The translations under genes were made by a program, and so were the position numbers. A stretch of DNA of 64,000 nucleotides from Rhodoplanes sp. Z2-YC6860 (GTDB lineage Bacteria > Pseudomonadota > Alphaproteobacteria > Rhizobiales > Xanthobacteraceae). Under the pieces are notes generated by a model. The model was not told the origin of the DNA. It was given only the letters and a program-made list of their open reading frames with translations, and made no database searches. How positions within the stretch are numbered: the stretch's first letter is position 1; every line of letters begins with the position of its first letter. The stretch is from the NCBI RefSeq assembly GCF_001579845.1, contig NZ_CP007440.1, positions 4,548,029 through 4,612,028 of the forward strand, in the 5' to 3' direction. This document shows positions 1 through 64,000 of the stretch, one piece after another.

Positions 1-741
1 ACCGTTGGGCCGGGCGTGGAATTGCGCGCAGGCGTGCGGCTCCTGTCCCACGTCAATGTCACCGGCGTGACCACCATCGGAGAGCGGACCGTGGTCTATC
101 CGTTCGCCTCGCTCGGCACGCCGCCGCAATCGACCGGCTATCGCGGCGGCGCCACGCGCCTCACCGTCGGCGCCGATTGCCAGCTCCGCGAGGGTGTCAC
201 CATCTCGACCGGCACCGAAGACGCTGGCTGGGTCACCAGCGTCGGCGACAAGTGTTTCATGATGGCGAATTCTCACGTCGGCCACGATTGCCATGTCGGC
301 GACAATGTCACCTTCGCCAACGGTGCTTTGCTCGGCGGCCACGTCGAGGTCGGCAACGGCGTGTTCATCGGCGGCAACGCCGCCGTGCATCAGTTTTGCC
401 GGATCGGCGAGGGCGCCATGGTGGGCGGCGTGAGCGGCGTCACCCGCAACATCATTCCGTTCGGCTTCGCGTTCGGTCCGAAAGCCGACCTGGTCGGATT
501 GAACGTTGTCGGTCTCAGGCGCCGGAAATTCTCCCGAAGCGATCTCCATCGCATTCGCGGCGCCTACCAGGCGCTGTTTTTTGGCGCGGAAACCTTCGCA
601 GAGCGCTTCGAACGGATCAGTGCCGAATACGCAAGCGACCCGGTGATCAGCAGGATCGTGACCTTCATCCGCGAAGCCGGAAAGCGTCCATTGATGATGC
701 CGGCCGCAGGTGACGCGGGAGGGTCCGACCCGGACCTCTGA
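1..741 (+). CDS. lpxA: UDP-N-acetylglucosamine acyltransferase, 5' end outside window
   Basis: LpxA transfers a 3-hydroxyacyl chain from acyl carrier protein to the 3-OH of UDP-GlcNAc, the first step of lipid A synthesis in the cytoplasm. The frame is open from base 1, and the opening residues TVGPGVELRAG are already inside the left-handed beta-helix, so the start lies upstream and the GTG at 16 is not the start. Hexapeptide-type repeats (for example HVGHDCHVGDNVTFANGALL) run through the first half. A helical C-terminal domain of about 70 residues follows (FSRSDLHRIRGAYQALF). The stop lies 8 bases before lpxI, and lpxB follows, so this is the end of a lipid A operon. What is visible covers most of the usual length of about 260-270 residues. 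Confidence 0.95.
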   Translation, partial: TVGPGVELRAGVRLLSHVNVTGVTTIGERTVVYPFASLGTPPQSTGYRGGATRLTVGADCQLREGVTISTGTEDAGWVTSVGDKCFMMANSHVGHDCHVGDNVTFANGALLGGHVEVGNGVFIGGNAAVHQFCRIGEGAMVGGVSGVTRNIIPFGFAFGPKADLVGLNVVGLRRRKFSRSDLHRIRGAYQALFFGAETFAERFERISAEYASDPVISRIVTFIREAGKRPLMMPAAGDAGGSDPDL

Positions 742-749
742 CAAGCGCG

Positions 750-1625
750 ATGAGCGAGCAAGCGCCGAACACCACATCAGCTCTTGCCATCATCTGTGGC
801 GCGGGGACCCTGCCGTTCGCGCTGGCCGACGCTGCGTCAAAGCGCGGCCGCCGCGTGGTGCTGTTCGCGCTGCGTGGTTGGGCCGACCCGCAGCGCGTTG
901 CGGCCTATCCGCATCACTGGACCTGGATGGGGCAGCTCGACCGCTTCATGCAGATCGCGGCCGAAGAAGGCTGCCGGGACGTGGCCTTCATCGGCTCGGT
1001 GACGCGGCCGTCGCTTTGGACCATTCGTCCGGACCTGCGGGTGCTGCGGCTGATGCCGCAACTCATCCGGATCTTTCGCGGCGGCGACGACCACCTGCAA
1101 TCCGGCATCGGCCGGCTGTTCGAGCAGCACGGCTTCCGGCTGGTCGGCCCAAAGGAGATCGCGCCCGAGCTGATCATGCCGCTCGGCCCGCTCGGCAGCT
1201 GCCTGCCCAGCGAACAGGACCGCGCCGATATCGCGCTTGGGCTTGCTTTGCTCAATGCCACGAGCCCCTTCGACATCGGCCAGGCCGTGGTCGTGGCCAA
1301 CAATCACGTGCTTGCGGTCGAAGGCCCCGAAGGCACCGACCGCACATTGGCCCGCGTGGCGGAGTTGCGCCGCAACGGCCGGTTCCGCTCGTCCTCGGGT
1401 GCCGGCGTTCTGATCAAGGCCGCCAAGGTCGGCCAGGATCAGCGCATCGATCTGCCGACCATCGGACCGCGGACCATCGAGGGCGCGGCCGCGGCGGGGC
1501 TCGCCGGCGTCGCCGTCGTGGCCGGCTCCACCATCGTGGCCGAGCCTGAGCTGATCGCCGCAACGGCCGATCGCGCGAAACTGTTCGTCACCGGCGTCGA
1601 AGCGAGCGGGGTCTCCGTCCCATGA
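750..1625 (+). CDS. lpxI: UDP-2,3-diacylglucosamine pyrophosphatase LpxI
   Basis: LpxI (DUF1009) hydrolyses UDP-2,3-diacylglucosamine to 2,3-diacylglucosamine 1-phosphate (lipid X). It replaces LpxH in alphaproteobacteria. The 291-residue product has the usual length. It starts with a small-molecule-binding segment (LAIICGAGTLPFALADAA), and its C-terminal half carries the conserved run GAGVLIKAAKVGQDQRIDLP. The family and the place between lpxA and lpxB agree. The ATG at 750 is 8 bases after the lpxA stop, and the TGA overlaps the lpxB start as ATGA, so translation is probably coupled. Confidence 0.94.
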   Translation: MSEQAPNTTSALAIICGAGTLPFALADAASKRGRRVVLFALRGWADPQRVAAYPHHWTWMGQLDRFMQIAAEEGCRDVAFIGSVTRPSLWTIRPDLRVLRLMPQLIRIFRGGDDHLQSGIGRLFEQHGFRLVGPKEIAPELIMPLGPLGSCLPSEQDRADIALGLALLNATSPFDIGQAVVVANNHVLAVEGPEGTDRTLARVAELRRNGRFRSSSGAGVLIKAAKVGQDQRIDLPTIGPRTIEGAAAAGLAGVAVVAGSTIVAEPELIAATADRAKLFVTGVEASGVSVP

Positions 1626-2860
1626 GCGCCGCCGACAGTCAGACCAAATTCGGCACGGCAACCGGAAACGAAAGTTCGCCGGAGCGCCGCGATGAGCTCG
1701 AAATATTCCTGATCGCGGTGGAGGAGTCCGGCGACCGCTTGGGTGGCGCGCTGATGCGCGCGCTCAAGCAGCGCGCCAGCGTGCCGCTGCGCTTCACCGG
1801 CGTCGGCGGTCGGGAGATGACGGCGGCCGGCCTTGCGAGCCTGCTGCCCATCGAGGATTTTTCCATCATTGGCTTTGCCGCCATCCCGCGTCGGCTGCCG
1901 CGCATCCTCACGCACATGTACAAGACGGTCCGTGCCGTGCTGGCGCGACGGCCGCACGCTCTCGTGATCATCGACAGCCCGGGCTACACGCTCCGCGTGG
2001 CCCAGTGGGTGCATCGTTTGGACCCCTCGATCCCGATCGTGGACTATGTCTCGCCGTCGGTCTGGGCCTGGCGGTCCGGGCGGGCGCGATCCATGAGCCG
2101 TTACATCGATCACGTGCTGGCACTCCTGCCGTTCGAGCCGGGCGTGCACCGGGAGCTCGGCGGCCCGCCCTGCAGCTATGTCGGCCACCCGTTGATTGAG
2201 GAGGTCGCGAAGCTCCGCCCGAACGGCGTCGAGGTGATGCGGCGACGCGCCGAGCCGCCGATCATCATTGCCATGCCGGGCAGCCGCAGTGGCGAGATCG
2301 AAAAGCTCGCCGGCGTCTTCGGCGAGACGCTGGGCTTGGTGCAGCAACGCGTCGGACCGATCGACGTGGTGGTGCCGACCGTGCCGCATCTGCAGGCCAA
2401 GGTGACACTGGCAGCTCAGTCATGGCCGGTCCGGCCGCGCATCGTCGTCGAGCAGGCCGAGAAGCAGGAGGCGATGCGCATGGCACGCGCGGCGCTCGCC
2501 AAATCCGGCACCACAACGCTGGAGCTCGCGATCGCGGGCATTCCCATGGTCGCGGCCTACAAGGCGTCGCAGCTCGAGGCGGCCGTGATCCGGCGGCTGG
2601 TGCAGGTGCCATCCTACATCCTGGCCAATCTGGTCATCGGCCAGAACATCGTGCCGGAACTGATGCAAGAGGATTGCACGCCCGAAAAGCTTGCCGATGC
2701 GCTGGTGCCCCTGATCGGCGACACGTCGGTGCGGCGGCGCCAGATCGAGGCCTTTTCCTGGCTCGACTCCATCATGGAGATCGGCTCGCGGGCGCCGGCC
2801 GCGCGTGCCGCGGATATCGTGCTGGGCTCTGTCAGGCGCACCGAAAAACCCTTGCGATAA
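1622..2860 (+). CDS. lpxB: Lipid-A-disaccharide synthase
   Basis: LpxB condenses UDP-2,3-diacylglucosamine with lipid X to give the lipid A disaccharide at the inner face of the inner membrane. The 412-residue glycosyltransferase (GT19) shows the N-terminal motif EESGDRLGGALMRAL, the central VDYVSPSVWAWRSGRA run, and the nucleotide-sugar-binding segment around AKSGTTTLELAIAGIPMV. The start overlaps the lpxI stop (ATGA). The first 25 residues or so are polar and poorly conserved, so a later start is possible. Downstream, 82 bases separate it from a binding-protein gene with its own ribosome binding site. Confidence 0.95.
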   Translation: MSAADSQTKFGTATGNESSPERRDELEIFLIAVEESGDRLGGALMRALKQRASVPLRFTGVGGREMTAAGLASLLPIEDFSIIGFAAIPRRLPRILTHMYKTVRAVLARRPHALVIIDSPGYTLRVAQWVHRLDPSIPIVDYVSPSVWAWRSGRARSMSRYIDHVLALLPFEPGVHRELGGPPCSYVGHPLIEEVAKLRPNGVEVMRRRAEPPIIIAMPGSRSGEIEKLAGVFGETLGLVQQRVGPIDVVVPTVPHLQAKVTLAAQSWPVRPRIVVEQAEKQEAMRMARAALAKSGTTTLELAIAGIPMVAAYKASQLEAAVIRRLVQVPSYILANLVIGQNIVPELMQEDCTPEKLADALVPLIGDTSVRRRQIEAFSWLDSIMEIGSRAPAARAADIVLGSVRRTEKPLR

Positions 2861-2942
2861 TCGCACCGTCAGCGTGGTTGGCCGAAAGCCGCCAAAGCCG
2901 TTAGGCTTCTTCCAACAAGAATGCATCTGGGAGGAGGGGGCG

Positions 2943-3920
2943 ATGGCCGGATTTCGGCTCGGGTGGAGAATTGCAATCGCACTGGCGGCCACGGCGCTGT
3001 CCGTCACGATGGCGCAGGCGCAGAGCTGGCCGTCGCGCCCGGTCAAGGTCATCATGGCGACGGCCGCGGGCAGTGCGCCCGACGTGATCGCGCGCATCGT
3101 CACCGACCGGCTGTCGCAGCTCTGGGGCCAGCAGGTGCTGATCCTCAACCGTCCCGGCGCCGGCGGGCTCATCGCGCTCCAGGCGCTGGCCGCAGCCGAG
3201 CGCGACGGCCATACGCTCTACATGCCGACCTCGTCGTCGCTGGTGGTGCTGCCGGTGACGAACTCCAATCTACCGCTGAACATCGAGCGCGACCTGGCGC
3301 CGATCGCCCTCGTCGGCGAACAGCCGTTCGCGATCATCGCGAGCAATTCGCTTGGCATCAGCACATTGCCGGAGCTGGTCGCGCTCGCCAAAAAGAAGCC
3401 TGGAGAATTGACCTACGCGGCGAATTTCCGCGGCTCGCTGCCGAACATGACCGGCGAGTCGTTTTCCGAGCGCGCCGGCATCAGCCTGACGTTCGTGCCA
3501 TACCCCGGCGCATCGCAGGGGCTGCAAGACGTCCTCGGCGGCCGCGTGTCCGTCATCATCGACGGGCTCGCGGCATTCATGAGCCCGATCGCCTCCAATG
3601 CCGTCAAGCCGCTCGCCATCACCTCGCCCAAGCGGCTGCCGAACTATCCCGATCTTCCCGCGGTGAACGAAACCGTCGCGGGCTTCGACTCCCGGGGCTG
3701 GATTTCGCTCCTGAGCTTTGCCGGCACGCCGGATGACGTGGTGCGCAAGGTCAATGCCGACCTGCGCACGGTGCTCGACGTTCCCGAGGTGCGTCAGAGA
3801 TTCGAGACGCTCGCCACGTACGTGCGCCACATGACGCCCGCCGAGACGGGCAAATTCATCCGGGACGAGCAGGAGGCCTGGCGGCCGGTGGTCAAGAAGG
3901 TCGGCGTGATCTCGCCGTAA
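2943..3920 (+). CDS. Tripartite tricarboxylate transporter (Bug/TctC) substrate-binding protein
   Basis: This 325-residue protein is an exported solute-binding protein of the Bug/TctC family, which binds carboxylates in the periplasm. The start at 2943 is preferred because a purine-rich GGGAGGAGGGGG lies just upstream and a signal peptide follows at once (hydrophobic residues about 9-25, cleavage near AQAQ). Family marks include SWPSRPVKVIMATAAG after the signal, NRPGAGG near residue 65, and the late GFDSRGWISLLSFAGTP run. No tctA/tctB membrane genes are nearby, which is common for this expanded family, so the ligand cannot be guessed. It is unrelated in function to the lpx genes before it. 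A terminator follows 23 bases after the stop. Confidence 0.9.
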   Translation: MAGFRLGWRIAIALAATALSVTMAQAQSWPSRPVKVIMATAAGSAPDVIARIVTDRLSQLWGQQVLILNRPGAGGLIALQALAAAERDGHTLYMPTSSSLVVLPVTNSNLPLNIERDLAPIALVGEQPFAIIASNSLGISTLPELVALAKKKPGELTYAANFRGSLPNMTGESFSERAGISLTFVPYPGASQGLQDVLGGRVSVIIDGLAAFMSPIASNAVKPLAITSPKRLPNYPDLPAVNETVAGFDSRGWISLLSFAGTPDDVVRKVNADLRTVLDVPEVRQRFETLATYVRHMTPAETGKFIRDEQEAWRPVVKKVGVISP

Positions 3921-3942
3921 TCGTCACCGGACGGCCCAATGT

Positions 3943-3974
3943 AAAAAGGGGCACCGCAAGGGCGCCCCTTTTCG
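3943..3974. terminator. Bidirectional intrinsic terminator between the Bug gene and gltA
   Basis: A perfect 9-bp stem AAAAGGGGC (3944-3952) / GCCCCTTTT (3964-3972) has an 11-base loop. It carries an A-tract on one side and a T-tract on the other, so it can end transcripts from both convergent genes, which stop at 3920 and 3992. Confidence 0.85.
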
Positions 3975-3991
3975 TTTCTGAACTGCAGACG

Positions 3992-5302
3992 TTACTTGCG
4001 GCGCGAGATCGGCGTGTAGTCCCGCTTGGCTTCGCCGGTGTAGAGCTGACGCGGACGGCCGATGCGCTGGCCCGGATCCTCGATCATCTCTTTCCATTGC
4101 GCGATCCAGCCGACCGCGCGCGCCACTGCGAACAGCACGGTGAACATCGTGGTCGGGAAGCCCATCGCCTTCAGGGTGATGCCCGAATAGAAGTCGACGT
4201 TCGGATAGAGCTTCTTCTCGATGAAGTACTCGTCGTGCAAGGCGATCTTCTCGAGCTCCAGCGCGACCTGCAGCAGCGGATCGTCGCGGTGGCCGGTCTC
4301 GCTCAACACCTCGTGCGCGGTCTTCTGCATCAGCTTGGCGCGCGGGTCGTAGTTCTTGTAGACGCGGTGGCCGAAGCCCATCAGACGGAAATTGTCCTTC
4401 GGGTCCTTGGCGCGCTTGATGAACTCCGGGATGCGATCGACAGTGCCGATCTCACCCAGCATCTTCAGCGCCGCTTCGTTGGCGCCGCCGTGCGCGGGTC
4501 CCCACAGCGCCGCGATACCGGCGGCGATGCAGGCGAACGGGTTTGCGCCGGTCGAGCCGGCGAGGCGGACCGTCGAGGTCGAGGCATTCTGCTCGTGGTC
4601 GGCGTGCAGAATGAAGATGCGGTCCATCGCCCGCGCCAGCACCGGATTGGGCTTGTACTCCTCGGCCGGAACCGCAAAGCACATGCGCAGGAAGTTGGTC
4701 GCGTAGTCGAGATCGTTCTGCGGATAAACGAACGGCTGGCCGATGTTGTACTTGTAGGCCATCGCAGCGAGCGTCGGCATCTTCGCGATCATGCGGATCG
4801 ACGCGATCATGCGCTGCGTCGGATCGGTGATGTCGGTGGAGTCGTGATAGAACGCCGACAGGGCGCCGACCGATCCGGTCATCACCGCCATCGGATGAGC
4901 GTCGCGGCGGAAGCCCTGGAAGAACCGGCTCATCTGTTCGTGCACCATCGTGTGACGGTTCACGCGATAGTCGAAGTCCGCCTTCTGGGTGGCGGTCGGC
5001 AGTTCCCCGTAGAGCAAAAGATAGCAGGTCTCGAGGAAGTCGCCGTGCTCGGCGATCTGCTCGATTGGCACGCCGCGATAGAGCAGCACGCCCTCGTCGC
5101 CGTCGATGTAGGTGATCTTGGATTCGCAAGCCCCGGTCGACGTGAAGCCAGGGTCGAACGTAAACATGCCGGACTGGGCATACAGCTTGCCGATGTCGAT
5201 CACATCCGGCCCGATCGTCCCCGGATAGATCGGGAATGACCAGCTTTTGTCACCGACGGTCAGCGTTCCGGTCTTGGTGTTGGTGCCGGTTTTCGCATCC
5301 AT
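3992..5302 (-). CDS. gltA: Citrate synthase (type II)
   Basis: GltA condenses oxaloacetate and acetyl-CoA to citrate, the entry step of the TCA cycle. The 436 residues match the hexameric type II enzymes. Catalytic positions are visible: the first histidine near residue 270 in [10 protein letters not shown], the second near 310 in [14 protein letters not shown], and the aspartate near 368 in YPNVDFYSG. The N-terminal domain has the typical [20 protein letters not shown] segment. It lies downstream of gltX on the same strand with a 153-base gap, so it may have its own promoter. It converges on the Bug gene through a shared terminator. Confidence 0.97.
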
Positions 5303-5455
5303 GTTTCTACCTCGAGGCCGTCGGCTCCGCTTCTGGACGGTTACAAATCCGGTCAGGTGCGCGGGCGGAGTCCGCGCAAAACGCCCAAAGTTGGGTATCC
5401 CATCCCGTTGTGCACCGCAAGGCAGGGGCGGCGCGGGGCTGGCCCCGCTGTCCCA

Positions 5456-6883
5456 TCAGGCGGGCACGGCCTGGTCCTTGAGTCGGGCCAAGCTTTCTTG
5501 CCGTCCCAGCACTGCCAGGACGTTGAATATACCTGGGGAGGTTGCCCGGCCGGTCAAGGCGGCCCGCAGCGGCTGCGCGACTGCCCCGAGCTTGGCGCCG
5601 ATCCGCTCGGCGTAGCTGCGCACCGCCTGTTCGGTGGCTTCGGCGGTCCAAGTGCCGACCGTTTCCAGCACGCCGATGAGGTCGCGCAGCAGCGCCAACG
5701 CCTCGGGCGTCAGGAGCGCCTTAGCCTTGTCGTCAAGCGCAAGCGGCCGGTCGGCCCAGATGAAGCTCGCCGCCTCCAGAAGATCGACGAGAGTCTTGGC
5801 GCGTTCCTTCAGTTCCGGCATTGCCGTCAGGAGCTGTTCGCGCACCGCGGGGGTGAGCTTCGGCGCCGCGGCCGGCCCATTCGGCAGATAGGGCAGCGCA
5901 CTATCGAGCGCCGTCAGCAATTCGCCGGGCGACGTCGAGCGCATGTAGTGGCCGTTGAGGCTTTCCAGCTTGGCGAAATCGAAACGCGCCGGCGAGCGGC
6001 CGATCTGCGGCAGGTCGAAAGCCGCAATCATCTCCTGCGTCGAAAATATCTCCTGGTCGCCGTGGCTCCAGCCGAGCCGCACCAGGTAGTTGCGCATTGC
6101 CGCCGGGAGGTAGCCCATGGCTCGGTAGGCGTCGACGCCGAGCGCGCCGTGACGCTTGGAGAGCTTGGAGCCGTCTGGTCCGTGGATCAGCGGGATATGC
6201 GCCATCACCGGCACCTTCCAGCCGAGCGCCTGGTAGATCTGGGTCTGCCGCGCGCCGTTGTTGAGATGGTCGTCGCCGCGGATAATGTGCGTGACGCCCA
6301 TGTCGTGGTCGTCGACCACAACGGCCAGCATGTAGGTCGGCGTGCCGTCCGAGCGCAGCAGCACGAAGTCGTCGAGGTTCTCGTTCTGCCAGGTGACCCG
6401 GCCTTGGACCTGATCCTCGACCACGGTCTCGCCGGTGAGCGGCGCTTTCAACCGGATCGCGGGCTTCGCGCCGGCTGGCGCCTCGGCCGGATCGCGGTCG
6501 CGCCAGCGGCCGTCGTAGAGCCGCGTCTTGCCCTCGGCGCGTGCCTTCTCGCGCATGACCGTCAATTCGTCGGGCGTGGCGTAGCAGCGATAGGCCGTAC
6601 CCGCAGCGAGCATCTGCTCGACCACCTCGCGGTGCCGTTCGACGCGGGAAAACTGGAAGATCGCTTCGCCGTCCCAATCGAGGCCCAGCCATTTGAGGCC
6701 GTCGAAAATAGCGTCGATCGCCTCCTTGGTGGAGCGCTCGCGGTCGGTGTCCTCGATCCGCAGCAGCATCTTGCCGCCGTAGCGGCGTGCGTACAGCCAG
6801 TTGAATAGCGCGGTGCGCCCTCCACCGATGTGTAGGAAGCCGGTGGGCGAAGGTGCGAATCGGGTGACGACGGGTTCAGTCAT
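5456..6883 (-). CDS. gltX: Glutamate-tRNA ligase
   Basis: GltX charges tRNA-Glu with glutamate. The 475-residue class I synthetase has the HIGH-type motif in [16 protein letters not shown] (residues about 9-24), the acidic [10 protein letters not shown] segment, and a KMSKS variant KLSKRHGA near residue 243. The C-terminal anticodon-binding domain is complete. A separate glutaminyl-tRNA synthetase gene diverges from it 239 bases away, which bears on whether this enzyme also misacylates tRNA-Gln. That cannot be decided from the sequence. The ATG at 6883 gives the canonical [13 protein letters not shown] start. Confidence 0.96.
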
Positions 6884-7122
6884 ATCGGGCGGGGACTTGA
6901 TCCTCAGGTGCGTTCAATTTCGCGATCCCTGTATCACAGTTGACGACCTATATCTCCAGAAGGAGCAGTTTCCACCGCAATCGCATGCCCTGGCCCTTGG
7001 AGTTTAAGGGCCCCATGGGAACGGCTCCAGAAGGTTAGCCCAGAACAGGTAGCCCAGGACTTGGCGTGCTGGTACGGATTTGGCAATACACCGCGCAAAA
7101 TCGGCGCAGACTGGATATCGGC

Positions 7123-8811
7123 ATGACGAATGCGACAGCGGCTATAGCAGAAGGCGGGCGCGACTTCATCCGCGACATCGTCCAGTCCGACCTTGATTCC
7201 AAGAAGCACGCCACGGTGGTGACCCGGTTCCCGCCGGAGCCGAATGGTTACCTGCACATCGGTCACGCCAAGTCGATTTGTCTCAACTTCGGCATCGCCG
7301 AGGAGTTCGGCGGCCGCTGCCATCTGCGGTTCGACGACACCAATCCCGCCAAGGAGGAGCAGGAATACATCGACGCCATCGAGCGCGACGTGCGCTGGCT
7401 TGGCTTCGATTGGGGCAAGCACCTCTATCACGCCTCCGACTATTTCGACCGGCTCTACGAGTGGGCCGAACTGCTGATCAAGGCCGGCAAAGCTTACGTC
7501 GACGATCAGACTCCGGAGGAGATGCGGATCAACCGCGGCACGCTGACCGAACCTGGCAAGAACAGCCCGTTCCGCGACCGCAGCCTCGACGAGAACCTCG
7601 ACCTGTTCCGCCGCATGAAGGCCGGGGAGTTTGGCAACGGCGCCCGCGTGCTGCGCGCCAAGATCGACATGACGTCGGGCAACATCAACCTGCGCGATCC
7701 GACGCTCTACCGGATCGTGAAGGCGCCGCACCCGCGCACCGGCACCAAGTGGTCGATCTATCCGAGCTACGATTTCGCCCACGGTCAGTCGGACGCGATC
7801 GAGGGCATCACGCACTCGATCTGCACATTGGAGTTCGAAGATCACAGGCCGCTTTACGACTGGTTCCTGGACAACCTGCCGGTGCCTTCGAAGCCGCACC
7901 AGTACGAGATGGCCCGCCTGAACCTGACCTACACGGTGCTGTCGAAGCGCGTGCTGACGACGCTGGTCCGTGACGGCCACGTCAAAGGCTGGGACGATCC
8001 GCGGATGCCGACGCTTGCCGGCCTGCGCCGCCGCGGCGTGCCGCCGGGCGCGCTGCGCGATTTCATCAAGCGGATCGGCGTCGCCAAAGCCAACAGTATC
8101 GTCGACGCCGGCATGCTCGATTTCTCGATCCGCGAGGCGCTGAACAAAACCGCGCTGCGCCGGATGGCGGTGCTGCGCCCGCTCAAAATCGTGATCGAGA
8201 ACTATCCGGAAGGGCAGAGCGAGGAGCTCGAAGCCGTCAACCATCCCGACGATCCGGCTGCGGGCTCGCGCAAGATCAAGTTCGGCCGTGAGCTCTATAT
8301 CGAGCAGGACGACTTCATGGAGAACCCGCCAAAGAAGTTCTTCCGGCTGTCTCCGGGCGCTGAAGTTCGCTTCCGCTACGCCTATTTCATCACTTGCCGC
8401 GAGGCGGTGAAGAACGACAAGGGCGAGGTCGTCGAGCTGCGCTGCACCTACGATCCGGCGACGCGCGGCGGCAACGCGCCGGACGGCCGCAAGGTCAAGG
8501 CGACCATCCACTGGGTCTCGGCCGCGGATTCCAAGCCCGCCGAGGTGCGGATCTACAACCCGCTGTTCAGCAAGCCCGATCCGACCGGCGGAGAGGGCTT
8601 CACCAAGGACCTCAGCCCTAACTCTCTGGAGGTTTTGGCCGACGCCCGCGTGGAACGGGTGCTGGCAGAGCCTTCCAACACCGCCGAACCGGTGCAATTC
8701 GAGCGGCAGGGCTATTTCGTCCGCGACCCGGACTCGACGCCCGACCGTCCGGTGTTCAACCGCACCGTCGGATTGCGTGATACCTTCGCCAAGGAGGTCG
8801 GCAAAGGCTGA
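7123..8811 (+). CDS. glnS: Glutamine-tRNA ligase
   Basis: GlnS charges tRNA-Gln directly with glutamine. It is distinguished from GltX by [18 protein letters not shown] (HIGH near residue 45), [15 protein letters not shown], the [16 protein letters not shown] segment, the KMSKS-like TVLSKRVL near residue 271, and the two-barrel C-terminal domain with [11 protein letters not shown]. The chosen start gives 562 residues. An upstream in-frame ATG at 7066 would add 19 residues unlike the family. The remaining 239 bases to gltX hold both promoters. Many alphaproteobacteria make Gln-tRNA through GatCAB instead, so a GlnRS gene here is notable. Confidence 0.95.
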
Positions 8812-8873
8812 CCCTCCGGACGCGCTCCCGGCAGGACCGCGCCCGGCGGTGACCGCGTTCGGGCGCGTTGCGT

Positions 8874-11171
8874 ATGACGGATTGGGGCAGGGATGGCCGC
8901 GGCGGCAGCCGTGGCCGGGTCGGCATTCCAAGTGTCAGAACTTGGGACGGCGAGGCTGCGCGCCGCCGTGCGGTGGCGGTCGCCAGCCGTTGGCCCGGTC
9001 TCGGGCGGGCGGTTGCTGACCGCCTGCGCGACTGGGCCATCGCCGAAACCGGACCGGGACGCCTGCTGCCGTGGTTGCCCGTCGCATTCGGCCTCGGCAT
9101 CGCGATCTACTTCACAGCCGAGCGCGAGCCCGTCTGGTGGGCGGCCGCAGCGCTTGCCGCGATCTGCGCGGGCGGCGCGATCCTCGCCCGCCGCCACGCC
9201 ATCGCATTTCCAGTGCTGCTGGCCGCTGCGGCCATAGCGTCCGGCTTCGCTGTCGCGACGCTCAAAACCTTGCGCATCACCCATCCGGTGCTGACACGGC
9301 CCGCCAGCAACATCGCGATCGGCGGCTTCGTCGAAGTCCGCGAGGAGCGCGAGAAGACCGACCGGATCGTGGTCCGCGCCATGTCTATCGAAGGCCAGCG
9401 GCTGGAACAGAAGCTCGAGCGCGTGCGGGTTTCGATCCGCAAAGGCACCGCGCCTCCGGTCGGTGCTTACATCACATTCCGCGCGAGACTGATGCCGCCG
9501 CTCGAGCCATTGCGGCCCGGCGGCTACGACTTCGCCCGGGACCTCTATTTCCAGGGAATCGGTGCCACGGGCTTTGCGCTCGGCGCAATCAAGATCGCCG
9601 AGCCGCCGGCACAACCGGGCTTCTGGCTGAACTACGCGGCGATCGTGCAGGGCATCCGTGACACGCTCGACGCCCGCATCCGCGCCGTGATCCCGGGCGA
9701 CCAGGGCTCGATCGCATCGGCGCTGATCACCGGCAAGCGCGATGCGATCAGCACGCCGGTCAACGACGCGATGTACATTTCGAGCCTCGCGCACGTTCTG
9801 TCGATCTCCGGCTATCACATGGCCGTGGTCGCGGGCGTTGTGTTCTTCGTACTGCGCGCGCTTCTTGCGCTGGTGCCTTCGCTCGCGCGGCGGAAGCCGA
9901 TCAAGAAATGGTCCGCGGCCGGAGCGCTCATCGCGACAGCGGCGTATCTTTTGTTGTCGGGCGTGGAAGTCGCGGCTCAGCGTTCCTTCATCATGACGGC
10001 CATCGTGCTGGTCGGCGTGATGGCGGATCGGACCGCGCTGACGCTGCGTACGATTGCCATTGCCGCCATCGTGGTGTTGGTGGTGGCGCCGCAATCGGTC
10101 GTTCATCCGAGCTTCCAGATGTCGTTTGCGGCGACGCTCGCGCTGATCGCGACCTACGAGCGCGGCTTGCCTTGGATGACCAGCGCCAACAGTTCGCATG
10201 TCAGCCGCGCGGCGATGTGGGGTGCGCGCGAGATCGTCACGCTCATTCTGGCATCTCTCGTTGCAGGCCTCGCGACCACACCCTATGCGGCCTATCACTT
10301 TCATCGCATCGCGCCATACGGCGTGCTCGCCAATCTGCTGGCCATGCCGATTGTCTCGGCGTGGGTGATGCCGATGGGCCTGCTGGCGCTCGTCGCTGCG
10401 CCATTCGGCTTCGACGGTCCGCTTTGGACCCTGATGGGCCATGGGCTCGACTGGATGATCGCGGTTGCGATGTACGTCGCGAGCCTGCCTGGGGCGGTCG
10501 GACGGATGCCGGCGTTTGGAACGGCTCCATTGCTTCTGTGCACAGGCGGGCTCTTGGTCCTGTGTCTTCTGAAGACGCCACTGCGCTTCGCAGGCGCCAT
10601 CCTGGTGGTCGTTTCATGCATTTGGGCGATCCGGACACCGCAGCCGGACGTGCTGATCTCGCCCGACGGACAGGCCGTCGCGGTGCGCGGCGCCGATGGT
10701 CGGCTGGCGATCAAACGCACCGGCCGCGACGCCTTCGCCGCCAAAGAATGGCTCGCCGCCGACGGTGACGAGCGGACACCCAATGACAAGACGTTGGATC
10801 GAGGCTTCCGCTGTGACGAGCTGGGTTGCATGGCCAGATTGGCCGACGGCAAACTTGTCTCGGCCGTAACCTCGGCAGACGCCTTCGAGGAGGACTGCCG
10901 CAAGGCCGCGCTGGTCGTGACGGCCCGCAATGCGCCGCCGGCCTGCGCCGCCACGATCGTCGACCGTAACGCCGCCCACGCCCGTGGCGCGATGGCGCTG
11001 CGCAGGAACGGCGAGGGCTGGGACATCACCGCGGCGCGGCCCGCGGGTCAGGACCGGCCATGGGCCCGCGGTGTTGCGACCAGCGAGGAAACAACAACCG
11101 CGGCGGCACGGCAAAGAACGACGCCGCGCGATGCCACACCGAAGCCGGAAGATCTGGAAGCCGGCGACTGA
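8874..11171 (+). CDS. comEC: ComEC/Rec2-family DNA-uptake channel protein without a metallo-beta-lactamase domain
   Basis: ComEC forms the inner-membrane channel for single-stranded DNA in natural competence. This protein has about 765 residues. The N-terminal membrane segments and DUF4131 region (about 60-220) include the characteristic PLRPGGYDFARDLYFQGIGA. The competence domain (about 250-560) has SLAHVLSISGYHMAVVAGV, GVEVAAQRSFIM and HPSFQMSFAATLALIA, with several membrane helices. The C-terminus of about 200 residues has no HxHxDH motif, so the metallo-beta-lactamase domain of Bacillus-type ComEC is missing or decayed. The ATG at 8874 was chosen over the TTG at 8868. The stop is 6 bases from the convergent lexA stop. 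No other competence genes are in the window, so uptake is not shown. Confidence 0.85.
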   Translation: MTDWGRDGRGGSRGRVGIPSVRTWDGEAARRRAVAVASRWPGLGRAVADRLRDWAIAETGPGRLLPWLPVAFGLGIAIYFTAEREPVWWAAAALAAICAGGAILARRHAIAFPVLLAAAAIASGFAVATLKTLRITHPVLTRPASNIAIGGFVEVREEREKTDRIVVRAMSIEGQRLEQKLERVRVSIRKGTAPPVGAYITFRARLMPPLEPLRPGGYDFARDLYFQGIGATGFALGAIKIAEPPAQPGFWLNYAAIVQGIRDTLDARIRAVIPGDQGSIASALITGKRDAISTPVNDAMYISSLAHVLSISGYHMAVVAGVVFFVLRALLALVPSLARRKPIKKWSAAGALIATAAYLLLSGVEVAAQRSFIMTAIVLVGVMADRTALTLRTIAIAAIVVLVVAPQSVVHPSFQMSFAATLALIATYERGLPWMTSANSSHVSRAAMWGAREIVTLILASLVAGLATTPYAAYHFHRIAPYGVLANLLAMPIVSAWVMPMGLLALVAAPFGFDGPLWTLMGHGLDWMIAVAMYVASLPGAVGRMPAFGTAPLLLCTGGLLVLCLLKTPLRFAGAILVVVSCIWAIRTPQPDVLISPDGQAVAVRGADGRLAIKRTGRDAFAAKEWLAADGDERTPNDKTLDRGFRCDELGCMARLADGKLVSAVTSADAFEEDCRKAALVVTARNAPPACAATIVDRNAAHARGAMALRRNGEGWDITAARPAGQDRPWARGVATSEETTTAAARQRTTPRDATPKPEDLEAGD

Positions 11172-11177
11172 TCCCGG

Positions 11178-11876
11178 TCAGTAGCGCCGGAACAGGCCCA
11201 CCATCTTGCCTTGGATGCGCACCCGCGTCGGCGGAAGAATGCGCACCTCGTAGGACGCGTTCGCGGGCTCGAGCGCGATCGAGGCGCCTCTGCGGCGAAA
11301 ACGCTTCAAGGTCGCTTCTTCCTCGTCGATCAAGGCGACGACGATATCGCCAGTGTCGGCAGCCTCGGTCTTCTTGATCAGCACCGTGTCGCCTTCGAGG
11401 ATGCCGGCCTCGATCATCGAGTCGCCGCGCACCTCGAGGGCGAAATGCTCGCCCGTGCTCAGCATATCGGGTGGCATGCTGATGACGTGGCTCTTGCTCT
11501 GGATCGCCTCGATCGGCGTGCCGGCGGCGATGCGCCCCATCACCGGGATCGCGACCGGTCGGCCGTTGTCGTCCTCGGAGGCGGCCTGTGCCCGCACTTT
11601 GCCGAGATTGCCCTCGATGACGCTCGGCGTGAAACCTCTGCGGCCCACGCCCTGGCTCACCGGCTCCGGCAGCTTGATCACCTCGATGGCGCGCGCACGG
11701 TTCGGTAGGCGGCGGATGAACCCGCGCTCTTCCAGGGCGGTGATCAGCCTGTGAATTCCGGACTTGGACCGCAGGTCGAGGGCGTCCTTCATCTCGTCGA
11801 ATGACGGCGGGACGCCGGCTTCCTTCAACCGCTCATGAATGAAACGGAGCAGTTCAAATTGTTTGCGGGTCAGCAT
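11178..11876 (-). CDS. lexA: SOS repressor LexA
   Basis: LexA represses DNA-damage genes and cleaves itself when RecA is activated. The 232-residue product (start [10 protein letters not shown]) has an N-terminal winged-helix domain with [21 protein letters not shown], a cleavage site at Ala118-Gly119, catalytic Ser153 in RGDSM and Lys191 in TLKRF. The spacing of these residues is the same as in E. coli LexA. A longer frame reaches 11912, but MLTRKQ is the canonical start. An SOS box of the alphaproteobacterial type lies 71 bases upstream, so autoregulation is expected. It is convergent with comEC and downstream of moeA in the same direction. Confidence 0.97.
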
Positions 11877-11946
11877 CGGGTGGGTTCCTCCGGCCGTTTC
11901 CAACCGCCCCAAGCGGTAGAAAACAAATCATGAACGGACACTATAT

Positions 11947-11961
11947 GTTCTATCCTTGTTC
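11947..11961 (-). promoter_or_regulatory. SOS box (LexA operator) upstream of lexA
   Basis: The plus strand reads GTTC-TATCCTT-GTTC, an exact match to the direct repeat GTTC-N7-GTTC known for LexA in alphaproteobacteria. It lies 71 bases upstream of the lexA start codon, in the gap between moeA (stop at 12001) and lexA. Confidence 0.85.
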
Positions 11962-12000
11962 CGCAACCCTTTAATTTGGCGTGAACAAGTCGAAGGAACG

Positions 12001-13221
12001 CTAAAACGGCCGCGTAAGCCTAAGGATCGAACAACGACTTCCCGCAGGAGCTGCAGGCTCGAATGGCTCGCGAATCAAGAGACAGTCTGCGTTTGCGAGG
12101 ACTGCCATCATCGACGAATCCTGCGTCTTGGCCGGCGTGACGACCGGAACCCCGTCAGGGCCCGGCACGAGCGTCGCGCGCATGTAGTCGGCCCGTTCGT
12201 CGTTTTCGGGCAGCGCCACGCCGAGCTTTGCCGATTCGGGCGCAGCCGACAGATCGCTGCGGCCCGCCAGCCGCCGGAGCAGCGGCACCAGAAACAGGAA
12301 CGAGCAGACATAGGCCGAAACCGGGTTGCCCGGCATGCCAAGCACATGCATGGAGCCGAGCTTGCCGTTCATCATCGGCCGGCCAGGACGAAGCGCCACG
12401 CGCCAGAACGACAGGTCCAAGCCCTCGGCCTTGAGCCCGCGCTGCACCAGGTCGTAATCGCCGACCGAGGCGCCGCCGGTCGTCAGCAGCACGTCGGCGC
12501 CGCTCGCTCGCGCTCTGCGAATGGCCTCGACCGTGGCCTCGACTTTGTCCGGCACGATGCCAATGTCAGTGACCGTCGCGCCTTCGTTCCGCGCCAATGC
12601 CATCAGCGCGAAGCCGTTGGAATAGACGATCTCGCCGGCGCCCAATTTGCTGCCCGGCGGCTTGAGCTCATCGCCGGTGGCCAGCACCGCGACCTTGGGC
12701 CGCCGATGCACCGGCAACGTGGGATGGCTCATGGCAGCGGCAAGCATCACGTCGCGATCGCTGAGACGCCGGCCGCGCGGCAGCAGCACCTGGCCGTCCT
12801 TGAAGTCGAGGCCGGCGCGGCGGATGTGCCGTCCGGCCGGCGAGGGGGTGTCGACCGTGATCCGATCGCCGTCGCGCTTGGTGTTCTCCTGGATGACGAT
12901 GGTGTCGGCCCCGGGCGGCACCACGCCGCCGGTGAATATCCGCGCAGCCTCGCCGGCATGCACCTCGCCGCTGAACGGCCGGCCGGCCGCGACTTCGCCG
13001 ACCAGTTTCAAATCGACCGGCACCTTCGCGACGTCGGCGGCCTTCACCGCATAGCCGTCCATCGCCGACATGTCGGCCGGCGGCTGGGTGCGGAGCGCGG
13101 CGACGTCCGCTGCCAGCACGCGGCCTTCGGCCTCGACCAGCGGCGCATTTTCAGCAGGCAACGGTTCAACGCCATCGAGCACGCGCTTCAGCGCGTCGGC
13201 CACCAGCAGCAAGGACGCCAT
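12001..13221 (-). CDS. moeA: Molybdopterin molybdenumtransferase MoeA
   Basis: MoeA inserts molybdate into adenylylated molybdopterin to form the molybdenum cofactor. The 406-residue protein shows PADMSAMDGYAV near residue 50, FTGGVVPPGADTIV (residues about 95-108), the VLATGDEL segment, the molybdopterin-binding TTGGASVGDYD run and the late LGMPGNPVSAYV motif. The start is 2 bases after the moaC stop, so moaC and moeA are one transcription unit that continues trpGDC. The 124 bases before lexA include the lexA SOS box. Confidence 0.95.
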   Translation of the reverse strand: MASLLLVADALKRVLDGVEPLPAENAPLVEAEGRVLAADVAALRTQPPADMSAMDGYAVKAADVAKVPVDLKLVGEVAAGRPFSGEVHAGEAARIFTGGVVPPGADTIVIQENTKRDGDRITVDTPSPAGRHIRRAGLDFKDGQVLLPRGRRLSDRDVMLAAAMSHPTLPVHRRPKVAVLATGDELKPPGSKLGAGEIVYSNGFALMALARNEGATVTDIGIVPDKVEATVEAIRRARASGADVLLTTGGASVGDYDLVQRGLKAEGLDLSFWRVALRPGRPMMNGKLGSMHVLGMPGNPVSAYVCSFLFLVPLLRRLAGRSDLSAAPESAKLGVALPENDERADYMRATLVPGPDGVPVVTPAKTQDSSMMAVLANADCLLIREPFEPAAPAGSRCSILRLTRPF

Positions 13222-13223
13222 AC

Positions 13224-13778
13224 CTAACCTTTCGACGACTTTTCGTTGGGCTCGTGCCCTTCGGCGCGATAAGTGCCCGATTTGCCGCCGGTCTTCTCCA
13301 AGAGCCGGATGCCTTCGATCCGCATGCCTTTCTCGACCGCCTTCACCATGTCGTAGATCGTGAGACAGGCGACCGATGCCGCGGTCAGCGCCTCCATCTC
13401 GACGCCGGTCTGGCCCGTCACCTTCACGGTTGCCTGCACGACGAAGCCGGGCAGCCGATGGTCGGGCTCGATGTCGATGGCGACCTTGGTGATCGGCAGC
13501 GGATGACAGAGCGGAATGAGCTGGTGCGTGCGCTTGGCCGCCATAATGCCGGCGATGCGGGCCGCGCCCAGCACGTCGCCTTTCACGGCATTGCCGTTGA
13601 GCACGATGTCGAGCGTTTCAGTCTGCATCACGATATGGCCTTCGGCCACAGCCACCCGCTCGGTCGTGTCCTTGCCCGAGACGTCGACCATCCGCGCCTC
13701 GCCACCCGCGCCGAGATGCGACAGCTTGGCTGCGGGCTTCTCGGCTGCGGGTTGCTTGGCGCTGGATTTTCTGGCCAT
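13224..13778 (-). CDS. moaC: Cyclic pyranopterin monophosphate synthase MoaC
   Basis: MoaC converts the MoaA product 3',8-cH2GTP into cyclic pyranopterin monophosphate in molybdenum cofactor synthesis. The 184-residue protein has the typical [18 protein letters not shown] start of the fold, the [13 protein letters not shown] active-site run and [19 protein letters not shown]. An alanine- and lysine-rich extension of about 20 residues precedes the domain, so the true start may be slightly later. It begins 4 bases after the trpC stop and is probably co-transcribed with the trp genes. Confidence 0.95.
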
Positions 13779-13782
13779 GGGC

Positions 13783-14598
13783 CTATCTCGCGATCGCCTC
13801 GGCTGGAGCGCGTGCGAGCAGCGCGCGCGTTGCCGCCGTCACGTCAGCCTGCCGCATCAGGCTTTCGCCGACCAGGAAGGTCTTGATGCCGACTGCGGAA
13901 AGCCGCGCGAGATCGGCCGGCGTGTGGATGCCGCTCTCGCCGACGATGATCTTGCCGGCCGGCACCTGCGGCGCGAGCCGCTCGCTGACGGCAAGCGAGG
14001 TCTTGAACACCTTGAGATCGCGGTTGTTGATGCCAAACAGCCGCGTCTTGAGTTTCGATGCGCGCGCAAGCTCGTCCTCGTTGTGCACCTCAACGAGCAC
14101 GTCCATGCCGAACGAGAAGGCCGCGTCTTCGAGCTCTTTGGCGCAGACGTCGTCGACGCAGGCCATGATGACCAGGATGCAGTCGCCGCCCATCGCGCGG
14201 GCTTCCGCCACCTGATAGGGCTCGAACATGAAGTCCTTGCGGATGGCCGGCAGCGAGCAGGCGGCCCGCGCCGCCGTCAGAAACTCCGGCTTGCCCTGGA
14301 ACGACGGTGCGTCCGTCAGCACCGACAGACACGCAGCGCCGCCGGCCTCGTAGGCACGCGCGAGCGCCGGCGGATCGAAATCCGGACGAATGAGGCCTGC
14401 CGATGGACTCGCCTTCTTGATCTCGGCGATCAGGGCGTAGTCGCCAAGGCTGACGCGACGCTCGATATTCTTGAGAAAACCGCGCGGGGCAGGGGCGGCC
14501 TTCGCCGCCGCCTCGACCACCGCGTAAGACCGCTCGCGCTTGGCTGCGGCGATTTCCTCGCGCTTGTAGGCCTCGATCTTTTTCAGGATGTCGGTCAT
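13783..14598 (-). CDS. trpC: Indole-3-glycerol phosphate synthase
   Basis: TrpC closes the indole ring from carboxyphenylaminodeoxyribulose phosphate in tryptophan synthesis. The 271-residue TIM barrel shows the expected strand motifs: [20 protein letters not shown] near residue 60, [39 protein letters not shown] and [15 protein letters not shown]. Its ATG overlaps the trpD stop (ATGA), a sign of translational coupling. It is a stand-alone TrpC with no fused TrpF domain. Confidence 0.97.
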
Positions 14599-15614
14599 TG
14601 CTCGTTCGAGACCCTGATCAGGCGTTGCAGCCGCCCCTCAGCCTCGCCGCTATCGAGCGACTTCGCGGCCATCGCCGCACCGTCTTTCAAGTCCTTCGCC
14701 TTGCCGGCGACGATCAGCGCTGCCGCAGCATTGAAGATTGCGATGTCCCTGTAGGGCCCCTTGTTGCCTTTTAGCACAGCCATCAGAGCCGCAGCATTTG
14801 CGTCGGCGTCGCCGCCGCGCAACATCTCAGGCTTGGAGCGCGTCACGCCGATGTCTTCTGGATTGACCTCGAAGGTGCGGACGTTGCCGTTCTCCAGCGC
14901 CGCGACGTGCGTCGGGCCGGACGTGGTGATCTCGTCGAGACCGTCGGAGCCGTGGCAGACCCAAGCGGCCTCCGAGCCGAGCATCTTGAGCACCTGGGCC
15001 ACCGGCTCGATCCATTGCCGCGAGAACACGCCGACCATCTGGCGCTTCACGCTCGCCGGATTGGAGATGGGCCCTAGCAGGTTGAAGATCGTTCGCGTCG
15101 CGAGTTCGACGCGGGTCGCAGCGACGTTCTTCGTGGCCGGGTGATGCGCCGGCGCGAACATGAAGCCGATGCCGGCCTCGTAGATGCAGCGGGTGATCTC
15201 GTCGGGCCGCAGATCGATCTTGACGCCGAGCGCGCCGAGCACGTCGGCCGCGCCGGACTTCGACGACAGCGCGCGATTGCCGTGCTTGGCGACGGGCACG
15301 CCGACGCCGGCAACGATCAGCGCCGCGCAGGTCGAGACGTTGTAGGAGCCTGAGCCATCGCCGCCGGTGCCGACCACATCGATGGCGTCAGGTGGCGCCG
15401 CGACCTTGGTCATCTTCGAGCGCATGGTGGTGGCCGCGCCCGCGATCTCGTCGACGGTTTCGCCGCGCACCCGCATGCCCATCAAAAGGCCGCCCATCTG
15501 CGAGGGCGTCGCTTCGCCCGACATCATACGGTCGAAAGCGACCGCGGCTTCATCGCGCGACAGGGCCGAGCCCGCGGCAACCTTGGCGATGAGCCCCCTC
15601 AATTCGTCGCTCAC
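14595..15614 (-). CDS. trpD: Anthranilate phosphoribosyltransferase
   Basis: TrpD transfers the phosphoribosyl group from PRPP to anthranilate. The most likely start is the GTG at 15614 ([12 protein letters not shown]), preceded by GAGGAG about 8 bases upstream and 14 bases after the trpG stop. It gives 339 residues, the usual length. An in-frame TTG 7 codons earlier is an alternative. Motifs include [17 protein letters not shown] (PRPP loop, residues about 77-93), [20 protein letters not shown] and [14 protein letters not shown]. The end overlaps trpC. Confidence 0.96.
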
Positions 15615-15628
15615 AACCGTCTCCTCAC

Positions 15629-16240
15629 TCAATGCACATGTTGACGGCCGCGCGCAGCGTTCCATTGCGCGGCGATTTCGAGAAAGTTCTTCAGCATCAG
15701 ATGGCCGTGCTCGGAGGCGATGCTTTCCGGATGGAATTGCACGCCGTGCACCGGCCGCGATTTGTGCGCGAGCCCCATGACAAGGCCGTCGTCCGTCTCG
15801 GCCGTCACGTCGAGATTGTCTGGCATGCTCTGCCGCTCGACCACCAGCGAGTGATAGCGCGTCGCTTTGAAAGGCCCATTGATGCCGCGGAATACGCTGG
15901 CGCCCTCGTGGCGCACCTCGGACAACTTGCCATGCACCGGCTGCGGCGCCCGCACCACCTTGCCGCCGAACGCCTGGCCGATCGACTGGTGGCCGAGACA
16001 AACCCCGAGGATGGGGATGGCCGGCGAGGCCTGCTCGATCAACTCGAGGCAGATGCCGGCCTCATTGGGCGTGCAGGGGCCAGGCGACAGCACAATGGCT
16101 TCGGGATTGAGCGACAGCACATCGGCGACCGCGATCTTGTCATTGCGATGCACGGCCACGTCGGCTCCAAGCCCGCCCAGGTAGTGGACGAGATTGAAGG
16201 TGAAGCTGTCGTAATTGTCGACCAGCACGATCATGGTCAT
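15629..16240 (-). CDS. trpG: Anthranilate synthase component II (glutamine amidotransferase)
   Basis: TrpG releases ammonia from glutamine for TrpE. The 203-residue class I amidotransferase has the catalytic Cys in [17 protein letters not shown] near residue 80 and the His-Glu pair in [14 protein letters not shown]. Two ATGs are in frame at 16240 and 16234, and the second matches the usual [11 protein letters not shown] start. Downstream trpD follows after 14 bases. It is separated from trpE by an insertion and a long non-coding gap, so trpGDC-moaC-moeA probably has its own promoter. Confidence 0.96.
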
Positions 16241-16258
16241 TTCTCTAGCACGTTTCGG

Positions 16259-16287
16259 GTCTTAGAGGGGGCAAAGGGAGGGGTCAA
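16259..16287 (-). promoter_or_regulatory. Candidate sigma-70 promoter for trpGDC
   Basis: Read on the minus strand, TTGACC and TAAGAC are separated by exactly 17 bases. The -35 matches the consensus in five of six positions, but the -10 in only three. The -10 lies 18 bases from the trpG ATG at 16240, which would leave a leader of about 12 bases with no room for an attenuator. The call rests on pattern match only. Confidence 0.4.
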
Positions 16288-16886
16288 GCGAACCGGGCAA
16301 GAAGCCCTCGGGTTGGCCGGAGCCATGCCATTTCGTGACCTCCTGCGCTCTGGCGTCGCGCGAACAGTCACTTTCAGCATCCATGCAGGCGTGATTCATC
16401 GGCCCCTTCAAAGCAGGCACGGGGCCAGCGCCTCTATTCTTCCTCGTCCCTCACATGAGTGAGGGCGCGGAGCGCCGGTTGGCGCTACGTGGTCGTCGGC
16501 ACCCTTGGGAGGTGCCGCGGGCTTTTTGCGAAGCCCGCTCGCCTCCCGGCGCTCCACTTGTGGCGATTTATTGCGAGGCCACCGTTCGAGATTCGATCGG
16601 ACCGGCTGGGCTTTCACCCACCATGCTCCAGGGGGCATTTGCGCCCGCTTTCACCCGACCGCGCCCTGCCACTGAAGGCGGCCCCCTCATCGGGGACGGA
16701 CGATGACCTCGCACCCTGGGACGTGGTCACGAGCCACGCCTGCAGGCGCCACACCCCGCTCCGCCAAATAGACGTCTCTAGATGACGCCCTCAACGAACG
16801 AGGCAAATTCGCGTCTACACGTGATTTGCGAGAATGCAAACAAGTATTCGAGTGTGCGGGATTGGCTGAGATCGACGCGAAACGCT
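16288..16886. other. Non-coding stretch of about 600 bp between trpG and a Bug gene
   Basis: No gene is supported here. Short open frames exist on both strands but have no family resemblance, ribosome binding site or start support. The stretch contains a block of four perfect hairpins (16448-16538). Weaker dyads follow near 16630-16650 and 16680-16695, and a CGTGG/CCACG pair lies around 16720. The base composition is like that of the neighbours. Nothing resembling a tRNA or a known riboswitch was recognised. Confidence 0.6.
16448..16538. repeat. Cluster of four perfect tandem hairpins (repeat element or structured RNA)
   Basis: Four different perfect inverted repeats follow each other in 91 bases: CCCTCAC/GTGAGGG with loop ATGA (16448-16465), AGCGCC/GGCGCT with loop GGTT (16471-16486), GGCACC/GGTGCC (16498-16516) and GCGGGCTT/AAGCCCGC (16517-16538). 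The third and fourth stems abut directly. No T-tract follows on either strand, so these are not simple terminators. The layout fits a dispersed intergenic repeat of the kind common in Bradyrhizobium-like genomes, or a small structured RNA. The dyads are seen; the interpretation is inference. Confidence 0.6.
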
Positions 16887-17870
16887 CTACTCCGAGCCAG
16901 CGATGCCGGCCTGCCGCACCACTTGACCCCAGCGGGCGATCTCGGCTGCGAGGAAGCGCTGCAACTCGTCAGGCGGCGGCGTCTCGACCGGGATGACGGA
17001 GTTGTTCGCCATCGCTTCGCGGACGTCAGGCAACGTCGCGATGGTCTTCATCTCGGTGTTCAGCCTGTCGACGATGGGCTTCGGCGTTGCGGCCGGCAGC
17101 GCCAGCATCACCCAGGCCGCCGCATCGAAACCCGGCACGCCCGCTTCAGCGAGCGGCGGAACGTTCGGAATGGATGGCAGCCGGTCCAGTGTCGACACAC
17201 CCAGCGGGCGGACCTTGCGCTCCTTGATCAACGGCAATCCGGACGGATCGGAGAACACCACCTGGATGTGGCCGGCGACGAGATCAGTCATCGCCGGCAC
17301 ATTGCCGCGATAGGGAACATGGATCATCTCAATGCCGGCCTTGGTCTTCAGCAACTCCGTGAACAGATGATGCGGCGAGCCCGGTCCGGCTGTCCCGTAA
17401 GACAGTTCTCCCGGCTTGTCCTTGGCGTACTTGATCAGCTCGGGCACCGAATTCACTGGAAGGGACAAATTGACCGCCAGCGTGAACGGGCTGTTGGCGA
17501 CATGCGCCACGGGGACGAAATCCTTCAACGGATCGTAGGGGAGTGCCTTGTGCACCGTGACGTTGATGGCGAGCGCGGAGCTGCTCGCGAGCAGCATCGT
17601 GTAGCCATCGGGTGTCGCCTTGGCCACGGCCGAGGTGCCGATCACCATGCCGGCTCCGGTCCTGTTCTCGATGACGAACGGCTGACCCAGGCGATCCGAA
17701 AGCTTCTGCGCGACCAGCCGCGCGATGGTGTCGATGGAGCCGCCCGCCGCGACCGGAACGATGATGGTAACAGGCCGGGACGGATAGTCCTGCGCCGGCG
17801 TCTTGTCACAGAACGCAACGAGCAGAAGCAACGCGAGCGCGCACTGAACGCAGTTCCGGAATGTCGTCAT
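16887..17870 (-). CDS. Tripartite tricarboxylate transporter (Bug/TctC) substrate-binding protein
   Basis: This is an exported solute-binding protein of about 327 residues and the second Bug-family member in the window. The start MTTFRNCVQCALALLLL gives a normal signal peptide with cleavage near TPAQ. A frame running to 17924 would place a perfect inverted repeat inside the coding region and is less likely. Family marks are YPSRPVTIIVPVAAGGSIDT, ENRTGAGMVIGT, HVPYRGNVPAMTDLVAGHI and the late VPGFDAAAWVMLALPAATP. No tctAB genes are adjacent. It sits in an insertion between trpE and trpG and has no evident link to tryptophan synthesis. The ligand is unknown. Confidence 0.88.
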   Translation of the reverse strand: MTTFRNCVQCALALLLLVAFCDKTPAQDYPSRPVTIIVPVAAGGSIDTIARLVAQKLSDRLGQPFVIENRTGAGMVIGTSAVAKATPDGYTMLLASSSALAINVTVHKALPYDPLKDFVPVAHVANSPFTLAVNLSLPVNSVPELIKYAKDKPGELSYGTAGPGSPHHLFTELLKTKAGIEMIHVPYRGNVPAMTDLVAGHIQVVFSDPSGLPLIKERKVRPLGVSTLDRLPSIPNVPPLAEAGVPGFDAAAWVMLALPAATPKPIVDRLNTEMKTIATLPDVREAMANNSVIPVETPPPDELQRFLAAEIARWGQVVRQAGIAGSE

Positions 17871-17880
17871 GTCCTCATGC

Positions 17881-17908
17881 CTTCTCGACAAGATGTTTTG
17901 TCGAGAAG
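17881..17908. promoter_or_regulatory. Perfect 11-bp inverted repeat just upstream of the Bug start
   Basis: CTTCTCGACAA (17881-17891) and TTGTCGAGAAG (17898-17908) are exact inverted copies around a 6-base centre. The repeat ends 10 bases upstream of the ATG at 17870. It could be an operator for a dimeric regulator or a leader hairpin next to the ribosome binding site. No T-tract follows in the direction of the Bug gene, so it is not a typical terminator. Confidence 0.55.
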
Positions 17909-18087
17909 GCTGAGCAAAACTCACGCCAGCGGCTCAGGGCGGAAGCGAACCATCAAGGGAGGCATTTCCGGCGTCGCCGGACAGTTCCTGTGCCTCAAGG
18001 AAGGCCGTGACGCCTCAAAACCATGCGCTCACGGGATGCCCCCCCGATTAGGCTCCTGTCCGCGGCCTGCGGTGCTCGCAATGGCGG

Positions 18088-18366
18088 TCAGTTCGACTGT
18101 GTCGTGCAACCTTTGACGTAAGCCGGGCGCTTGAAGAGCGGCACCTTCTCGGCCTTCGCCTTGGCGCGACACTCGGCGCGCTTTTTGCGTTTCACCGCTT
18201 CTCTCTTTTGCATCCCTTCGCGCATCCAGCGCGGCGCCGTGACGCGGTCGGGTTTCATCCCCGTAACCGCTGCCGTGTCAGGAGCGGCACTCTGGGCGAT
18301 GCTGTCAGGCGAGCCGACGAACGACATCGCGGCGACGATGGCAACGAAGAACAATGCGCGTTTCAT
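18088..18366 (-). CDS. Small exported protein, PsiF-like C-terminus
   Basis: This 92-residue protein has a clear signal peptide (hydrophobic residues about 4-24, cleavage near SIAQ). A proline-containing linker follows, then a very basic C-terminus with KRKKRAECRAKAKAEKVP and a final Cys in KRPAYVKGCTTQSN. The two cysteines flanking a lysine-rich stretch recall the repeat of phosphate-starvation protein PsiF, but the match is weak. The function is unknown. It lies between trpE and a Bug gene in a segment that interrupts the trp cluster. The start ATG at 18366 is followed at once by the signal peptide. Confidence 0.7.
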   Translation of the reverse strand: MKRALFFVAIVAAMSFVGSPDSIAQSAAPDTAAVTGMKPDRVTAPRWMREGMQKREAVKRKKRAECRAKAKAEKVPLFKRPAYVKGCTTQSN

Positions 18367-18455
18367 GATATCGGCCCCGTTTCAGTTCTCAGACTGTACC
18401 GGCGGTCGGACGACTGCACCAGTCGTCGAACGCATCGCGATCCCGCGTTTGGCGG

Positions 18456-19973
18456 CTACTGTCCGCGGCTGGCCGCGCTGGCAAAACGCCGCGCCTCTTC
18501 GGCGGCGCGGAACAGGGCCTTGGCCTTGTTGACGCATTCGGCCTGTTCGCTCGCAGGATTGCTGTCGGCCACGATGCCGGCGCCCGCCTGCACGTACATG
18601 GTGCCGTCCTTGATCAGCGCGGTGCGCAGCACGATGCAGGAGTCCATTTCGCCGGCTGCTGAAAAGTAGCCGACACAGCCGGCGTAGAGCCCACGCTTTT
18701 CCTTCTCCAGTTCGTCGATGATCTGCATGGCGCGCACCTTGGGCGCGCCAGACACCGTGCCGGCAGGGAAGCCCGCGGCCAGCGCATCGAGCGAGTCGCA
18801 CCGGTCGGACAACACGCCCTCGACGTTGGAAACGATGTGCATGACGTGGCTGTAGCGCTCGATGAAGAACCGGTCGGTGACCTTGACGCTGCCGATCCTG
18901 GCAACGCGGCCGACGTCGTTGCGACCGAGATCGAGCAGCATCAGGTGCTCGGCGCGCTCCTTCGGGTCGGCGAGGAGTTCTTCTTCCAGCGCCTTGTCGT
19001 CATGAGGCGTCTCGCCGCGCGGCCGCGTGCCCGCGATCGGGCGGATCGTCACGACATCCGAGCGCACCCGCACCAGGATCTCGGGGCTCGAGCCCGCGAC
19101 CGCATAGCCGCCGAAGTCGAGAAAGTAGAGAAACGGCGCCGGATTGACTCGCCGCAGCGCGCGATAGAGCGCAAAGGGCGGCAGCGTAAAGGGCGCCTGG
19201 AAGCGCTGCGACAGCACCACCTGGAAGATGTCGCCGGCGAGGATGTACTCCTTGGCCTTCTGGACCATCGCCTGGTATTCGGCGGGCGTGGTGTTGGATT
19301 TCGCCGGAACGTCGAGTGGACCGGCCTCCGAGCCCACGGCGGTCTTGTCGAGCGGCCGGTCGAGCGCATCGACCACCGCGGACAGCCGCTCTTCGGCGCG
19401 CGCCAGCGCGACCTTTGCGATGACGCCCGGTTCCGGTCGCACCGGCGTCACCACCGTGATGCTGTCTTTGACGGCATCGAATACCACGATGAGCGTCGGG
19501 CGGATCAGGACGGCGTCCGGAATGTCGATCGGATCGGGATGGGAGGCCGGCAGATCCTCCATCAGCCGAACCATGTCGTAACCGAGATAGCCGAACACGC
19601 CCGCCGCCATCGGCGGCAGGCCATCCGGCAACGCGATGCGGCTTTCGGCGATCAGCGCGCGAAGCGCTTCAAGCGGCGGGGCGTCGCAGGCGATGAAATG
19701 GTCGGCATCGGTCCGCGCCGTGCGGTTGATCTCGGCACGCCCGGAGGCGGAGCGCCACACCACGTCGGGGTCGAGCCCGATCACCGAGTAGCGGCCGCGC
19801 ACCGCACCGCCTTCAACCGACTCCAGCAGGAAGCTCATCGGGCGCCCGCCGGCGATCTTGAGGAACGCCGACACTGGCGTTTGCAGGTCGGCGACCAGTG
19901 TGGTCCAGACCACTTGCGCCTCGCCGCGGCCGTAACGCGTGGAAAAGGCGTCAGCCCGCGGCTCGATCTGCAT
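18456..19973 (-). CDS. trpE: Anthranilate synthase component I
   Basis: TrpE makes anthranilate from chorismate with ammonia from TrpG, the first step of tryptophan synthesis. The start MQIEPRADAFSTRY at 19973 gives 505 residues. The N-terminal domain has the tryptophan-sensing LLES motif (MSFLLESVEGGAVRGRYS), so feedback inhibition is expected. The C-terminal chorismate-binding domain has PIAGTRPRGETPHDDKALEE, LLDLGRNDVGRVA and FPAGTVSGAPKVRAM. It is a stand-alone TrpE, not the fused TrpE(G) of some rhizobia. It begins 5 bases after the ppiD stop, so the two genes should share a transcript, and there is no space for a leader-peptide attenuator. Confidence 0.97.
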   Translation of the reverse strand: MQIEPRADAFSTRYGRGEAQVVWTTLVADLQTPVSAFLKIAGGRPMSFLLESVEGGAVRGRYSVIGLDPDVVWRSASGRAEINRTARTDADHFIACDAPPLEALRALIAESRIALPDGLPPMAAGVFGYLGYDMVRLMEDLPASHPDPIDIPDAVLIRPTLIVVFDAVKDSITVVTPVRPEPGVIAKVALARAEERLSAVVDALDRPLDKTAVGSEAGPLDVPAKSNTTPAEYQAMVQKAKEYILAGDIFQVVLSQRFQAPFTLPPFALYRALRRVNPAPFLYFLDFGGYAVAGSSPEILVRVRSDVVTIRPIAGTRPRGETPHDDKALEEELLADPKERAEHLMLLDLGRNDVGRVARIGSVKVTDRFFIERYSHVMHIVSNVEGVLSDRCDSLDALAAGFPAGTVSGAPKVRAMQIIDELEKEKRGLYAGCVGYFSAAGEMDSCIVLRTALIKDGTMYVQAGAGIVADSNPASEQAECVNKAKALFRAAEEARRFASAASRGQ

Positions 19974-19978
19974 GGGCC

Positions 19979-21892
19979 CTAGTACTGCGGGTTGTTGCTG
20001 CTGTCTTGGCTCAGCAGGTTGTAGTTGACGGAAACGCCGACATCGTCCCGCAGGCGCGCCACGTACTGCGCGATGATGTCCTCGGCGTTGCGCTGGCGGA
20101 GTGCCTCGTCGATGCGCTTGGAATCGGCGGATTCCGCGTCGAGCGGCGGCACCTTGATCTCGCTGACGCGGAACACGATGCGCTCGGCGGGGGTCGTGCC
20201 TTCCACGGTGCCGACGCCATCCTTCGGCGTGCGGAACACTTCGGCGACAGCGGCGGCGGAAAGCGGAGGCGGCGTGTTGCCGCGCTTGATGCCGGGACGC
20301 CACTCGACCTTGAGATCGTCGGCCTTGGCGGCGTCGGCAAACGACGTGCCGCCCTTGATCTTGTCGACCAGCGCAGTCGCCTTGGCGCGCAGCGCCTTGG
20401 TGACCTCATCGTCGCGGTAATGCGTCAGCACGTCGTCCTTGACCTCGTCGAGCTTGCGGTCATGGGCGGCCGAGATGCTGTCGACATCGTACCAGACGTA
20501 GCCGGCATTGTTGGGAAGCCGCAGCGGCTCGTTCTCGCCATGCACGTCGGCCGAGAAGATCGCAGAAAGCAGATCGACGCCTTCCGGCAGATCGGCGACA
20601 GGCTGGCCTGACGCGTCCTTGCCGCTCCGATCGATGCTGTCGATGACGCGCGGCATGAGACCGAATTTCTTGGCCGCGTCGGCCAGAGACGCGCCGCCCA
20701 GCCGCTCGTCCTCGACCTTTTCCTGGACGCTGGTCGTCTCGTTCTTGGCGCGATCGAGCGAAAGCTCCTTCTTGAGATCGGCCGAGACCTCTTCGAAAGA
20801 CTTCGTGGCGGCCGGCTCGATGGCATCGACCTTGACGATGGCGATGCCGAAACGACCCTCGATCGGCTTCGAGACCTCGCCGTTGTTCAGCGCAAAAGCG
20901 GCATTGCCGACCTCACGGTCCACCACTGCGGCCTTCGTCACATTGCCGAGGTCGATGTCGGTGTCCTTCAGCCCGCGCTCTTTGGCAAGATCGTCGAACG
21001 AGGTGCCGGAGGAAAGCTTCTCCGACGCGGCTTTCGCCTCGTCCATGTTCGGGAACACGATCTGTCTGATCTTGCGCCGCTCCGGCGTCTCGTAACGCGC
21101 CTTGCGCGAAGCGTAGGTCTTCTTCAGATCGTCCTCGGACACCACGATGCGCCCCGCGATGTCTTCGGGCTTCAACGTCACGATGGTGACCTTGCGCGTC
21201 TCAGGCGCGCGGAACACAACCTTGCGCTCCTCAAAATACTTGGCGAGCGCCTCTGCCGAGGGCTCCGGGATGTCTCCGGCCTGCGCCTTGCCGAGCAACA
21301 CATACTCGACGGTGCGCTCTTCGTTCTGGAAGCGGTTGAACACTTCGAGCGAGGTCTTGGGCACGAAGGTCTGGTCGCTGATGGTGTTGACCAGCTGCTG
21401 GCGCACCAGATTGCGGCGCTGCTCGGCGAGGAACCTCTGCTCGTTGTAACCACCGTTGCGGATCACGGCCTCGAAACGCGCCCGGTCGAACTGGCCGTTA
21501 ATGCCCTTGAAGGCCGGCATGTCGGTCACCTGCCGCGCGATCTCGGCGTCGCTTGCGCCGAGCCGCAGCGATCTCGTTTTCTCATCGATCGCGGTGTCGG
21601 CAATCATCTGGCTCAGAAACTGGCGGTCGAGACCGAGCGCGCGGGCCTGGTCGGGCAGGATTGGACGGTTGAACTGGCGGCCGAGCTGCTGCAGCCGGTC
21701 CTGGTACTGCTGACGGAAGGTCTCGATCCGGATCTCAGTGCCGCCGACCTTGGCCAGCGTCGACTGGCCGAAGCCGCGGAAAATGTCGCCGATGCCCCAG
21801 ATGCCGAAGCTGATGGCGATCAGGCCCAGCACCACGCCCATGACGGCGCGGCCGATCCAGTTGGAGGAGGCCTTGTGAATACCTCGAAGCAT
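19979..21892 (-). CDS. ppiD: Periplasmic folding chaperone PpiD (SurA-N / parvulin PPIase)
   Basis: PpiD is a membrane-anchored chaperone that helps proteins leaving the Sec channel. The 637-residue protein has one N-terminal transmembrane helix (residues about 15-35, AVMGVVLGLIAISFGIWGIG). A SurA-like helical domain follows with many Gln and Arg residues. A central parvulin-like domain (residues about 250-370) has RRKIRQIVFPNMDEAKAA, and a long C-terminal region completes it. The parvulin domain is probably weakly active or inactive as an isomerase, as for other PpiD proteins. It diverges from tpiA, with 158 bases between the start codons, and heads a unit with trpE. Confidence 0.9.
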   Translation of the reverse strand: MLRGIHKASSNWIGRAVMGVVLGLIAISFGIWGIGDIFRGFGQSTLAKVGGTEIRIETFRQQYQDRLQQLGRQFNRPILPDQARALGLDRQFLSQMIADTAIDEKTRSLRLGASDAEIARQVTDMPAFKGINGQFDRARFEAVIRNGGYNEQRFLAEQRRNLVRQQLVNTISDQTFVPKTSLEVFNRFQNEERTVEYVLLGKAQAGDIPEPSAEALAKYFEERKVVFRAPETRKVTIVTLKPEDIAGRIVVSEDDLKKTYASRKARYETPERRKIRQIVFPNMDEAKAASEKLSSGTSFDDLAKERGLKDTDIDLGNVTKAAVVDREVGNAAFALNNGEVSKPIEGRFGIAIVKVDAIEPAATKSFEEVSADLKKELSLDRAKNETTSVQEKVEDERLGGASLADAAKKFGLMPRVIDSIDRSGKDASGQPVADLPEGVDLLSAIFSADVHGENEPLRLPNNAGYVWYDVDSISAAHDRKLDEVKDDVLTHYRDDEVTKALRAKATALVDKIKGGTSFADAAKADDLKVEWRPGIKRGNTPPPLSAAAVAEVFRTPKDGVGTVEGTTPAERIVFRVSEIKVPPLDAESADSKRIDEALRQRNAEDIIAQYVARLRDDVGVSVNYNLLSQDSSNNPQY

Positions 21893-22050
21893 GTAACCGT
21901 TCGTTTGTCTGGAAGAGCGGCCGATAGAGGGCCGATTGGGGCCGGAATATAGAGGCCGTCCAATGGCATCGCAACCGACGCGAATAGCTTCAAAGCGCCA
22001 CTGGCGCGGCCTTCAAGGCTCTGTTACGGCTCGGAAAAATGGGGAGACGG

Positions 22051-22815
22051 ATGGCCGCATCGCAGCGCCGCCCGCTGGTCGCGGGCAACTGGAAAATGAA
22101 CGGGCTCCAGGACTCGATCATCGAGCTGGAGAAGATCGCCCAAGGCGCGGACACCGTTCCCAAGGCCGACCTGATGATCTGCCCGCCGGCGACCCTGATC
22201 GGCTTCTGTGTCGATGCCGTGGAGTCGGTGGAAGGCTCCCGCGTCGCCATCGGCGGCCAGGATTGTCACGCCAAGCCGTCGGGCGCGTTCACCGGTGACA
22301 TCGCGGCCGAGATGCTGGCCGACATCGGCGCGGTTGCGGTGATCGTCGGCCATTCCGAGCGGCGGACCTATCACAAGGAAACCGACGCCGACGTGCGAGC
22401 GAAAGCGGAGGCCGCCTGGCGCGCCAACCTTTGCGCAATCGTCTGCATCGGTGAGACGCAGGCCGAACGCGAGGCCGGGAAGACGCTCGACGTGCTCGGC
22501 CGCCAGCTCGACGGCTCGTTGCCGGACGGCGCGACGGGCTCAAATCTCGTGATTGCCTACGAGCCGGTCTGGGCGATCGGCACCGGGCTCACGCCCACTG
22601 CGGCTGACGTTGCGGAGGCGCACGCCTTTATCCGCAAGCGTCTCGCGTCGCGGTACGGTAGTACGGCTGACGCGATCCGCATTCTCTACGGCGGCTCGGT
22701 CAAGCCATCGAACGCCGCGGAGCTGATGGGCGTCGCCAACGTGGACGGCGCACTGGTCGGTGGCGCAAGCCTCAAGGCCGACGACTTCTTCGGCATCGCC
22801 GCCGCATACCGCTGA
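22051..22815 (+). CDS. tpiA: Triosephosphate isomerase
   Basis: TpiA interconverts dihydroxyacetone phosphate and glyceraldehyde 3-phosphate. The start at 22051 ([18 protein letters not shown]) is preceded by GGGGAG; an ATG 12 bases earlier overlaps that site. The 254 residues carry the substrate Asn-Lys in AGNWKMNG, the catalytic His in [12 protein letters not shown] near residue 95, the catalytic Glu in [11 protein letters not shown] near 167 and the phosphate loop [11 protein letters not shown]. It stands alone on the plus strand and diverges from ppiD-trpE. Confidence 0.97.
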
Positions 22816-22840
22816 CGCAATCGAGACCGTCGCGGGACGC

Positions 22841-22869
22841 TTGTACCCCTCCATTCGAATTGGTCTAAT
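22841..22869 (+). promoter_or_regulatory. Candidate promoter of the gluconate-dehydrogenase-like operon
   Basis: TTGTAC (22841-22846) and TCTAAT (22864-22869) are separated by 17 bases. The -10 differs from TATAAT at one position and the -35 matches at three. It would start transcripts near 22876, just before the two leader hairpins. Confidence 0.4.
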
Positions 22870-22885
22870 CTCAAACCAAGAATAT

Positions 22886-22928
22886 GCGTGCGTTAAGCGC
22901 ACGCGCCCTACGTCGCCCATGACGTAGG
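22886..22928 (+). promoter_or_regulatory. Two adjacent perfect hairpins in the leader of the 22948 gene
   Basis: GCGTGCG/CGCACGC with a 5-base loop (22886-22904) is followed after two bases by CCTACGTC/GACGTAGG with a 6-base loop (22907-22928). They end 5 bases before the purine-rich ribosome binding site (GGGGAGAG) and 19 bases before the ATG. No T-tract follows. They could be a leader structure controlling translation, operator dyads, or a factor-dependent end of the tpiA transcript. Confidence 0.5.
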
Positions 22929-22947
22929 AGATTGGGGAGAGAGCGCC

Positions 22948-23682
22948 ATGTCTTCAAACGACAATCGGACTCCGATTCCGCGCCGCGACTTCCTGAAGGG
23001 CGCGGGCGCGGCAGGAACTGCTGTTGCGGCAACGCTCGCGCCCGTCGTCGCAACCACGCCGGCGGTGGCGCAGCAGCAGCCCGCAGCAACGCCAGCTCAA
23101 CCGGCACCGGAGACCTGGCTCACGCTGAATGCCACCGAAGTGGCCTTCTTCACCGCTGCGGTCGACACCATCATCCCGGCCGACGAATTGTCGCCGTCGG
23201 GCAGCGACTGCGGCGTCGCGGTGTTCATCGACCGGCAGCTCGCCGGCGCTTACGGCAGCGGCGCGCGGCTCTATCGCCAGGGCCCGTTCCTGAAGGCGAA
23301 GCCCGAGCTTGGCTATCAGCTCGAACTGAACCCGCGCGAATTCTTCCGCGCCGGCATCACGGCGGCGAACGAATTCACCCGCAAGACCTACGGCAAGGAC
23401 TTCGACCGGCTCGCGGAGCAGGATCGCATCGCCGCGTTCAAGACGATGGAAGAGGGCAAGGCCGAATTCCCGGGCTTCAGCAGCAGAGCGTTCTTCAATG
23501 CACTGCTGCAGATCACCATGGAGGGCTTCTTCGCCGACCCGATGTATGGCGGCAACCGCGACATGGCGGCGTGGAAGATGGTCGGCTACCCGGGGCTGCC
23601 CGCGATCTACCGCGAAGAGATCAAGACTTACTACAACAAGAAATACGACAAGCCGCCGCGTTCCATCGCGGACTTTTCTTGA
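22948..23682 (+). CDS. Gluconate 2-dehydrogenase subunit 3-like protein with Tat signal
   Basis: This is the small subunit of a membrane flavoprotein dehydrogenase of the gluconate/alcohol type. It has 244 residues. A twin-arginine signal is clear (PRRDFLKGAGAAG near residues 11-23, then a hydrophobic stretch ending near TPAVAQQQ). The mature domain has NATEVAFFTAAVDTIIPADE and the late ADPMYGGNRDMAAWKMVGYP typical of the family. The adjacent large subunit has no signal of its own, so this protein probably carries it through the Tat system. The spacing to the large-subunit gene is 12 bases with a GAGGGGAGG site. The substrate is unknown. Confidence 0.88.
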   Translation: MSSNDNRTPIPRRDFLKGAGAAGTAVAATLAPVVATTPAVAQQQPAATPAQPAPETWLTLNATEVAFFTAAVDTIIPADELSPSGSDCGVAVFIDRQLAGAYGSGARLYRQGPFLKAKPELGYQLELNPREFFRAGITAANEFTRKTYGKDFDRLAEQDRIAAFKTMEEGKAEFPGFSSRAFFNALLQITMEGFFADPMYGGNRDMAAWKMVGYPGLPAIYREEIKTYYNKKYDKPPRSIADFS

Positions 23683-23694
23683 GGGGAGGCGACC

Positions 23695-25473
23695 ATGGCC
23701 ACGATGCTCAAGGAAGTCGATGCGGTCTGCATCGGCGTTGGATTCACCGGCAGCATTCTCGCGCGCGAACTCACCAAGGCCGGCCTCAAGGTCGTAGGCC
23801 TTGAGCGCGGCCCGAACCGGACGGCGCGGGACGACTTTGCGATCCCGAACGTCCGCGACGATCTGAAATATGCGGTGCGCCAGGAGCTGTTCCAGGACAC
23901 CCAGACCGAGACCGTGACGCTGCGCCATTCACCATCGGAAACGGCGCTGCCGATCCGCCGGCTCGGCTCGTTCCTGCCCGGCACCGGCGTGGGCGGCGCG
24001 GGCGCGCACTGGAACGGCGTGACCTGGCGGCTTCTGGAGTCCGACCACGTGCTGCGCTCGCACCTGGAAAACCGCTACGGCAAGAATGCCGTGCCGGCCG
24101 AGATGACGATCGCGGATTTCCCGGTCACCTATGCGGAGCTCGAGCCGTACTACGACCGCTTTGAGAAGCTGTGCGGCATCTCCGGCAAGGCCGGCAATCT
24201 GCGCGGCGTGAAGATCGACGGCGGCAACACCTTCGAAGGTCCGCGGCAGAACGAATATCCGAACAAGCCGCTGGCGATGACCATTCGCGGCGAGCTGATG
24301 CAGAAGGCTGCGAAGGAGCTGGGCTATCACCCGTTCCAGGCGCCCGCCGCCAACATGAGCGAGGCCTACACCAACACCGAGGGGCTGACGCTCGGCGCCT
24401 GCGAATATTGCGGCCACTGCGAGCGCTTCGGCTGCGAGGCCAACGCCAAGGCCTCGCCGCAATCGACCATCCTGCCGGTGCTCACCGCCGACAAGAACTT
24501 CGAGCTGCGCACCTACGCCTATGTGAAGGAGCTGGTCTACGACAAGCAGGCCAAGAAGGTGAAAGCCGTCCGCTATGTCGATACGCGGAGCGGCGAGGAG
24601 TTCGAGCAGCCGGCGCAGCTCGTGCTGCTTGGCGCCTACGTGTTCAACAACGTGCTGCTGATGCGCATGGCCGGCATCGGCGAGCAGTACGATCCCGCGA
24701 CCGGGAAGGGCGCCATCGGCAAGAATTATTGCTACCAGGTCAGCGGCAACAGCGTGACGATGTTCTTCGAGAATATCGAGGTCAATCCGTTCATGGCCGC
24801 CGGCGCCTCGCACGGCATGAACATCGACGACTTCAACGGCGACAACTTCGACCATTCGGGTCTGGGCTTCTTCGGCGGCGCCTGGATCTCCTGCGGCGGC
24901 TCGAACGGCCGGCCGATCCTGACGCGACCGGTGCCGGCCGGCACGCCGCGCTGGGGCCGCGATTGGAAGAAGGCGACCGCCAAGTGGTACAACCACGCCG
25001 TCAACATCGGCGCCTCGGGCTGCAACTACGCCCACCGCGAGAACTATCTCGACCTCGATCCGACCTACAAGGACGCGCTCGGCCGGCCGCTGATCCGGAT
25101 GAGCTACGACTTCCGCGACAACGACAAGAAGATGGCGAACTACATCGCCGGCGTGCTCGACAAGCTCGCCACCGCGATGAAGCCAACCATCAAGGGCAAG
25201 GCCAGCGCGCGGACCGGCACCTACAATGTCGTGCCGTATCAGTCGACCCACAACACCGGCGGCACGATGATCGGGTTCGATCCGCAATCGAGCGTGGTCA
25301 ACCGCTACTGCCAGGCCTGGGGCGCCGACAATCTGTTCGTGATGGGCGCCTCGCTGTTCCCGCAGAATGCCTCCTACAATCCGACCGGGCTGGTCGGTGC
25401 GCTGTCCTATTTCGCGGCGGAAGCGATCACCACCAAGTATCTGAAGAACCCGGGACCGCTGGTCCACGCATGA
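23695..25473 (+). CDS. GMC-family FAD-dependent dehydrogenase, large subunit
   Basis: This 592-residue flavoprotein oxidises a sugar, sugar acid or alcohol and should act in the periplasm with the subunit-3-like partner before it. The FAD-binding fold starts at residue about 8 with CIGVGFTGSILARELTKAGL. The LPGTGVGGAGAHWNGVTWR run follows near residue 100. A cysteine-rich segment with ACEYCGHCERFGCEANAKAS lies near residue 240. The C-terminal HNTGGTMIGFDPQSSVVN and NASYNPTGLVGALSYFAAEA segments contain the active-site His/Asn region. Three-subunit relatives have a triheme cytochrome c gene next; none follows here, so the electron acceptor is unresolved. secG lies 160 bases downstream. Confidence 0.9.
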   Translation: MATMLKEVDAVCIGVGFTGSILARELTKAGLKVVGLERGPNRTARDDFAIPNVRDDLKYAVRQELFQDTQTETVTLRHSPSETALPIRRLGSFLPGTGVGGAGAHWNGVTWRLLESDHVLRSHLENRYGKNAVPAEMTIADFPVTYAELEPYYDRFEKLCGISGKAGNLRGVKIDGGNTFEGPRQNEYPNKPLAMTIRGELMQKAAKELGYHPFQAPAANMSEAYTNTEGLTLGACEYCGHCERFGCEANAKASPQSTILPVLTADKNFELRTYAYVKELVYDKQAKKVKAVRYVDTRSGEEFEQPAQLVLLGAYVFNNVLLMRMAGIGEQYDPATGKGAIGKNYCYQVSGNSVTMFFENIEVNPFMAAGASHGMNIDDFNGDNFDHSGLGFFGGAWISCGGSNGRPILTRPVPAGTPRWGRDWKKATAKWYNHAVNIGASGCNYAHRENYLDLDPTYKDALGRPLIRMSYDFRDNDKKMANYIAGVLDKLATAMKPTIKGKASARTGTYNVVPYQSTHNTGGTMIGFDPQSSVVNRYCQAWGADNLFVMGASLFPQNASYNPTGLVGALSYFAAEAITTKYLKNPGPLVHA

Positions 25474-25633
25474 CCGGAAATCCCTGAATTGGCCGTTTTC
25501 CGCGACTCAAAGGCCCAATCGGCGGCCCGGGGTGGAAATACCGGGGGCGATGGTGTAGACACCGCCCCGAATTCCTATATCGGGGATCGTGAAACGGGCC
25601 CGTTAGCCCGCAAACCCGCTTGAGCGCACCGTT

Positions 25634-26041
25634 ATGCACTACGTCATTATGCTGATCCATCTGATGATCGTCGTGGCCATGGTGGGCCTCGTGCTGATCC
25701 AGAAGTCCGAAGGCGGCGGCCTTGGGATGGGAGGCGGCGGAGGCGGGGGCGGCGGGTTCCTGTCGAGCCGCGGCACTGCCAACGTGCTGACCCGGACCAC
25801 CGCGATCCTCGCGGCGATGTTCTTCGTGACCAGCTTGTTCCTGTCCTGGTATGCGAGCCTGGACCGCAAGCCGCGCTCGATCCTCGACAGCAGCGGGCCG
25901 GCTGCGCCTTCTGCACCCGCGGTTCCAGGCGCGCCAGGCGCGGGCGGCGGCGTGCTCAACCAACTCGGCGGCGGGACGCCGCAACAGCAGCCGGCGGCGC
26001 CGCCGCAGGCACCAGCCGGGCCGCAGGTGCCACGGCAGTAG
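25634..26041 (+). CDS. secG: Sec translocase subunit SecG
   Basis: SecG is the third core subunit of the SecYEG protein channel. The 135-residue protein has two membrane helices (about 3-22 and 56-76) separated by the glycine-rich cytoplasmic loop with LIQKSEGGGLGMGG and an unbroken run of nine glycines. The family motif ANVLTRTTAILAAMFF begins the second helix. The tail of about 55 residues is rich in Pro, Ala and Gln and varies in relatives. A strong terminator follows directly. The position before pyrG matches other alphaproteobacteria. Confidence 0.93.
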   Translation: MHYVIMLIHLMIVVAMVGLVLIQKSEGGGLGMGGGGGGGGGFLSSRGTANVLTRTTAILAAMFFVTSLFLSWYASLDRKPRSILDSSGPAAPSAPAVPGAPGAGGGVLNQLGGGTPQQQPAAPPQAPAGPQVPRQ

Positions 26042-26079
26042 AAAAGCCAAGGGGCCGGGTGACCGGCCCCTTCGCTTTT
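26042..26079 (+). terminator. Intrinsic terminator after secG
   Basis: A perfect 10-bp stem AAGGGGCCGG (26049-26058) / CCGGCCCCTT (26063-26072) has loop GTGA and is followed by CGCTTTT. It starts 8 bases after the secG stop. Confidence 0.9.
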
Positions 26080-26236
26080 GGGCGAGGTGAAACATGAAGT
26101 TGCAACCGAAAACTCTCGGCCAAGTTGTTGGCGGATTGCGTGCTTCAGGGCCTCAGCAGGCTTATCCACAAAACATGCGGAGCCGCATGGCTCATTCCCG
26201 CCCGGCGCTCTCGTCGAATCGATTCGCGGACGCTAA

Positions 26237-28542
<2,306 letters not shown>

Positions 28543-28604
28543 TCCAGGATCTGGGTCGCGCCTCGCACATCAGCGGCAAGGCCGGCGCAATGTCGCTGGC
28601 CGGC

Positions 28605-28622
28605 ATTGCGGCAGCATTGCCG
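28605..28622. promoter_or_regulatory. Candidate response-regulator site (11-bp direct repeat) before the methyltransferase gene
   Basis: ATTGCGG (28605-28611) and ATTGCCG (28616-28622) repeat with an 11-bp period, the spacing typical of OmpR-family regulators. The 15 bases CATTGCGGCAGCATT (28604-28618) recur exactly before the response regulator gene at 30734-30748, in the same orientation to the downstream gene. Confidence 0.55.
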
Positions 28623-28644
28623 ATGCGACCCGGATCGGAGCGGA

Positions 28645-30027
28645 TCAGTCTTGTTGTGCGGGAGCAGGCGGCAACGTCATCCGAAAGCACGCTCCGCCAT
28701 TTGGCCCGTCGAGCACGGAGACGTGGCCGCCGTGAAGAAGCACGAACTCGCGGACCATGTTGAGGCCGAGACCGGCGCCCCGATCGAGCGGAGCCAATCG
28801 GTAAAACGGTTCAAAGATCAGTGCGCGCTGATCCGGCGGAATGCCCGCGCCTTCGTCCGTGACGTCGATGGTCGCCGGGCGGCCGACATGGATGCTGATG
28901 GCGCCACGACGCCCGCCGTGCTGGATCGCATTCTGCACGAGATTGGTGAGCGCCCGTTCCAAGGCTGCCCGGTCGCCAAGCGTCTCGATCTGCCCGGCCG
29001 TTGCGTCAAACGACAGCTCGTAGCCTGCCGCGATGGCGAGCGGGGCGAGGTCGGCGGCCACGCCCTGCGCGACCGTCACGAGATCGACCCGCGCGAACGG
29101 ATGTTCGCATCGATTCAGCCGTTGGATGTCGAGCAGCTGCTCGGCCAGCGTGGCAAGCCGCGCGGTGTCTTCGAGCAGGCGGGCCCTGTCCGGACCCGGC
29201 GGAAGCGACTCCAGCCGTGTGTTGAGAATGGCAATCGGCGTCCGCAACTCATGCGCGGCATCGGCGACGAAGCGCTTGTGGCGTGAATAGCCCTCGTCCA
29301 GGCGCGCGAGCGCGTCGTTGACGGCGGAGACCAGCGGCACGACCTCCAGCGGGATGCGATCGACCGGCAGCTGCGCGCCCCGCTGATGGATGTCGATCCT
29401 GCGGGCCTGATCTGCGGTCGCATCGAGGCCTGCAAAAGCACGCCGGACCACCATCGGCGTTGCGATCAATGTCGCGGCCGCCATCAAGAGCAAGGCGGGA
29501 AGGGCGATGCCGAAGAACGTCAGCGCCGTGGTGAGCAGAGCCTTGCCCCCGGACAATCGTCCCTGGGTCGCCGTGAGCACCTGCACGTTGCCCGCCTCGG
29601 TGTTGACGCGCTTCAGCCGCGCGGCGGGCTTGCGCGGATCGTCATCGAGGAGCTGCCAGCCCAGGCGCGCCTGGCTGATATGGTCGAGCGCATTGCCGAT
29701 GTTCGCAAACTCGGACGGCACCGTGCCTTCCGAGAGGGCGCGACCCTGCCGGTCCCAGACCAGGAACCAGAGGTCGGGGATATCTTCGCGCAGCTCTCTC
29801 AGTTCGGCCGTTGGGCGCAGGACCAGGCTGCCTTGCGCATCGCGCGCGAGCGCCCGCTGCACGACATCGATGACGCGATCCTCGTCCCGCTCGACGAGCA
29901 GGAAGCCCGCCCCCCACAGCGCACCGATGACGAGGATGACGACAGCCACAAGCAGCAGCGCCTGAAGCGAGATCACTCGCCAACTGAGCCGCGAGCACAG
30001 GCTGTATGGTTCACAGCGATCGGTCAC
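28645..30027 (-). CDS. Two-component sensor histidine kinase
   Basis: This 460-residue membrane kinase senses an unknown signal and phosphorylates the adjacent response regulator. Two membrane helices (about 16-45 and 170-192) flank a periplasmic domain of about 125 residues. A HAMP-like linker (TPMVVRRAFAGLDATADQA) leads to the phospho-acceptor histidine in ADAAHELRTPIAIL near residue 258. The ATP-binding domain has NLVQNAIQHGG (N box), DEGAGIPPDQR (G1) and GAGLGLNMVREF (G2). The GTG start overlaps the regulator stop (GTGA), so the two are coupled. The order kinase after OmpR/QseB-type regulator resembles the PmrAB/QseBC group. Confidence 0.9.
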   Translation of the reverse strand: MTDRCEPYSLCSRLSWRVISLQALLLVAVVILVIGALWGAGFLLVERDEDRVIDVVQRALARDAQGSLVLRPTAELRELREDIPDLWFLVWDRQGRALSEGTVPSEFANIGNALDHISQARLGWQLLDDDPRKPAARLKRVNTEAGNVQVLTATQGRLSGGKALLTTALTFFGIALPALLLMAAATLIATPMVVRRAFAGLDATADQARRIDIHQRGAQLPVDRIPLEVVPLVSAVNDALARLDEGYSRHKRFVADAAHELRTPIAILNTRLESLPPGPDRARLLEDTARLATLAEQLLDIQRLNRCEHPFARVDLVTVAQGVAADLAPLAIAAGYELSFDATAGQIETLGDRAALERALTNLVQNAIQHGGRRGAISIHVGRPATIDVTDEGAGIPPDQRALIFEPFYRLAPLDRGAGLGLNMVREFVLLHGGHVSVLDGPNGGACFRMTLPPAPAQQD

Positions 30028-30698
30028 GGCACCTGCTTCAGCAGATAGCCGACGCCGCGAATGCCGTGGATTTCAACGCCTGCGTTGGCTTCGGCGAGCT
30101 TGCGGCGCAGCCGCGACACATGCGTGTCGAGCGCGTTCGACTGGATCTCGTCGTCAAAATTATAGACGGCTTCTTCGAGCGCTGAACGCAGCACGGTCCG
30201 GCCCATGCGTCGCAAGAGAGCCTCCAGAACCAGGAGTTCCCGCCGTGGCAGGTCGAGTGCTCGTCCGTCGACGCTCGCCTCGCGATGGCCGAAGTCGAAG
30301 GCGAGACGGCCCGCCCGCATGCTGTCCGGCTGCAGCCCGGCCGGCCGGCGCAGCACGGCACGCAGCCGCGCCAGCAATTCTTCAACCGCGAACGGCTTGG
30401 CCAGATAATCGTCCGCTCCGCCATCGAGCCCGGCGATACGGTCTGCCAGATCGCTCCGTGCGGTCAGCACGATGACCGGCACACCGTCGGCTCGCGCCCT
30501 CAGTTTCGGGATCAGGGTGAGACCGTCACCGTCCGGGAGCTGGCGGTCGAGCAGAACCGCCGCATGCACGTCGGCGGAAATCGCTTCTTCCGCCTCGGCA
30601 AGCGTCGGCACATGGTCGACGACCATGTCGTAGCCCTTCAGTGCCGAGGCAAGCGCCCCAGCCATCTCCGCTTCATCTTCGACGAGCAATATCCGCAT
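30024..30698 (-). CDS. OmpR-family response regulator
   Basis: This 224-residue DNA-binding regulator has a receiver domain (LLVEDEAEMAG start, phospho-acceptor Asp in AVLLDRQLPDGDGL near residue 51, Lys in DDYLAKPFAVEELL). Its winged-helix domain (about 125-220) contains ELLVLEALLRRMGRTVLR and ALDTHVSRLRRKL. The ATG at 30698 fits the canonical start MRILLVEDE, and a GTG at 30707 is the alternative. The kinase gene follows with a 4-base overlap. A direct repeat 36 bases upstream is shared with the methyltransferase gene, so autoregulation and a small local regulon are likely. Confidence 0.92.
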   Translation of the reverse strand: MRILLVEDEAEMAGALASALKGYDMVVDHVPTLAEAEEAISADVHAAVLLDRQLPDGDGLTLIPKLRARADGVPVIVLTARSDLADRIAGLDGGADDYLAKPFAVEELLARLRAVLRRPAGLQPDSMRAGRLAFDFGHREASVDGRALDLPRRELLVLEALLRRMGRTVLRSALEEAVYNFDDEIQSNALDTHVSRLRRKLAEANAGVEIHGIRGVGYLLKQVP

Positions 30699-30734
30699 GT
30701 TCGGCACCCGTGGTCCCGTTCTAGCGGCCGCAAC

Positions 30735-30752
30735 ATTGCGGCAGCATTACGG
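30735..30752. promoter_or_regulatory. Candidate response-regulator site (11-bp direct repeat) before the two-component operon
   Basis: ATTGCGG (30735-30741) and ATTACGG (30746-30752) repeat with an 11-bp period. The block CATTGCGGCAGCATT (30734-30748) is identical to the one at 28604-28618. It lies 36 bases upstream of the regulator ATG and 121 bases from the divergent L,D-transpeptidase start, so it could act in both directions. Confidence 0.6.
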
Positions 30753-30872
30753 GAATCGGCTGCCGCTGGTGCAAAGCCCGTGTCGTGGCTATGGGCAATT
30801 GCCTTCGCGCGAGCGAGACCGTAGCCTTATCTCCACGGGCGCGGCCCATTTACAACCAGATGGATTGGACTC

Positions 30873-31469
30873 GTGTTGACACGTCTCGTTGCAGCCGTGG
30901 CTGCCATCGCAGCCCTGCTTGGTTCCATCAGTCTCGCGCAAGCCCAGTTCGACAACGAGCGGCAAGAGATGCTGCGCGGCGGCGCGACGAAGAAGGGCGT
31001 CTACAACATCCTTGGCTTGGACGGCACCGGCCTCGGCCGCACCACCGTGAACTATGCAAGCAAATATGCGCCGGGCACCATCGTTGTCGATACGGCACAG
31101 CGGCGGCTCTATCTCATTCAGGGCGGCGGCTCGGCGCTGCAATACGGCATCGGTGTCGGTCGCGCCGGCTTCCAGTGGAAGGGCACGCACAAGATCACCG
31201 CAAAGAAAGAAAATCCGGATTGGACACCGCCGGCGGAGATGATCGCGCGGCAACCGGATGTGCCGACGCACATGAAGGGCGGCGATCCGGCCAATCCGCT
31301 CGGCACACACGCGATGTACCTCGGCAGCACGCTCTACCGGATCCACGGCTCGCCCGATGCAGACTCCGTCGGTGAAGCGGAATCGTCCGGCTGTTTCCGG
31401 ATGAGAAACACGGACGTGGCCGATCTCTACAAGCGGGTGTCGGTCGGCACGACCGTGGTGGTGAAGTAA
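30873..31469 (+). CDS. L,D-transpeptidase (YkuD domain), exported
   Basis: L,D-transpeptidases form 3-3 cross-links in peptidoglycan or attach proteins to it. The 198-residue product starts with GTG and has a signal peptide (residues 1-25, cleavage near AQAQ). The YkuD domain has the substrate His in LYRIHGSPDADSVGEA and the catalytic Cys in SSGCFRMRNTDVADLY near residue 175. The segment GTIVVDTAQRRLYLI opens the domain as in the ErfK/YbiS group. It diverges from the two-component operon, whose putative binding site lies in the shared gap. A terminator-like hairpin lies 116 bases after the stop. Confidence 0.92.
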   Translation: MLTRLVAAVAAIAALLGSISLAQAQFDNERQEMLRGGATKKGVYNILGLDGTGLGRTTVNYASKYAPGTIVVDTAQRRLYLIQGGGSALQYGIGVGRAGFQWKGTHKITAKKENPDWTPPAEMIARQPDVPTHMKGGDPANPLGTHAMYLGSTLYRIHGSPDADSVGEAESSGCFRMRNTDVADLYKRVSVGTTVVVK

Positions 31470-31584
31470 AACCGCCAAATCGCTCGGCATCACCATTCCG
31501 ACGTCCTCGTATGCGCCGACAAGGTGAATAGCCGCGGTGGAGCACAGCGACTTGGTGTGATAATCAAAGCCTCTGGTTTTCCTG

Positions 31585-31617
31585 CGATGCCCGGCCGATG
31601 CCGGGCATCGACGTTTT
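31585..31617 (+). terminator. Intrinsic terminator between the L,D-transpeptidase and NIPSNAP genes
   Basis: An 11-bp perfect stem CGATGCCCGGC (31585-31595) / GCCGGGCATCG (31600-31610) has loop CGAT and is followed by ACGTTTT. It separates the upstream gene from the NIPSNAP-glyoxalase pair that starts at 31638. Confidence 0.75.
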
Positions 31618-31637
31618 AAGTCCAAGGGAGGGCAACG

Positions 31638-31964
31638 ATGATCTACGAGCTTCGCATCTATCAGTGCATTCCAGGCAAGCTGCCGGCGCTGCTCAAGCGC
31701 TTCGAGACCAAGACGCTCGACATCTGGAAGAAGCACGGCATCCGCCCAACCGGATTCTGGACCGTGCTGCTCGGCGACGGCAGCAACGATCTGCACTACA
31801 TGCTGGCCTGGGAATCGCTCGCCGAGCGTGAGCAGAAATGGAACACGTTCCAGGCCGATCCGGAGTGGCACAAGGCCCGCGATGAAAGCGAGAAGGACGG
31901 CCTTCTGATCGCCAACATCAAGACCTCGATCCTGCGGCCGACCGCGTTCTCGGAGATCCGCTGA
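31638..31964 (+). CDS. NIPSNAP-family protein
   Basis: This 108-residue protein has the ferredoxin-like alpha/beta barrel of the NIPSNAP family (MIYELRIYQCIPGKLPALLK, then HGIRPTGFWTVLLGDGSNDL and YMLAWESLAEREQKW). The family has no agreed biochemical role in bacteria, and small-molecule binding or a dimeric barrel enzyme function is usually suggested. A GGGAGGG site lies 7 bases before the ATG. The glyoxalase-like gene follows after 15 bases, so the two are co-transcribed and may act on the same compound. No signal peptide is present. Confidence 0.85.
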   Translation: MIYELRIYQCIPGKLPALLKRFETKTLDIWKKHGIRPTGFWTVLLGDGSNDLHYMLAWESLAEREQKWNTFQADPEWHKARDESEKDGLLIANIKTSILRPTAFSEIR

Positions 31965-31979
31965 CACCAGGAAGCCGGC

Positions 31980-32849
31980 GTGGCACGGGCCATCGACCAT
32001 ATCGTCCATGCGGTGCACGACCTCGATGCCGCCGCCGATCTCTATCGGCGGCTCGGCTTTCAGGTCGGCGCCCGCAACACGCATCCGCGCGACTGGGGCA
32101 CACAGAACCACGTCATCCAGCTCCCAGGCGTTTATATCGAACTGCTCGCCATGGCGGACGCCACGGAGATGGCTCCGCACAGCCCGCGGTTCTTTTCGTT
32201 CGGCGCCTTCAATCGCGATTTCCTGAAACGAGGGCAAGGGCCTTCCATGCTGGTGCTGGAAGGTCGCGGCGCGCCGGACGTGGAAACATTTCGCGCAGCC
32301 GGCATCGGCGATTTCGACTTGTACGAATTCCAACGGGAAGGCCGCCGTCCCGACGACACAACCGTCAAGCTTGCGTTCGCGCTGGCCTTTGCATCGAACA
32401 AGCTCGCCCCGGATACGGGCTTCTTCAGCATCCTGCATCGCCATCCTGAGAACTTCTGGAATCCGGTATTCCAGAAGCATCCCAACACCGCAACGGCGAT
32501 CGCCGGCGTCGTTCTCGTGGCAGACAATCCCAGCGATCATCGGGCCTTTCTGGAAGCCTTCGCCGGTCCACGCGGCCTCGTTTCGGGTTCGTCCGGAATC
32601 AGCATCAAGACGCATCACGGGGAAATCCAGGTGATGCGACCCGGCGTGTTCCTCGACCGCTTCGGCACCGAGCCGCCAACCATGGAACGCGGCGCGCGGC
32701 TGGCCGCAATCCGCTTTGCGTTCCGTGATCTCGATGCGGCCACGGAGCAAGTGAAGACCGCGGCTACAATCAGTTCCAGCCGCATGGGCTATATCGCCCT
32801 CGGTCCTGACAACGCCTTGGGCGCAACCCTGATGTTCGAACGGATTTGA
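31980..32849 (+). CDS. Glyoxalase-like (VOC superfamily) protein
   Basis: The 289-residue protein begins with the VOC pattern [21 protein letters not shown] followed by [21 protein letters not shown] second half of similar fold contains [20 protein letters not shown]. The HP--W-T-N pattern is typical of the glyoxalase-like PF13468 group, whose substrates are unknown. The start codon is GTG, 15 bases after the NIPSNAP stop. The metal ligands cannot be assigned with confidence. kdsA follows 47 bases later on the same strand and might be read through. Confidence 0.8.
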
Positions 32850-32896
32850 GCGTTGACCCAGCGGCCCGGTGCCGCCATGGTCCGCGCGAGGCACCG

Positions 32897-33763
32897 ATGG
32901 ACGCATCTCTTCTTCCCAACGCCACAGTCGAGGTGCGCAGCGCGCGCTTCGGCAACGCCTTGCCGCTTTCGCTGATCGCCGGCCCCTGCCAGATGGAAAG
33001 CCGCGCTCATGCTCTGGAGATGGCAACGGCGCTGAAGGAAATCGCGGCGCGGCTCAAGATCGGCCTCGTCTACAAGACATCATTCGACAAGGCGAACCGC
33101 ACCTCGGCCAAAAGCGCGCGAGGCTTGGGCCTCGATCAGGCGCTGCCGGTGTTCGCCGAAATCCGCTCCAGCCTCGGCCTGCCGGTGCTCACCGACGTGC
33201 ACGAGATCGAGCAATGCGCCCGCGCGGCGCAAGCTGTCGACGTGCTGCAAATCCCCGCGTTCCTCTGCCGGCAGACCGATCTGCTGATCGCAGCGGCGAG
33301 CACCGACAAGACCGTCAACGTCAAGAAAGGCCAGTTCCTCGCGCCCTGGGACATGAAGAACGTGGTGGCCAAGATCACCGGCGCGGGCAACCGCAACGTG
33401 CTGGTGACCGAGCGCGGCGCTTCGTTCGGCTACAACACGCTCGTGTCCGACATGCGCGCGCTGCCCATTCTGGCCCGCGACACCGGCGCGCCGGTGATCT
33501 TCGACGCCACCCATTCGGTGCAGCAGCCGGGCGGGCAGGGCACCTCATCGGGCGGCGAGCGCGAATTCGTGCCGGTGCTCGCCCGCGCCGCGGTCGCGGT
33601 CGGCGTTGCCGGCGTGTTCATCGAGACTCATCAGGATCCCGACAAGGCGCCGTCCGACGGGCCCAATATGGTGCCGCTGCGAGACCTCGAGGCGCTGCTG
33701 CGCCGGCTGATCGCCTTCGATAAGCTTGCGAAGTCAGACGATGCGAGCCAGGGCAAGGTCTGA
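32897..33763 (+). CDS. kdsA: 3-deoxy-8-phosphooctulonate synthase (KDO 8-phosphate synthase)
   Basis: KdsA condenses phosphoenolpyruvate and arabinose 5-phosphate into KDO 8-phosphate for the lipopolysaccharide core. The 288 residues include [18 protein letters not shown], the [11 protein letters not shown] substrate loop, [28 protein letters not shown] and [19 protein letters not shown]. The cysteine in LIAGPC and the conserved asparagine, as NRTS, should be checked to decide metal dependence. In related genomes it sits directly between pyrG and eno; here accessory genes separate it from both. The same reading frame continues after its TGA into the first MFS gene. Confidence 0.96.
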
Positions 33764-33781
33764 CGACGGACGAGGCCTGCC

Positions 33782-34936
33782 ATCACTCCACTTCTGAAAA
33801 TCGTCGCTCTGGTCGTTTTCGCCCAGACGATCTTCACCCGCGCGGTCGATCCGGTCATTCCGATGATCGCGACAGACCTCGCGATCGACGTGAAGACCGC
33901 GGCGCTGCTCTCGACTGCCTTCGCGTTTCCTTATGCGCTGGTGCAGCCGCTCCTCGGCATCACCGCCGACTTTCTCGGCAAGACCCGCCTGATGAACATC
34001 TGCGTGCTGGTGATGGCGCTCGCTTCGCTGGTCTGCGCGATTTCGTCGAGCTTCCCGGTTCTGGTTGCGATGCGGGTGGTCGCGGGCCTGGTCGCGGGCG
34101 GCGTGTTTCCTGTGGCGATGGCCCTGGTTGGCGATCTCGTGCCAATCAATCAGCGCCAGGTCGCGATCGCGCGGCTCCTCGGCATTGCGCTGACCGCCAA
34201 CGTGCTCGGCGCATCGGTCGCGGGCGTGATCGGCGACCTGTTCGGCTGGCGCGGCGTGTTCGCCATTCTCGGCACGTTCTCGCTGCTGGTCGCGCTGTCG
34301 GCGTTCTTCGCCTTCCGCAACTTCGTCCAGCCCAAGCCGCAGCCGTTCAACCGCGCCGCCGTGGCCGCAAATTTCCGCGACATCCTTTCTGACCCACGCG
34401 CCAAATTCTGCTTCGGCGCGGTGTTCCTGGAGGCGCTCTTCATCCACGGCCTGTTTCCCTACATCGGCCTGCTGCTTCGGGAGATCGGCGAGACCCGGGC
34501 TTCGATTGCGGGCCTTCTGATTGCCTGCTTCGCGATCGGCGGCATCGGCTACTCACTGACCGCCCAGCACGTGGTCGCGCGCGTATCGGACCGCAAGCTG
34601 ATGCTGCTCGGCGGCACTCTGGCCGGCAGCTGCCTTGCACTCATGGCGTTTCACTTTTCCTGGCAAGTGCAGATCGCGATTTTCACGGTGTTCGGCCTGG
34701 GCTTCTATCTGCTGCACAGCTGCATCCAGGTCCACGTCACCGATCTGTCGCAAACCGCACGGGGCGCCGCAGCCTCGCTGCATTCGTCGTCGTTCTATTT
34801 CGGTCAGGCGATCGGCCCGGTGGTCTATGGCTTCGGCTTTGCGCATGGCGGCCCGGAGCCGACGATTCTGTTCGGCGCGCTGGTGGTGTTCGGTGTCGGC
34901 ATCATGTGCTGGCGGTTCCTGCGCCGGAAAACGTGA
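33782..34936 (+). CDS. MFS transporter, first of a tandem pair, non-standard start
   Basis: This 12-helix major facilitator has a substrate that cannot be inferred. Conserved residues of its neighbour ([21 protein letters not shown]) align with FAQTIFTRAVDPVIPMIATDL here, so the first helix begins upstream of the first in-frame ATG at 33863. Between the kdsA stop, which is in the same frame, and that ATG there is no ATG, GTG or TTG. The best candidate is ATC at 33782 (ITPLLKIVALVVFAQ) with GAGG 6 bases upstream; CTG at 33794 is another option. A further mark is GDLVPINQRQVAIARLLG between helices. It is 40-50% identical to the next gene by eye. Confidence 0.8.
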   Translation: MTPLLKIVALVVFAQTIFTRAVDPVIPMIATDLAIDVKTAALLSTAFAFPYALVQPLLGITADFLGKTRLMNICVLVMALASLVCAISSSFPVLVAMRVVAGLVAGGVFPVAMALVGDLVPINQRQVAIARLLGIALTANVLGASVAGVIGDLFGWRGVFAILGTFSLLVALSAFFAFRNFVQPKPQPFNRAAVAANFRDILSDPRAKFCFGAVFLEALFIHGLFPYIGLLLREIGETRASIAGLLIACFAIGGIGYSLTAQHVVARVSDRKLMLLGGTLAGSCLALMAFHFSWQVQIAIFTVFGLGFYLLHSCIQVHVTDLSQTARGAAASLHSSSFYFGQAIGPVVYGFGFAHGGPEPTILFGALVVFGVGIMCWRFLRRKT

Positions 34937-35013
34937 ACGGGCGTCAGGCTGGATAGGAGGGTTGCGCAATCCGGCCTAGCGCGGGCGGCGCTGCCATTGT
35001 TCAAAGCGCGCCA

Positions 35014-36171
35014 ATGAATCGCACCTTCAACATTATCGGCTTCCTGGTTTTCGCCTCGTCATTGAGTGTTCGGACCATCGACCCGGTGGTGCCGCAAATA
35101 GCGGCAGATCTCGGAATCTCGCCAACCACGGCAGCCATGCTCACCGCAGGCTTTGCGGCCTACGGCCTCGCACAGCCCGTGCTCGGTCCGATCGCCGACG
35201 CCTTTGGCAAGGCGCGGATCATGACCATTTGCCTGCTGCTGCTGGCGGTCTCATCGTTTCTGTCGGCCATCGTCACCGACTTCTGGCTGCTGTTTGCGCT
35301 CCGCGTTGTCTCCGGCGCTGCTTGCGGCGGCAGCTTCCCTGTGGCCATGGCGATCATTTCGGACCTTGTGCCGCTCGCGCAGCGCCAGGTGGCGATCGGG
35401 CGGCTTCTGGCTGCCACTATTTCGGGCAACCTTCTCGGCGCCGCCGTCTCCGGCGTGGTCGCCGACTTCATCCACTGGCGCAGCATGTTCGTCGGCTTGG
35501 GCGTGATCAGCGTTGCCGCGACGCTGCTCGGCATCTACGGCCTGCGCGACCTGCCGCCCAGCGAGCCGCAGCCGCTCGACGTGCGCTCGGTGCTCGCGCG
35601 CAACCGCGCGATCTTCGCGATCCGCGCGGCTCGCATCTGTTACGGCACCGTGGCGTTGGAAGCGCTGTTCCTGTTCGGCATCTTTCCATATGTCTCGGTT
35701 CTGCTCGCCAAAAGCGGCGAGCCGCGCGCGTCGATTGCGGGACTTGTGGTCGCGGCCTTCGCGGTCGGCGGCATGGTCTATTCGCTCAGCGTCCGGCGTC
35801 TGCTCCAGATCCTCGGCCAGAAGCAGATCATGATGGCGGGCGGACTGTTCGCAGCGCTGGGCCTCGCCATCGTCGCCACCAGCCCGCCGTGGCAGGTGCA
35901 GGCGGTCGCCTTCGCCGTGATGGGGCTCGGGTTCTACATGCTCCACGCCAGCATCCAGGTTTACGTCACCGAGTTCGCGCCCGCAGCGCGCAGCTCGGCG
36001 GTGGCGTTCCACACATTCTCGTTCTTCATCGGCGGCGGTATCAGCCCGGTGGCCTATGGCATCGGCCTCGAGCGGCTCGGGACCGGCATCACGCTGTCGA
36101 TCGCGGCGGCCGCGATGGTGCTGATCGGGATCGTCAGCGCGCAGCTTCTGGTGAAGCCGCGTCCGACTTAG
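35014..36171 (+). CDS. MFS transporter, second of a tandem pair
   Basis: This 385-residue, 12-helix major facilitator begins [20 protein letters not shown]. The loop motif [13 protein letters not shown] between helices 2 and 3 fits the MFS motif A, and [18 protein letters not shown] parallels the preceding gene. The pair looks like an old tandem duplication with different present substrates. It lies 77 bases after the first MFS gene. Its TAG overlaps the convergent queF stop by 4 bases. Drug or sugar efflux is typical for the group, but nothing here decides it. Confidence 0.88.
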
Positions 36172-36653
36172 CCGCGTCCGCGATAAGGCGGGACGCCCTG
36201 GTCCGGCACCCAGACCCCGCCCGGCAGCTTGCCGGTCTGCCAGTAGATATCGATCGGGATGCCGCCGCGCGGATACCAGTAGCCGCCGATCCGGAGCCAC
36301 TTGGGCTTGAGCAGGCCTGCGATCCGCTTGCCGATGCCGACCGTGCAGTCCTCGTGGAATGCGCCGGTGTTGCGGAAGCTCGCGAGATAAAGCTTCAGCG
36401 ACTTCGACTCCAAAAGCCATTTCCCGGGCGCGTAGTCGATCACGAAATGGGCGAAATCCGGCTGGCCCGTGATCGGGCACATGCAGGTGAACTCAGGCGC
36501 GGTGAAACGCGACACATAGTCGGTGTCCGGATGCGGGTTCGGCACACGGTCGAGCACGGCCTCCTCGGGCGAGGCGGGCTGTGGCACCGGCCGGCCGAGC
36601 AGCAACGGACCGTCGGAGGTCTGGGCTTTGCGAGACTTTGGACTGCGAGGCAT
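36168..36653 (-). CDS. queF: NADPH-dependent 7-cyano-7-deazaguanine reductase
   Basis: QueF reduces preQ0 to preQ1 in queuosine synthesis for tRNA. The short unimodular form of 161 residues has the catalytic Cys in [17 protein letters not shown] near residue 56 and the nitrile-reductase run [23 protein letters not shown] (shown here in parts: ESKSLKLYL and FHEDC). The start [10 protein letters not shown] at 36653 was preferred over an ATG 39 bases upstream that adds family-unlike residues. It converges on the second MFS gene with overlapping stops. No other que genes are nearby, and no preQ1 riboswitch pattern was recognised upstream. Confidence 0.94.
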
Positions 36654-36750
36654 CGCGCTATGAGTAACCGATCGGCAACCGCGGGCAAGCAAATCCGGCC
36701 CATGTCACGCCCGCGTCACGCCCGCATCACTGCGGCGTGTGATACTATAA

Positions 36751-38649
<1,899 letters not shown>

Positions 38650-38682
38650 GGCGCGAGTTACCGCAAAGGTAACCCGCCTTTA
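38650..38682 (+). terminator. Possible terminator after eno
   Basis: GTTACC (38657-38662) pairs with GGTAAC (38668-38673). An outer GGCG/CGCC pair (38650-38653, 38675-38678) extends the stem with an internal loop, and TTTAA follows. The T-tract is short, so termination may be partial. Confidence 0.4.
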
Positions 38683-38706
38683 ACGCGGATCACTTCAATT
38701 GGGGGG

Positions 38707-39024
38707 ATGGTCTCTCGCCGCAAGCTGCGAACCATCCTGACGACGCTCGGCCTGTACGCAGGCAGCGCGGTGGTGATCGCGTATTTCTTCACCAACGCCT
38801 ACAGCGGCAACCATGGCCTGCGCGCCCAGCAGGACCTCGACCAGCAGCATGCCATGCTGAACGAGGAACTCGGCCAGCTCAAAAAGGAGCGCGCCGTCTG
38901 GCAGCGCCGCGTCAAATTGCTCAAGTCCGAGAGCATCGATCCCGACATGCTGGACGAGCGGGTCCGGGCCGGACTGAACTACCTTGATCCGCGCGATCTG
39001 ATCCTGATGGTCAAGCACCCGTAG
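38707..39024 (+). CDS. FtsB-like septum formation initiator (DivIC family)
   Basis: This small bitopic membrane protein of 105 residues has a membrane helix at about 10-30 (TTLGLYAGSAVVIAYFF). A coiled coil follows (about 42-70, QQDLDQQHAMLNEELGQLKK), with a C-terminal VRAGLNYLDPRDLILM segment. FtsB/DivIC proteins bridge FtsL and FtsQ in the divisome. The position right after eno is the same as in E. coli and other proteobacteria, which supports the call. The predicted ribosome binding site GGGGGG abuts the ATG, so the exact start is uncertain. Confidence 0.85.
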   Translation: MVSRRKLRTILTTLGLYAGSAVVIAYFFTNAYSGNHGLRAQQDLDQQHAMLNEELGQLKKERAVWQRRVKLLKSESIDPDMLDERVRAGLNYLDPRDLILMVKHP

Positions 39025-39213
39025 CGGCTTTACTGATCGTCGTCCCGTCGGATCGAACGGCCGTCTGGGTGCAGCGCAAATCATGTGCTGCCTCAATCAT
39101 TTGCTCACAGCAACCTGACCTGTGCGTGGGGCTGTCGCAAGCTTTCACGCCGCACTAAATTACGCTATGGACTGAAACGCCGTCGACCGACGGCGACTTG
39201 CCCGAGGAGAGCC

Positions 39214-40269
39214 ATGGCCGCCGCCACAAATTCGGCGCAGCCCGCCGCTGCGCGTCCTTCCAGCGATCCGTCCGTTGCGGGCGCTGGCCACAACGCGCGC
39301 CCGCCTGCGGACCTCAACAAGGACCAGGAGCTTGCCGCCTATCGCGACATGCTGCTGATCCGCCGCTTCGAGGAGAAGGCCGGCCAGATGTACGGCATGG
39401 GCCTCATCGGCGGCTTCTGCCACCTCTATATCGGCCAGGAGGCCGTGGTGGTCGGCATGCAGATGGTGCTGAAGCCAGGCGACGGCATCATCACCGGGTA
39501 TCGCGATCACGGCCACATGCTGGCCTGCGGCATGGATGCCAAGGGCGTCATGGCCGAGCTGACCGGACGGAGCCACGGCTATTCCCGCGGCAAGGGCGGC
39601 TCGATGCACATGTTCTCGCACGAGAAGGGCTTCTACGGCGGCCACGGCATTGTCGCCGCCCAGGTGCCGCTCGGCACGGGTCTGGCTTTCGCCAGCAAGT
39701 ACCGCGGCAACGACAACCTCTCGCTGACCTATTTCGGCGATGGCGCATCCAACCAGGGCCAGGTCTATGAGAGCTTCAACATGGCGAAGCTCTGGAACCT
39801 GCCGGTGATCTACATCATCGAGAACAACCAGTACGCCATGGGCACCTCGCTCAAGCGCGCCTCGGCCACCACGGACCTGTCGCAGCGCGGCGCGGCCCAT
39901 GGCATTCCCGGCGAGCAGGTCGACGGCATGGACGTGCGCGCCGTGAAGGCGGCGGCCGACCACGCGTCGCAATGGTGCCGCGGCGGCAACGGCCCGATCA
40001 TCCTCGAGATGCTGACCTACCGCTATCGCGGCCATTCGATGTCCGACCCTGCGAAGTACCGCACCCGCGAGGAGGTCGAGAAGGTGCGCACCGAGCACGA
40101 CCCGATCGAGCAGGTGCGGCAGCGGCTCATCCAGAAGAAATGGGCGAACGAAGACGAACTCAAGAAGGTCGACGCCAAGGTGCGCGAGACCGTCAACGAG
40201 GCCGCCGAGTTTGCCACCCACGATCCCGAGCCCGATCCTTCGGAGCTCTACACCGACATTTACGCGTAA
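39214..40269 (+). CDS. pdhA: Pyruvate dehydrogenase E1 component, alpha subunit
   Basis: With PdhB this subunit decarboxylates pyruvate and passes the acetyl group to lipoate. The start at 39214 (MAAATNSAQPAAARP) has a GAGGAGA site and gives 351 residues. The ThDP motif runs from GDGASNQGQVYES to IIENNQYAMG (residues about 175-210). The phosphorylation-loop equivalent YRYRGHSMSDPAKYRTREEV is present. The first 30 residues are a low-complexity extension. It heads the operon pdhA-pdhB-DUF5076-E2-membrane protein-lpdA and lies 189 bases after the FtsB-like gene. Confidence 0.96.
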   Translation: MAAATNSAQPAAARPSSDPSVAGAGHNARPPADLNKDQELAAYRDMLLIRRFEEKAGQMYGMGLIGGFCHLYIGQEAVVVGMQMVLKPGDGIITGYRDHGHMLACGMDAKGVMAELTGRSHGYSRGKGGSMHMFSHEKGFYGGHGIVAAQVPLGTGLAFASKYRGNDNLSLTYFGDGASNQGQVYESFNMAKLWNLPVIYIIENNQYAMGTSLKRASATTDLSQRGAAHGIPGEQVDGMDVRAVKAAADHASQWCRGGNGPIILEMLTYRYRGHSMSDPAKYRTREEVEKVRTEHDPIEQVRQRLIQKKWANEDELKKVDAKVRETVNEAAEFATHDPEPDPSELYTDIYA

Positions 40270-40296
40270 AGCTGCGCTCTCAAGGATTCCGGTTCG

Positions 40297-41691
<1,395 letters not shown>

Positions 41692-41724
41692 CGTCCGAAG
41701 GAACGCGAGCACGGGACGCGAGCG

Positions 41725-42111
41725 ATGGCCAGCGGCAGCAAAGAACCGCAAGTCTATCAGGCGCTGGCGCTGCCGGAGCAGGCGCTGGAAAACGGCGGCG
41801 TGGAAATCCTGCGCCTCGGCATCATCGATGACGAGCTTTATGTCTCGGCGCTGCCGGCGTTCAAGGCGCCAGCGCAATGGGGCGAGGTGCTGGCCGAAGC
41901 CACGCAGCGGCTCGGCGCGATCTATGCCGCGCAGAAGACCGGGCTGAGCAAGAAGGACGTCACGGTCCAGATCGCCGAGGCTTATGTGACCGAACTCGGC
42001 GCGAGCCCCTTGAAGGCCAAGGCCGTCACGAAATCCAAGCCGACCAAATCCAGAACGCCAACCAAATCCAGAACAGCCGCAAAGCCCGCGGCTCGTCGCA
42101 AGAAACGCTGA
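41725..42111 (+). CDS. DUF5076 protein in the pyruvate dehydrogenase operon
   Basis: This 128-residue cytosolic protein has a compact first 95 residues (YQALALPEQALENGGVEILR, then EAYVTELGASP) and a strongly basic tail. The tail contains two nearly identical repeats (TKSRTPTKSRTAAKPA) ending KKR. The core matches what is known as DUF5076, often found in this operon in rhizobia. No function is known. Its 13-base distance to the E2 gene and its fixed place between E1 and E2 suggest a role with the complex, for instance in assembly. The basic tail might bind nucleic acid or an acidic protein surface. Confidence 0.78.
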   Translation: MASGSKEPQVYQALALPEQALENGGVEILRLGIIDDELYVSALPAFKAPAQWGEVLAEATQRLGAIYAAQKTGLSKKDVTVQIAEAYVTELGASPLKAKAVTKSKPTKSRTPTKSRTAAKPAARRKKR

Positions 42112-42124
42112 AGGGCGGGACGCC

Positions 42125-43492
42125 ATGCCGATCAACATCCTCATGCCGGCGCTGTCTCCGACGATGGAGAAGGGCAACCTCGCCAAGTGGCTCAAGCGCG
42201 AAGGTGAGAAGGTCAAGTCCGGCGACATCATCGCCGAGATCGAGACCGACAAGGCCACCATGGAGGTCGAGGCGGTCGACGAGGGCACGATCGCTAAGAT
42301 CGTGGTGCCGGATGGCACCGCCGACGTGCCGGTCAATCAGGTCATCGCCGTGCTGGCCGGCGAGGGCGAAGATCCCAAGGCCGCCGCCGCAAGCGCCGGC
42401 TCGGCAGCACCTGCACCGAAGCCGCAGGCCGCGGCTCCTGCCGCCCAGGCTCCGGCACCGGCCAAAGCCGAAGCGCCGAAGCCCGCGGCTGCACCCGCCG
42501 CCGCGCCGGCAGCCCCTGCACCGCAGCCGGCCGCACAGCCGAGCGGCGGCCGCGTGTTCGCTTCGCCGCTCGCGAAGCGGCTCGCCAAGGACGCCGGTAT
42601 CGACGTTTCGCGTATCGCGGGCTCAGGCCCGCACGGCCGCGTCATCGCCCGCGATATCGACGCGGCGAAGTCGGGCCAGGGGCTCAAGCCCGCCGCCGGT
42701 GCGCCCGCCGCCGCGCCAGCGCCGGCAGCCGCTCCGTCCGTCGCACCGACGATGTCGGACCAGCAGGTCCGCGCGCTGTTCGAGGAGGGCAGTTACGAGG
42801 TCGTGCCGCATGACGGCATGCGCCGCACCATTGCTCAGAGATTGACGCAGTCGACACAGACCATTCCGCATTTCTACCTGACGATCGACTGCAACATCGG
42901 CAAGCTTCTGGCCGCCCGCGAGGAGATCAACGCGGCTGCTCACAAGGACAAGGACGGCAAGCCCGCCTACAAGCTTTCGGTCAACGACTTCGTCATCAAG
43001 GCGCTGGCGGTGGCGTTGCAGCGCGTGCCTGACGCCAACGTGAGCTGGACCGACAGCGGCATGCTCAAGCACAAGCATTCCGACGTCGGCGTCGCCGTCG
43101 CAATGCCGGGCGGCCTGATCACCCCGATCATCCGCAATGCCGAGAGCAAATCGCTCTCCACCATCTCCGGCGAGATGAAGGATTTCGCCGCGCGCGCCCG
43201 GGCGCGCAAGCTCAAGCCACACGAATACCAGGGCGGCACCACGGCGGTGTCGAACCTCGGCATGTACGGCATCAAGGACTTCACCGCGGTGATCAACCCG
43301 CCGCACGCCACGATCCTCGCGGTCGGTACTGGCGAGGAGCGTGCGATCGTCAAGAACGGCAAGATCGAAGCCGCGCACATCATGAGCGTGACGTTGTCCT
43401 GCGATCATCGTGCGGTCGACGGCGCGCTCGGCGCGGAGCTGATCGGCGCGTTCAAGACGCTGATCGAAAACCCGCTGATGATGGCGGTCTAA
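42125..43492 (+). CDS. pdhC: Pyruvate dehydrogenase E2, dihydrolipoyl acetyltransferase
   Basis: E2 moves the acetyl group from lipoate to CoA and forms the core of the complex. The 455 residues have one lipoyl domain (1-80, lipoyl-lysine in [11 protein letters not shown]). An Ala/Pro linker follows (85-140). The E1/E3-binding domain is at about 142-178 (ASPLAKRLAKDAGIDVSRIA). The catalytic domain runs from about 225, with HFYLTIDCNIGKLLAAREEI and the active-site His-Asp in LSCDHRAVDGALGAELIGAF near residue 428. The linker between the binding and catalytic domains is again Ala/Pro-rich. Confidence 0.97.
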   Translation: MPINILMPALSPTMEKGNLAKWLKREGEKVKSGDIIAEIETDKATMEVEAVDEGTIAKIVVPDGTADVPVNQVIAVLAGEGEDPKAAAASAGSAAPAPKPQAAAPAAQAPAPAKAEAPKPAAAPAAAPAAPAPQPAAQPSGGRVFASPLAKRLAKDAGIDVSRIAGSGPHGRVIARDIDAAKSGQGLKPAAGAPAAAPAPAAAPSVAPTMSDQQVRALFEEGSYEVVPHDGMRRTIAQRLTQSTQTIPHFYLTIDCNIGKLLAAREEINAAAHKDKDGKPAYKLSVNDFVIKALAVALQRVPDANVSWTDSGMLKHKHSDVGVAVAMPGGLITPIIRNAESKSLSTISGEMKDFAARARARKLKPHEYQGGTTAVSNLGMYGIKDFTAVINPPHATILAVGTGEERAIVKNGKIEAAHIMSVTLSCDHRAVDGALGAELIGAFKTLIENPLMMAV

Positions 43493-43525
43493 CAGGCGGC
43501 GCCGCGCGCCGTTTCGGAGCGTCCC

Positions 43526-44197
43526 ATGGCCGCGGCTTTCGCCTTCCTTGGGATCTTTCTGACCTCCCTGATCGTGGCAGAGCTCGCCGCGCTGTCGCTC
43601 GGCGACTTTTTTGGCGCCAACGACGAGTTCGTGGTGGTGCTGGCCGTGGTCGCGGCCTTCACGATGCTGTCCGGTGCGGTCTTTGCGGTCGGTTACACAA
43701 ACTTGAAGCAGGCCAGGGCGCTGAACTGGGTCGCGGTTCTGCTGGCGTTGCTCGTTGTCGCCGCTGTCGCGGCACCGGGGCTGGTCGGCTGGATCGCCAA
43801 CTTCTCGACGAATCCGTTCACGGTCGGCGAGGAGGAAGCCTCGATCGCGTTCGAGCTCGCGGTCCCCGCGCTGCTCGCCATTCTGGTGCAATGGGGGCTT
43901 GTGCGGCGGCGCTATCTGCAAGTCACGGGCGAGGACGATCTCACCCGCTGGCCCTGGGTCACCACCGTCATCGCCGCCTTTGCTCTGCTCAGTCCTTTGG
44001 GCCTCACCTTCGTGCTGGCAAGCTTCAAGCGGACCGACATGATGTGGGCTTTCATGGCCTCCGTGACGGCCGGGACGGTCGCCACATTGGCTGTGATGGC
44101 GGGCGTCGAATACTATATCAGGGGCCGCCTCGTGCGCCGGCGCGGGCCGTTCACGCCGCCGGCCGCGGGCCTGCAAGCAGGCGCCCACAGAGCTTGA
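43526..44197 (+). CDS. Unknown membrane protein in the pyruvate dehydrogenase operon
   Basis: This 223-residue protein has about six predicted membrane helices (for example AFAFLGIFLTSLIVAELAAL and VVVLAVVAAFTMLSGAVFAV). Arg-rich loops (GLVRRRYLQVTGEDDLTRW) and a basic tail are also present. I do not recognise a family. It lies 33 bases after E2 and 32 bases before lpdA on the same strand, so it should be expressed with the complex. Base composition is like its neighbours. Uptake or efflux of a small acid, or a purely structural role, are both possible; no residue supports either. Confidence 0.7.
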   Translation: MAAAFAFLGIFLTSLIVAELAALSLGDFFGANDEFVVVLAVVAAFTMLSGAVFAVGYTNLKQARALNWVAVLLALLVVAAVAAPGLVGWIANFSTNPFTVGEEEASIAFELAVPALLAILVQWGLVRRRYLQVTGEDDLTRWPWVTTVIAAFALLSPLGLTFVLASFKRTDMMWAFMASVTAGTVATLAVMAGVEYYIRGRLVRRRGPFTPPAAGLQAGAHRA

Positions 44198-44229
44198 TCA
44201 TACGGACCTGAAGAAAAACGGAGACTGAC

Positions 44230-45648
44230 GTGGCAGACGCCTTCGACATCATCATCATCGGTTCAGGTCCGGGGGGCTATGTCACGGCCATCCGCGCGGC
44301 GCAGCTTGGCTTCAAGACTGCGATCATCGAGCGCGACTATCTCGGCGGCATCTGCCTGAACTGGGGCTGCATCCCGACCAAGGCGCTGCTGCGCTCGGCC
44401 GAAATCTTCCACTACATGAAGCACGCCAAGGACTATGGCCTGTCCGCCGACAATGTCAGCTTCGATCCCGCTGCGGTGGTGAAGCGCTCTCGCGGCGTCG
44501 CTGGCCGCATGGGCACGGGCGTCGCCTTCCTGATGAAGAAGAACAAGGTGCCGGTGATCTGGGGCGATGCCACCATCGACGCGCCCGGCAAGGTCACCGT
44601 GAAGGCCAGCAAGACGCCGGCGCCGAAGGACGCGCTCGGCCCGGGCACTTATACCGCCAAGCACATCATCATCGCGACCGGCGCGAGGCCACGCGTGCTG
44701 CCGGGGCTCGAGCCCGACAAGAAGCTGGTCTGGACCTATTTTGAGGCAATGAACCCGGACAAGATGCCGAAGTCGCTTCTGGTCGTAGGCTCAGGCGCCA
44801 TCGGCATCGAGTTCGCGTCGTTCTACCGCACACTCGGCGCCGAGGTGACCGTGGTCGAGGTGCTGCCGCAGATCCTGCCGGTGGAAGATGCCGAGATCGC
44901 GGCCTTCGCCCGGAAGTCGTTCGAGAAGCAGGGCATCAAGATCCTCACCGGCGCCAAGGTGACCAAGCTCGACAAGGGCGCCGACAGCGTCACCGCCACC
45001 ATCGACGACGGCAAGGGCGGCACGCAGAAAATGACGGTCGACCGCGTGATCTCCGCCGTGGGCGTGGTCGGCAATGTCGAGAACCTCGGCCTGGAAAAGC
45101 TCGGCGTGAAGATCGAGCGCGGGACGATTGCGATCGACGGTGTCTGCAAGACCAACGTGCCAGGAATTTACGCGATCGGCGACGTCGCCGGCCCGCCGAT
45201 GCTCGCCCACAAGGCCGAGCATGAGGGCGTGATCTGCGTCGAAGCCATCAAGGGCTTGCACCCGCATCCGATGGACAAGCTGATGATCCCGGGCTGCACC
45301 TATTGCCATCCGCAGGTCGCGTCGGTGGGCCTCACCGAGCAAGCCGCGAAAGACAAGAAATACGACATCCGCGTCGGCCATTTCCCCTTCATCGGCAACG
45401 GCAAGGCCGTGGCGCTCGGCGAGGACCAGGGCATGGTCAAGACCATCTTCGACAAGAAGACCGGGCAGCTCCTGGGCGCGCACATGGTCGGTGCCGAAGT
45501 GACCGAGCTCATCCAGGGCTTCGTGGTCGCGATGAACCTCGAGACTACAGAGGAAGAGCTGATGCACACGGTGTTCCCGCATCCGACCTTGTCGGAGATG
45601 ATGAAGGAGTCTGTGCTCGACGCTTACGGCCGCGTGCTGAACATGTGA
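44230..45648 (+). CDS. lpdA: Dihydrolipoyl dehydrogenase (E3)
   Basis: E3 reoxidises dihydrolipoate with FAD and NAD+. The 472-residue flavoprotein has the FAD-binding IIIGSGPGGYVTAIRAAQLG at the N-terminus and the redox disulfide in GGICLNWGCIPTKALL (Cys near 42 and 47). It also has the NAD-binding VVGSGAIGIEFASFYRTLGA and the catalytic His-Glu in HTVFPHPTLSEMMKESVLDA near 450. The start codon is GTG. It closes the pdh operon and converges on an ABC-type gene. Confidence 0.97.
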   Translation: MADAFDIIIIGSGPGGYVTAIRAAQLGFKTAIIERDYLGGICLNWGCIPTKALLRSAEIFHYMKHAKDYGLSADNVSFDPAAVVKRSRGVAGRMGTGVAFLMKKNKVPVIWGDATIDAPGKVTVKASKTPAPKDALGPGTYTAKHIIIATGARPRVLPGLEPDKKLVWTYFEAMNPDKMPKSLLVVGSGAIGIEFASFYRTLGAEVTVVEVLPQILPVEDAEIAAFARKSFEKQGIKILTGAKVTKLDKGADSVTATIDDGKGGTQKMTVDRVISAVGVVGNVENLGLEKLGVKIERGTIAIDGVCKTNVPGIYAIGDVAGPPMLAHKAEHEGVICVEAIKGLHPHPMDKLMIPGCTYCHPQVASVGLTEQAAKDKKYDIRVGHFPFIGNGKAVALGEDQGMVKTIFDKKTGQLLGAHMVGAEVTELIQGFVVAMNLETTEEELMHTVFPHPTLSEMMKESVLDAYGRVLNM

Positions 45649-45651
45649 CGT

Positions 45652-45669
45652 CGGCGCGATCCAGCGCCG
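45652..45669. terminator. Hairpin between convergent lpdA and the ABC gene
   Basis: CGGCGC (45652-45657) and GCGCCG (45664-45669) form a perfect 6-bp stem with a 6-base loop between two convergent stops. There is no T-tract on either side, so termination is only possible, not shown. Confidence 0.3.
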
Positions 45670-45675
45670 CGCTCG

Positions 45676-47127
45676 TCAGGTCCGGTCGCGGTGCGAAATT
45701 TCCACCACGCGCGCTCGCCGGGCGAGTTCCTCCACCAGCGCGTCGGCCGCCGCTCGATTGTTGGGGTCGAGATTGGCGTCCCATTCGTCGAGCAGATAGA
45801 TCGGCGCGTCGGTAAACCGCACGATTTCCTGCAGGGCGCGGAGCTGCCGCTCGCCCGAGGAGAATCCAGGCCGCTTCGCGTCGCTCTGCGGCAGCGGATC
45901 GCCGTCCTCGTCGGTCTCGACCTCGTCCTCGCCTTGCGCGAACGCAAAGGACAGCCGGTCCGCCGTGGGCCAATAATAGGCACGGTTCTTCACTGCCGAT
46001 TTGAGGCTCGTGAGCAGCGTCGACTTGCCGGCGCCGTTCGGCCCGCGCACGTTGATCCGCCCGGTGGGATGCGACAGCACGAGGCTCATGGCATCGTCGA
46101 GCTTCGCGACCGTAACGGCGTTGCCGCCTTCGCGGAGCGTCAATTTTTCGATCTTGACGCGGTTGTCGAAGTCCGGATCGGGCTGCGGATGGAAGCTCTC
46201 GGTCACGCCGGTGAGGCGGGCCCACTGCGCCAGCAGATCGTTCCAGCCCGACGTGAAGGTGTGCACGTCCTTGGTCATTTCGATCTGCCGCGGCAAGGTC
46301 GCGGCGAGCGCGATCATGACCTCGAGATTGCCGACATCCCGGTAGGCGATCATCGCCATGGCGGCAAAGACGATCGCGAGCCCCACGATGCCGCTTGCGG
46401 CGCTCAAGCCCTCCTTGGTGACGACCGCCTTGATCTGCGCGTCGAGACCGCCGCGAAGCTTGGTCTTGAAGCCGTCGAGCCAGAGCCTGAGATTGTAGCG
46501 GTTGCCGGTGAAGACGTTGTCCCAGGCGGTATAGCCCTGCGCCGTCATCCGGTTGGTCGTGCGCTGATTTTCCAGATAGGCCTCGGACACCCGCTTGCGC
46601 ATGGACCACTGCATCGAAAACAGCACCACGAGCACCGCCGCATAGGCGAGCGGCAGCGTCGCGTCGATCTGCGTGCCGAGAACGATGGCATTGAGAATGA
46701 GCGCCAGAAGAATGCGCAGGTCACCCTCGATCTCATAGAGCAGATGGAAATAGACGTAGAAGGTCTCGCCGGTCAGGAACGGCTCGACCCGCTCGCGGGC
46801 GTCCTTGTCGCCCAGCAGCTTGGTCTTCTCGCGGTTGTCGCGGGCAAAGCGCAGCACATAGCGGCCGTAGGCCAGAAAGCCGGTGCGCTCGGCGAAAATC
46901 CAGCTCGACGCACCGACGATGTAGGCGGCCGATTCCGAGGCCAGAATCGTCAGGAGATCGCCGATGACGAAATGCCCCCGGGCCACGTCGCGGCCGGCCT
47001 CGATGACCAGGAACGTCGTCACCGCGTGCAGCGAGGCCTCGACCGTCATCAGGCCCAGCATGATGTAGAACGGCCCGCAGAGCATCAAACGTGCGAGTTC
47101 AAGCGGTTTTAACGGTTGTCCTGTCAT
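45676..47127 (-). CDS. ABC transporter-like protein with fused membrane domain and a short, atypical ATPase domain
   Basis: The 483-residue protein has a membrane part (hydrophobic stretches about 13-43, 53-83, 137-172, 240-278) and an ATPase domain (about 330-483). Walker A is clear (GPNGAGKST, near 361). The signature is GFSSGERQLRALQE near 418 instead of LSGGQ, Walker B is IYLLDEWDANLD near 438, and the H-loop is EISHRD at the very end. The Q-loop glutamine is not evident, and an acidic insert (EDEVETDEDGDPLP) lies before the signature. The ATPase domain is much shorter than normal. It may be a peptide or lipid exporter; the substrate is unknown. It diverges from lipA. Confidence 0.75.
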   Translation of the reverse strand: MTGQPLKPLELARLMLCGPFYIMLGLMTVEASLHAVTTFLVIEAGRDVARGHFVIGDLLTILASESAAYIVGASSWIFAERTGFLAYGRYVLRFARDNREKTKLLGDKDARERVEPFLTGETFYVYFHLLYEIEGDLRILLALILNAIVLGTQIDATLPLAYAAVLVVLFSMQWSMRKRVSEAYLENQRTTNRMTAQGYTAWDNVFTGNRYNLRLWLDGFKTKLRGGLDAQIKAVVTKEGLSAASGIVGLAIVFAAMAMIAYRDVGNLEVMIALAATLPRQIEMTKDVHTFTSGWNDLLAQWARLTGVTESFHPQPDPDFDNRVKIEKLTLREGGNAVTVAKLDDAMSLVLSHPTGRINVRGPNGAGKSTLLTSLKSAVKNRAYYWPTADRLSFAFAQGEDEVETDEDGDPLPQSDAKRPGFSSGERQLRALQEIVRFTDAPIYLLDEWDANLDPNNRAAADALVEELARRARVVEISHRDRT

Positions 47128-47225
47128 GGGTGCAGCTTAGCTGAAATCGCCTGATTCCGCGCCAAATGTGCCATCCGGGATAAGCAGTTGCGGCAGGGGC
47201 TTGGGGTTCGTAAGTATCGGGTCAG

Positions 47226-48167
47226 ATGACCGTCGTGCTCGACCATACCGCGGGGCGTCCCCGCCACCCTGAAAAGGCGCACCGGCCGGACAGCGCCGTG
47301 CAGCGCAAGCCGGACTGGATTCGCGTCAAGGCGCCGGTGTCCAAGGGGTACCTTTCGACCAGCGCCATCGTCCGCGAGAACGGCCTGCACACGGTCTGCG
47401 AGGAGGCCGGCTGCCCCAACATCGGCGAGTGCTGGGACAAGAAGCACGCCACCTTCATGATCATGGGCGACACCTGCACGCGGGCCTGCGCCTTCTGCAA
47501 CGTCAAGACCGGATTGCCCGGCGCGCTCGACCCGCATGAGCCGGTGCATGTGGCGGAAGCCACCGCCAAGCTCGGGCTCCATCACGTGGTGATCACCTCG
47601 GTCGACCGCGATGACCTGCCGGACGGCGGCGCAGCGCATTTCGCCGAGACCATCACCGCGATCCGCGCCCGATGCCCGAGCACCACGATCGAAATCCTGA
47701 CGCCGGACTTTCTCCGCAAGGACGACGCCCTGGAGCCCGTGGTCGCGGCCAGGCCCGACGTGTTCAACCACAATCTCGAAACCGTGCCGTCGCTTTATCT
47801 GACGGTCCGGCCCGGCGCGCGCTATTTCGCTTCATTGCGGCTTCTGCAGCGGGTCAAAGAGCTTGATCCGAAGATGTTCACCAAGTCCGGCATCATGGTC
47901 GGCCTGGGTGAGGAGCGGAACGAGATTCTCCAGGTGATGGATGATCTGCGCTCGGCCGGCGTCGACTTCCTCACCATCGGCCAGTACCTGCAGCCGACCC
48001 GGAAACACCATCCGGTGATGCGCTTCATGCCGCCCGAGGAGTTCAAGCAACTCGAGACGGTCGCTTACGCCAAGGGCTTCCTGATGGTCGCAGCGTCGCC
48101 GCTCACGCGTTCGTCGCATCACGCCGGCGAGGATTTCGCCCGCCTCAAGGCCGCGCGCGGCGCATGA
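47226..48167 (+). CDS. lipA: Lipoyl synthase
   Basis: LipA is a radical SAM enzyme that inserts two sulfurs into octanoyl groups bound to E2 and to the lipoyl domain of PdhB. The 313 residues show the auxiliary cluster cysteines in [12 protein letters not shown] (near 58-69), the radical [11 protein letters not shown] motif near 84-91, and the C-terminal [12 protein letters not shown] with the RSS serine. Its place right after the pdh operon fits supply of lipoate to the complex. The ABC gene diverges from it across 98 bases. A COQ10-like gene follows after 21 bases. Confidence 0.97.
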
Positions 48168-48188
48168 GCCCGCACAGCTGACAGCCGC

Positions 48189-48650
48189 ATGCCGACATTT
48201 TCGACCAAGCGGCGCGTTCGCCATTCGGCCTCCGACATGTTCGACCTGGTGGCCGACGTCGAGCACTATCCGGAATTCGTGCCGATGTGCAGCGGCCTGA
48301 AAGTGCGGCAGCGGACACCGAATGGCGAGGGCGTGGAGGTGATCGTCGCCGACATGACCGTGTCGTTCAAGCTGATCCGCGAGACATTCAGGAGCCGCGT
48401 CACGCTGGAACGGCCCAAGCTGAAGATCCTGGTGGAGTATCTGCAGGGTCCGTTCAGCCGGATGCAGAACCATTGGTCGTTCGTGCCTGCGGGCGAAGCC
48501 GCCTGCGATGTCGAGTTCTACATCGACTACGAATTCAAGAGCCGCATGCTTGGCGTCCTGATGGGCGGCATGTTCGACGTGGCGTTCCGCCGCTTTGCGA
48601 GCGCCTTCGAGCAGCGCGCCGACAAGGTGTACGGGCGCAAGATCGCCTGA
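48189..48650 (+). CDS. COQ10/RatA-family coenzyme Q-binding START-like protein
   Basis: This 153-residue protein has the START/SRPBCC fold typical of COQ10 and RatA (RRVRHSASDMFDLVADVEHY, EFVPMCSGLKV, LQGPFSRMQNHWSF and DYEFKSRMLGVLMGGMFDVA). COQ10 relatives bind ubiquinone and support respiration. RatA of E. coli is named as a toxin, but that role is not expected here. It follows lipA by 21 bases on the same strand, an arrangement seen widely in alphaproteobacteria. Confidence 0.9.
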   Translation: MPTFSTKRRVRHSASDMFDLVADVEHYPEFVPMCSGLKVRQRTPNGEGVEVIVADMTVSFKLIRETFRSRVTLERPKLKILVEYLQGPFSRMQNHWSFVPAGEAACDVEFYIDYEFKSRMLGVLMGGMFDVAFRRFASAFEQRADKVYGRKIA

Positions 48651-48673
48651 GCGCGAGGCTCACTCTCTCCCGG

Positions 48674-48780
48674 CCTCATGGTGAGGAGCTTGCCGGAGCG
48701 AAGCACCGGCAAGCGTCTCGAACCATGGGGCCGCCCCATCCTTCGAGACGCGGTGCTACGCACCGCTCCTCAGGATGAGG
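48674..48780. repeat. 107-bp palindromic intergenic repeat with a cloverleaf-like fold
   Basis: The outer arms CCTCATGGTGAGGAGC and GCTCCTCAGGATGAGG (48765-48780) pair with two mismatches. The middle arms GCGTCTCGAACCATGGGG (48713-48730) and CCCCATCCTTCGAGACGC (48734-48751) pair with two mismatches. Two inner arms are perfect: CTTGCCGG/CCGGCAAG (48689-48713) and GCGGTG/CACCGC (48750-48766). From memory, repeats opening CCTCAT-GTGAGGAG and containing GTCTCGAA-CATG are widespread between genes in Rhizobiales. It lies between two genes that converge. Confidence 0.8.
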
Positions 48781-48808
48781 CGGGGAGGGAGCTGGAGCCC
48801 CGGCGCAG

Positions 48809-49618
48809 TTACTTCTTCATCTCCGGCAACACCGGCAGCTTGTCGATGTCGCGGGCGTCGTGCTGGATGATGATCTGCGCCTTCAAATTCGCGGCGATCT
48901 TCTTGAGGCGCTCGACCGAGGCCACGGTCTGGGCGCGATCGTAGTTGAACGCCGGCGCGCCGTCCGTATCCAGGTTCTCGCGGAAGTGCACGGCATCGCC
49001 GCTGAGAATGATATTACCCGAGGCGAGCTTCACCAGCAGGGCCTGATGACCGGGCGTGTGACCCGGCGTGCGCAGCACGATCACCGAGCCATCGCCGAAC
49101 ACGTCCTTGTCGAGCGTCTGCGGCTCGACCTTGCTGTCGCCCTTGATCCAGCTCTCGAACGGTTTGAAGTTCACGCCTTCGGCAGGCTTCGGCGCCGTGA
49201 TCGCTTCCCATTCTCTCGCGCCAATCAGCAACGTCGCCTTTGGGAACGACGCCACCTGTCCGGTGTGATCGCCGTGGTAGTGGCTGATGCCGACATACTT
49301 GATCTGGTCGGGCGTGACGTTGATCTTGGCCAGCTGGTCGACAATGCTCACCTTCGGCGCCACGTTCGGCGTGGTCATGGCATGGCCGGTGTCCCACAGC
49401 AGGTATTCGTCGCCGTGCTTCACGATATAGCAGCTGTAGACGAACTGAAGCTTCAGATCAGGAAACGCATAGGTGTCCGAGAACCGCTGATTGACGGCGA
49501 TCGGCGCCTGCGGCGTACCGCAGTCGAGGCGGCCGAGCGACATGTCCGCCGCTTGGGCAGACGCTGCAAGGGTGAGAGTGCCGGCGCAGGCGGCGAGCAG
49601 GGTCAGTATCCGACGCAT
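48809..49618 (-). CDS. Secreted metallo-beta-lactamase-fold hydrolase (lactonase-like)
   Basis: The 269-residue protein has a signal peptide (hydrophobic residues about 3-24, cleavage near AQAAD) and a metallo-beta-lactamase domain. The zinc motif HYHGDHTGQ lies near residue 118. GHTPGHQALLV and LSGDAVHFREN supply further ligands, and the final ligand is in IIIQHDARDIDKLP. It resembles N-acyl homoserine lactonases of the AttM/AiiA type, but those are normally cytoplasmic, so quorum quenching is only one option. The start MRRILTLLAACAG has a GGGAGGAC site. The exported ThDP enzyme gene diverges from it across 195 bases. Confidence 0.85.
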   Translation of the reverse strand: MRRILTLLAACAGTLTLAASAQAADMSLGRLDCGTPQAPIAVNQRFSDTYAFPDLKLQFVYSCYIVKHGDEYLLWDTGHAMTTPNVAPKVSIVDQLAKINVTPDQIKYVGISHYHGDHTGQVASFPKATLLIGAREWEAITAPKPAEGVNFKPFESWIKGDSKVEPQTLDKDVFGDGSVIVLRTPGHTPGHQALLVKLASGNIILSGDAVHFRENLDTDGAPAFNYDRAQTVASVERLKKIAANLKAQIIIQHDARDIDKLPVLPEMKK

Positions 49619-49813
49619 TGAAGTCCTCCCAATAAAATTTGACGGACGCGCGCTTCGAATTTGCGCGATGCAGAAACCGTAGCGGCGCGCAGAATACACA
49701 CACCGGAGAGGCCGCGTAATTCCCCTGTCTCGCCATTTCGCCAAGTCCAGGCAGATGCTAGCCTCGGCCCTACCGACATCCGGCCAAAGAGCCGGAGCTG
49801 GGGAGGACGTCCG

Positions 49814-51700
49814 ATGAAAGAGCTGATCAAGCAATATCTTGATGACGGCCTGTCGCGCCGCAAGCTGATGACCGGCTTGAGCGCGCTCGGCATGAGCAGC
49901 GTGGCGGTGAAATCCATGGCGCAGTCGCTTGCGCCGTTCGGACAGGCGGCGACTGCACCGCCCGCAGCGGTGCGCGAGATGCGCGGCACCGGCGGCGCGC
50001 TGTTCATACAGCAGCTCAAGGCCGCCGGCGTCGAATATATCTTTTTCAATCCATCGACCGGCGATTACCCGATCTTCGATGCGCTGGTCGATGAGCCCGG
50101 CATCCAGCTCATCAAGGGCATTCACGAAGGCGCCGTGATCGCCATGGCCGACGGCTATGCGCGCGCCTCGGGCAAGACCGGCGTCGTCATCGTCGCCAAC
50201 ATCGGTCTGCCCAATGCCATGACGCAGATGATCAACAGCTGGAAGGATCAGATCCCGCTGCTGGTCGCCGTCGCCTCGGTCGAGCAGGACGGGCTCGGCG
50301 GCGACATGTTCCAGGACTCCGACCACTCCGAGACGATGACGCAGCCGATCACCAAGTGGTATTGGCAGGCGCTGACCACCGCGTCGATCCCGGCGACCGT
50401 CCGGCGCGGCATGAAGTTCGCGTCGACGCCGCCCTGCGGCCCGGTGTTCCTCTCGCTGCCGACCAACGTGCTGCGCGAGCAGGCCACCGCCGGCATCTGG
50501 GATCATGCGAAGTTCGATGTGCCGATGCGCATCCGCCCCGACAAGGAGTCGGTCGAGAAGGCGGCCCGCGCGCTGATCGAAGCCAAGAATCCGATGATCA
50601 GCATCGGCGACGAACTGACCTGGTGCCGCGCCGGCAAGGAGGTCGTCGCGCTCGCCGAACTGCTCGGAATTCCGGTCGCCGGCCAATACGGCCCGCTGGG
50701 CTACTGGTCGCGGCCGTTCCCGACACGGCATCCGCTCTATATCGGGCCGCATCTGCGCGACATGCGCTATCCCGGCAAGCCCGACGTGCTGCTCAATCTC
50801 GGCAACCGCCACGGCGAGCGCAGCGCGCCCGGCACGATGCTGATCTCGATCCGGCTCGATCCGACAAGTCTGGCGCGCTCCGCGCCGGTCGATCTCGGCA
50901 TGGTGGCCGATCTGAAGCTCGCGGCGGCCGACATCGCCGATGCGGTCCGCAGCATGACGACCGAGACCCGGCGCAAAGAGATCGCCGAGGAGCGCACTGC
51001 GCGCGCCCGCGCATACAGCAGCGAGATGTGGGAGCTGCGCCAGAAGATCGCGCGTGAGAATGCCGACCGCAATCCGGTGAGCCTGGAGCGCCTTGCGCTT
51101 GAGCTCGAAGGCACGCTCGAGCGCGACACCTGTTATGTCTGCGACGTCGACTCCGGCAAGACCATGGACCCGCTGATGTCGTTCGGCGGCGACGACAAGC
51201 AGTACATCGGCACGAGCCCGAGCATTCTCGGCTGGGGCATGGCTGCGGCCTTCGGCGTCAAGCTCGCCAGGCCCGATCTGCCAGTGATTTCCATCGTGGG
51301 CGACGGCAGTTTCTGCTTCAGCGGTCCGCAGCCGTTGTGGAGTCAGGCGCGTTACAAGGCGCCGGTGCTCAACATCGTGCTGAACAACCACAGCTACAAC
51401 AACGAGCGCAACCGCATCTGGCACTATGGCGGCCGCCAGTTCCAGACCGGACGCGACATGACCTGCTATCTCGGCAATCCGGACATCGACTACGCCAAGT
51501 CGGCGCAAGCGTTCGGCGTTGACGGCGAGGTCGTGAAAGAGCCCGGCGCGCTCAAGGACGCGGTCGCGCGCGGCAGGCGCGCAGTCGCGGAGGGCAGGCC
51601 GTATCTCCTCGATATCCACACGTATCGCGACGGCATCGGCGCGGTGTCGACGTGGCATCCGCCATACTCCGTGGCCGACAAGCGCACGAGGAAAGTCTGA
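49814..51700 (+). CDS. ThDP-dependent enzyme (acetolactate synthase / benzoylformate decarboxylase fold) with Tat signal
   Basis: The 628-residue enzyme has all three domains of the family. The Pyr domain (about 60-230) has the catalytic Glu105 in KGIHEGAVIAMADGYARA. The middle domain is at about 240-390. The ThDP-binding PP domain (about 430-600) carries the motif from GDGSFCFSGPQPLW (near 495) to VLNNHSYNN. Unusually, a twin-arginine signal starts it (LSRRKLMTGLSALG, Arg15-Arg16, then a hydrophobic stretch), so export as a folded holoenzyme is likely. The start has a GGGAGGACG site. A c-heme-motif protein follows with overlapping TGATG. A 2-oxo acid or acyloin is the likely substrate class; the exact compound is unknown. 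Confidence 0.85.
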   Translation: MKELIKQYLDDGLSRRKLMTGLSALGMSSVAVKSMAQSLAPFGQAATAPPAAVREMRGTGGALFIQQLKAAGVEYIFFNPSTGDYPIFDALVDEPGIQLIKGIHEGAVIAMADGYARASGKTGVVIVANIGLPNAMTQMINSWKDQIPLLVAVASVEQDGLGGDMFQDSDHSETMTQPITKWYWQALTTASIPATVRRGMKFASTPPCGPVFLSLPTNVLREQATAGIWDHAKFDVPMRIRPDKESVEKAARALIEAKNPMISIGDELTWCRAGKEVVALAELLGIPVAGQYGPLGYWSRPFPTRHPLYIGPHLRDMRYPGKPDVLLNLGNRHGERSAPGTMLISIRLDPTSLARSAPVDLGMVADLKLAAADIADAVRSMTTETRRKEIAEERTARARAYSSEMWELRQKIARENADRNPVSLERLALELEGTLERDTCYVCDVDSGKTMDPLMSFGGDDKQYIGTSPSILGWGMAAAFGVKLARPDLPVISIVGDGSFCFSGPQPLWSQARYKAPVLNIVLNNHSYNNERNRIWHYGGRQFQTGRDMTCYLGNPDIDYAKSAQAFGVDGEVVKEPGALKDAVARGRRAVAEGRPYLLDIHTYRDGIGAVSTWHPPYSVADKRTRKV

Positions 51701-52209
51701 TGCGGCGTATCGTGCTTTTGGCAGCCGTCTTTGCCGCGTCTGCGGTTGCGACGTCCGCGCGAGCGCAGAACGCGCCAGCGCTGCCGGCCGGCGATGGCCG
51801 CGACATCGTCGCGGTCGCCTGCACGCAATGCCATGCGCTGACGCCGCTCGTCGGCATGCGTGATGGGCCGAACGGATGGAAGCGCCATGTCTACAATATG
51901 GTGCTCCGCGGCGCGCAGCTTCCGCCACGCGACGTCGAAACCGTGCTCGCATATCTCAACACCAACTTCGGCCCGGGACAGTCGCTGCCACCCGCAAAGC
52001 CGGTCACGCTTCCGGCGGGCGCCGGCAAGGAGCTGGTCGAAACGCGCTGCACGCTCTGCCACGACCTCGAGCGCGTCACCGCGGCCAAGCGCTCAAAGCG
52101 CGACTGGCCCGGCGTCGTCGCCAACATGTTCGATCGGTTCGGACTTTCGGCGCCGGACGAGGCCAGCGCGATCTCGGGCTATCTCGCGGCGAACTATGGC
52201 AGCGACTGA
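51700..52209 (+). CDS. Exported cytochrome c-like protein with two CxxCH motifs
   Basis: This 169-residue protein has a signal peptide (residues 1-22, cleavage near ARAQ) and two heme-binding motifs, CTQCH at 41-45 and CTLCH at 117-121. It thus looks like two small c-type domains or a diheme cytochrome. Each motif is preceded by a similar helix (GDGRDIVAVA, GAGKELVETR). Distal methionine ligands are not obvious, though MRDGPNGW and VVANMFDRFG offer candidates. It is translationally coupled to the ThDP enzyme gene (TGATG) and converges on folE 4 bases away. It probably accepts electrons from the partner enzyme in the periplasm; this is inference from gene order and export signals. Confidence 0.85.
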   Translation: MRRIVLLAAVFAASAVATSARAQNAPALPAGDGRDIVAVACTQCHALTPLVGMRDGPNGWKRHVYNMVLRGAQLPPRDVETVLAYLNTNFGPGQSLPPAKPVTLPAGAGKELVETRCTLCHDLERVTAAKRSKRDWPGVVANMFDRFGLSAPDEASAISGYLAANYGSD

Positions 52210-52213
52210 GCGG

Positions 52214-52828
52214 TCAGATTGACGTCCGCTCTCGCAAATGCAGCGAGGCGAGGAACTCCTGCCGCGTTTCCGGCTGGTCTCTGAAAACGCCGAGCATGCG
52301 GCTGGTCACCATCGAGACGCCCGGCTTGTGAACGCCGCGGGTGGTCATGCATTGGTGTGTGCCTTCGATCACCACCGCGACGCCCATCGGCTGTAGAACC
52401 TTATCCAGACAGGCTGCGATTTCCGCGGTCATCTTCTCCTGGATTTGAAGTCGCTTGGCGTACACATCGACCAATCGCGCAAGTTTCGAAATGCCCACCA
52501 CGCGCCGGCGGGGCAAATAGGCGATATGCGCCTTGCCGATGATCGGGGCCAGATGGTGCTCGCAGTGGGACTCGAACGGAATGTCGCGCAACGCAACGAT
52601 TTCATCGTAGCCGGCGACCTCCTCAAAGGTCCTGCTGAGGTACTGACGCGGATCCTGCTGGTAGCCTGAGAACCATTCTTCAAACGCACGGGCCACGCGG
52701 CCCGGCGTGCCGGCGAGCCCCTCGCGACGCGGATCGTCGCCGGCCCAGCGGAGCAGCACCCGGACGGCGTCTTCGGCTTCCGACCGTGACGGCTTTTGAA
52801 GCGAGCGAGCACGAGCCGATTTCGCCAT
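52214..52828 (-). CDS. folE: GTP cyclohydrolase I
   Basis: FolE converts GTP to dihydroneopterin triphosphate, the start of folate synthesis. The chosen start MAKSARARS gives 204 residues; an ATG 12 bases upstream is an alternative. Zinc and active-site residues are seen in [20 protein letters not shown] near residue 93 and in the late [14 protein letters not shown] with the second Cys. The N-terminal 20 residues are basic and poorly conserved. It follows cinA on the same strand with a 109-base gap and converges on the cytochrome-like gene. Confidence 0.96.
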
Positions 52829-52937
52829 GATGCCGGACACTCCAGGACAACCTTACGGGACAGCTTTCTCTCAATTCGCTGCTGTCTTTGAAGGTTCCCG
52901 CCGGGACGACGATCGCTGCGGGCGGACTGTCGATCGG

Positions 52938-53435
52938 TCAGCGCTCGCCGGCGAGCCCGGTGAGCATCGCCAGCGCCTGCAGCACCGACAGCCTGCGCAC
53001 TTCGCTGCGGCCGAGATCGCCGAAGCGCCGCTCGCGGTGGGTGAGGCGGCCATCGCGCGCTGCCGCCGCGAAATGCACGAGGCCCACCGGTTTCTCGGCC
53101 GTGCCGCCGCCCGGGCCGGCGATGCCGGTGATGGCCACGGCTAGATCGGCGGGCGAATGCTTGAGCGCGCCTTTGGCCATGGCCTCGGCGGTCTCGCGGC
53201 TCACCGCGCCGTGCGCGCGCAGCGTCTCCGCCGGCACGCCGAGCATCTGCTCTTTCGCTTCGTTGGTGTAGGTGACGAAGCCGCGGTCGACCACCGCCGA
53301 TGAGCCGGCGATCTCCGTGAGCGCGCCGGCCACGAGCCCGCCGGTGCAGGACTCGGCTGTCGCCACCGTCAGCTTCTTTGCCTTGCACAGATCGAGCAGG
53401 ACGGTTGCGGCGGCTAGCGTCTCGCGATCCGCCAT
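52938..53435 (-). CDS. CinA-family nicotinamide-nucleotide amidohydrolase (PncC)
   Basis: PncC-type proteins hydrolyse nicotinamide mononucleotide to nicotinate mononucleotide in pyridine nucleotide recycling. The 165 residues form the stand-alone C-terminal CinA domain with TVATAESCTGGLVAGALTE (catalytic Ser region), VTYTNEAKEQMLGV and AVAITGIAGPGGGTAEKPVG. It starts 11 bases after the ispDF stop and should be in the same transcript. A longer open frame covers part of ispDF and was rejected because the family begins at MADRETLAAA. Confidence 0.93.
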   Translation of the reverse strand: MADRETLAAATVLLDLCKAKKLTVATAESCTGGLVAGALTEIAGSSAVVDRGFVTYTNEAKEQMLGVPAETLRAHGAVSRETAEAMAKGALKHSPADLAVAITGIAGPGGGTAEKPVGLVHFAAAARDGRLTHRERRFGDLGRSEVRRLSVLQALAMLTGLAGER

Positions 53436-53446
53436 CGGCGCGCCCG

Positions 53447-54622
53447 CTACCAGGACCAGGGCAGGCGGACCGTCGCGGTCGCCATCGCCACGATGCCTTC
53501 GCGGCGGCCGACAAAGCCCATTTCCTCGCTGGTCGTGGCTTTGACCGCAACGCGATCCACCGCGATCTCGGCGATATCGGCAATGCGCTTTCGCATCGCG
53601 TCGCGATGCGGCCCGATCTTGGGCGCTTCGCAGACGATGGTGACGTCGATGTGAGCCACCTTGCCGCCGCGCTTGGTCACGCGCTCCACCGCAAACTTCA
53701 GGAACTGGTCGGACGAGGCACCCCGCCAGCGCGGATCGCTGGGCGGAAAGTGCTTGCCGATGTCGCCGTCGGCGATCGCGCCGAGAATCGCGTCGACGAT
53801 CGCATGGAGCGCCACGTCGGCGTCGGAATGGCCGGTGACGCCCTGGTCGTGCGGAATGCGAAGCCCGCCAAGCCACACGTGATCGCCTTCGCAAAAGGCA
53901 TGCACGTCGTAGCCGTTGCCGAGCCTCAGATCGGCGAGACTTGCGATGCGACGCGCCTCGGCCTTGGCGAAGTCCTCGTCGGTGGTGAGCTTCACGTTGC
54001 CGCTTTCTCCCGCAAATACCGTAACCTTGTGACCGGCCCATTCGAACAGCGCCGCATCGTCAGTGAAATCCTGACGGCCATCCCTGGCGGCCTTGCGATG
54101 CGCCTCGAGCAGTGCTGCGAAGTTGAAGGCTTGCGGCGTCTGCACCGAGCGAAGCTCGCTTCTGTCGACCGTGCCGGTGACGCGGCCTTGGGCATCGACG
54201 CGCTTGATCGTGTCGGTGACTTCGAGCGCGGGGATCGCAGCGCCGGTTTCGGCACAAGCGGTGATCGCGCGCGACACAAGTTCTGCTGAACAGAACGGCC
54301 GCGCCGCGTCGTGGATCAGCACGATGTCTGGCGCACTCGTGCTCAACGCTTCAAGGCCGGCGAGCACTGAGGCCTGCCTGGAGGCACCTCCTGCCACGGG
54401 TGGCAGCAGTTTGAGGCCAACTGCCGCAGCGTCGTAGTAGGTCCGGTCGTCCGGGTGGATAACGCTCTGCACAGCGCCGACCTGTCCGTGCCAGGACAGC
54501 AGGGACAGGCTCGAACGGATCACAGGCTCGCCGGCTAACTGCCGGTATTGTTTGGGTAAACTGCCACCGGCGCGGACTCCGCGTCCGGCAGCGACCACCA
54601 CGGCGGCAACAGAAGGCTCCAT
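53447..54622 (-). CDS. ispDF: Bifunctional IspD/IspF isoprenoid synthesis enzyme
   Basis: The 391-residue fusion carries out two steps of the methylerythritol phosphate pathway. IspD (residues about 1-225) attaches CTP to MEP and shows [23 protein letters not shown] and LIHDAARPF. IspF (about 232-391) makes the cyclic diphosphate and shows [11 protein letters not shown] with metal ligands, [19 protein letters not shown] and [14 protein letters not shown]. Such fusions are typical of alphaproteobacteria. The start [15 protein letters not shown] was preferred over a longer open frame. It diverges from dusB-ntrBC across 131 bases, the conserved order in rhizobia. Confidence 0.97.
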
Positions 54623-54707
54623 CGAAAATCCCAGCAAAATCACGGTTTCGGTGCAGGCTTTACCGCGTTCGCCGCATCCACAAAAGGATTTCCACTGGCG
54701 GTGTTTA

Positions 54708-54732
54708 TGGTGCAATGCAGCACTTGCGCTGC
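54708..54732. promoter_or_regulatory. Overlapping dyads upstream of dusB-ntrBC
   Basis: GTGC (54710-54713) and GCAC (54720-54723) flank AATGCA, and GCAGC (54717-54721) and GCTGC (54728-54732) flank ACTTGC. In rhizobia the dusB-ntrBC promoter is reported to be autoregulated by NtrC, so a site is expected here, but these dyads do not match the NtrC consensus well. Confidence 0.3.
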
Positions 54733-54753
54733 TCCGCGAATTGATTAAACTAT

Positions 54754-55839
54754 ATGCACGATTGGTTCCGCCTAATACATAGGCAAGACGTGAGCGCGAC
54801 AAACCACAGACGGGATTTGGACTGGGCCACCGGCGGCTTCTGCATCGGCAATGTTGCGGTGCAGAATCGCGTCGTACTTGCGCCAATGTCCGGCGTCACC
54901 GACGCGCCGTTCCGCCGTCTCGTCTCCGAACTCGGCGCGGGTCTCGTGGTCTCCGAGATGACGGCGAGCGATGCGCTGATCGAGGGGGATCGCAACGCTG
55001 TGCTGCGCATCGAAGGGCAGGGCGTCGGCACGCATGTGGTGCAGCTCGCCGGCTGCGAGCCGCACTGGATGGCTGAGGGCGCCAGGATCGCCGAAGGCGC
55101 GGGCGCCGACATCATCGACATCAACATGGGTTGTCCGGCGAAGCACGTCGCCAACAAGCAGTCGGGATCGGCGCTGATGCGCGATCTCGATCATGCACTG
55201 ACCTTGATCGAAGCAACCGTCGGCGCGGTGGCGCTTCCGGTGACGCTGAAGATGCGGCTCGGCTGGGACGACAGGTCGATCAACGCGCCGGAATTGGCGC
55301 GCCGCGCGCAGAACGCCGGCATCCGGCTGATCACCGTTCATGGCCGCACGCGATGCCAGTTCTACACCGGCAAGGCCAATTGGGATGCGATCCGCGCCGT
55401 CAAGGACGCGATCTCGATCCCGCTGGTGGTCAACGGCGATATCCGCGGCTTCGTCCATGCGGACGAGGCATTGCGGGCGTCCGGCGCCGATGCCGTGATG
55501 GTCGGACGCGCCGCGCAGGGCCGGCCGTGGCTTCCGGGTCAGATCGCGCGCTATATCGAGACCGGTCACAAGGAGACGGCTCCGCCGCTCACGCAGCAGT
55601 TCAAACTCGTCGCAGCCCTCTATGACGAAATGCTCGACCATCACGGGCTGCGCATCGGGCTCAAGCATGCCCGCAAGCATCTCGGCTGGGCGCTGGACGC
55701 GGCCGCAGCCTCGGCCGGCGTTGCGTTCGACACGCTGAAACGCTGGCGCGGCACGGTGCTGACCAGCGAGACGCCGGCCGAAGCCCGCACGCGGCTCGCC
55801 GAAGCCTACGACGCATTCGCCTGTGGAGCCCCCGCATGA
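54754..55839 (+). CDS. dusB: tRNA-dihydrouridine synthase DusB (NifR3)
   Basis: DusB reduces uridines in tRNA to dihydrouridine with FMN. The 361-residue TIM barrel shows [20 protein letters not shown], the [19 protein letters not shown] segment with the catalytic Cys near residue 128, [10 protein letters not shown] and [15 protein letters not shown]. The first 25 residues are unlike the family, and a GTG at 54790 may be the real start. It overlaps ntrB by 4 bases (ATGA). The dusB-ntrB-ntrC order was first described in rhizobia as nifR3-ntrBC. Confidence 0.95.
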
Positions 55840-56975
55840 GCGAAGCCAGCATGCGCACGACCAGCAGCGTCACCCACCAGCAGCGCTCTGCCGATGCGGT
55901 GCTCAATGCACTGCCGCTGCCCGTGATCACGGTCGCTGCTGACGGCAAGATCGCTGACGCCAATGTCGCGGCTGAGAGCTTTTTCGAGGCCTCGGTGGCG
56001 CTCCTTCGCCGGCAGCAACTGCGCGATCTGGTGCCGTTCGGCAGTCCGTTGCTGGCGCTGGTCGAGCAGGTGCGCGACCGCGGCGCGGCCGTCAACGAAT
56101 ACAAGGTGGACCTTTCGACGCCGCGCAATCCCGGCGACCGTTTGGTGGACCTTCACGTCGCGCCGCTTCCGGAGCGGCCCGACCATGTGGTGGTGATGCT
56201 CCAGGAGCGCACCATCGCGGACAAGATGGACCGTCAGCTCACCCATCGGGGTGCGGCGCGCTCGGTGAGTGCGCTCGCCGCGATGCTTGCTCACGAGATC
56301 AAGAATCCGCTGTCCGGCATCCGCGGTGCGGCGCAGCTCCTTGAACAATCGGCCGACGACGACGACCGCACGCTGACGCGTCTCATCTGCGACGAGGCCG
56401 ACCGCATCGTGAAGCTCGTCGACCGCATGGAGGTGTTCTCCGACGAGCGCCCGGTCGAGCGCGAGCCGGTGAACATCCATGTCGTGCTGGAGCACGTCAA
56501 ACGCCTGGCACAGTCGGGCTTCGGGCGTCACATCAAGTTCGTCGAAATCTACGATCCTTCGCTGCCGTCGGTGTTCGCCAACCGCGACCAGCTGGTCCAG
56601 GTGTTCCTCAATCTGGTGAAAAACGCCGCCGAGTCGATCGGAGAGAGCCCGGCCGATGGCGAGATCCAGATCACCACGGCGTTCCGCCCGGGCGTGCGGC
56701 TGTCGCTGCCCGGCTCGAAATCTCGGGTTTCATTGCCGCTGGAATTCTGCATCAAGGACAACGGGCCGGGCGTGCCCGAAGACCTGATGCCGCATCTGTT
56801 CGATCCGTTCGTGACGACCAAACCGACCGGCTCGGGGCTCGGCCTCGCGCTCGTTGCCAAGATCGTCGGCGATCACGGCGGCATCATCGAATGCGAATCG
56901 CAGCAGAAGCACACGGTGTTCCGCGTGCTGATGCCGATGTTCACTGGTGACGGCGCCGGGCCTTCACCCGCTTAG
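55836..56975 (+). CDS. ntrB: Nitrogen regulation sensor kinase NtrB
   Basis: NtrB phosphorylates NtrC under nitrogen limitation and is controlled by PII. The 379-residue cytosolic protein has a PAS domain (about 20-125, [20 protein letters not shown]) and the phospho-acceptor His in [20 protein letters not shown] near residue 153. The ATPase domain has [14 protein letters not shown] (N box), [11 protein letters not shown] and [13 protein letters not shown]. The overlap with dusB and the ntrC gene 47 bases downstream show one operon. The start codon is ATG. Confidence 0.96.
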
Positions 56976-57022
56976 GACCAAAGGACTCGAGAGAGGACCC
57001 AAACAGGGCTCAAGAGGATTCC

Positions 57023-58462
<1,440 letters not shown>

Positions 58463-58503
58463 CCAGCGGCCACCGGCTGTCACCGAATTGTCACCAAGCT
58501 TTC

Positions 58504-58530
58504 TTTGCGGGCGCGTGAAGCGCCCGCAAA
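58504..58530 (+). other. Strong hairpin between ntrC and ntrY
   Basis: TTTGCGGGCGC (58504-58514) and GCGCCCGCAAA (58520-58530) form a perfect 11-bp stem with loop GTGAA, starting 41 bases after the ntrC stop. Only A residues follow on the plus strand, so it lacks the T-tract of a plus-strand terminator. It may stabilise the ntrBC transcript, act as an RNase processing site, or attenuate transcription into ntrYX. Confidence 0.5.
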
Positions 58531-58650
58531 ATGTCTCAATCGAGCAACATGGTGTTGCATCAACGCATCAGTCGGCCTATCCAGCCGGCCGGGGGCGGGG
58601 TTGTGGCCTGATGCGTTGGGACAGACGGCCCCTGCCGGGGCTGACGGGGC

Positions 58651-60948
58651 ATGATGACAAGTATCGCCAGCGTAGACAGCACCACGTCTGCCGAATTGGC
58701 CGCTCCTGGACAAGAGAACCTCGCCATGCGGGTTCTGGGTCCGGTGGCAGCGGGGCTGGCCATGCTGTCGGCGTTCACCACCTTCGTGGTGCTGGCCGAT
58801 CTGACCCCGATCGCACCGACCCATTCCGTCGTGGTCACGCTTCTGCTGGCCAACGCGCTGACCGTGTTCCTGCTGCTCGGCATCATCGGCCGCGAGGTCT
58901 GGATGGTCGTGCAGGCGAGGCGGCGGGGCCGTGCCGCAGCACGCCTGCATATTCGGATCGTCGCGCTGTTTGCCGTGATTGCCGCCGTGCCCGCCATGCT
59001 GGTGGCGCTCGTTGCCAGCGTCACCCTCGACCGCGGCCTCGACCGGCTGTTCTCCACCCGGACCAAAGCGATCATCGAGAATTCGCTGGTCGTCGCCGAC
59101 GCCTATCTGCAAGAGCACGCTCAGATGATCCGCGGCGACATCATGGCGATGTCATTCGATGTGTCGCGGGCCAAGCCCCTGTTCGACAGCGAGCGCGAGC
59201 GGTTCAAGCAGTTCTTCTCGGCGCAGGCGCGGGTGCGGGGCCTCACCGCCGCGGTGATCATCAACAAGGACACCTCGGTCATCGAGCGGGCCGAGATCAG
59301 CTCAGATCAGCCGATCCCGCTGCCCGACGCGCCGGGGCTCAGCACCGTCACTGAAAGCGATCCGCAGATCGGCATGCTGCTGAACGTCAACGCGGTCGCC
59401 GCGGTGATCAAGCTGCACGGCTACGACAACGCCTACCTCAGCATCCTGCGCCCCCTCGACCCGCGAGTCGTGTCGCAGCTCCGTGAGACCCAGGCCACCG
59501 TCAGCGACTTCGCCAACATCCAGGAGCGGCGCTTCGGCGTGCAGCTCGCCTTCGGGCTGATGTACACCGTGATCGCGCTTGCGATCCTTTTATCGGCCGC
59601 CTGGCTCGGGCTCAATTTCGCCAACCAGCTGGTGGCTCCGATCCGGCGCCTGATCGGCGCCGCGAACCTCGTCTCGACCGGCAATCTCCATGTCCAGGTG
59701 CCGGTGCAGCGGTCGGAGGGCGACCTCGCCAATCTCGGCGAGACCTTCAACCGGATGACCTACGAGCTACGCACCCAGCGCGACGACATTGTGCGCGCGC
59801 GCGACGTCATGGATCAGCGGCGGCGCTTCACCGAAGCGGTGCTGGCCGGCGCCAGCGCCGGCGTGATTGGCGTCGACGGCGAGGGGCGGATCAGCCTGCT
59901 CAATCGCTCGGCCGAAAAGCTGATCGACCGGCTCGAGGCCGACGCCATCGGCCATTCCTTGGTCGATGTGGTTCCGGAGCTGACCGAGCTTCTCACCAAT
60001 GCGCAGCTTGGTTTGCAGCGCCTGGTGCAGGGGCAAGTGACGCTGAACCGGCAGAACCGCGAGCGCAACCTGTCGGTGCGCGTCACCACGGAGCAATCGC
60101 CCGACGCGCTGCACGGCTATGTGGTCACGCTCGATGACATCACCGAACTCGTGATCGCGCAGCGAAGCTCGGCCTGGGCCGACATCGCCCGCCGCATCGC
60201 CCACGAGATCAAGAACCCGCTGACGCCCATCCAGCTCTCCGCCGAGCGGCTGCGCAGAAAATACGGCAAGTCGATCACCGAGGATCCGGCGGTGTTCATC
60301 CAGTGCACCGACACCATCGTGCGCCAGGTCGACGACATCAAGCGCATGGTCGACGAGTTCTCGAAGTTCGCCCGCATGCCCAAGGCCGTGATGGAGCCCG
60401 AGGACATCGCCGACACGGTGCGCCAGGTGGTCTTCCTGATGCGGGTCGGCCATGCCGACATCGACATCGATCTCGAGCTCACCGAAGATCCGATGAAGGC
60501 GCGCTTCGACCGGCGATTGATCTCGCAAGGCCTGACCAACATCATCAAGAATGCCAGCGAAGCGATCGCGGCGGTGCCGCAGAGCGACCGCGGACGCGGC
60601 CATATCCGCGTCATTGCCAGCCGCGAGGACACCGACGTCACCATCGATGTGATCGACAACGGCATCGGCCTCCCGAAGGAAAACCGCAACCGGCTGCTCG
60701 AGCCTTACGTCACCACCCGCGAGAAGGGCACCGGCCTTGGTCTCGCCATTGTCGGCCGCATTCTCGAGGATCATGGCGGCGGCATCGAGTTGCGCGATGC
60801 GTCCGATAAATTCCCCGGTGAGCGCGGCGCCTGGATGCGGTTGAAGTTCAAAGCGGAGACCGAGGCTGCCGCCCCGTCGATCGATGCGGCGAAGGCCGAT
60901 AGCGACGCTTCTCACCTCGATAAAGCCAAAGTTACCAGCGAGCGATAG
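58651..60948 (+). CDS. ntrY: Nitrogen/redox sensor kinase NtrY
   Basis: NtrY is the membrane kinase partner of NtrX. The 765-residue protein has several N-terminal membrane helices (about 28-50, 58-85, 105-130) and a large extracytoplasmic region to about 290. A further helix lies at about 300-325, then a HAMP domain (NQLVAPIRRLIGAANLV). A PAS domain is near 395-500, and the phospho-acceptor His is in [20 protein letters not shown] near residue 520. ATPase motifs are NIIKNASEAIAA, DNGIGLPKENRNR and GTGLGLAIVGRI. It is coupled to ntrX, which starts 5 bases later. Confidence 0.96.
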   Translation: MMTSIASVDSTTSAELAAPGQENLAMRVLGPVAAGLAMLSAFTTFVVLADLTPIAPTHSVVVTLLLANALTVFLLLGIIGREVWMVVQARRRGRAAARLHIRIVALFAVIAAVPAMLVALVASVTLDRGLDRLFSTRTKAIIENSLVVADAYLQEHAQMIRGDIMAMSFDVSRAKPLFDSERERFKQFFSAQARVRGLTAAVIINKDTSVIERAEISSDQPIPLPDAPGLSTVTESDPQIGMLLNVNAVAAVIKLHGYDNAYLSILRPLDPRVVSQLRETQATVSDFANIQERRFGVQLAFGLMYTVIALAILLSAAWLGLNFANQLVAPIRRLIGAANLVSTGNLHVQVPVQRSEGDLANLGETFNRMTYELRTQRDDIVRARDVMDQRRRFTEAVLAGASAGVIGVDGEGRISLLNRSAEKLIDRLEADAIGHSLVDVVPELTELLTNAQLGLQRLVQGQVTLNRQNRERNLSVRVTTEQSPDALHGYVVTLDDITELVIAQRSSAWADIARRIAHEIKNPLTPIQLSAERLRRKYGKSITEDPAVFIQCTDTIVRQVDDIKRMVDEFSKFARMPKAVMEPEDIADTVRQVVFLMRVGHADIDIDLELTEDPMKARFDRRLISQGLTNIIKNASEAIAAVPQSDRGRGHIRVIASREDTDVTIDVIDNGIGLPKENRNRLLEPYVTTREKGTGLGLAIVGRILEDHGGGIELRDASDKFPGERGAWMRLKFKAETEAAAPSIDAAKADSDASHLDKAKVTSER

Positions 60949-60953
60949 GTCCT

Positions 60954-62324
60954 ATGGCGTCTGATATTCTCATCGTCGATGACGAGGCTGACATTTGCGA
61001 ACTCGTCGCGGGCCTGCTCCAGGACGAGGGCTACGGCACGCGCACGGCGCGCGACAGCGACTCGGCCTTGAACGAAATCAAGAGCCGCAGGCCGAACCTC
61101 GTGTTCCTCGACATCTGGCTGCAAGGGAGCCGCCTCGACGGGCTGCAATTGCTCGATTCGGTCAAGGAGATTCATCCCGAACTTCCGGTGGTGATGATCT
61201 CGGGCCACGGCAACATCGAGACCGCGGTCGCGGCCATCAAGCGCGGCGCCTACGACTTCATCGAGAAGCCGTTCAAGGCCGATCGTCTGGTGCTGGTTGC
61301 CGACCGGGCGCTCGAAACCTCGCGGCTGAAGCGCGAGGTGAGGGAGCTCAAGGCCATCGCGCCGCAGACGACCGGCATGGTCGGCCGCTCGCCTGCCATC
61401 AACCAACTCCGCCAGGCCGTCGAGAAGATCGCACCGACCAACAGCCGGATCATGATCGTCGGCCCATCCGGCGCCGGCAAGGAGCTCGCGGCGCGGCATC
61501 TGCACTCGCTGTCATCGCGGGCAGGTGGGCCGTTTGTGGTGATCAATGCCGCGGCGATCACGCCGGAGCGCATGGAGATCGAGCTGTTCGGCGTCGAGCA
61601 GAGCAACGGCAGCCAGCAGCGCAAGGTCGGCGCGCTGGAAGAGGCCCATGGCGGCACGCTGTTCATCGACGAAATCGCCGATATGCCGCGCGACACCCAG
61701 AACAAGATCCTGCGCGTTCTGGTCGATCAGACCTTCCAGCGCGTCGGCGGCTCGACCAAGGTCGCGGTCGACGTCCGCATCGTGTCCTCGACCAGCCGCA
61801 ACATCGAGGCCGAGATTGCGGCCGGTCATTTCCGCGAGGACCTCTACCACCGGCTGTCGGTGGTGCCGATCCGCGTGCCTCCGCTCGCCGAGCGGCGCGA
61901 AGACATTCCCGAACTCGTGACTTATTTCATGGAGCAGATCTCGCAGTCCACCGGCCTGCCGCAGCGAAAGATCGGCGGCGACGCCATGGCGGTGCTGCAG
62001 TCCCACGACTGGCCAGGCAACGTCCGGCAGCTCCGCAACAACGTCGAGCGGTTGATGATCCTCGCCGGCGGCGATCCGGAGGCCACCATCAGCGCCAGCA
62101 TGCTGCCGCAGGACGTGGGCTCCATGGTGCCGGGGATGCCGAACGGCCAGGGCGGCGAGCAGCTGATGGGCCTGCCGCTGCGCGAAGCGCGCGAGCTGTT
62201 CGAGCGCGAATATCTGATGGCCCAGATCAACCGCTTCGGTGGCAACATCTCCCGCACAGCCGAATTCGTCGGCATGGAGCGCTCGGCGCTGCATCGCAAG
62301 CTCAAGGCATTGGGCATCGGTTAG
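60954..62324 (+). CDS. ntrX: Response regulator NtrX, without the GAFTGA loop
   Basis: NtrX has 456 residues with a receiver domain (LIVDDEADICELV, phospho-Asp in LVFLDIWLQGSRLDGL near 53, Lys in FIEKPFKADRLV). The AAA+ domain (about 140-370) has Walker A GPSGAGKELAARHL. In place of GAFTGA it has GVEQSNGSQQRKVGALEEA, so contact with sigma-54 is unlikely and a sigma-70-type mode is expected. The C-terminal helix-turn-helix is GGNISRTAEFVGMERSALHR. It lies 5 bases after ntrY and 46 bases before dat. Confidence 0.95.
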   Translation: MASDILIVDDEADICELVAGLLQDEGYGTRTARDSDSALNEIKSRRPNLVFLDIWLQGSRLDGLQLLDSVKEIHPELPVVMISGHGNIETAVAAIKRGAYDFIEKPFKADRLVLVADRALETSRLKREVRELKAIAPQTTGMVGRSPAINQLRQAVEKIAPTNSRIMIVGPSGAGKELAARHLHSLSSRAGGPFVVINAAAITPERMEIELFGVEQSNGSQQRKVGALEEAHGGTLFIDEIADMPRDTQNKILRVLVDQTFQRVGGSTKVAVDVRIVSSTSRNIEAEIAAGHFREDLYHRLSVVPIRVPPLAERREDIPELVTYFMEQISQSTGLPQRKIGGDAMAVLQSHDWPGNVRQLRNNVERLMILAGGDPEATISASMLPQDVGSMVPGMPNGQGGEQLMGLPLREARELFEREYLMAQINRFGGNISRTAEFVGMERSALHRKLKALGIG

Positions 62325-62370
62325 TTTGGGTATCGGCTAGCGCGAGCGCAAATTCGTTCAAGGGAAAACC

Positions 62371-63228
62371 ATGTCGCGGATCGCCTACGTCAACGGCCGC
62401 TATCTTCCGCTCGCTTATGCCAGCGTGAACATCGAGGACCGCGGCTATCAATTCTCCGACGGAGTCTACGAGGTCTGCGAGGTCAAGGGCGGCCGGCTGA
62501 TCGACGAGCGACGGCATATCGAGCGGCTTGGGCGCTCGCTGTCGGAGCTTCGCATCGTCATGCCGATGGCAACGGAATCGCTCGGCGTCATCATGCGCGA
62601 AGTGGTTCGGCGCAATCGCGTGCGCTGGGGTATTGTTTATTTGCAGATAACCCGCGGCGTGTCGCGGCGCGATCATGCCTTCCCGCCGGCCGGCACCAGG
62701 CCCAGCATCGTCGTCACAGCGCGCAATCTCGATCAGGCCAATGCCGAGAAGCTTGCGACCGAAGGCGTCGCGGTGATCTCTGTGCCAGAGAACCGCTGGG
62801 AGCGCGTCGACATCAAATCCGTGTCGCTGCTCCCCAACGTGCTCGCCAAGCAGACGGCGCGCGAGCACGGCGCCCGCGAGGCCTGGTTTGTCGACAAGCA
62901 GGGCTTCGTCACCGAGGGCTCGTCGTCGAACGCCTGGATCGTGACGAAGAACAACACCGTGGTCACACGACATGTCGACCAGGGCATCCTGAAAGGGATC
63001 ACCCGCACCGTTGTGCTCGACATCATCGCGGCCCAGGGGTTCAAGCTCGACGTGCGGCCGTTCACGATGGACGAGGCCTATCAGGCCAAAGAGGCCTTCA
63101 TCACCTCGGCCAGCCAGACTGTCATGCCGGTGATCAAGATTGACGGCCGGCCGGTCGGTAATGGGGCGCCGGGGCTCCTCTCCACGGCCCTCCGAAAGGA
63201 CTATTATCGTCACGCCGAGGTGGGCTGA
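62371..63228 (+). CDS. dat: D-amino-acid aminotransferase (PLP class IV)
   Basis: This 285-residue aminotransferase exchanges amino groups between D-amino acids and 2-oxo acids, and may supply D-glutamate or D-alanine for the cell wall. It has VNGRYLPLAYASVNIEDRGY and FSDGVYEVCEVKGGRLIDE. The PLP-binding lysine is in VDIKSVSLLPNVLAKQ near residue 147, and the cofactor loop is EGSSSNAWIVTKNN. Its place between ntrX and hfq is conserved in alphaproteobacteria. A branched-chain or aminodeoxychorismate lyase function is less likely given the IKSVSLLPN pattern. Confidence 0.9.
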   Translation: MSRIAYVNGRYLPLAYASVNIEDRGYQFSDGVYEVCEVKGGRLIDERRHIERLGRSLSELRIVMPMATESLGVIMREVVRRNRVRWGIVYLQITRGVSRRDHAFPPAGTRPSIVVTARNLDQANAEKLATEGVAVISVPENRWERVDIKSVSLLPNVLAKQTAREHGAREAWFVDKQGFVTEGSSSNAWIVTKNNTVVTRHVDQGILKGITRTVVLDIIAAQGFKLDVRPFTMDEAYQAKEAFITSASQTVMPVIKIDGRPVGNGAPGLLSTALRKDYYRHAEVG

Positions 63229-63457
63229 CGCCGGCCATTCGGTACATCCGCAAGTAAAACGGTGCTGGAATCACACGTATTTTTTGCAAATACGCCATGA
63301 AGTTGTGCTTGCGCTGCAACAATTCGTGCCATCTAATACAAAGGCTACTACAGAGGCCCCAAGTCCTATGGCCTATAACGCGTTGGGCCCCAGTGACTTG
63401 TAAACAAACGTCTCGTGGCTGAGGGGGTCGCGAGCAAAAAATAAATGGACCAACGGC

Positions 63458-63715
63458 ATGGCAGCCGACCGAGCACAAAATCTTCAAGACACATTTCTCA
63501 ATCACGTACGCAAAAGCAAAGTCCCACTTACGATTTTCCTGGTCAACGGCGTCAAACTGCAGGGCGTCGTAACGTGGTTCGATAACTTCTGCGTCCTGCT
63601 GCGGCGGGATGGTCACTCGCAATTGGTGTACAAGCACGCCATATCGACGATCATGCCGGGACATCCGATCCAGTTGTTCGAAGGTGCCGAGGAACCGTTA
63701 GGGGACAAGGCCTAG
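63458..63715 (+). CDS. hfq: RNA chaperone Hfq
   Basis: Hfq is a hexameric Sm-like RNA chaperone that pairs small RNAs with mRNAs; in rhizobia it also affects nitrogen fixation genes. The 85 residues cover the Sm1 motif ([18 protein letters not shown]), the Sm2 motif with [11 protein letters not shown], and a short tail. The upstream gap of 229 bases after dat is free of genes and must hold the promoter. hflX starts at the base after the stop, the same order as in E. coli and other proteobacteria. Confidence 0.97.
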
Positions 63716-64000
63716 TTGGAGCCGCGCCGCCGCGACACGCAAGCCGACGGGCTGACCCCGACAGGTTCAGCCACGGGCCGTGCGATTGTCATCGGTCCCT
63801 ATCTGCGGCGCCCGCCCACGCGCGGCGCCGCCGCACGCGTTGCCGAACAGGGTGAGCGCGCGCCTGCCGCACGGCTCGAAGAAGCCGTGGGACTGGCGCT
63901 CGCCATCGACCTTGATGTGGCGCAGTCCGGCATTGTCGCGCTCAACGAGATCAGGCCCGCGACCTATATCGGCAAGGGCAAGGTCGATGAGATTGCCGGC
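63716..64000 (+). CDS. hflX: GTPase HflX, 3' end outside window
   Basis: HflX is a ribosome-binding GTPase. Only the N-terminal 95 codons are inside the window. The region AIVIGPYLRRPPTRG, EEAVGLALAIDLDVAQSGIV and RPATYIGKGKVDEIAG matches the N-terminal nucleotide-independent domain of the family. The GTPase motifs lie beyond the edge. The frame is open directly after the hfq stop (TAG then TTG). A TTG start at 63716 would sit 11 bases after an AGGGGA site inside hfq, and a later start cannot be excluded. Tight coupling to hfq is conserved. Confidence 0.9.
   Translation, partial: MEPRRRDTQADGLTPTGSATGRAIVIGPYLRRPPTRGAAARVAEQGERAPAARLEEAVGLALAIDLDVAQSGIVALNEIRPATYIGKGKVDEIAG

Follow-up and report, generated by a model that had tools for sequence, protein, structure and literature searches.

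We found that the window (the whole stretch of 64,000 nucleotides from the Rhodoplanes sp. Z2-YC6860 genome that was analyzed) contains two overlapping genes, one coding for a ThDP-dependent enzyme with a twin-arginine leader and the other for a diheme c-type cytochrome. The ThDP enzyme is probably periplasmic and functionally tied to the cytochrome. Our leading reading, to which we give about an even chance, is that electrons would pass directly from ThDP to heme, and we would say the same of the proposal that the two genes constitute a minimal periplasmic oxidoreductase.

The first gene (49814 to 51700 on the forward strand, with its ATG at 49814 and its TGA at 51700) codes for a protein of 628 aa with the acetolactate synthase/benzoylformate decarboxylase fold. 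Its SRRKL leader, MKELIKQYLDDGLSRRKLMTGLSALGMSSVAVKSMAQSLAPF (49814 to 49939, forward strand), displays a twin-arginine pattern, with Arg15-Arg16 situated in GLSRRKLMTGLSALGMSS, together with a modestly hydrophobic stretch, but lacks a clear A-x-A cleavage site. The expected catalytic glutamate, Glu105 (codon at 50126 to 50128, forward strand), which we take to be the residue that activates the ThDP aminopyrimidine, lies within GIHEGAVIAMADGY. The second gene (51700 to 52209, forward strand, with its ATG at 51700 and its TGA at 52209) codes for an exported diheme c-type cytochrome of 169 aa made up of two tandem SorB-like monoheme domains, with heme motifs CTQCH (51820 to 51834, forward strand) and CTLCH (52048 to 52062, forward strand) and an N terminus, MRRIVLLAAVFAASAVATSARAQ, that by eye resembles a Sec signal peptide. 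The two genes meet at a TGATG junction and overlap by one base, position 51700 being common to both. The first-pass annotation had described a complete ThDP enzyme with Arg15-Arg16 and Glu105, and the frame, the Pfam domains and the residues all agree with it; the overlap that it reported with a signal-peptide protein carrying CTQCH and CTLCH is likewise borne out by the one-base overlap and the presence of both motifs. Among the 55 genes picked in the window, one other has a CxxCH, a chance motif in a gene that we named by eye as dihydrolipoyl dehydrogenase-like. Scans for promoters and for terminators each returned 0 sites.

Two further features of this region deserve mention. Upstream of the pair and divergent from it lies a gene for a metallo-β-lactamase-fold hydrolase (48809 to 49618, reverse strand) with an N terminus that by eye is signal-like; the AHL-lactonase models are the nearest to it, but its scores fall below their cutoffs, and the gene is absent beside the orthologous ThDP-cytochrome pairs. 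The C terminus of the ThDP family (51640 to 51697 in the window) bears a common signature of the form S-x-W-x-P-x-x-S ... R-x-R-x-V.

Profile searches with the ThDP enzyme against Pfam recovered TPP_enzyme_N (96.3 bits), TPP_enzyme_M (55.0 bits) and TPP_enzyme_C (91.6 bits), in that order and each above its gathering score. It shares with benzoylformate decarboxylase and acetolactate synthase this three-domain architecture (PF02776-PF00205-PF02775), the catalytic glutamate and the GDG...NN cofactor motif, which is intact (GDGSF at 496 to 500 and NN at 524 to 525), but is set apart from both by its twin-arginine leader and its cytochrome gene partner. Against NCBIfam, it scored below the cutoff for all 25 families listed of the 59 matched, and we rejected its assignment both as a plain benzoylformate decarboxylase (NF005485, 227.3 bits versus a cutoff of 493) and as an acetolactate synthase large subunit (TIGR00118, 199.5 bits versus a cutoff of 538.35). 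Among the 60 PDB sequence matches listed, the first is BbmA and most are benzoylformate decarboxylases; the window protein is without a histidine at the position aligned to the active-site His70 of benzoylformate decarboxylase. A fusion of a ThDP enzyme to a cytochrome, which would have been a decisive link, was found in none of the 122 distinct ThDP frames, the only CxxCH among them (L007) being situated in an over-long frame.

With two CxxCH motifs and a leader recognized by eye, the partner protein is a c-type cytochrome, and its modeled fold is nearest to that of SorB, the cytochrome of the periplasmic sulfite dehydrogenase. Its score against the SorB family NF052246 is 50.4 bits, below the cutoff of 93, and a SorAB system was rejected on this ground and on the absence of a molybdenum subunit from the frames read by eye beside the window pair. 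Unlike in the SorAB sulfite dehydrogenase, the neighbor is a ThDP enzyme instead of a molybdenum enzyme, and there are two heme domains; unlike the heme domains in the alpha subunit of quinohemoprotein amine dehydrogenase (PF09098), this is a small free-standing cytochrome from which the remainder of that dehydrogenase is absent. Across 17 cytochrome rows, the first heme domain retains an invariant CxxCH, Trp60, Met67 and Arg70-Gly71, a pattern of conservation that makes Met67 a possible axial heme ligand. In the Acidobacteriota partner cytochromes, the heme domain occurs once, twice or three times. Single members are fused to a metallo-β-lactamase domain (L170, 3745 to 4740, reverse strand) or to a helix-hairpin-helix domain (L169, 4314 to 4880, reverse strand), and that of L173 (2922 to 3449, forward strand) by eye has a tail of similar kind.

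The Rhodoplanes genome, a single contig of 8.19 Mb, was the source for counts of ThDP genes of the same fold. TPP_enzyme_N matched 33 frames, of which 3 frames of 199 to 221 aa were left out, giving 30 loci; a twin-arginine leader is present in three of these, namely, the window gene, P0009 (L038) and P0010 (L039), with L074 and L087, which also matched the Tat pattern, classed as non-Tat (an over-long frame and an internal RR without a leader). Taking as a neighbor a CxxCH gene that starts no more than 350 nt downstream, we observed a cytochrome c gene directly after all three Tat-led genes and a CxxCH gene after none of the other 27, which argues against chance adjacency; the corresponding Fisher p value of 2.5e-4 treats the paralogues P0009 and P0010 as more independent than they are. 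Both of these have monoheme proteins of the CBB3/cytochrome c Pfam families as partners, unlike the window gene with its SorB/QHNDH-like diheme protein.

When 66 ThDP proteins were placed in a tree, with the fragment L014 left out and L042 and L070 assigned as Tat by hand, the Tat-bearing rows split into clade A, which comprises the window protein, those from Acidobacteria and L041 and has L092 as its nearest non-Tat row, and clade B, with P0009 and P0010, which is placed among non-Tat genes. The pairing of a Tat-led ThDP gene with a cytochrome gene noticed in the first-pass annotation was found again in a second, separate ThDP family. Forcing all Tat rows together made the tree 122 log-likelihood units worse (AU p 1.1e-5); since the AU test rejects a single Tat clade, the simplest account is that the design has two or more origins. 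A second tree with the leaders cut off, built by a quick method on a subset of the rows and including a control, L136, that was taken in the wrong frame and had a very long branch, again forced at least two changes. A single gain followed by later losses is conceivable but less simple, and clades A and B also have different cytochrome families. The second tree also hints at a third lineage, L217/L218, whose placement among long branches is unsure; in these two loci the cytochrome gene is the second one downstream, and in L217 a gene for a PQQ-cytochrome protein comes after it.

A scan of genome contigs with the window enzyme recovered nine loci, six from alphaproteobacterial MAGs (71 to 78% identity, five of them titled Xanthobacteraceae) and three from Acidobacteria (55 to 69% identity), the last of which is a 42-residue fragment. 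The diheme gene lies directly downstream in five of the six alphaproteobacterial loci, and the sixth (L013) breaks off inside the ThDP gene; the two fuller loci from Acidobacteria have the leader but no adjacent heme gene. Within its own family, the window enzyme matched 7 of 391 genomes at 1e-120, its own genome counted, and the window cytochrome matched 12 of 382 at 1e-15, with eight matches at full length and four to a single domain. Six of the eight full-length cytochromes are paired with a ThDP gene. The other two are in G175, where about 120 bases or less separate the cytochrome from a contig end and a different contig stops partway through the ThDP gene, and in G021, where the diheme cytochrome frame (L227, 291 to 1547, reverse strand) stands beside a ThDP remnant with one 65-aa frame still recognizable. 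These six pairs, together with the contexts in G175 and G021, show that the diheme cytochrome tracks the enzyme closely. The four single-domain homologues have no ThDP gene within the stretch fetched, and the ThDP homologue L037/L041 (39% identity) has no adjacent heme gene. Spread of the window family via sequenced plasmids was rejected for want of a match at 1e-60. Phylum-wide searches matched the genome's own copy alone (1 of 398 genomes at 1e-110 and 1 of 299 at 1e-120), so that at these thresholds the range beyond Xanthobacteraceae and Acidobacteriota is thinly sampled.

Clade B is more uniform in its organization. P0009 matched 20 of 149 genomes of its own family at 1e-150, yielding 27 chromosomal loci, two of them from the Rhodoplanes genome itself, and every one of the 27 has a Tat leader and a homologous cytochrome gene downstream on the same strand. 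Plasmid records were matched as well, 15 by P0009 and 21 by P0010; of the three fetched (H1, H2 and H5), the relatives from Caballeronia zhejiangensis and Novosphingobium sp. KACC 22771 possess both the leader and the cytochrome, and that from Phyllobacterium (38% identity) possesses neither. The Caballeronia plasmid pair (L042, 1 to 10468) is found near a cluster of genes coding for a Rieske dioxygenase, PdxA, an MFS transporter and a porin, a neighborhood that hints at aromatic-acid metabolism. Clustering of clade B neighborhoods revealed no third common gene, only scattered receptors (cluster c2, 9 loci), which are TctC/Bug-like by eye, and smaller clusters; the gene picking behind this clustering overlooked the cytochrome at several clade B loci where the locus-by-locus counts did detect it.

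In Acidobacteriota, the window family matched 14 of the 247 genomes sampled at 1e-110, including the genome of L015, whose seven clade A genes comprise six in which the leader can be seen and one truncated by its contig. Seven clade A ThDP genes in one Acidobacteria genome (L101 to L107, genome G777), of which two are tandem neighbors on contig C356, represent an expansion. The Arg-Arg leader is visible in 30 of the 31 Acidobacteriota loci, counting L116, L117 and L128, where Arg-Arg is visible in the alignment. At 13 of the 31, a same-strand gene no more than 300 nt away codes for a cytochrome of the window's family (6 upstream and 7 downstream), and some other CxxCH gene is present upstream at L130 and at L131, that of L131 being outside the window's cytochrome family, which brings the loci with some adjacent heme gene to 15; the 16 with none include L107 and L133, where a contig end truncates one flank. 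Non-Tat ThDP controls from the same genomes (30 loci reduced to 22 frames of >450 aa and, after removal of 5 Tat-family repeats, to 17) had a heme neighbor in 0 of 17 cases. Because these controls had about 300 nt upstream, only the downstream comparison is fair, and on that side alone the difference is 7 of 31 versus 0 of 17 (Fisher 0.036). The loss of adjacency that the first-pass annotation named as a refutation is seen in part only: adjacency is kept in the loci from Proteobacteria, in both the window orthologues and clade B, and is frequent rather than general in Acidobacteriota.

The alignment of the window family retains Arg-Arg in all 35 rows that reach the N terminus, and the N-terminal extension, whose usual absence from homologues would have counted against export, is the rule within the family. 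Profile models are less uniform in their response: with E values of up to 1 allowed, neither TIGR01409 nor PF10518 matched the window leader, and among the eight clade A leaders tested, one (L015) exceeds the TIGR01409 cutoff and none that of PF10518. The leaders of P0009 and P0010 both pass TIGR01409, and the hydrophobic stretch of the window leader is weaker than theirs. On balance, we consider the enzyme to be probably exported.

In our leading reading, the ThDP enzyme would fold around its cofactor in the cytoplasm and leave, already folded, via the Tat pathway. In the periplasm, the ThDP would be added to a 2-oxo acid, an aldehyde or an acyloin, and the resulting low-potential carbanion/enamine would be oxidized by the SorB-like diheme cytochrome c in two one-electron steps; the acyl-ThDP would then be hydrolyzed to a carboxylic acid, and the cytochrome would hand the electrons on to the respiratory chain. 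What the computation establishes is the intact ThDP motifs, the conserved Arg-Arg leader, a cytochrome with the fold of an enzyme subunit, the conserved pairing and the existence of two separate Tat groups with different cytochrome families. Flavin-free, direct transfer from ThDP to heme and the class of substrate, with a 2-oxo acid as the candidate, are what we infer. The conserved leader and pairing support the export and coupling parts of the original proposal of a periplasmic ThDP enzyme that reduces the cytochrome; against it stand the one passing leader out of eight, the missing heme gene at 16 of 31 Acidobacteriota loci and at L037/L041, the four single-domain cytochromes and the lack of any fusion.

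A further difficulty for direct transfer is that other dehydrogenases occur near some relatives, and PQQ, GMC or molybdenum enzymes among them could be alternative electron donors to the cytochrome. A scan with six representative queries covered the stretches fetched at 35 loci of clade A, 29 of clade B and 2 of clade C, over unequal lengths such that distant or far-off dehydrogenases may escape; it detected a PQQ, GMC, molybdenum or flavocytochrome-type protein at 10, 1 and 1 of these loci, respectively. The proteins detected include molybdenum subunits on the opposite strand near L041 and L183, PQQ proteins at L165 to L167, GMC oxidoreductases at L171, L172 and L178 and FAD proteins with CxxCH motifs at L179 and L216. 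In clade B, L190 (208 to 5463, reverse strand) has on one strand a Tat-led ThDP enzyme, a monoheme cytochrome, a 2Fe-2S subunit and a molybdenum subunit, the last with an Arg-Arg leader by eye, which suggests a periplasmic module of a decarboxylase and an aldehyde dehydrogenase. Such a gene run fits the alternative that the exported enzyme is a lyase or decarboxylase and not redox-active: it would decarboxylate a 2-oxo acid or yield an aldehyde by cleaving an acyloin, with a distinct periplasmic dehydrogenase of the molybdenum, PQQ or GMC type oxidizing the product or its precursor and reducing the cytochrome. The prevalence of benzoylformate decarboxylases among the PDB matches is in keeping with this alternative, as are the dehydrogenase-type genes at the loci counted above. 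Yet it leaves unexplained a dedicated cytochrome that abuts the ThDP gene, and 28 of the 29 clade B loci, as well as the window orthologues L009 to L012, L014 and L040, have the cytochrome with no such dehydrogenase in the fetched stretch. With just one clade B locus showing an extra dehydrogenase by the scan, what recurs in that clade is the pair as such, and we consider the lyase alternative possible but rather unlikely.

The remaining two alternatives appear improbable to us, each to a similar degree. PoxB (pyruvate oxidase/pyruvate:quinone oxidoreductase) is a ThDP enzyme of the same fold that oxidizes a 2-oxo acid and passes the electrons to respiration, acting at the cytosolic face with FAD and quinone, and the window protein might be a Tat-exported enzyme of this kind in which a bound FAD relays electrons to the cytochrome. 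FAD enzymes do occur within the same three-domain fold, flavoproteins are often exported by Tat, and the central domain of the window enzyme is a significant Pfam match; but the GGG and RFDDR motifs of the genome's own acetolactate synthase-like L090, to which we ascribe a role in FAD binding, are unconserved in clade A, P0009 and P0010, and the enzyme further differs from PoxB in its Tat-type leader and its cytochrome neighbor. Alternatively, the enzyme might not be exported at all, the Arg-Arg leader serving to target it to the membrane or a complex and the cytochrome gene being a merely co-regulated neighbor. The poor response of the clade A leaders, including that of the window, to the Tat models and the unclear cleavage site would be compatible with this, but the passing leaders of P0009 and P0010 occur with the same gene pairing, and L015, from the window's own family, passes as well, against a background of invariant Arg-Arg.

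To our knowledge, a cytosolic location is the accepted view for ThDP enzymes of this fold, for which flavin, lipoamide or iron-sulfur clusters are the redox partners described. Oxidation of 2-oxo acids by ThDP enzymes is already known; what would be new here is the compartment, the periplasm, and the electron acceptor, a cytochrome. In line with the first-pass remark that no described system has this combination, no Tat-exported or cytochrome-coupled ThDP enzyme was among the literature matches listed, a search whose scope lay outside preprints and most subscription papers. Automatic annotation conceals the system behind generic names, as in the Caballeronia record, where the two genes are labeled "thiamine pyrophosphate-binding protein" and "c-type cytochrome."

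More broadly, some soil bacteria appear to export a normally intracellular vitamin B1-dependent enzyme to the space between their membranes, where a small heme protein encoded alongside could serve as its electron carrier. That the pairing seemingly arose more than once suggests a hitherto undescribed extracytoplasmic route for the oxidation of carbon compounds. We put at somewhat below even the chances of the most general form of this proposal: that these are flavin-free periplasmic ThDP oxidoreductases, apparently of at least two origins, expanded in some Acidobacteriota, which deliver electrons directly to a dedicated cytochrome c and oxidize 2-oxo acids, aldehydes or acyloins that have not been imported. 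If true, thiamine chemistry would gain both a compartment and an electron acceptor, ThDP would be carried across the membrane within an already folded protein, and Alphaproteobacteria and Acidobacteriota would possess a testable route by which 2-oxo acids or aldehydes are oxidized outside the cytoplasm.
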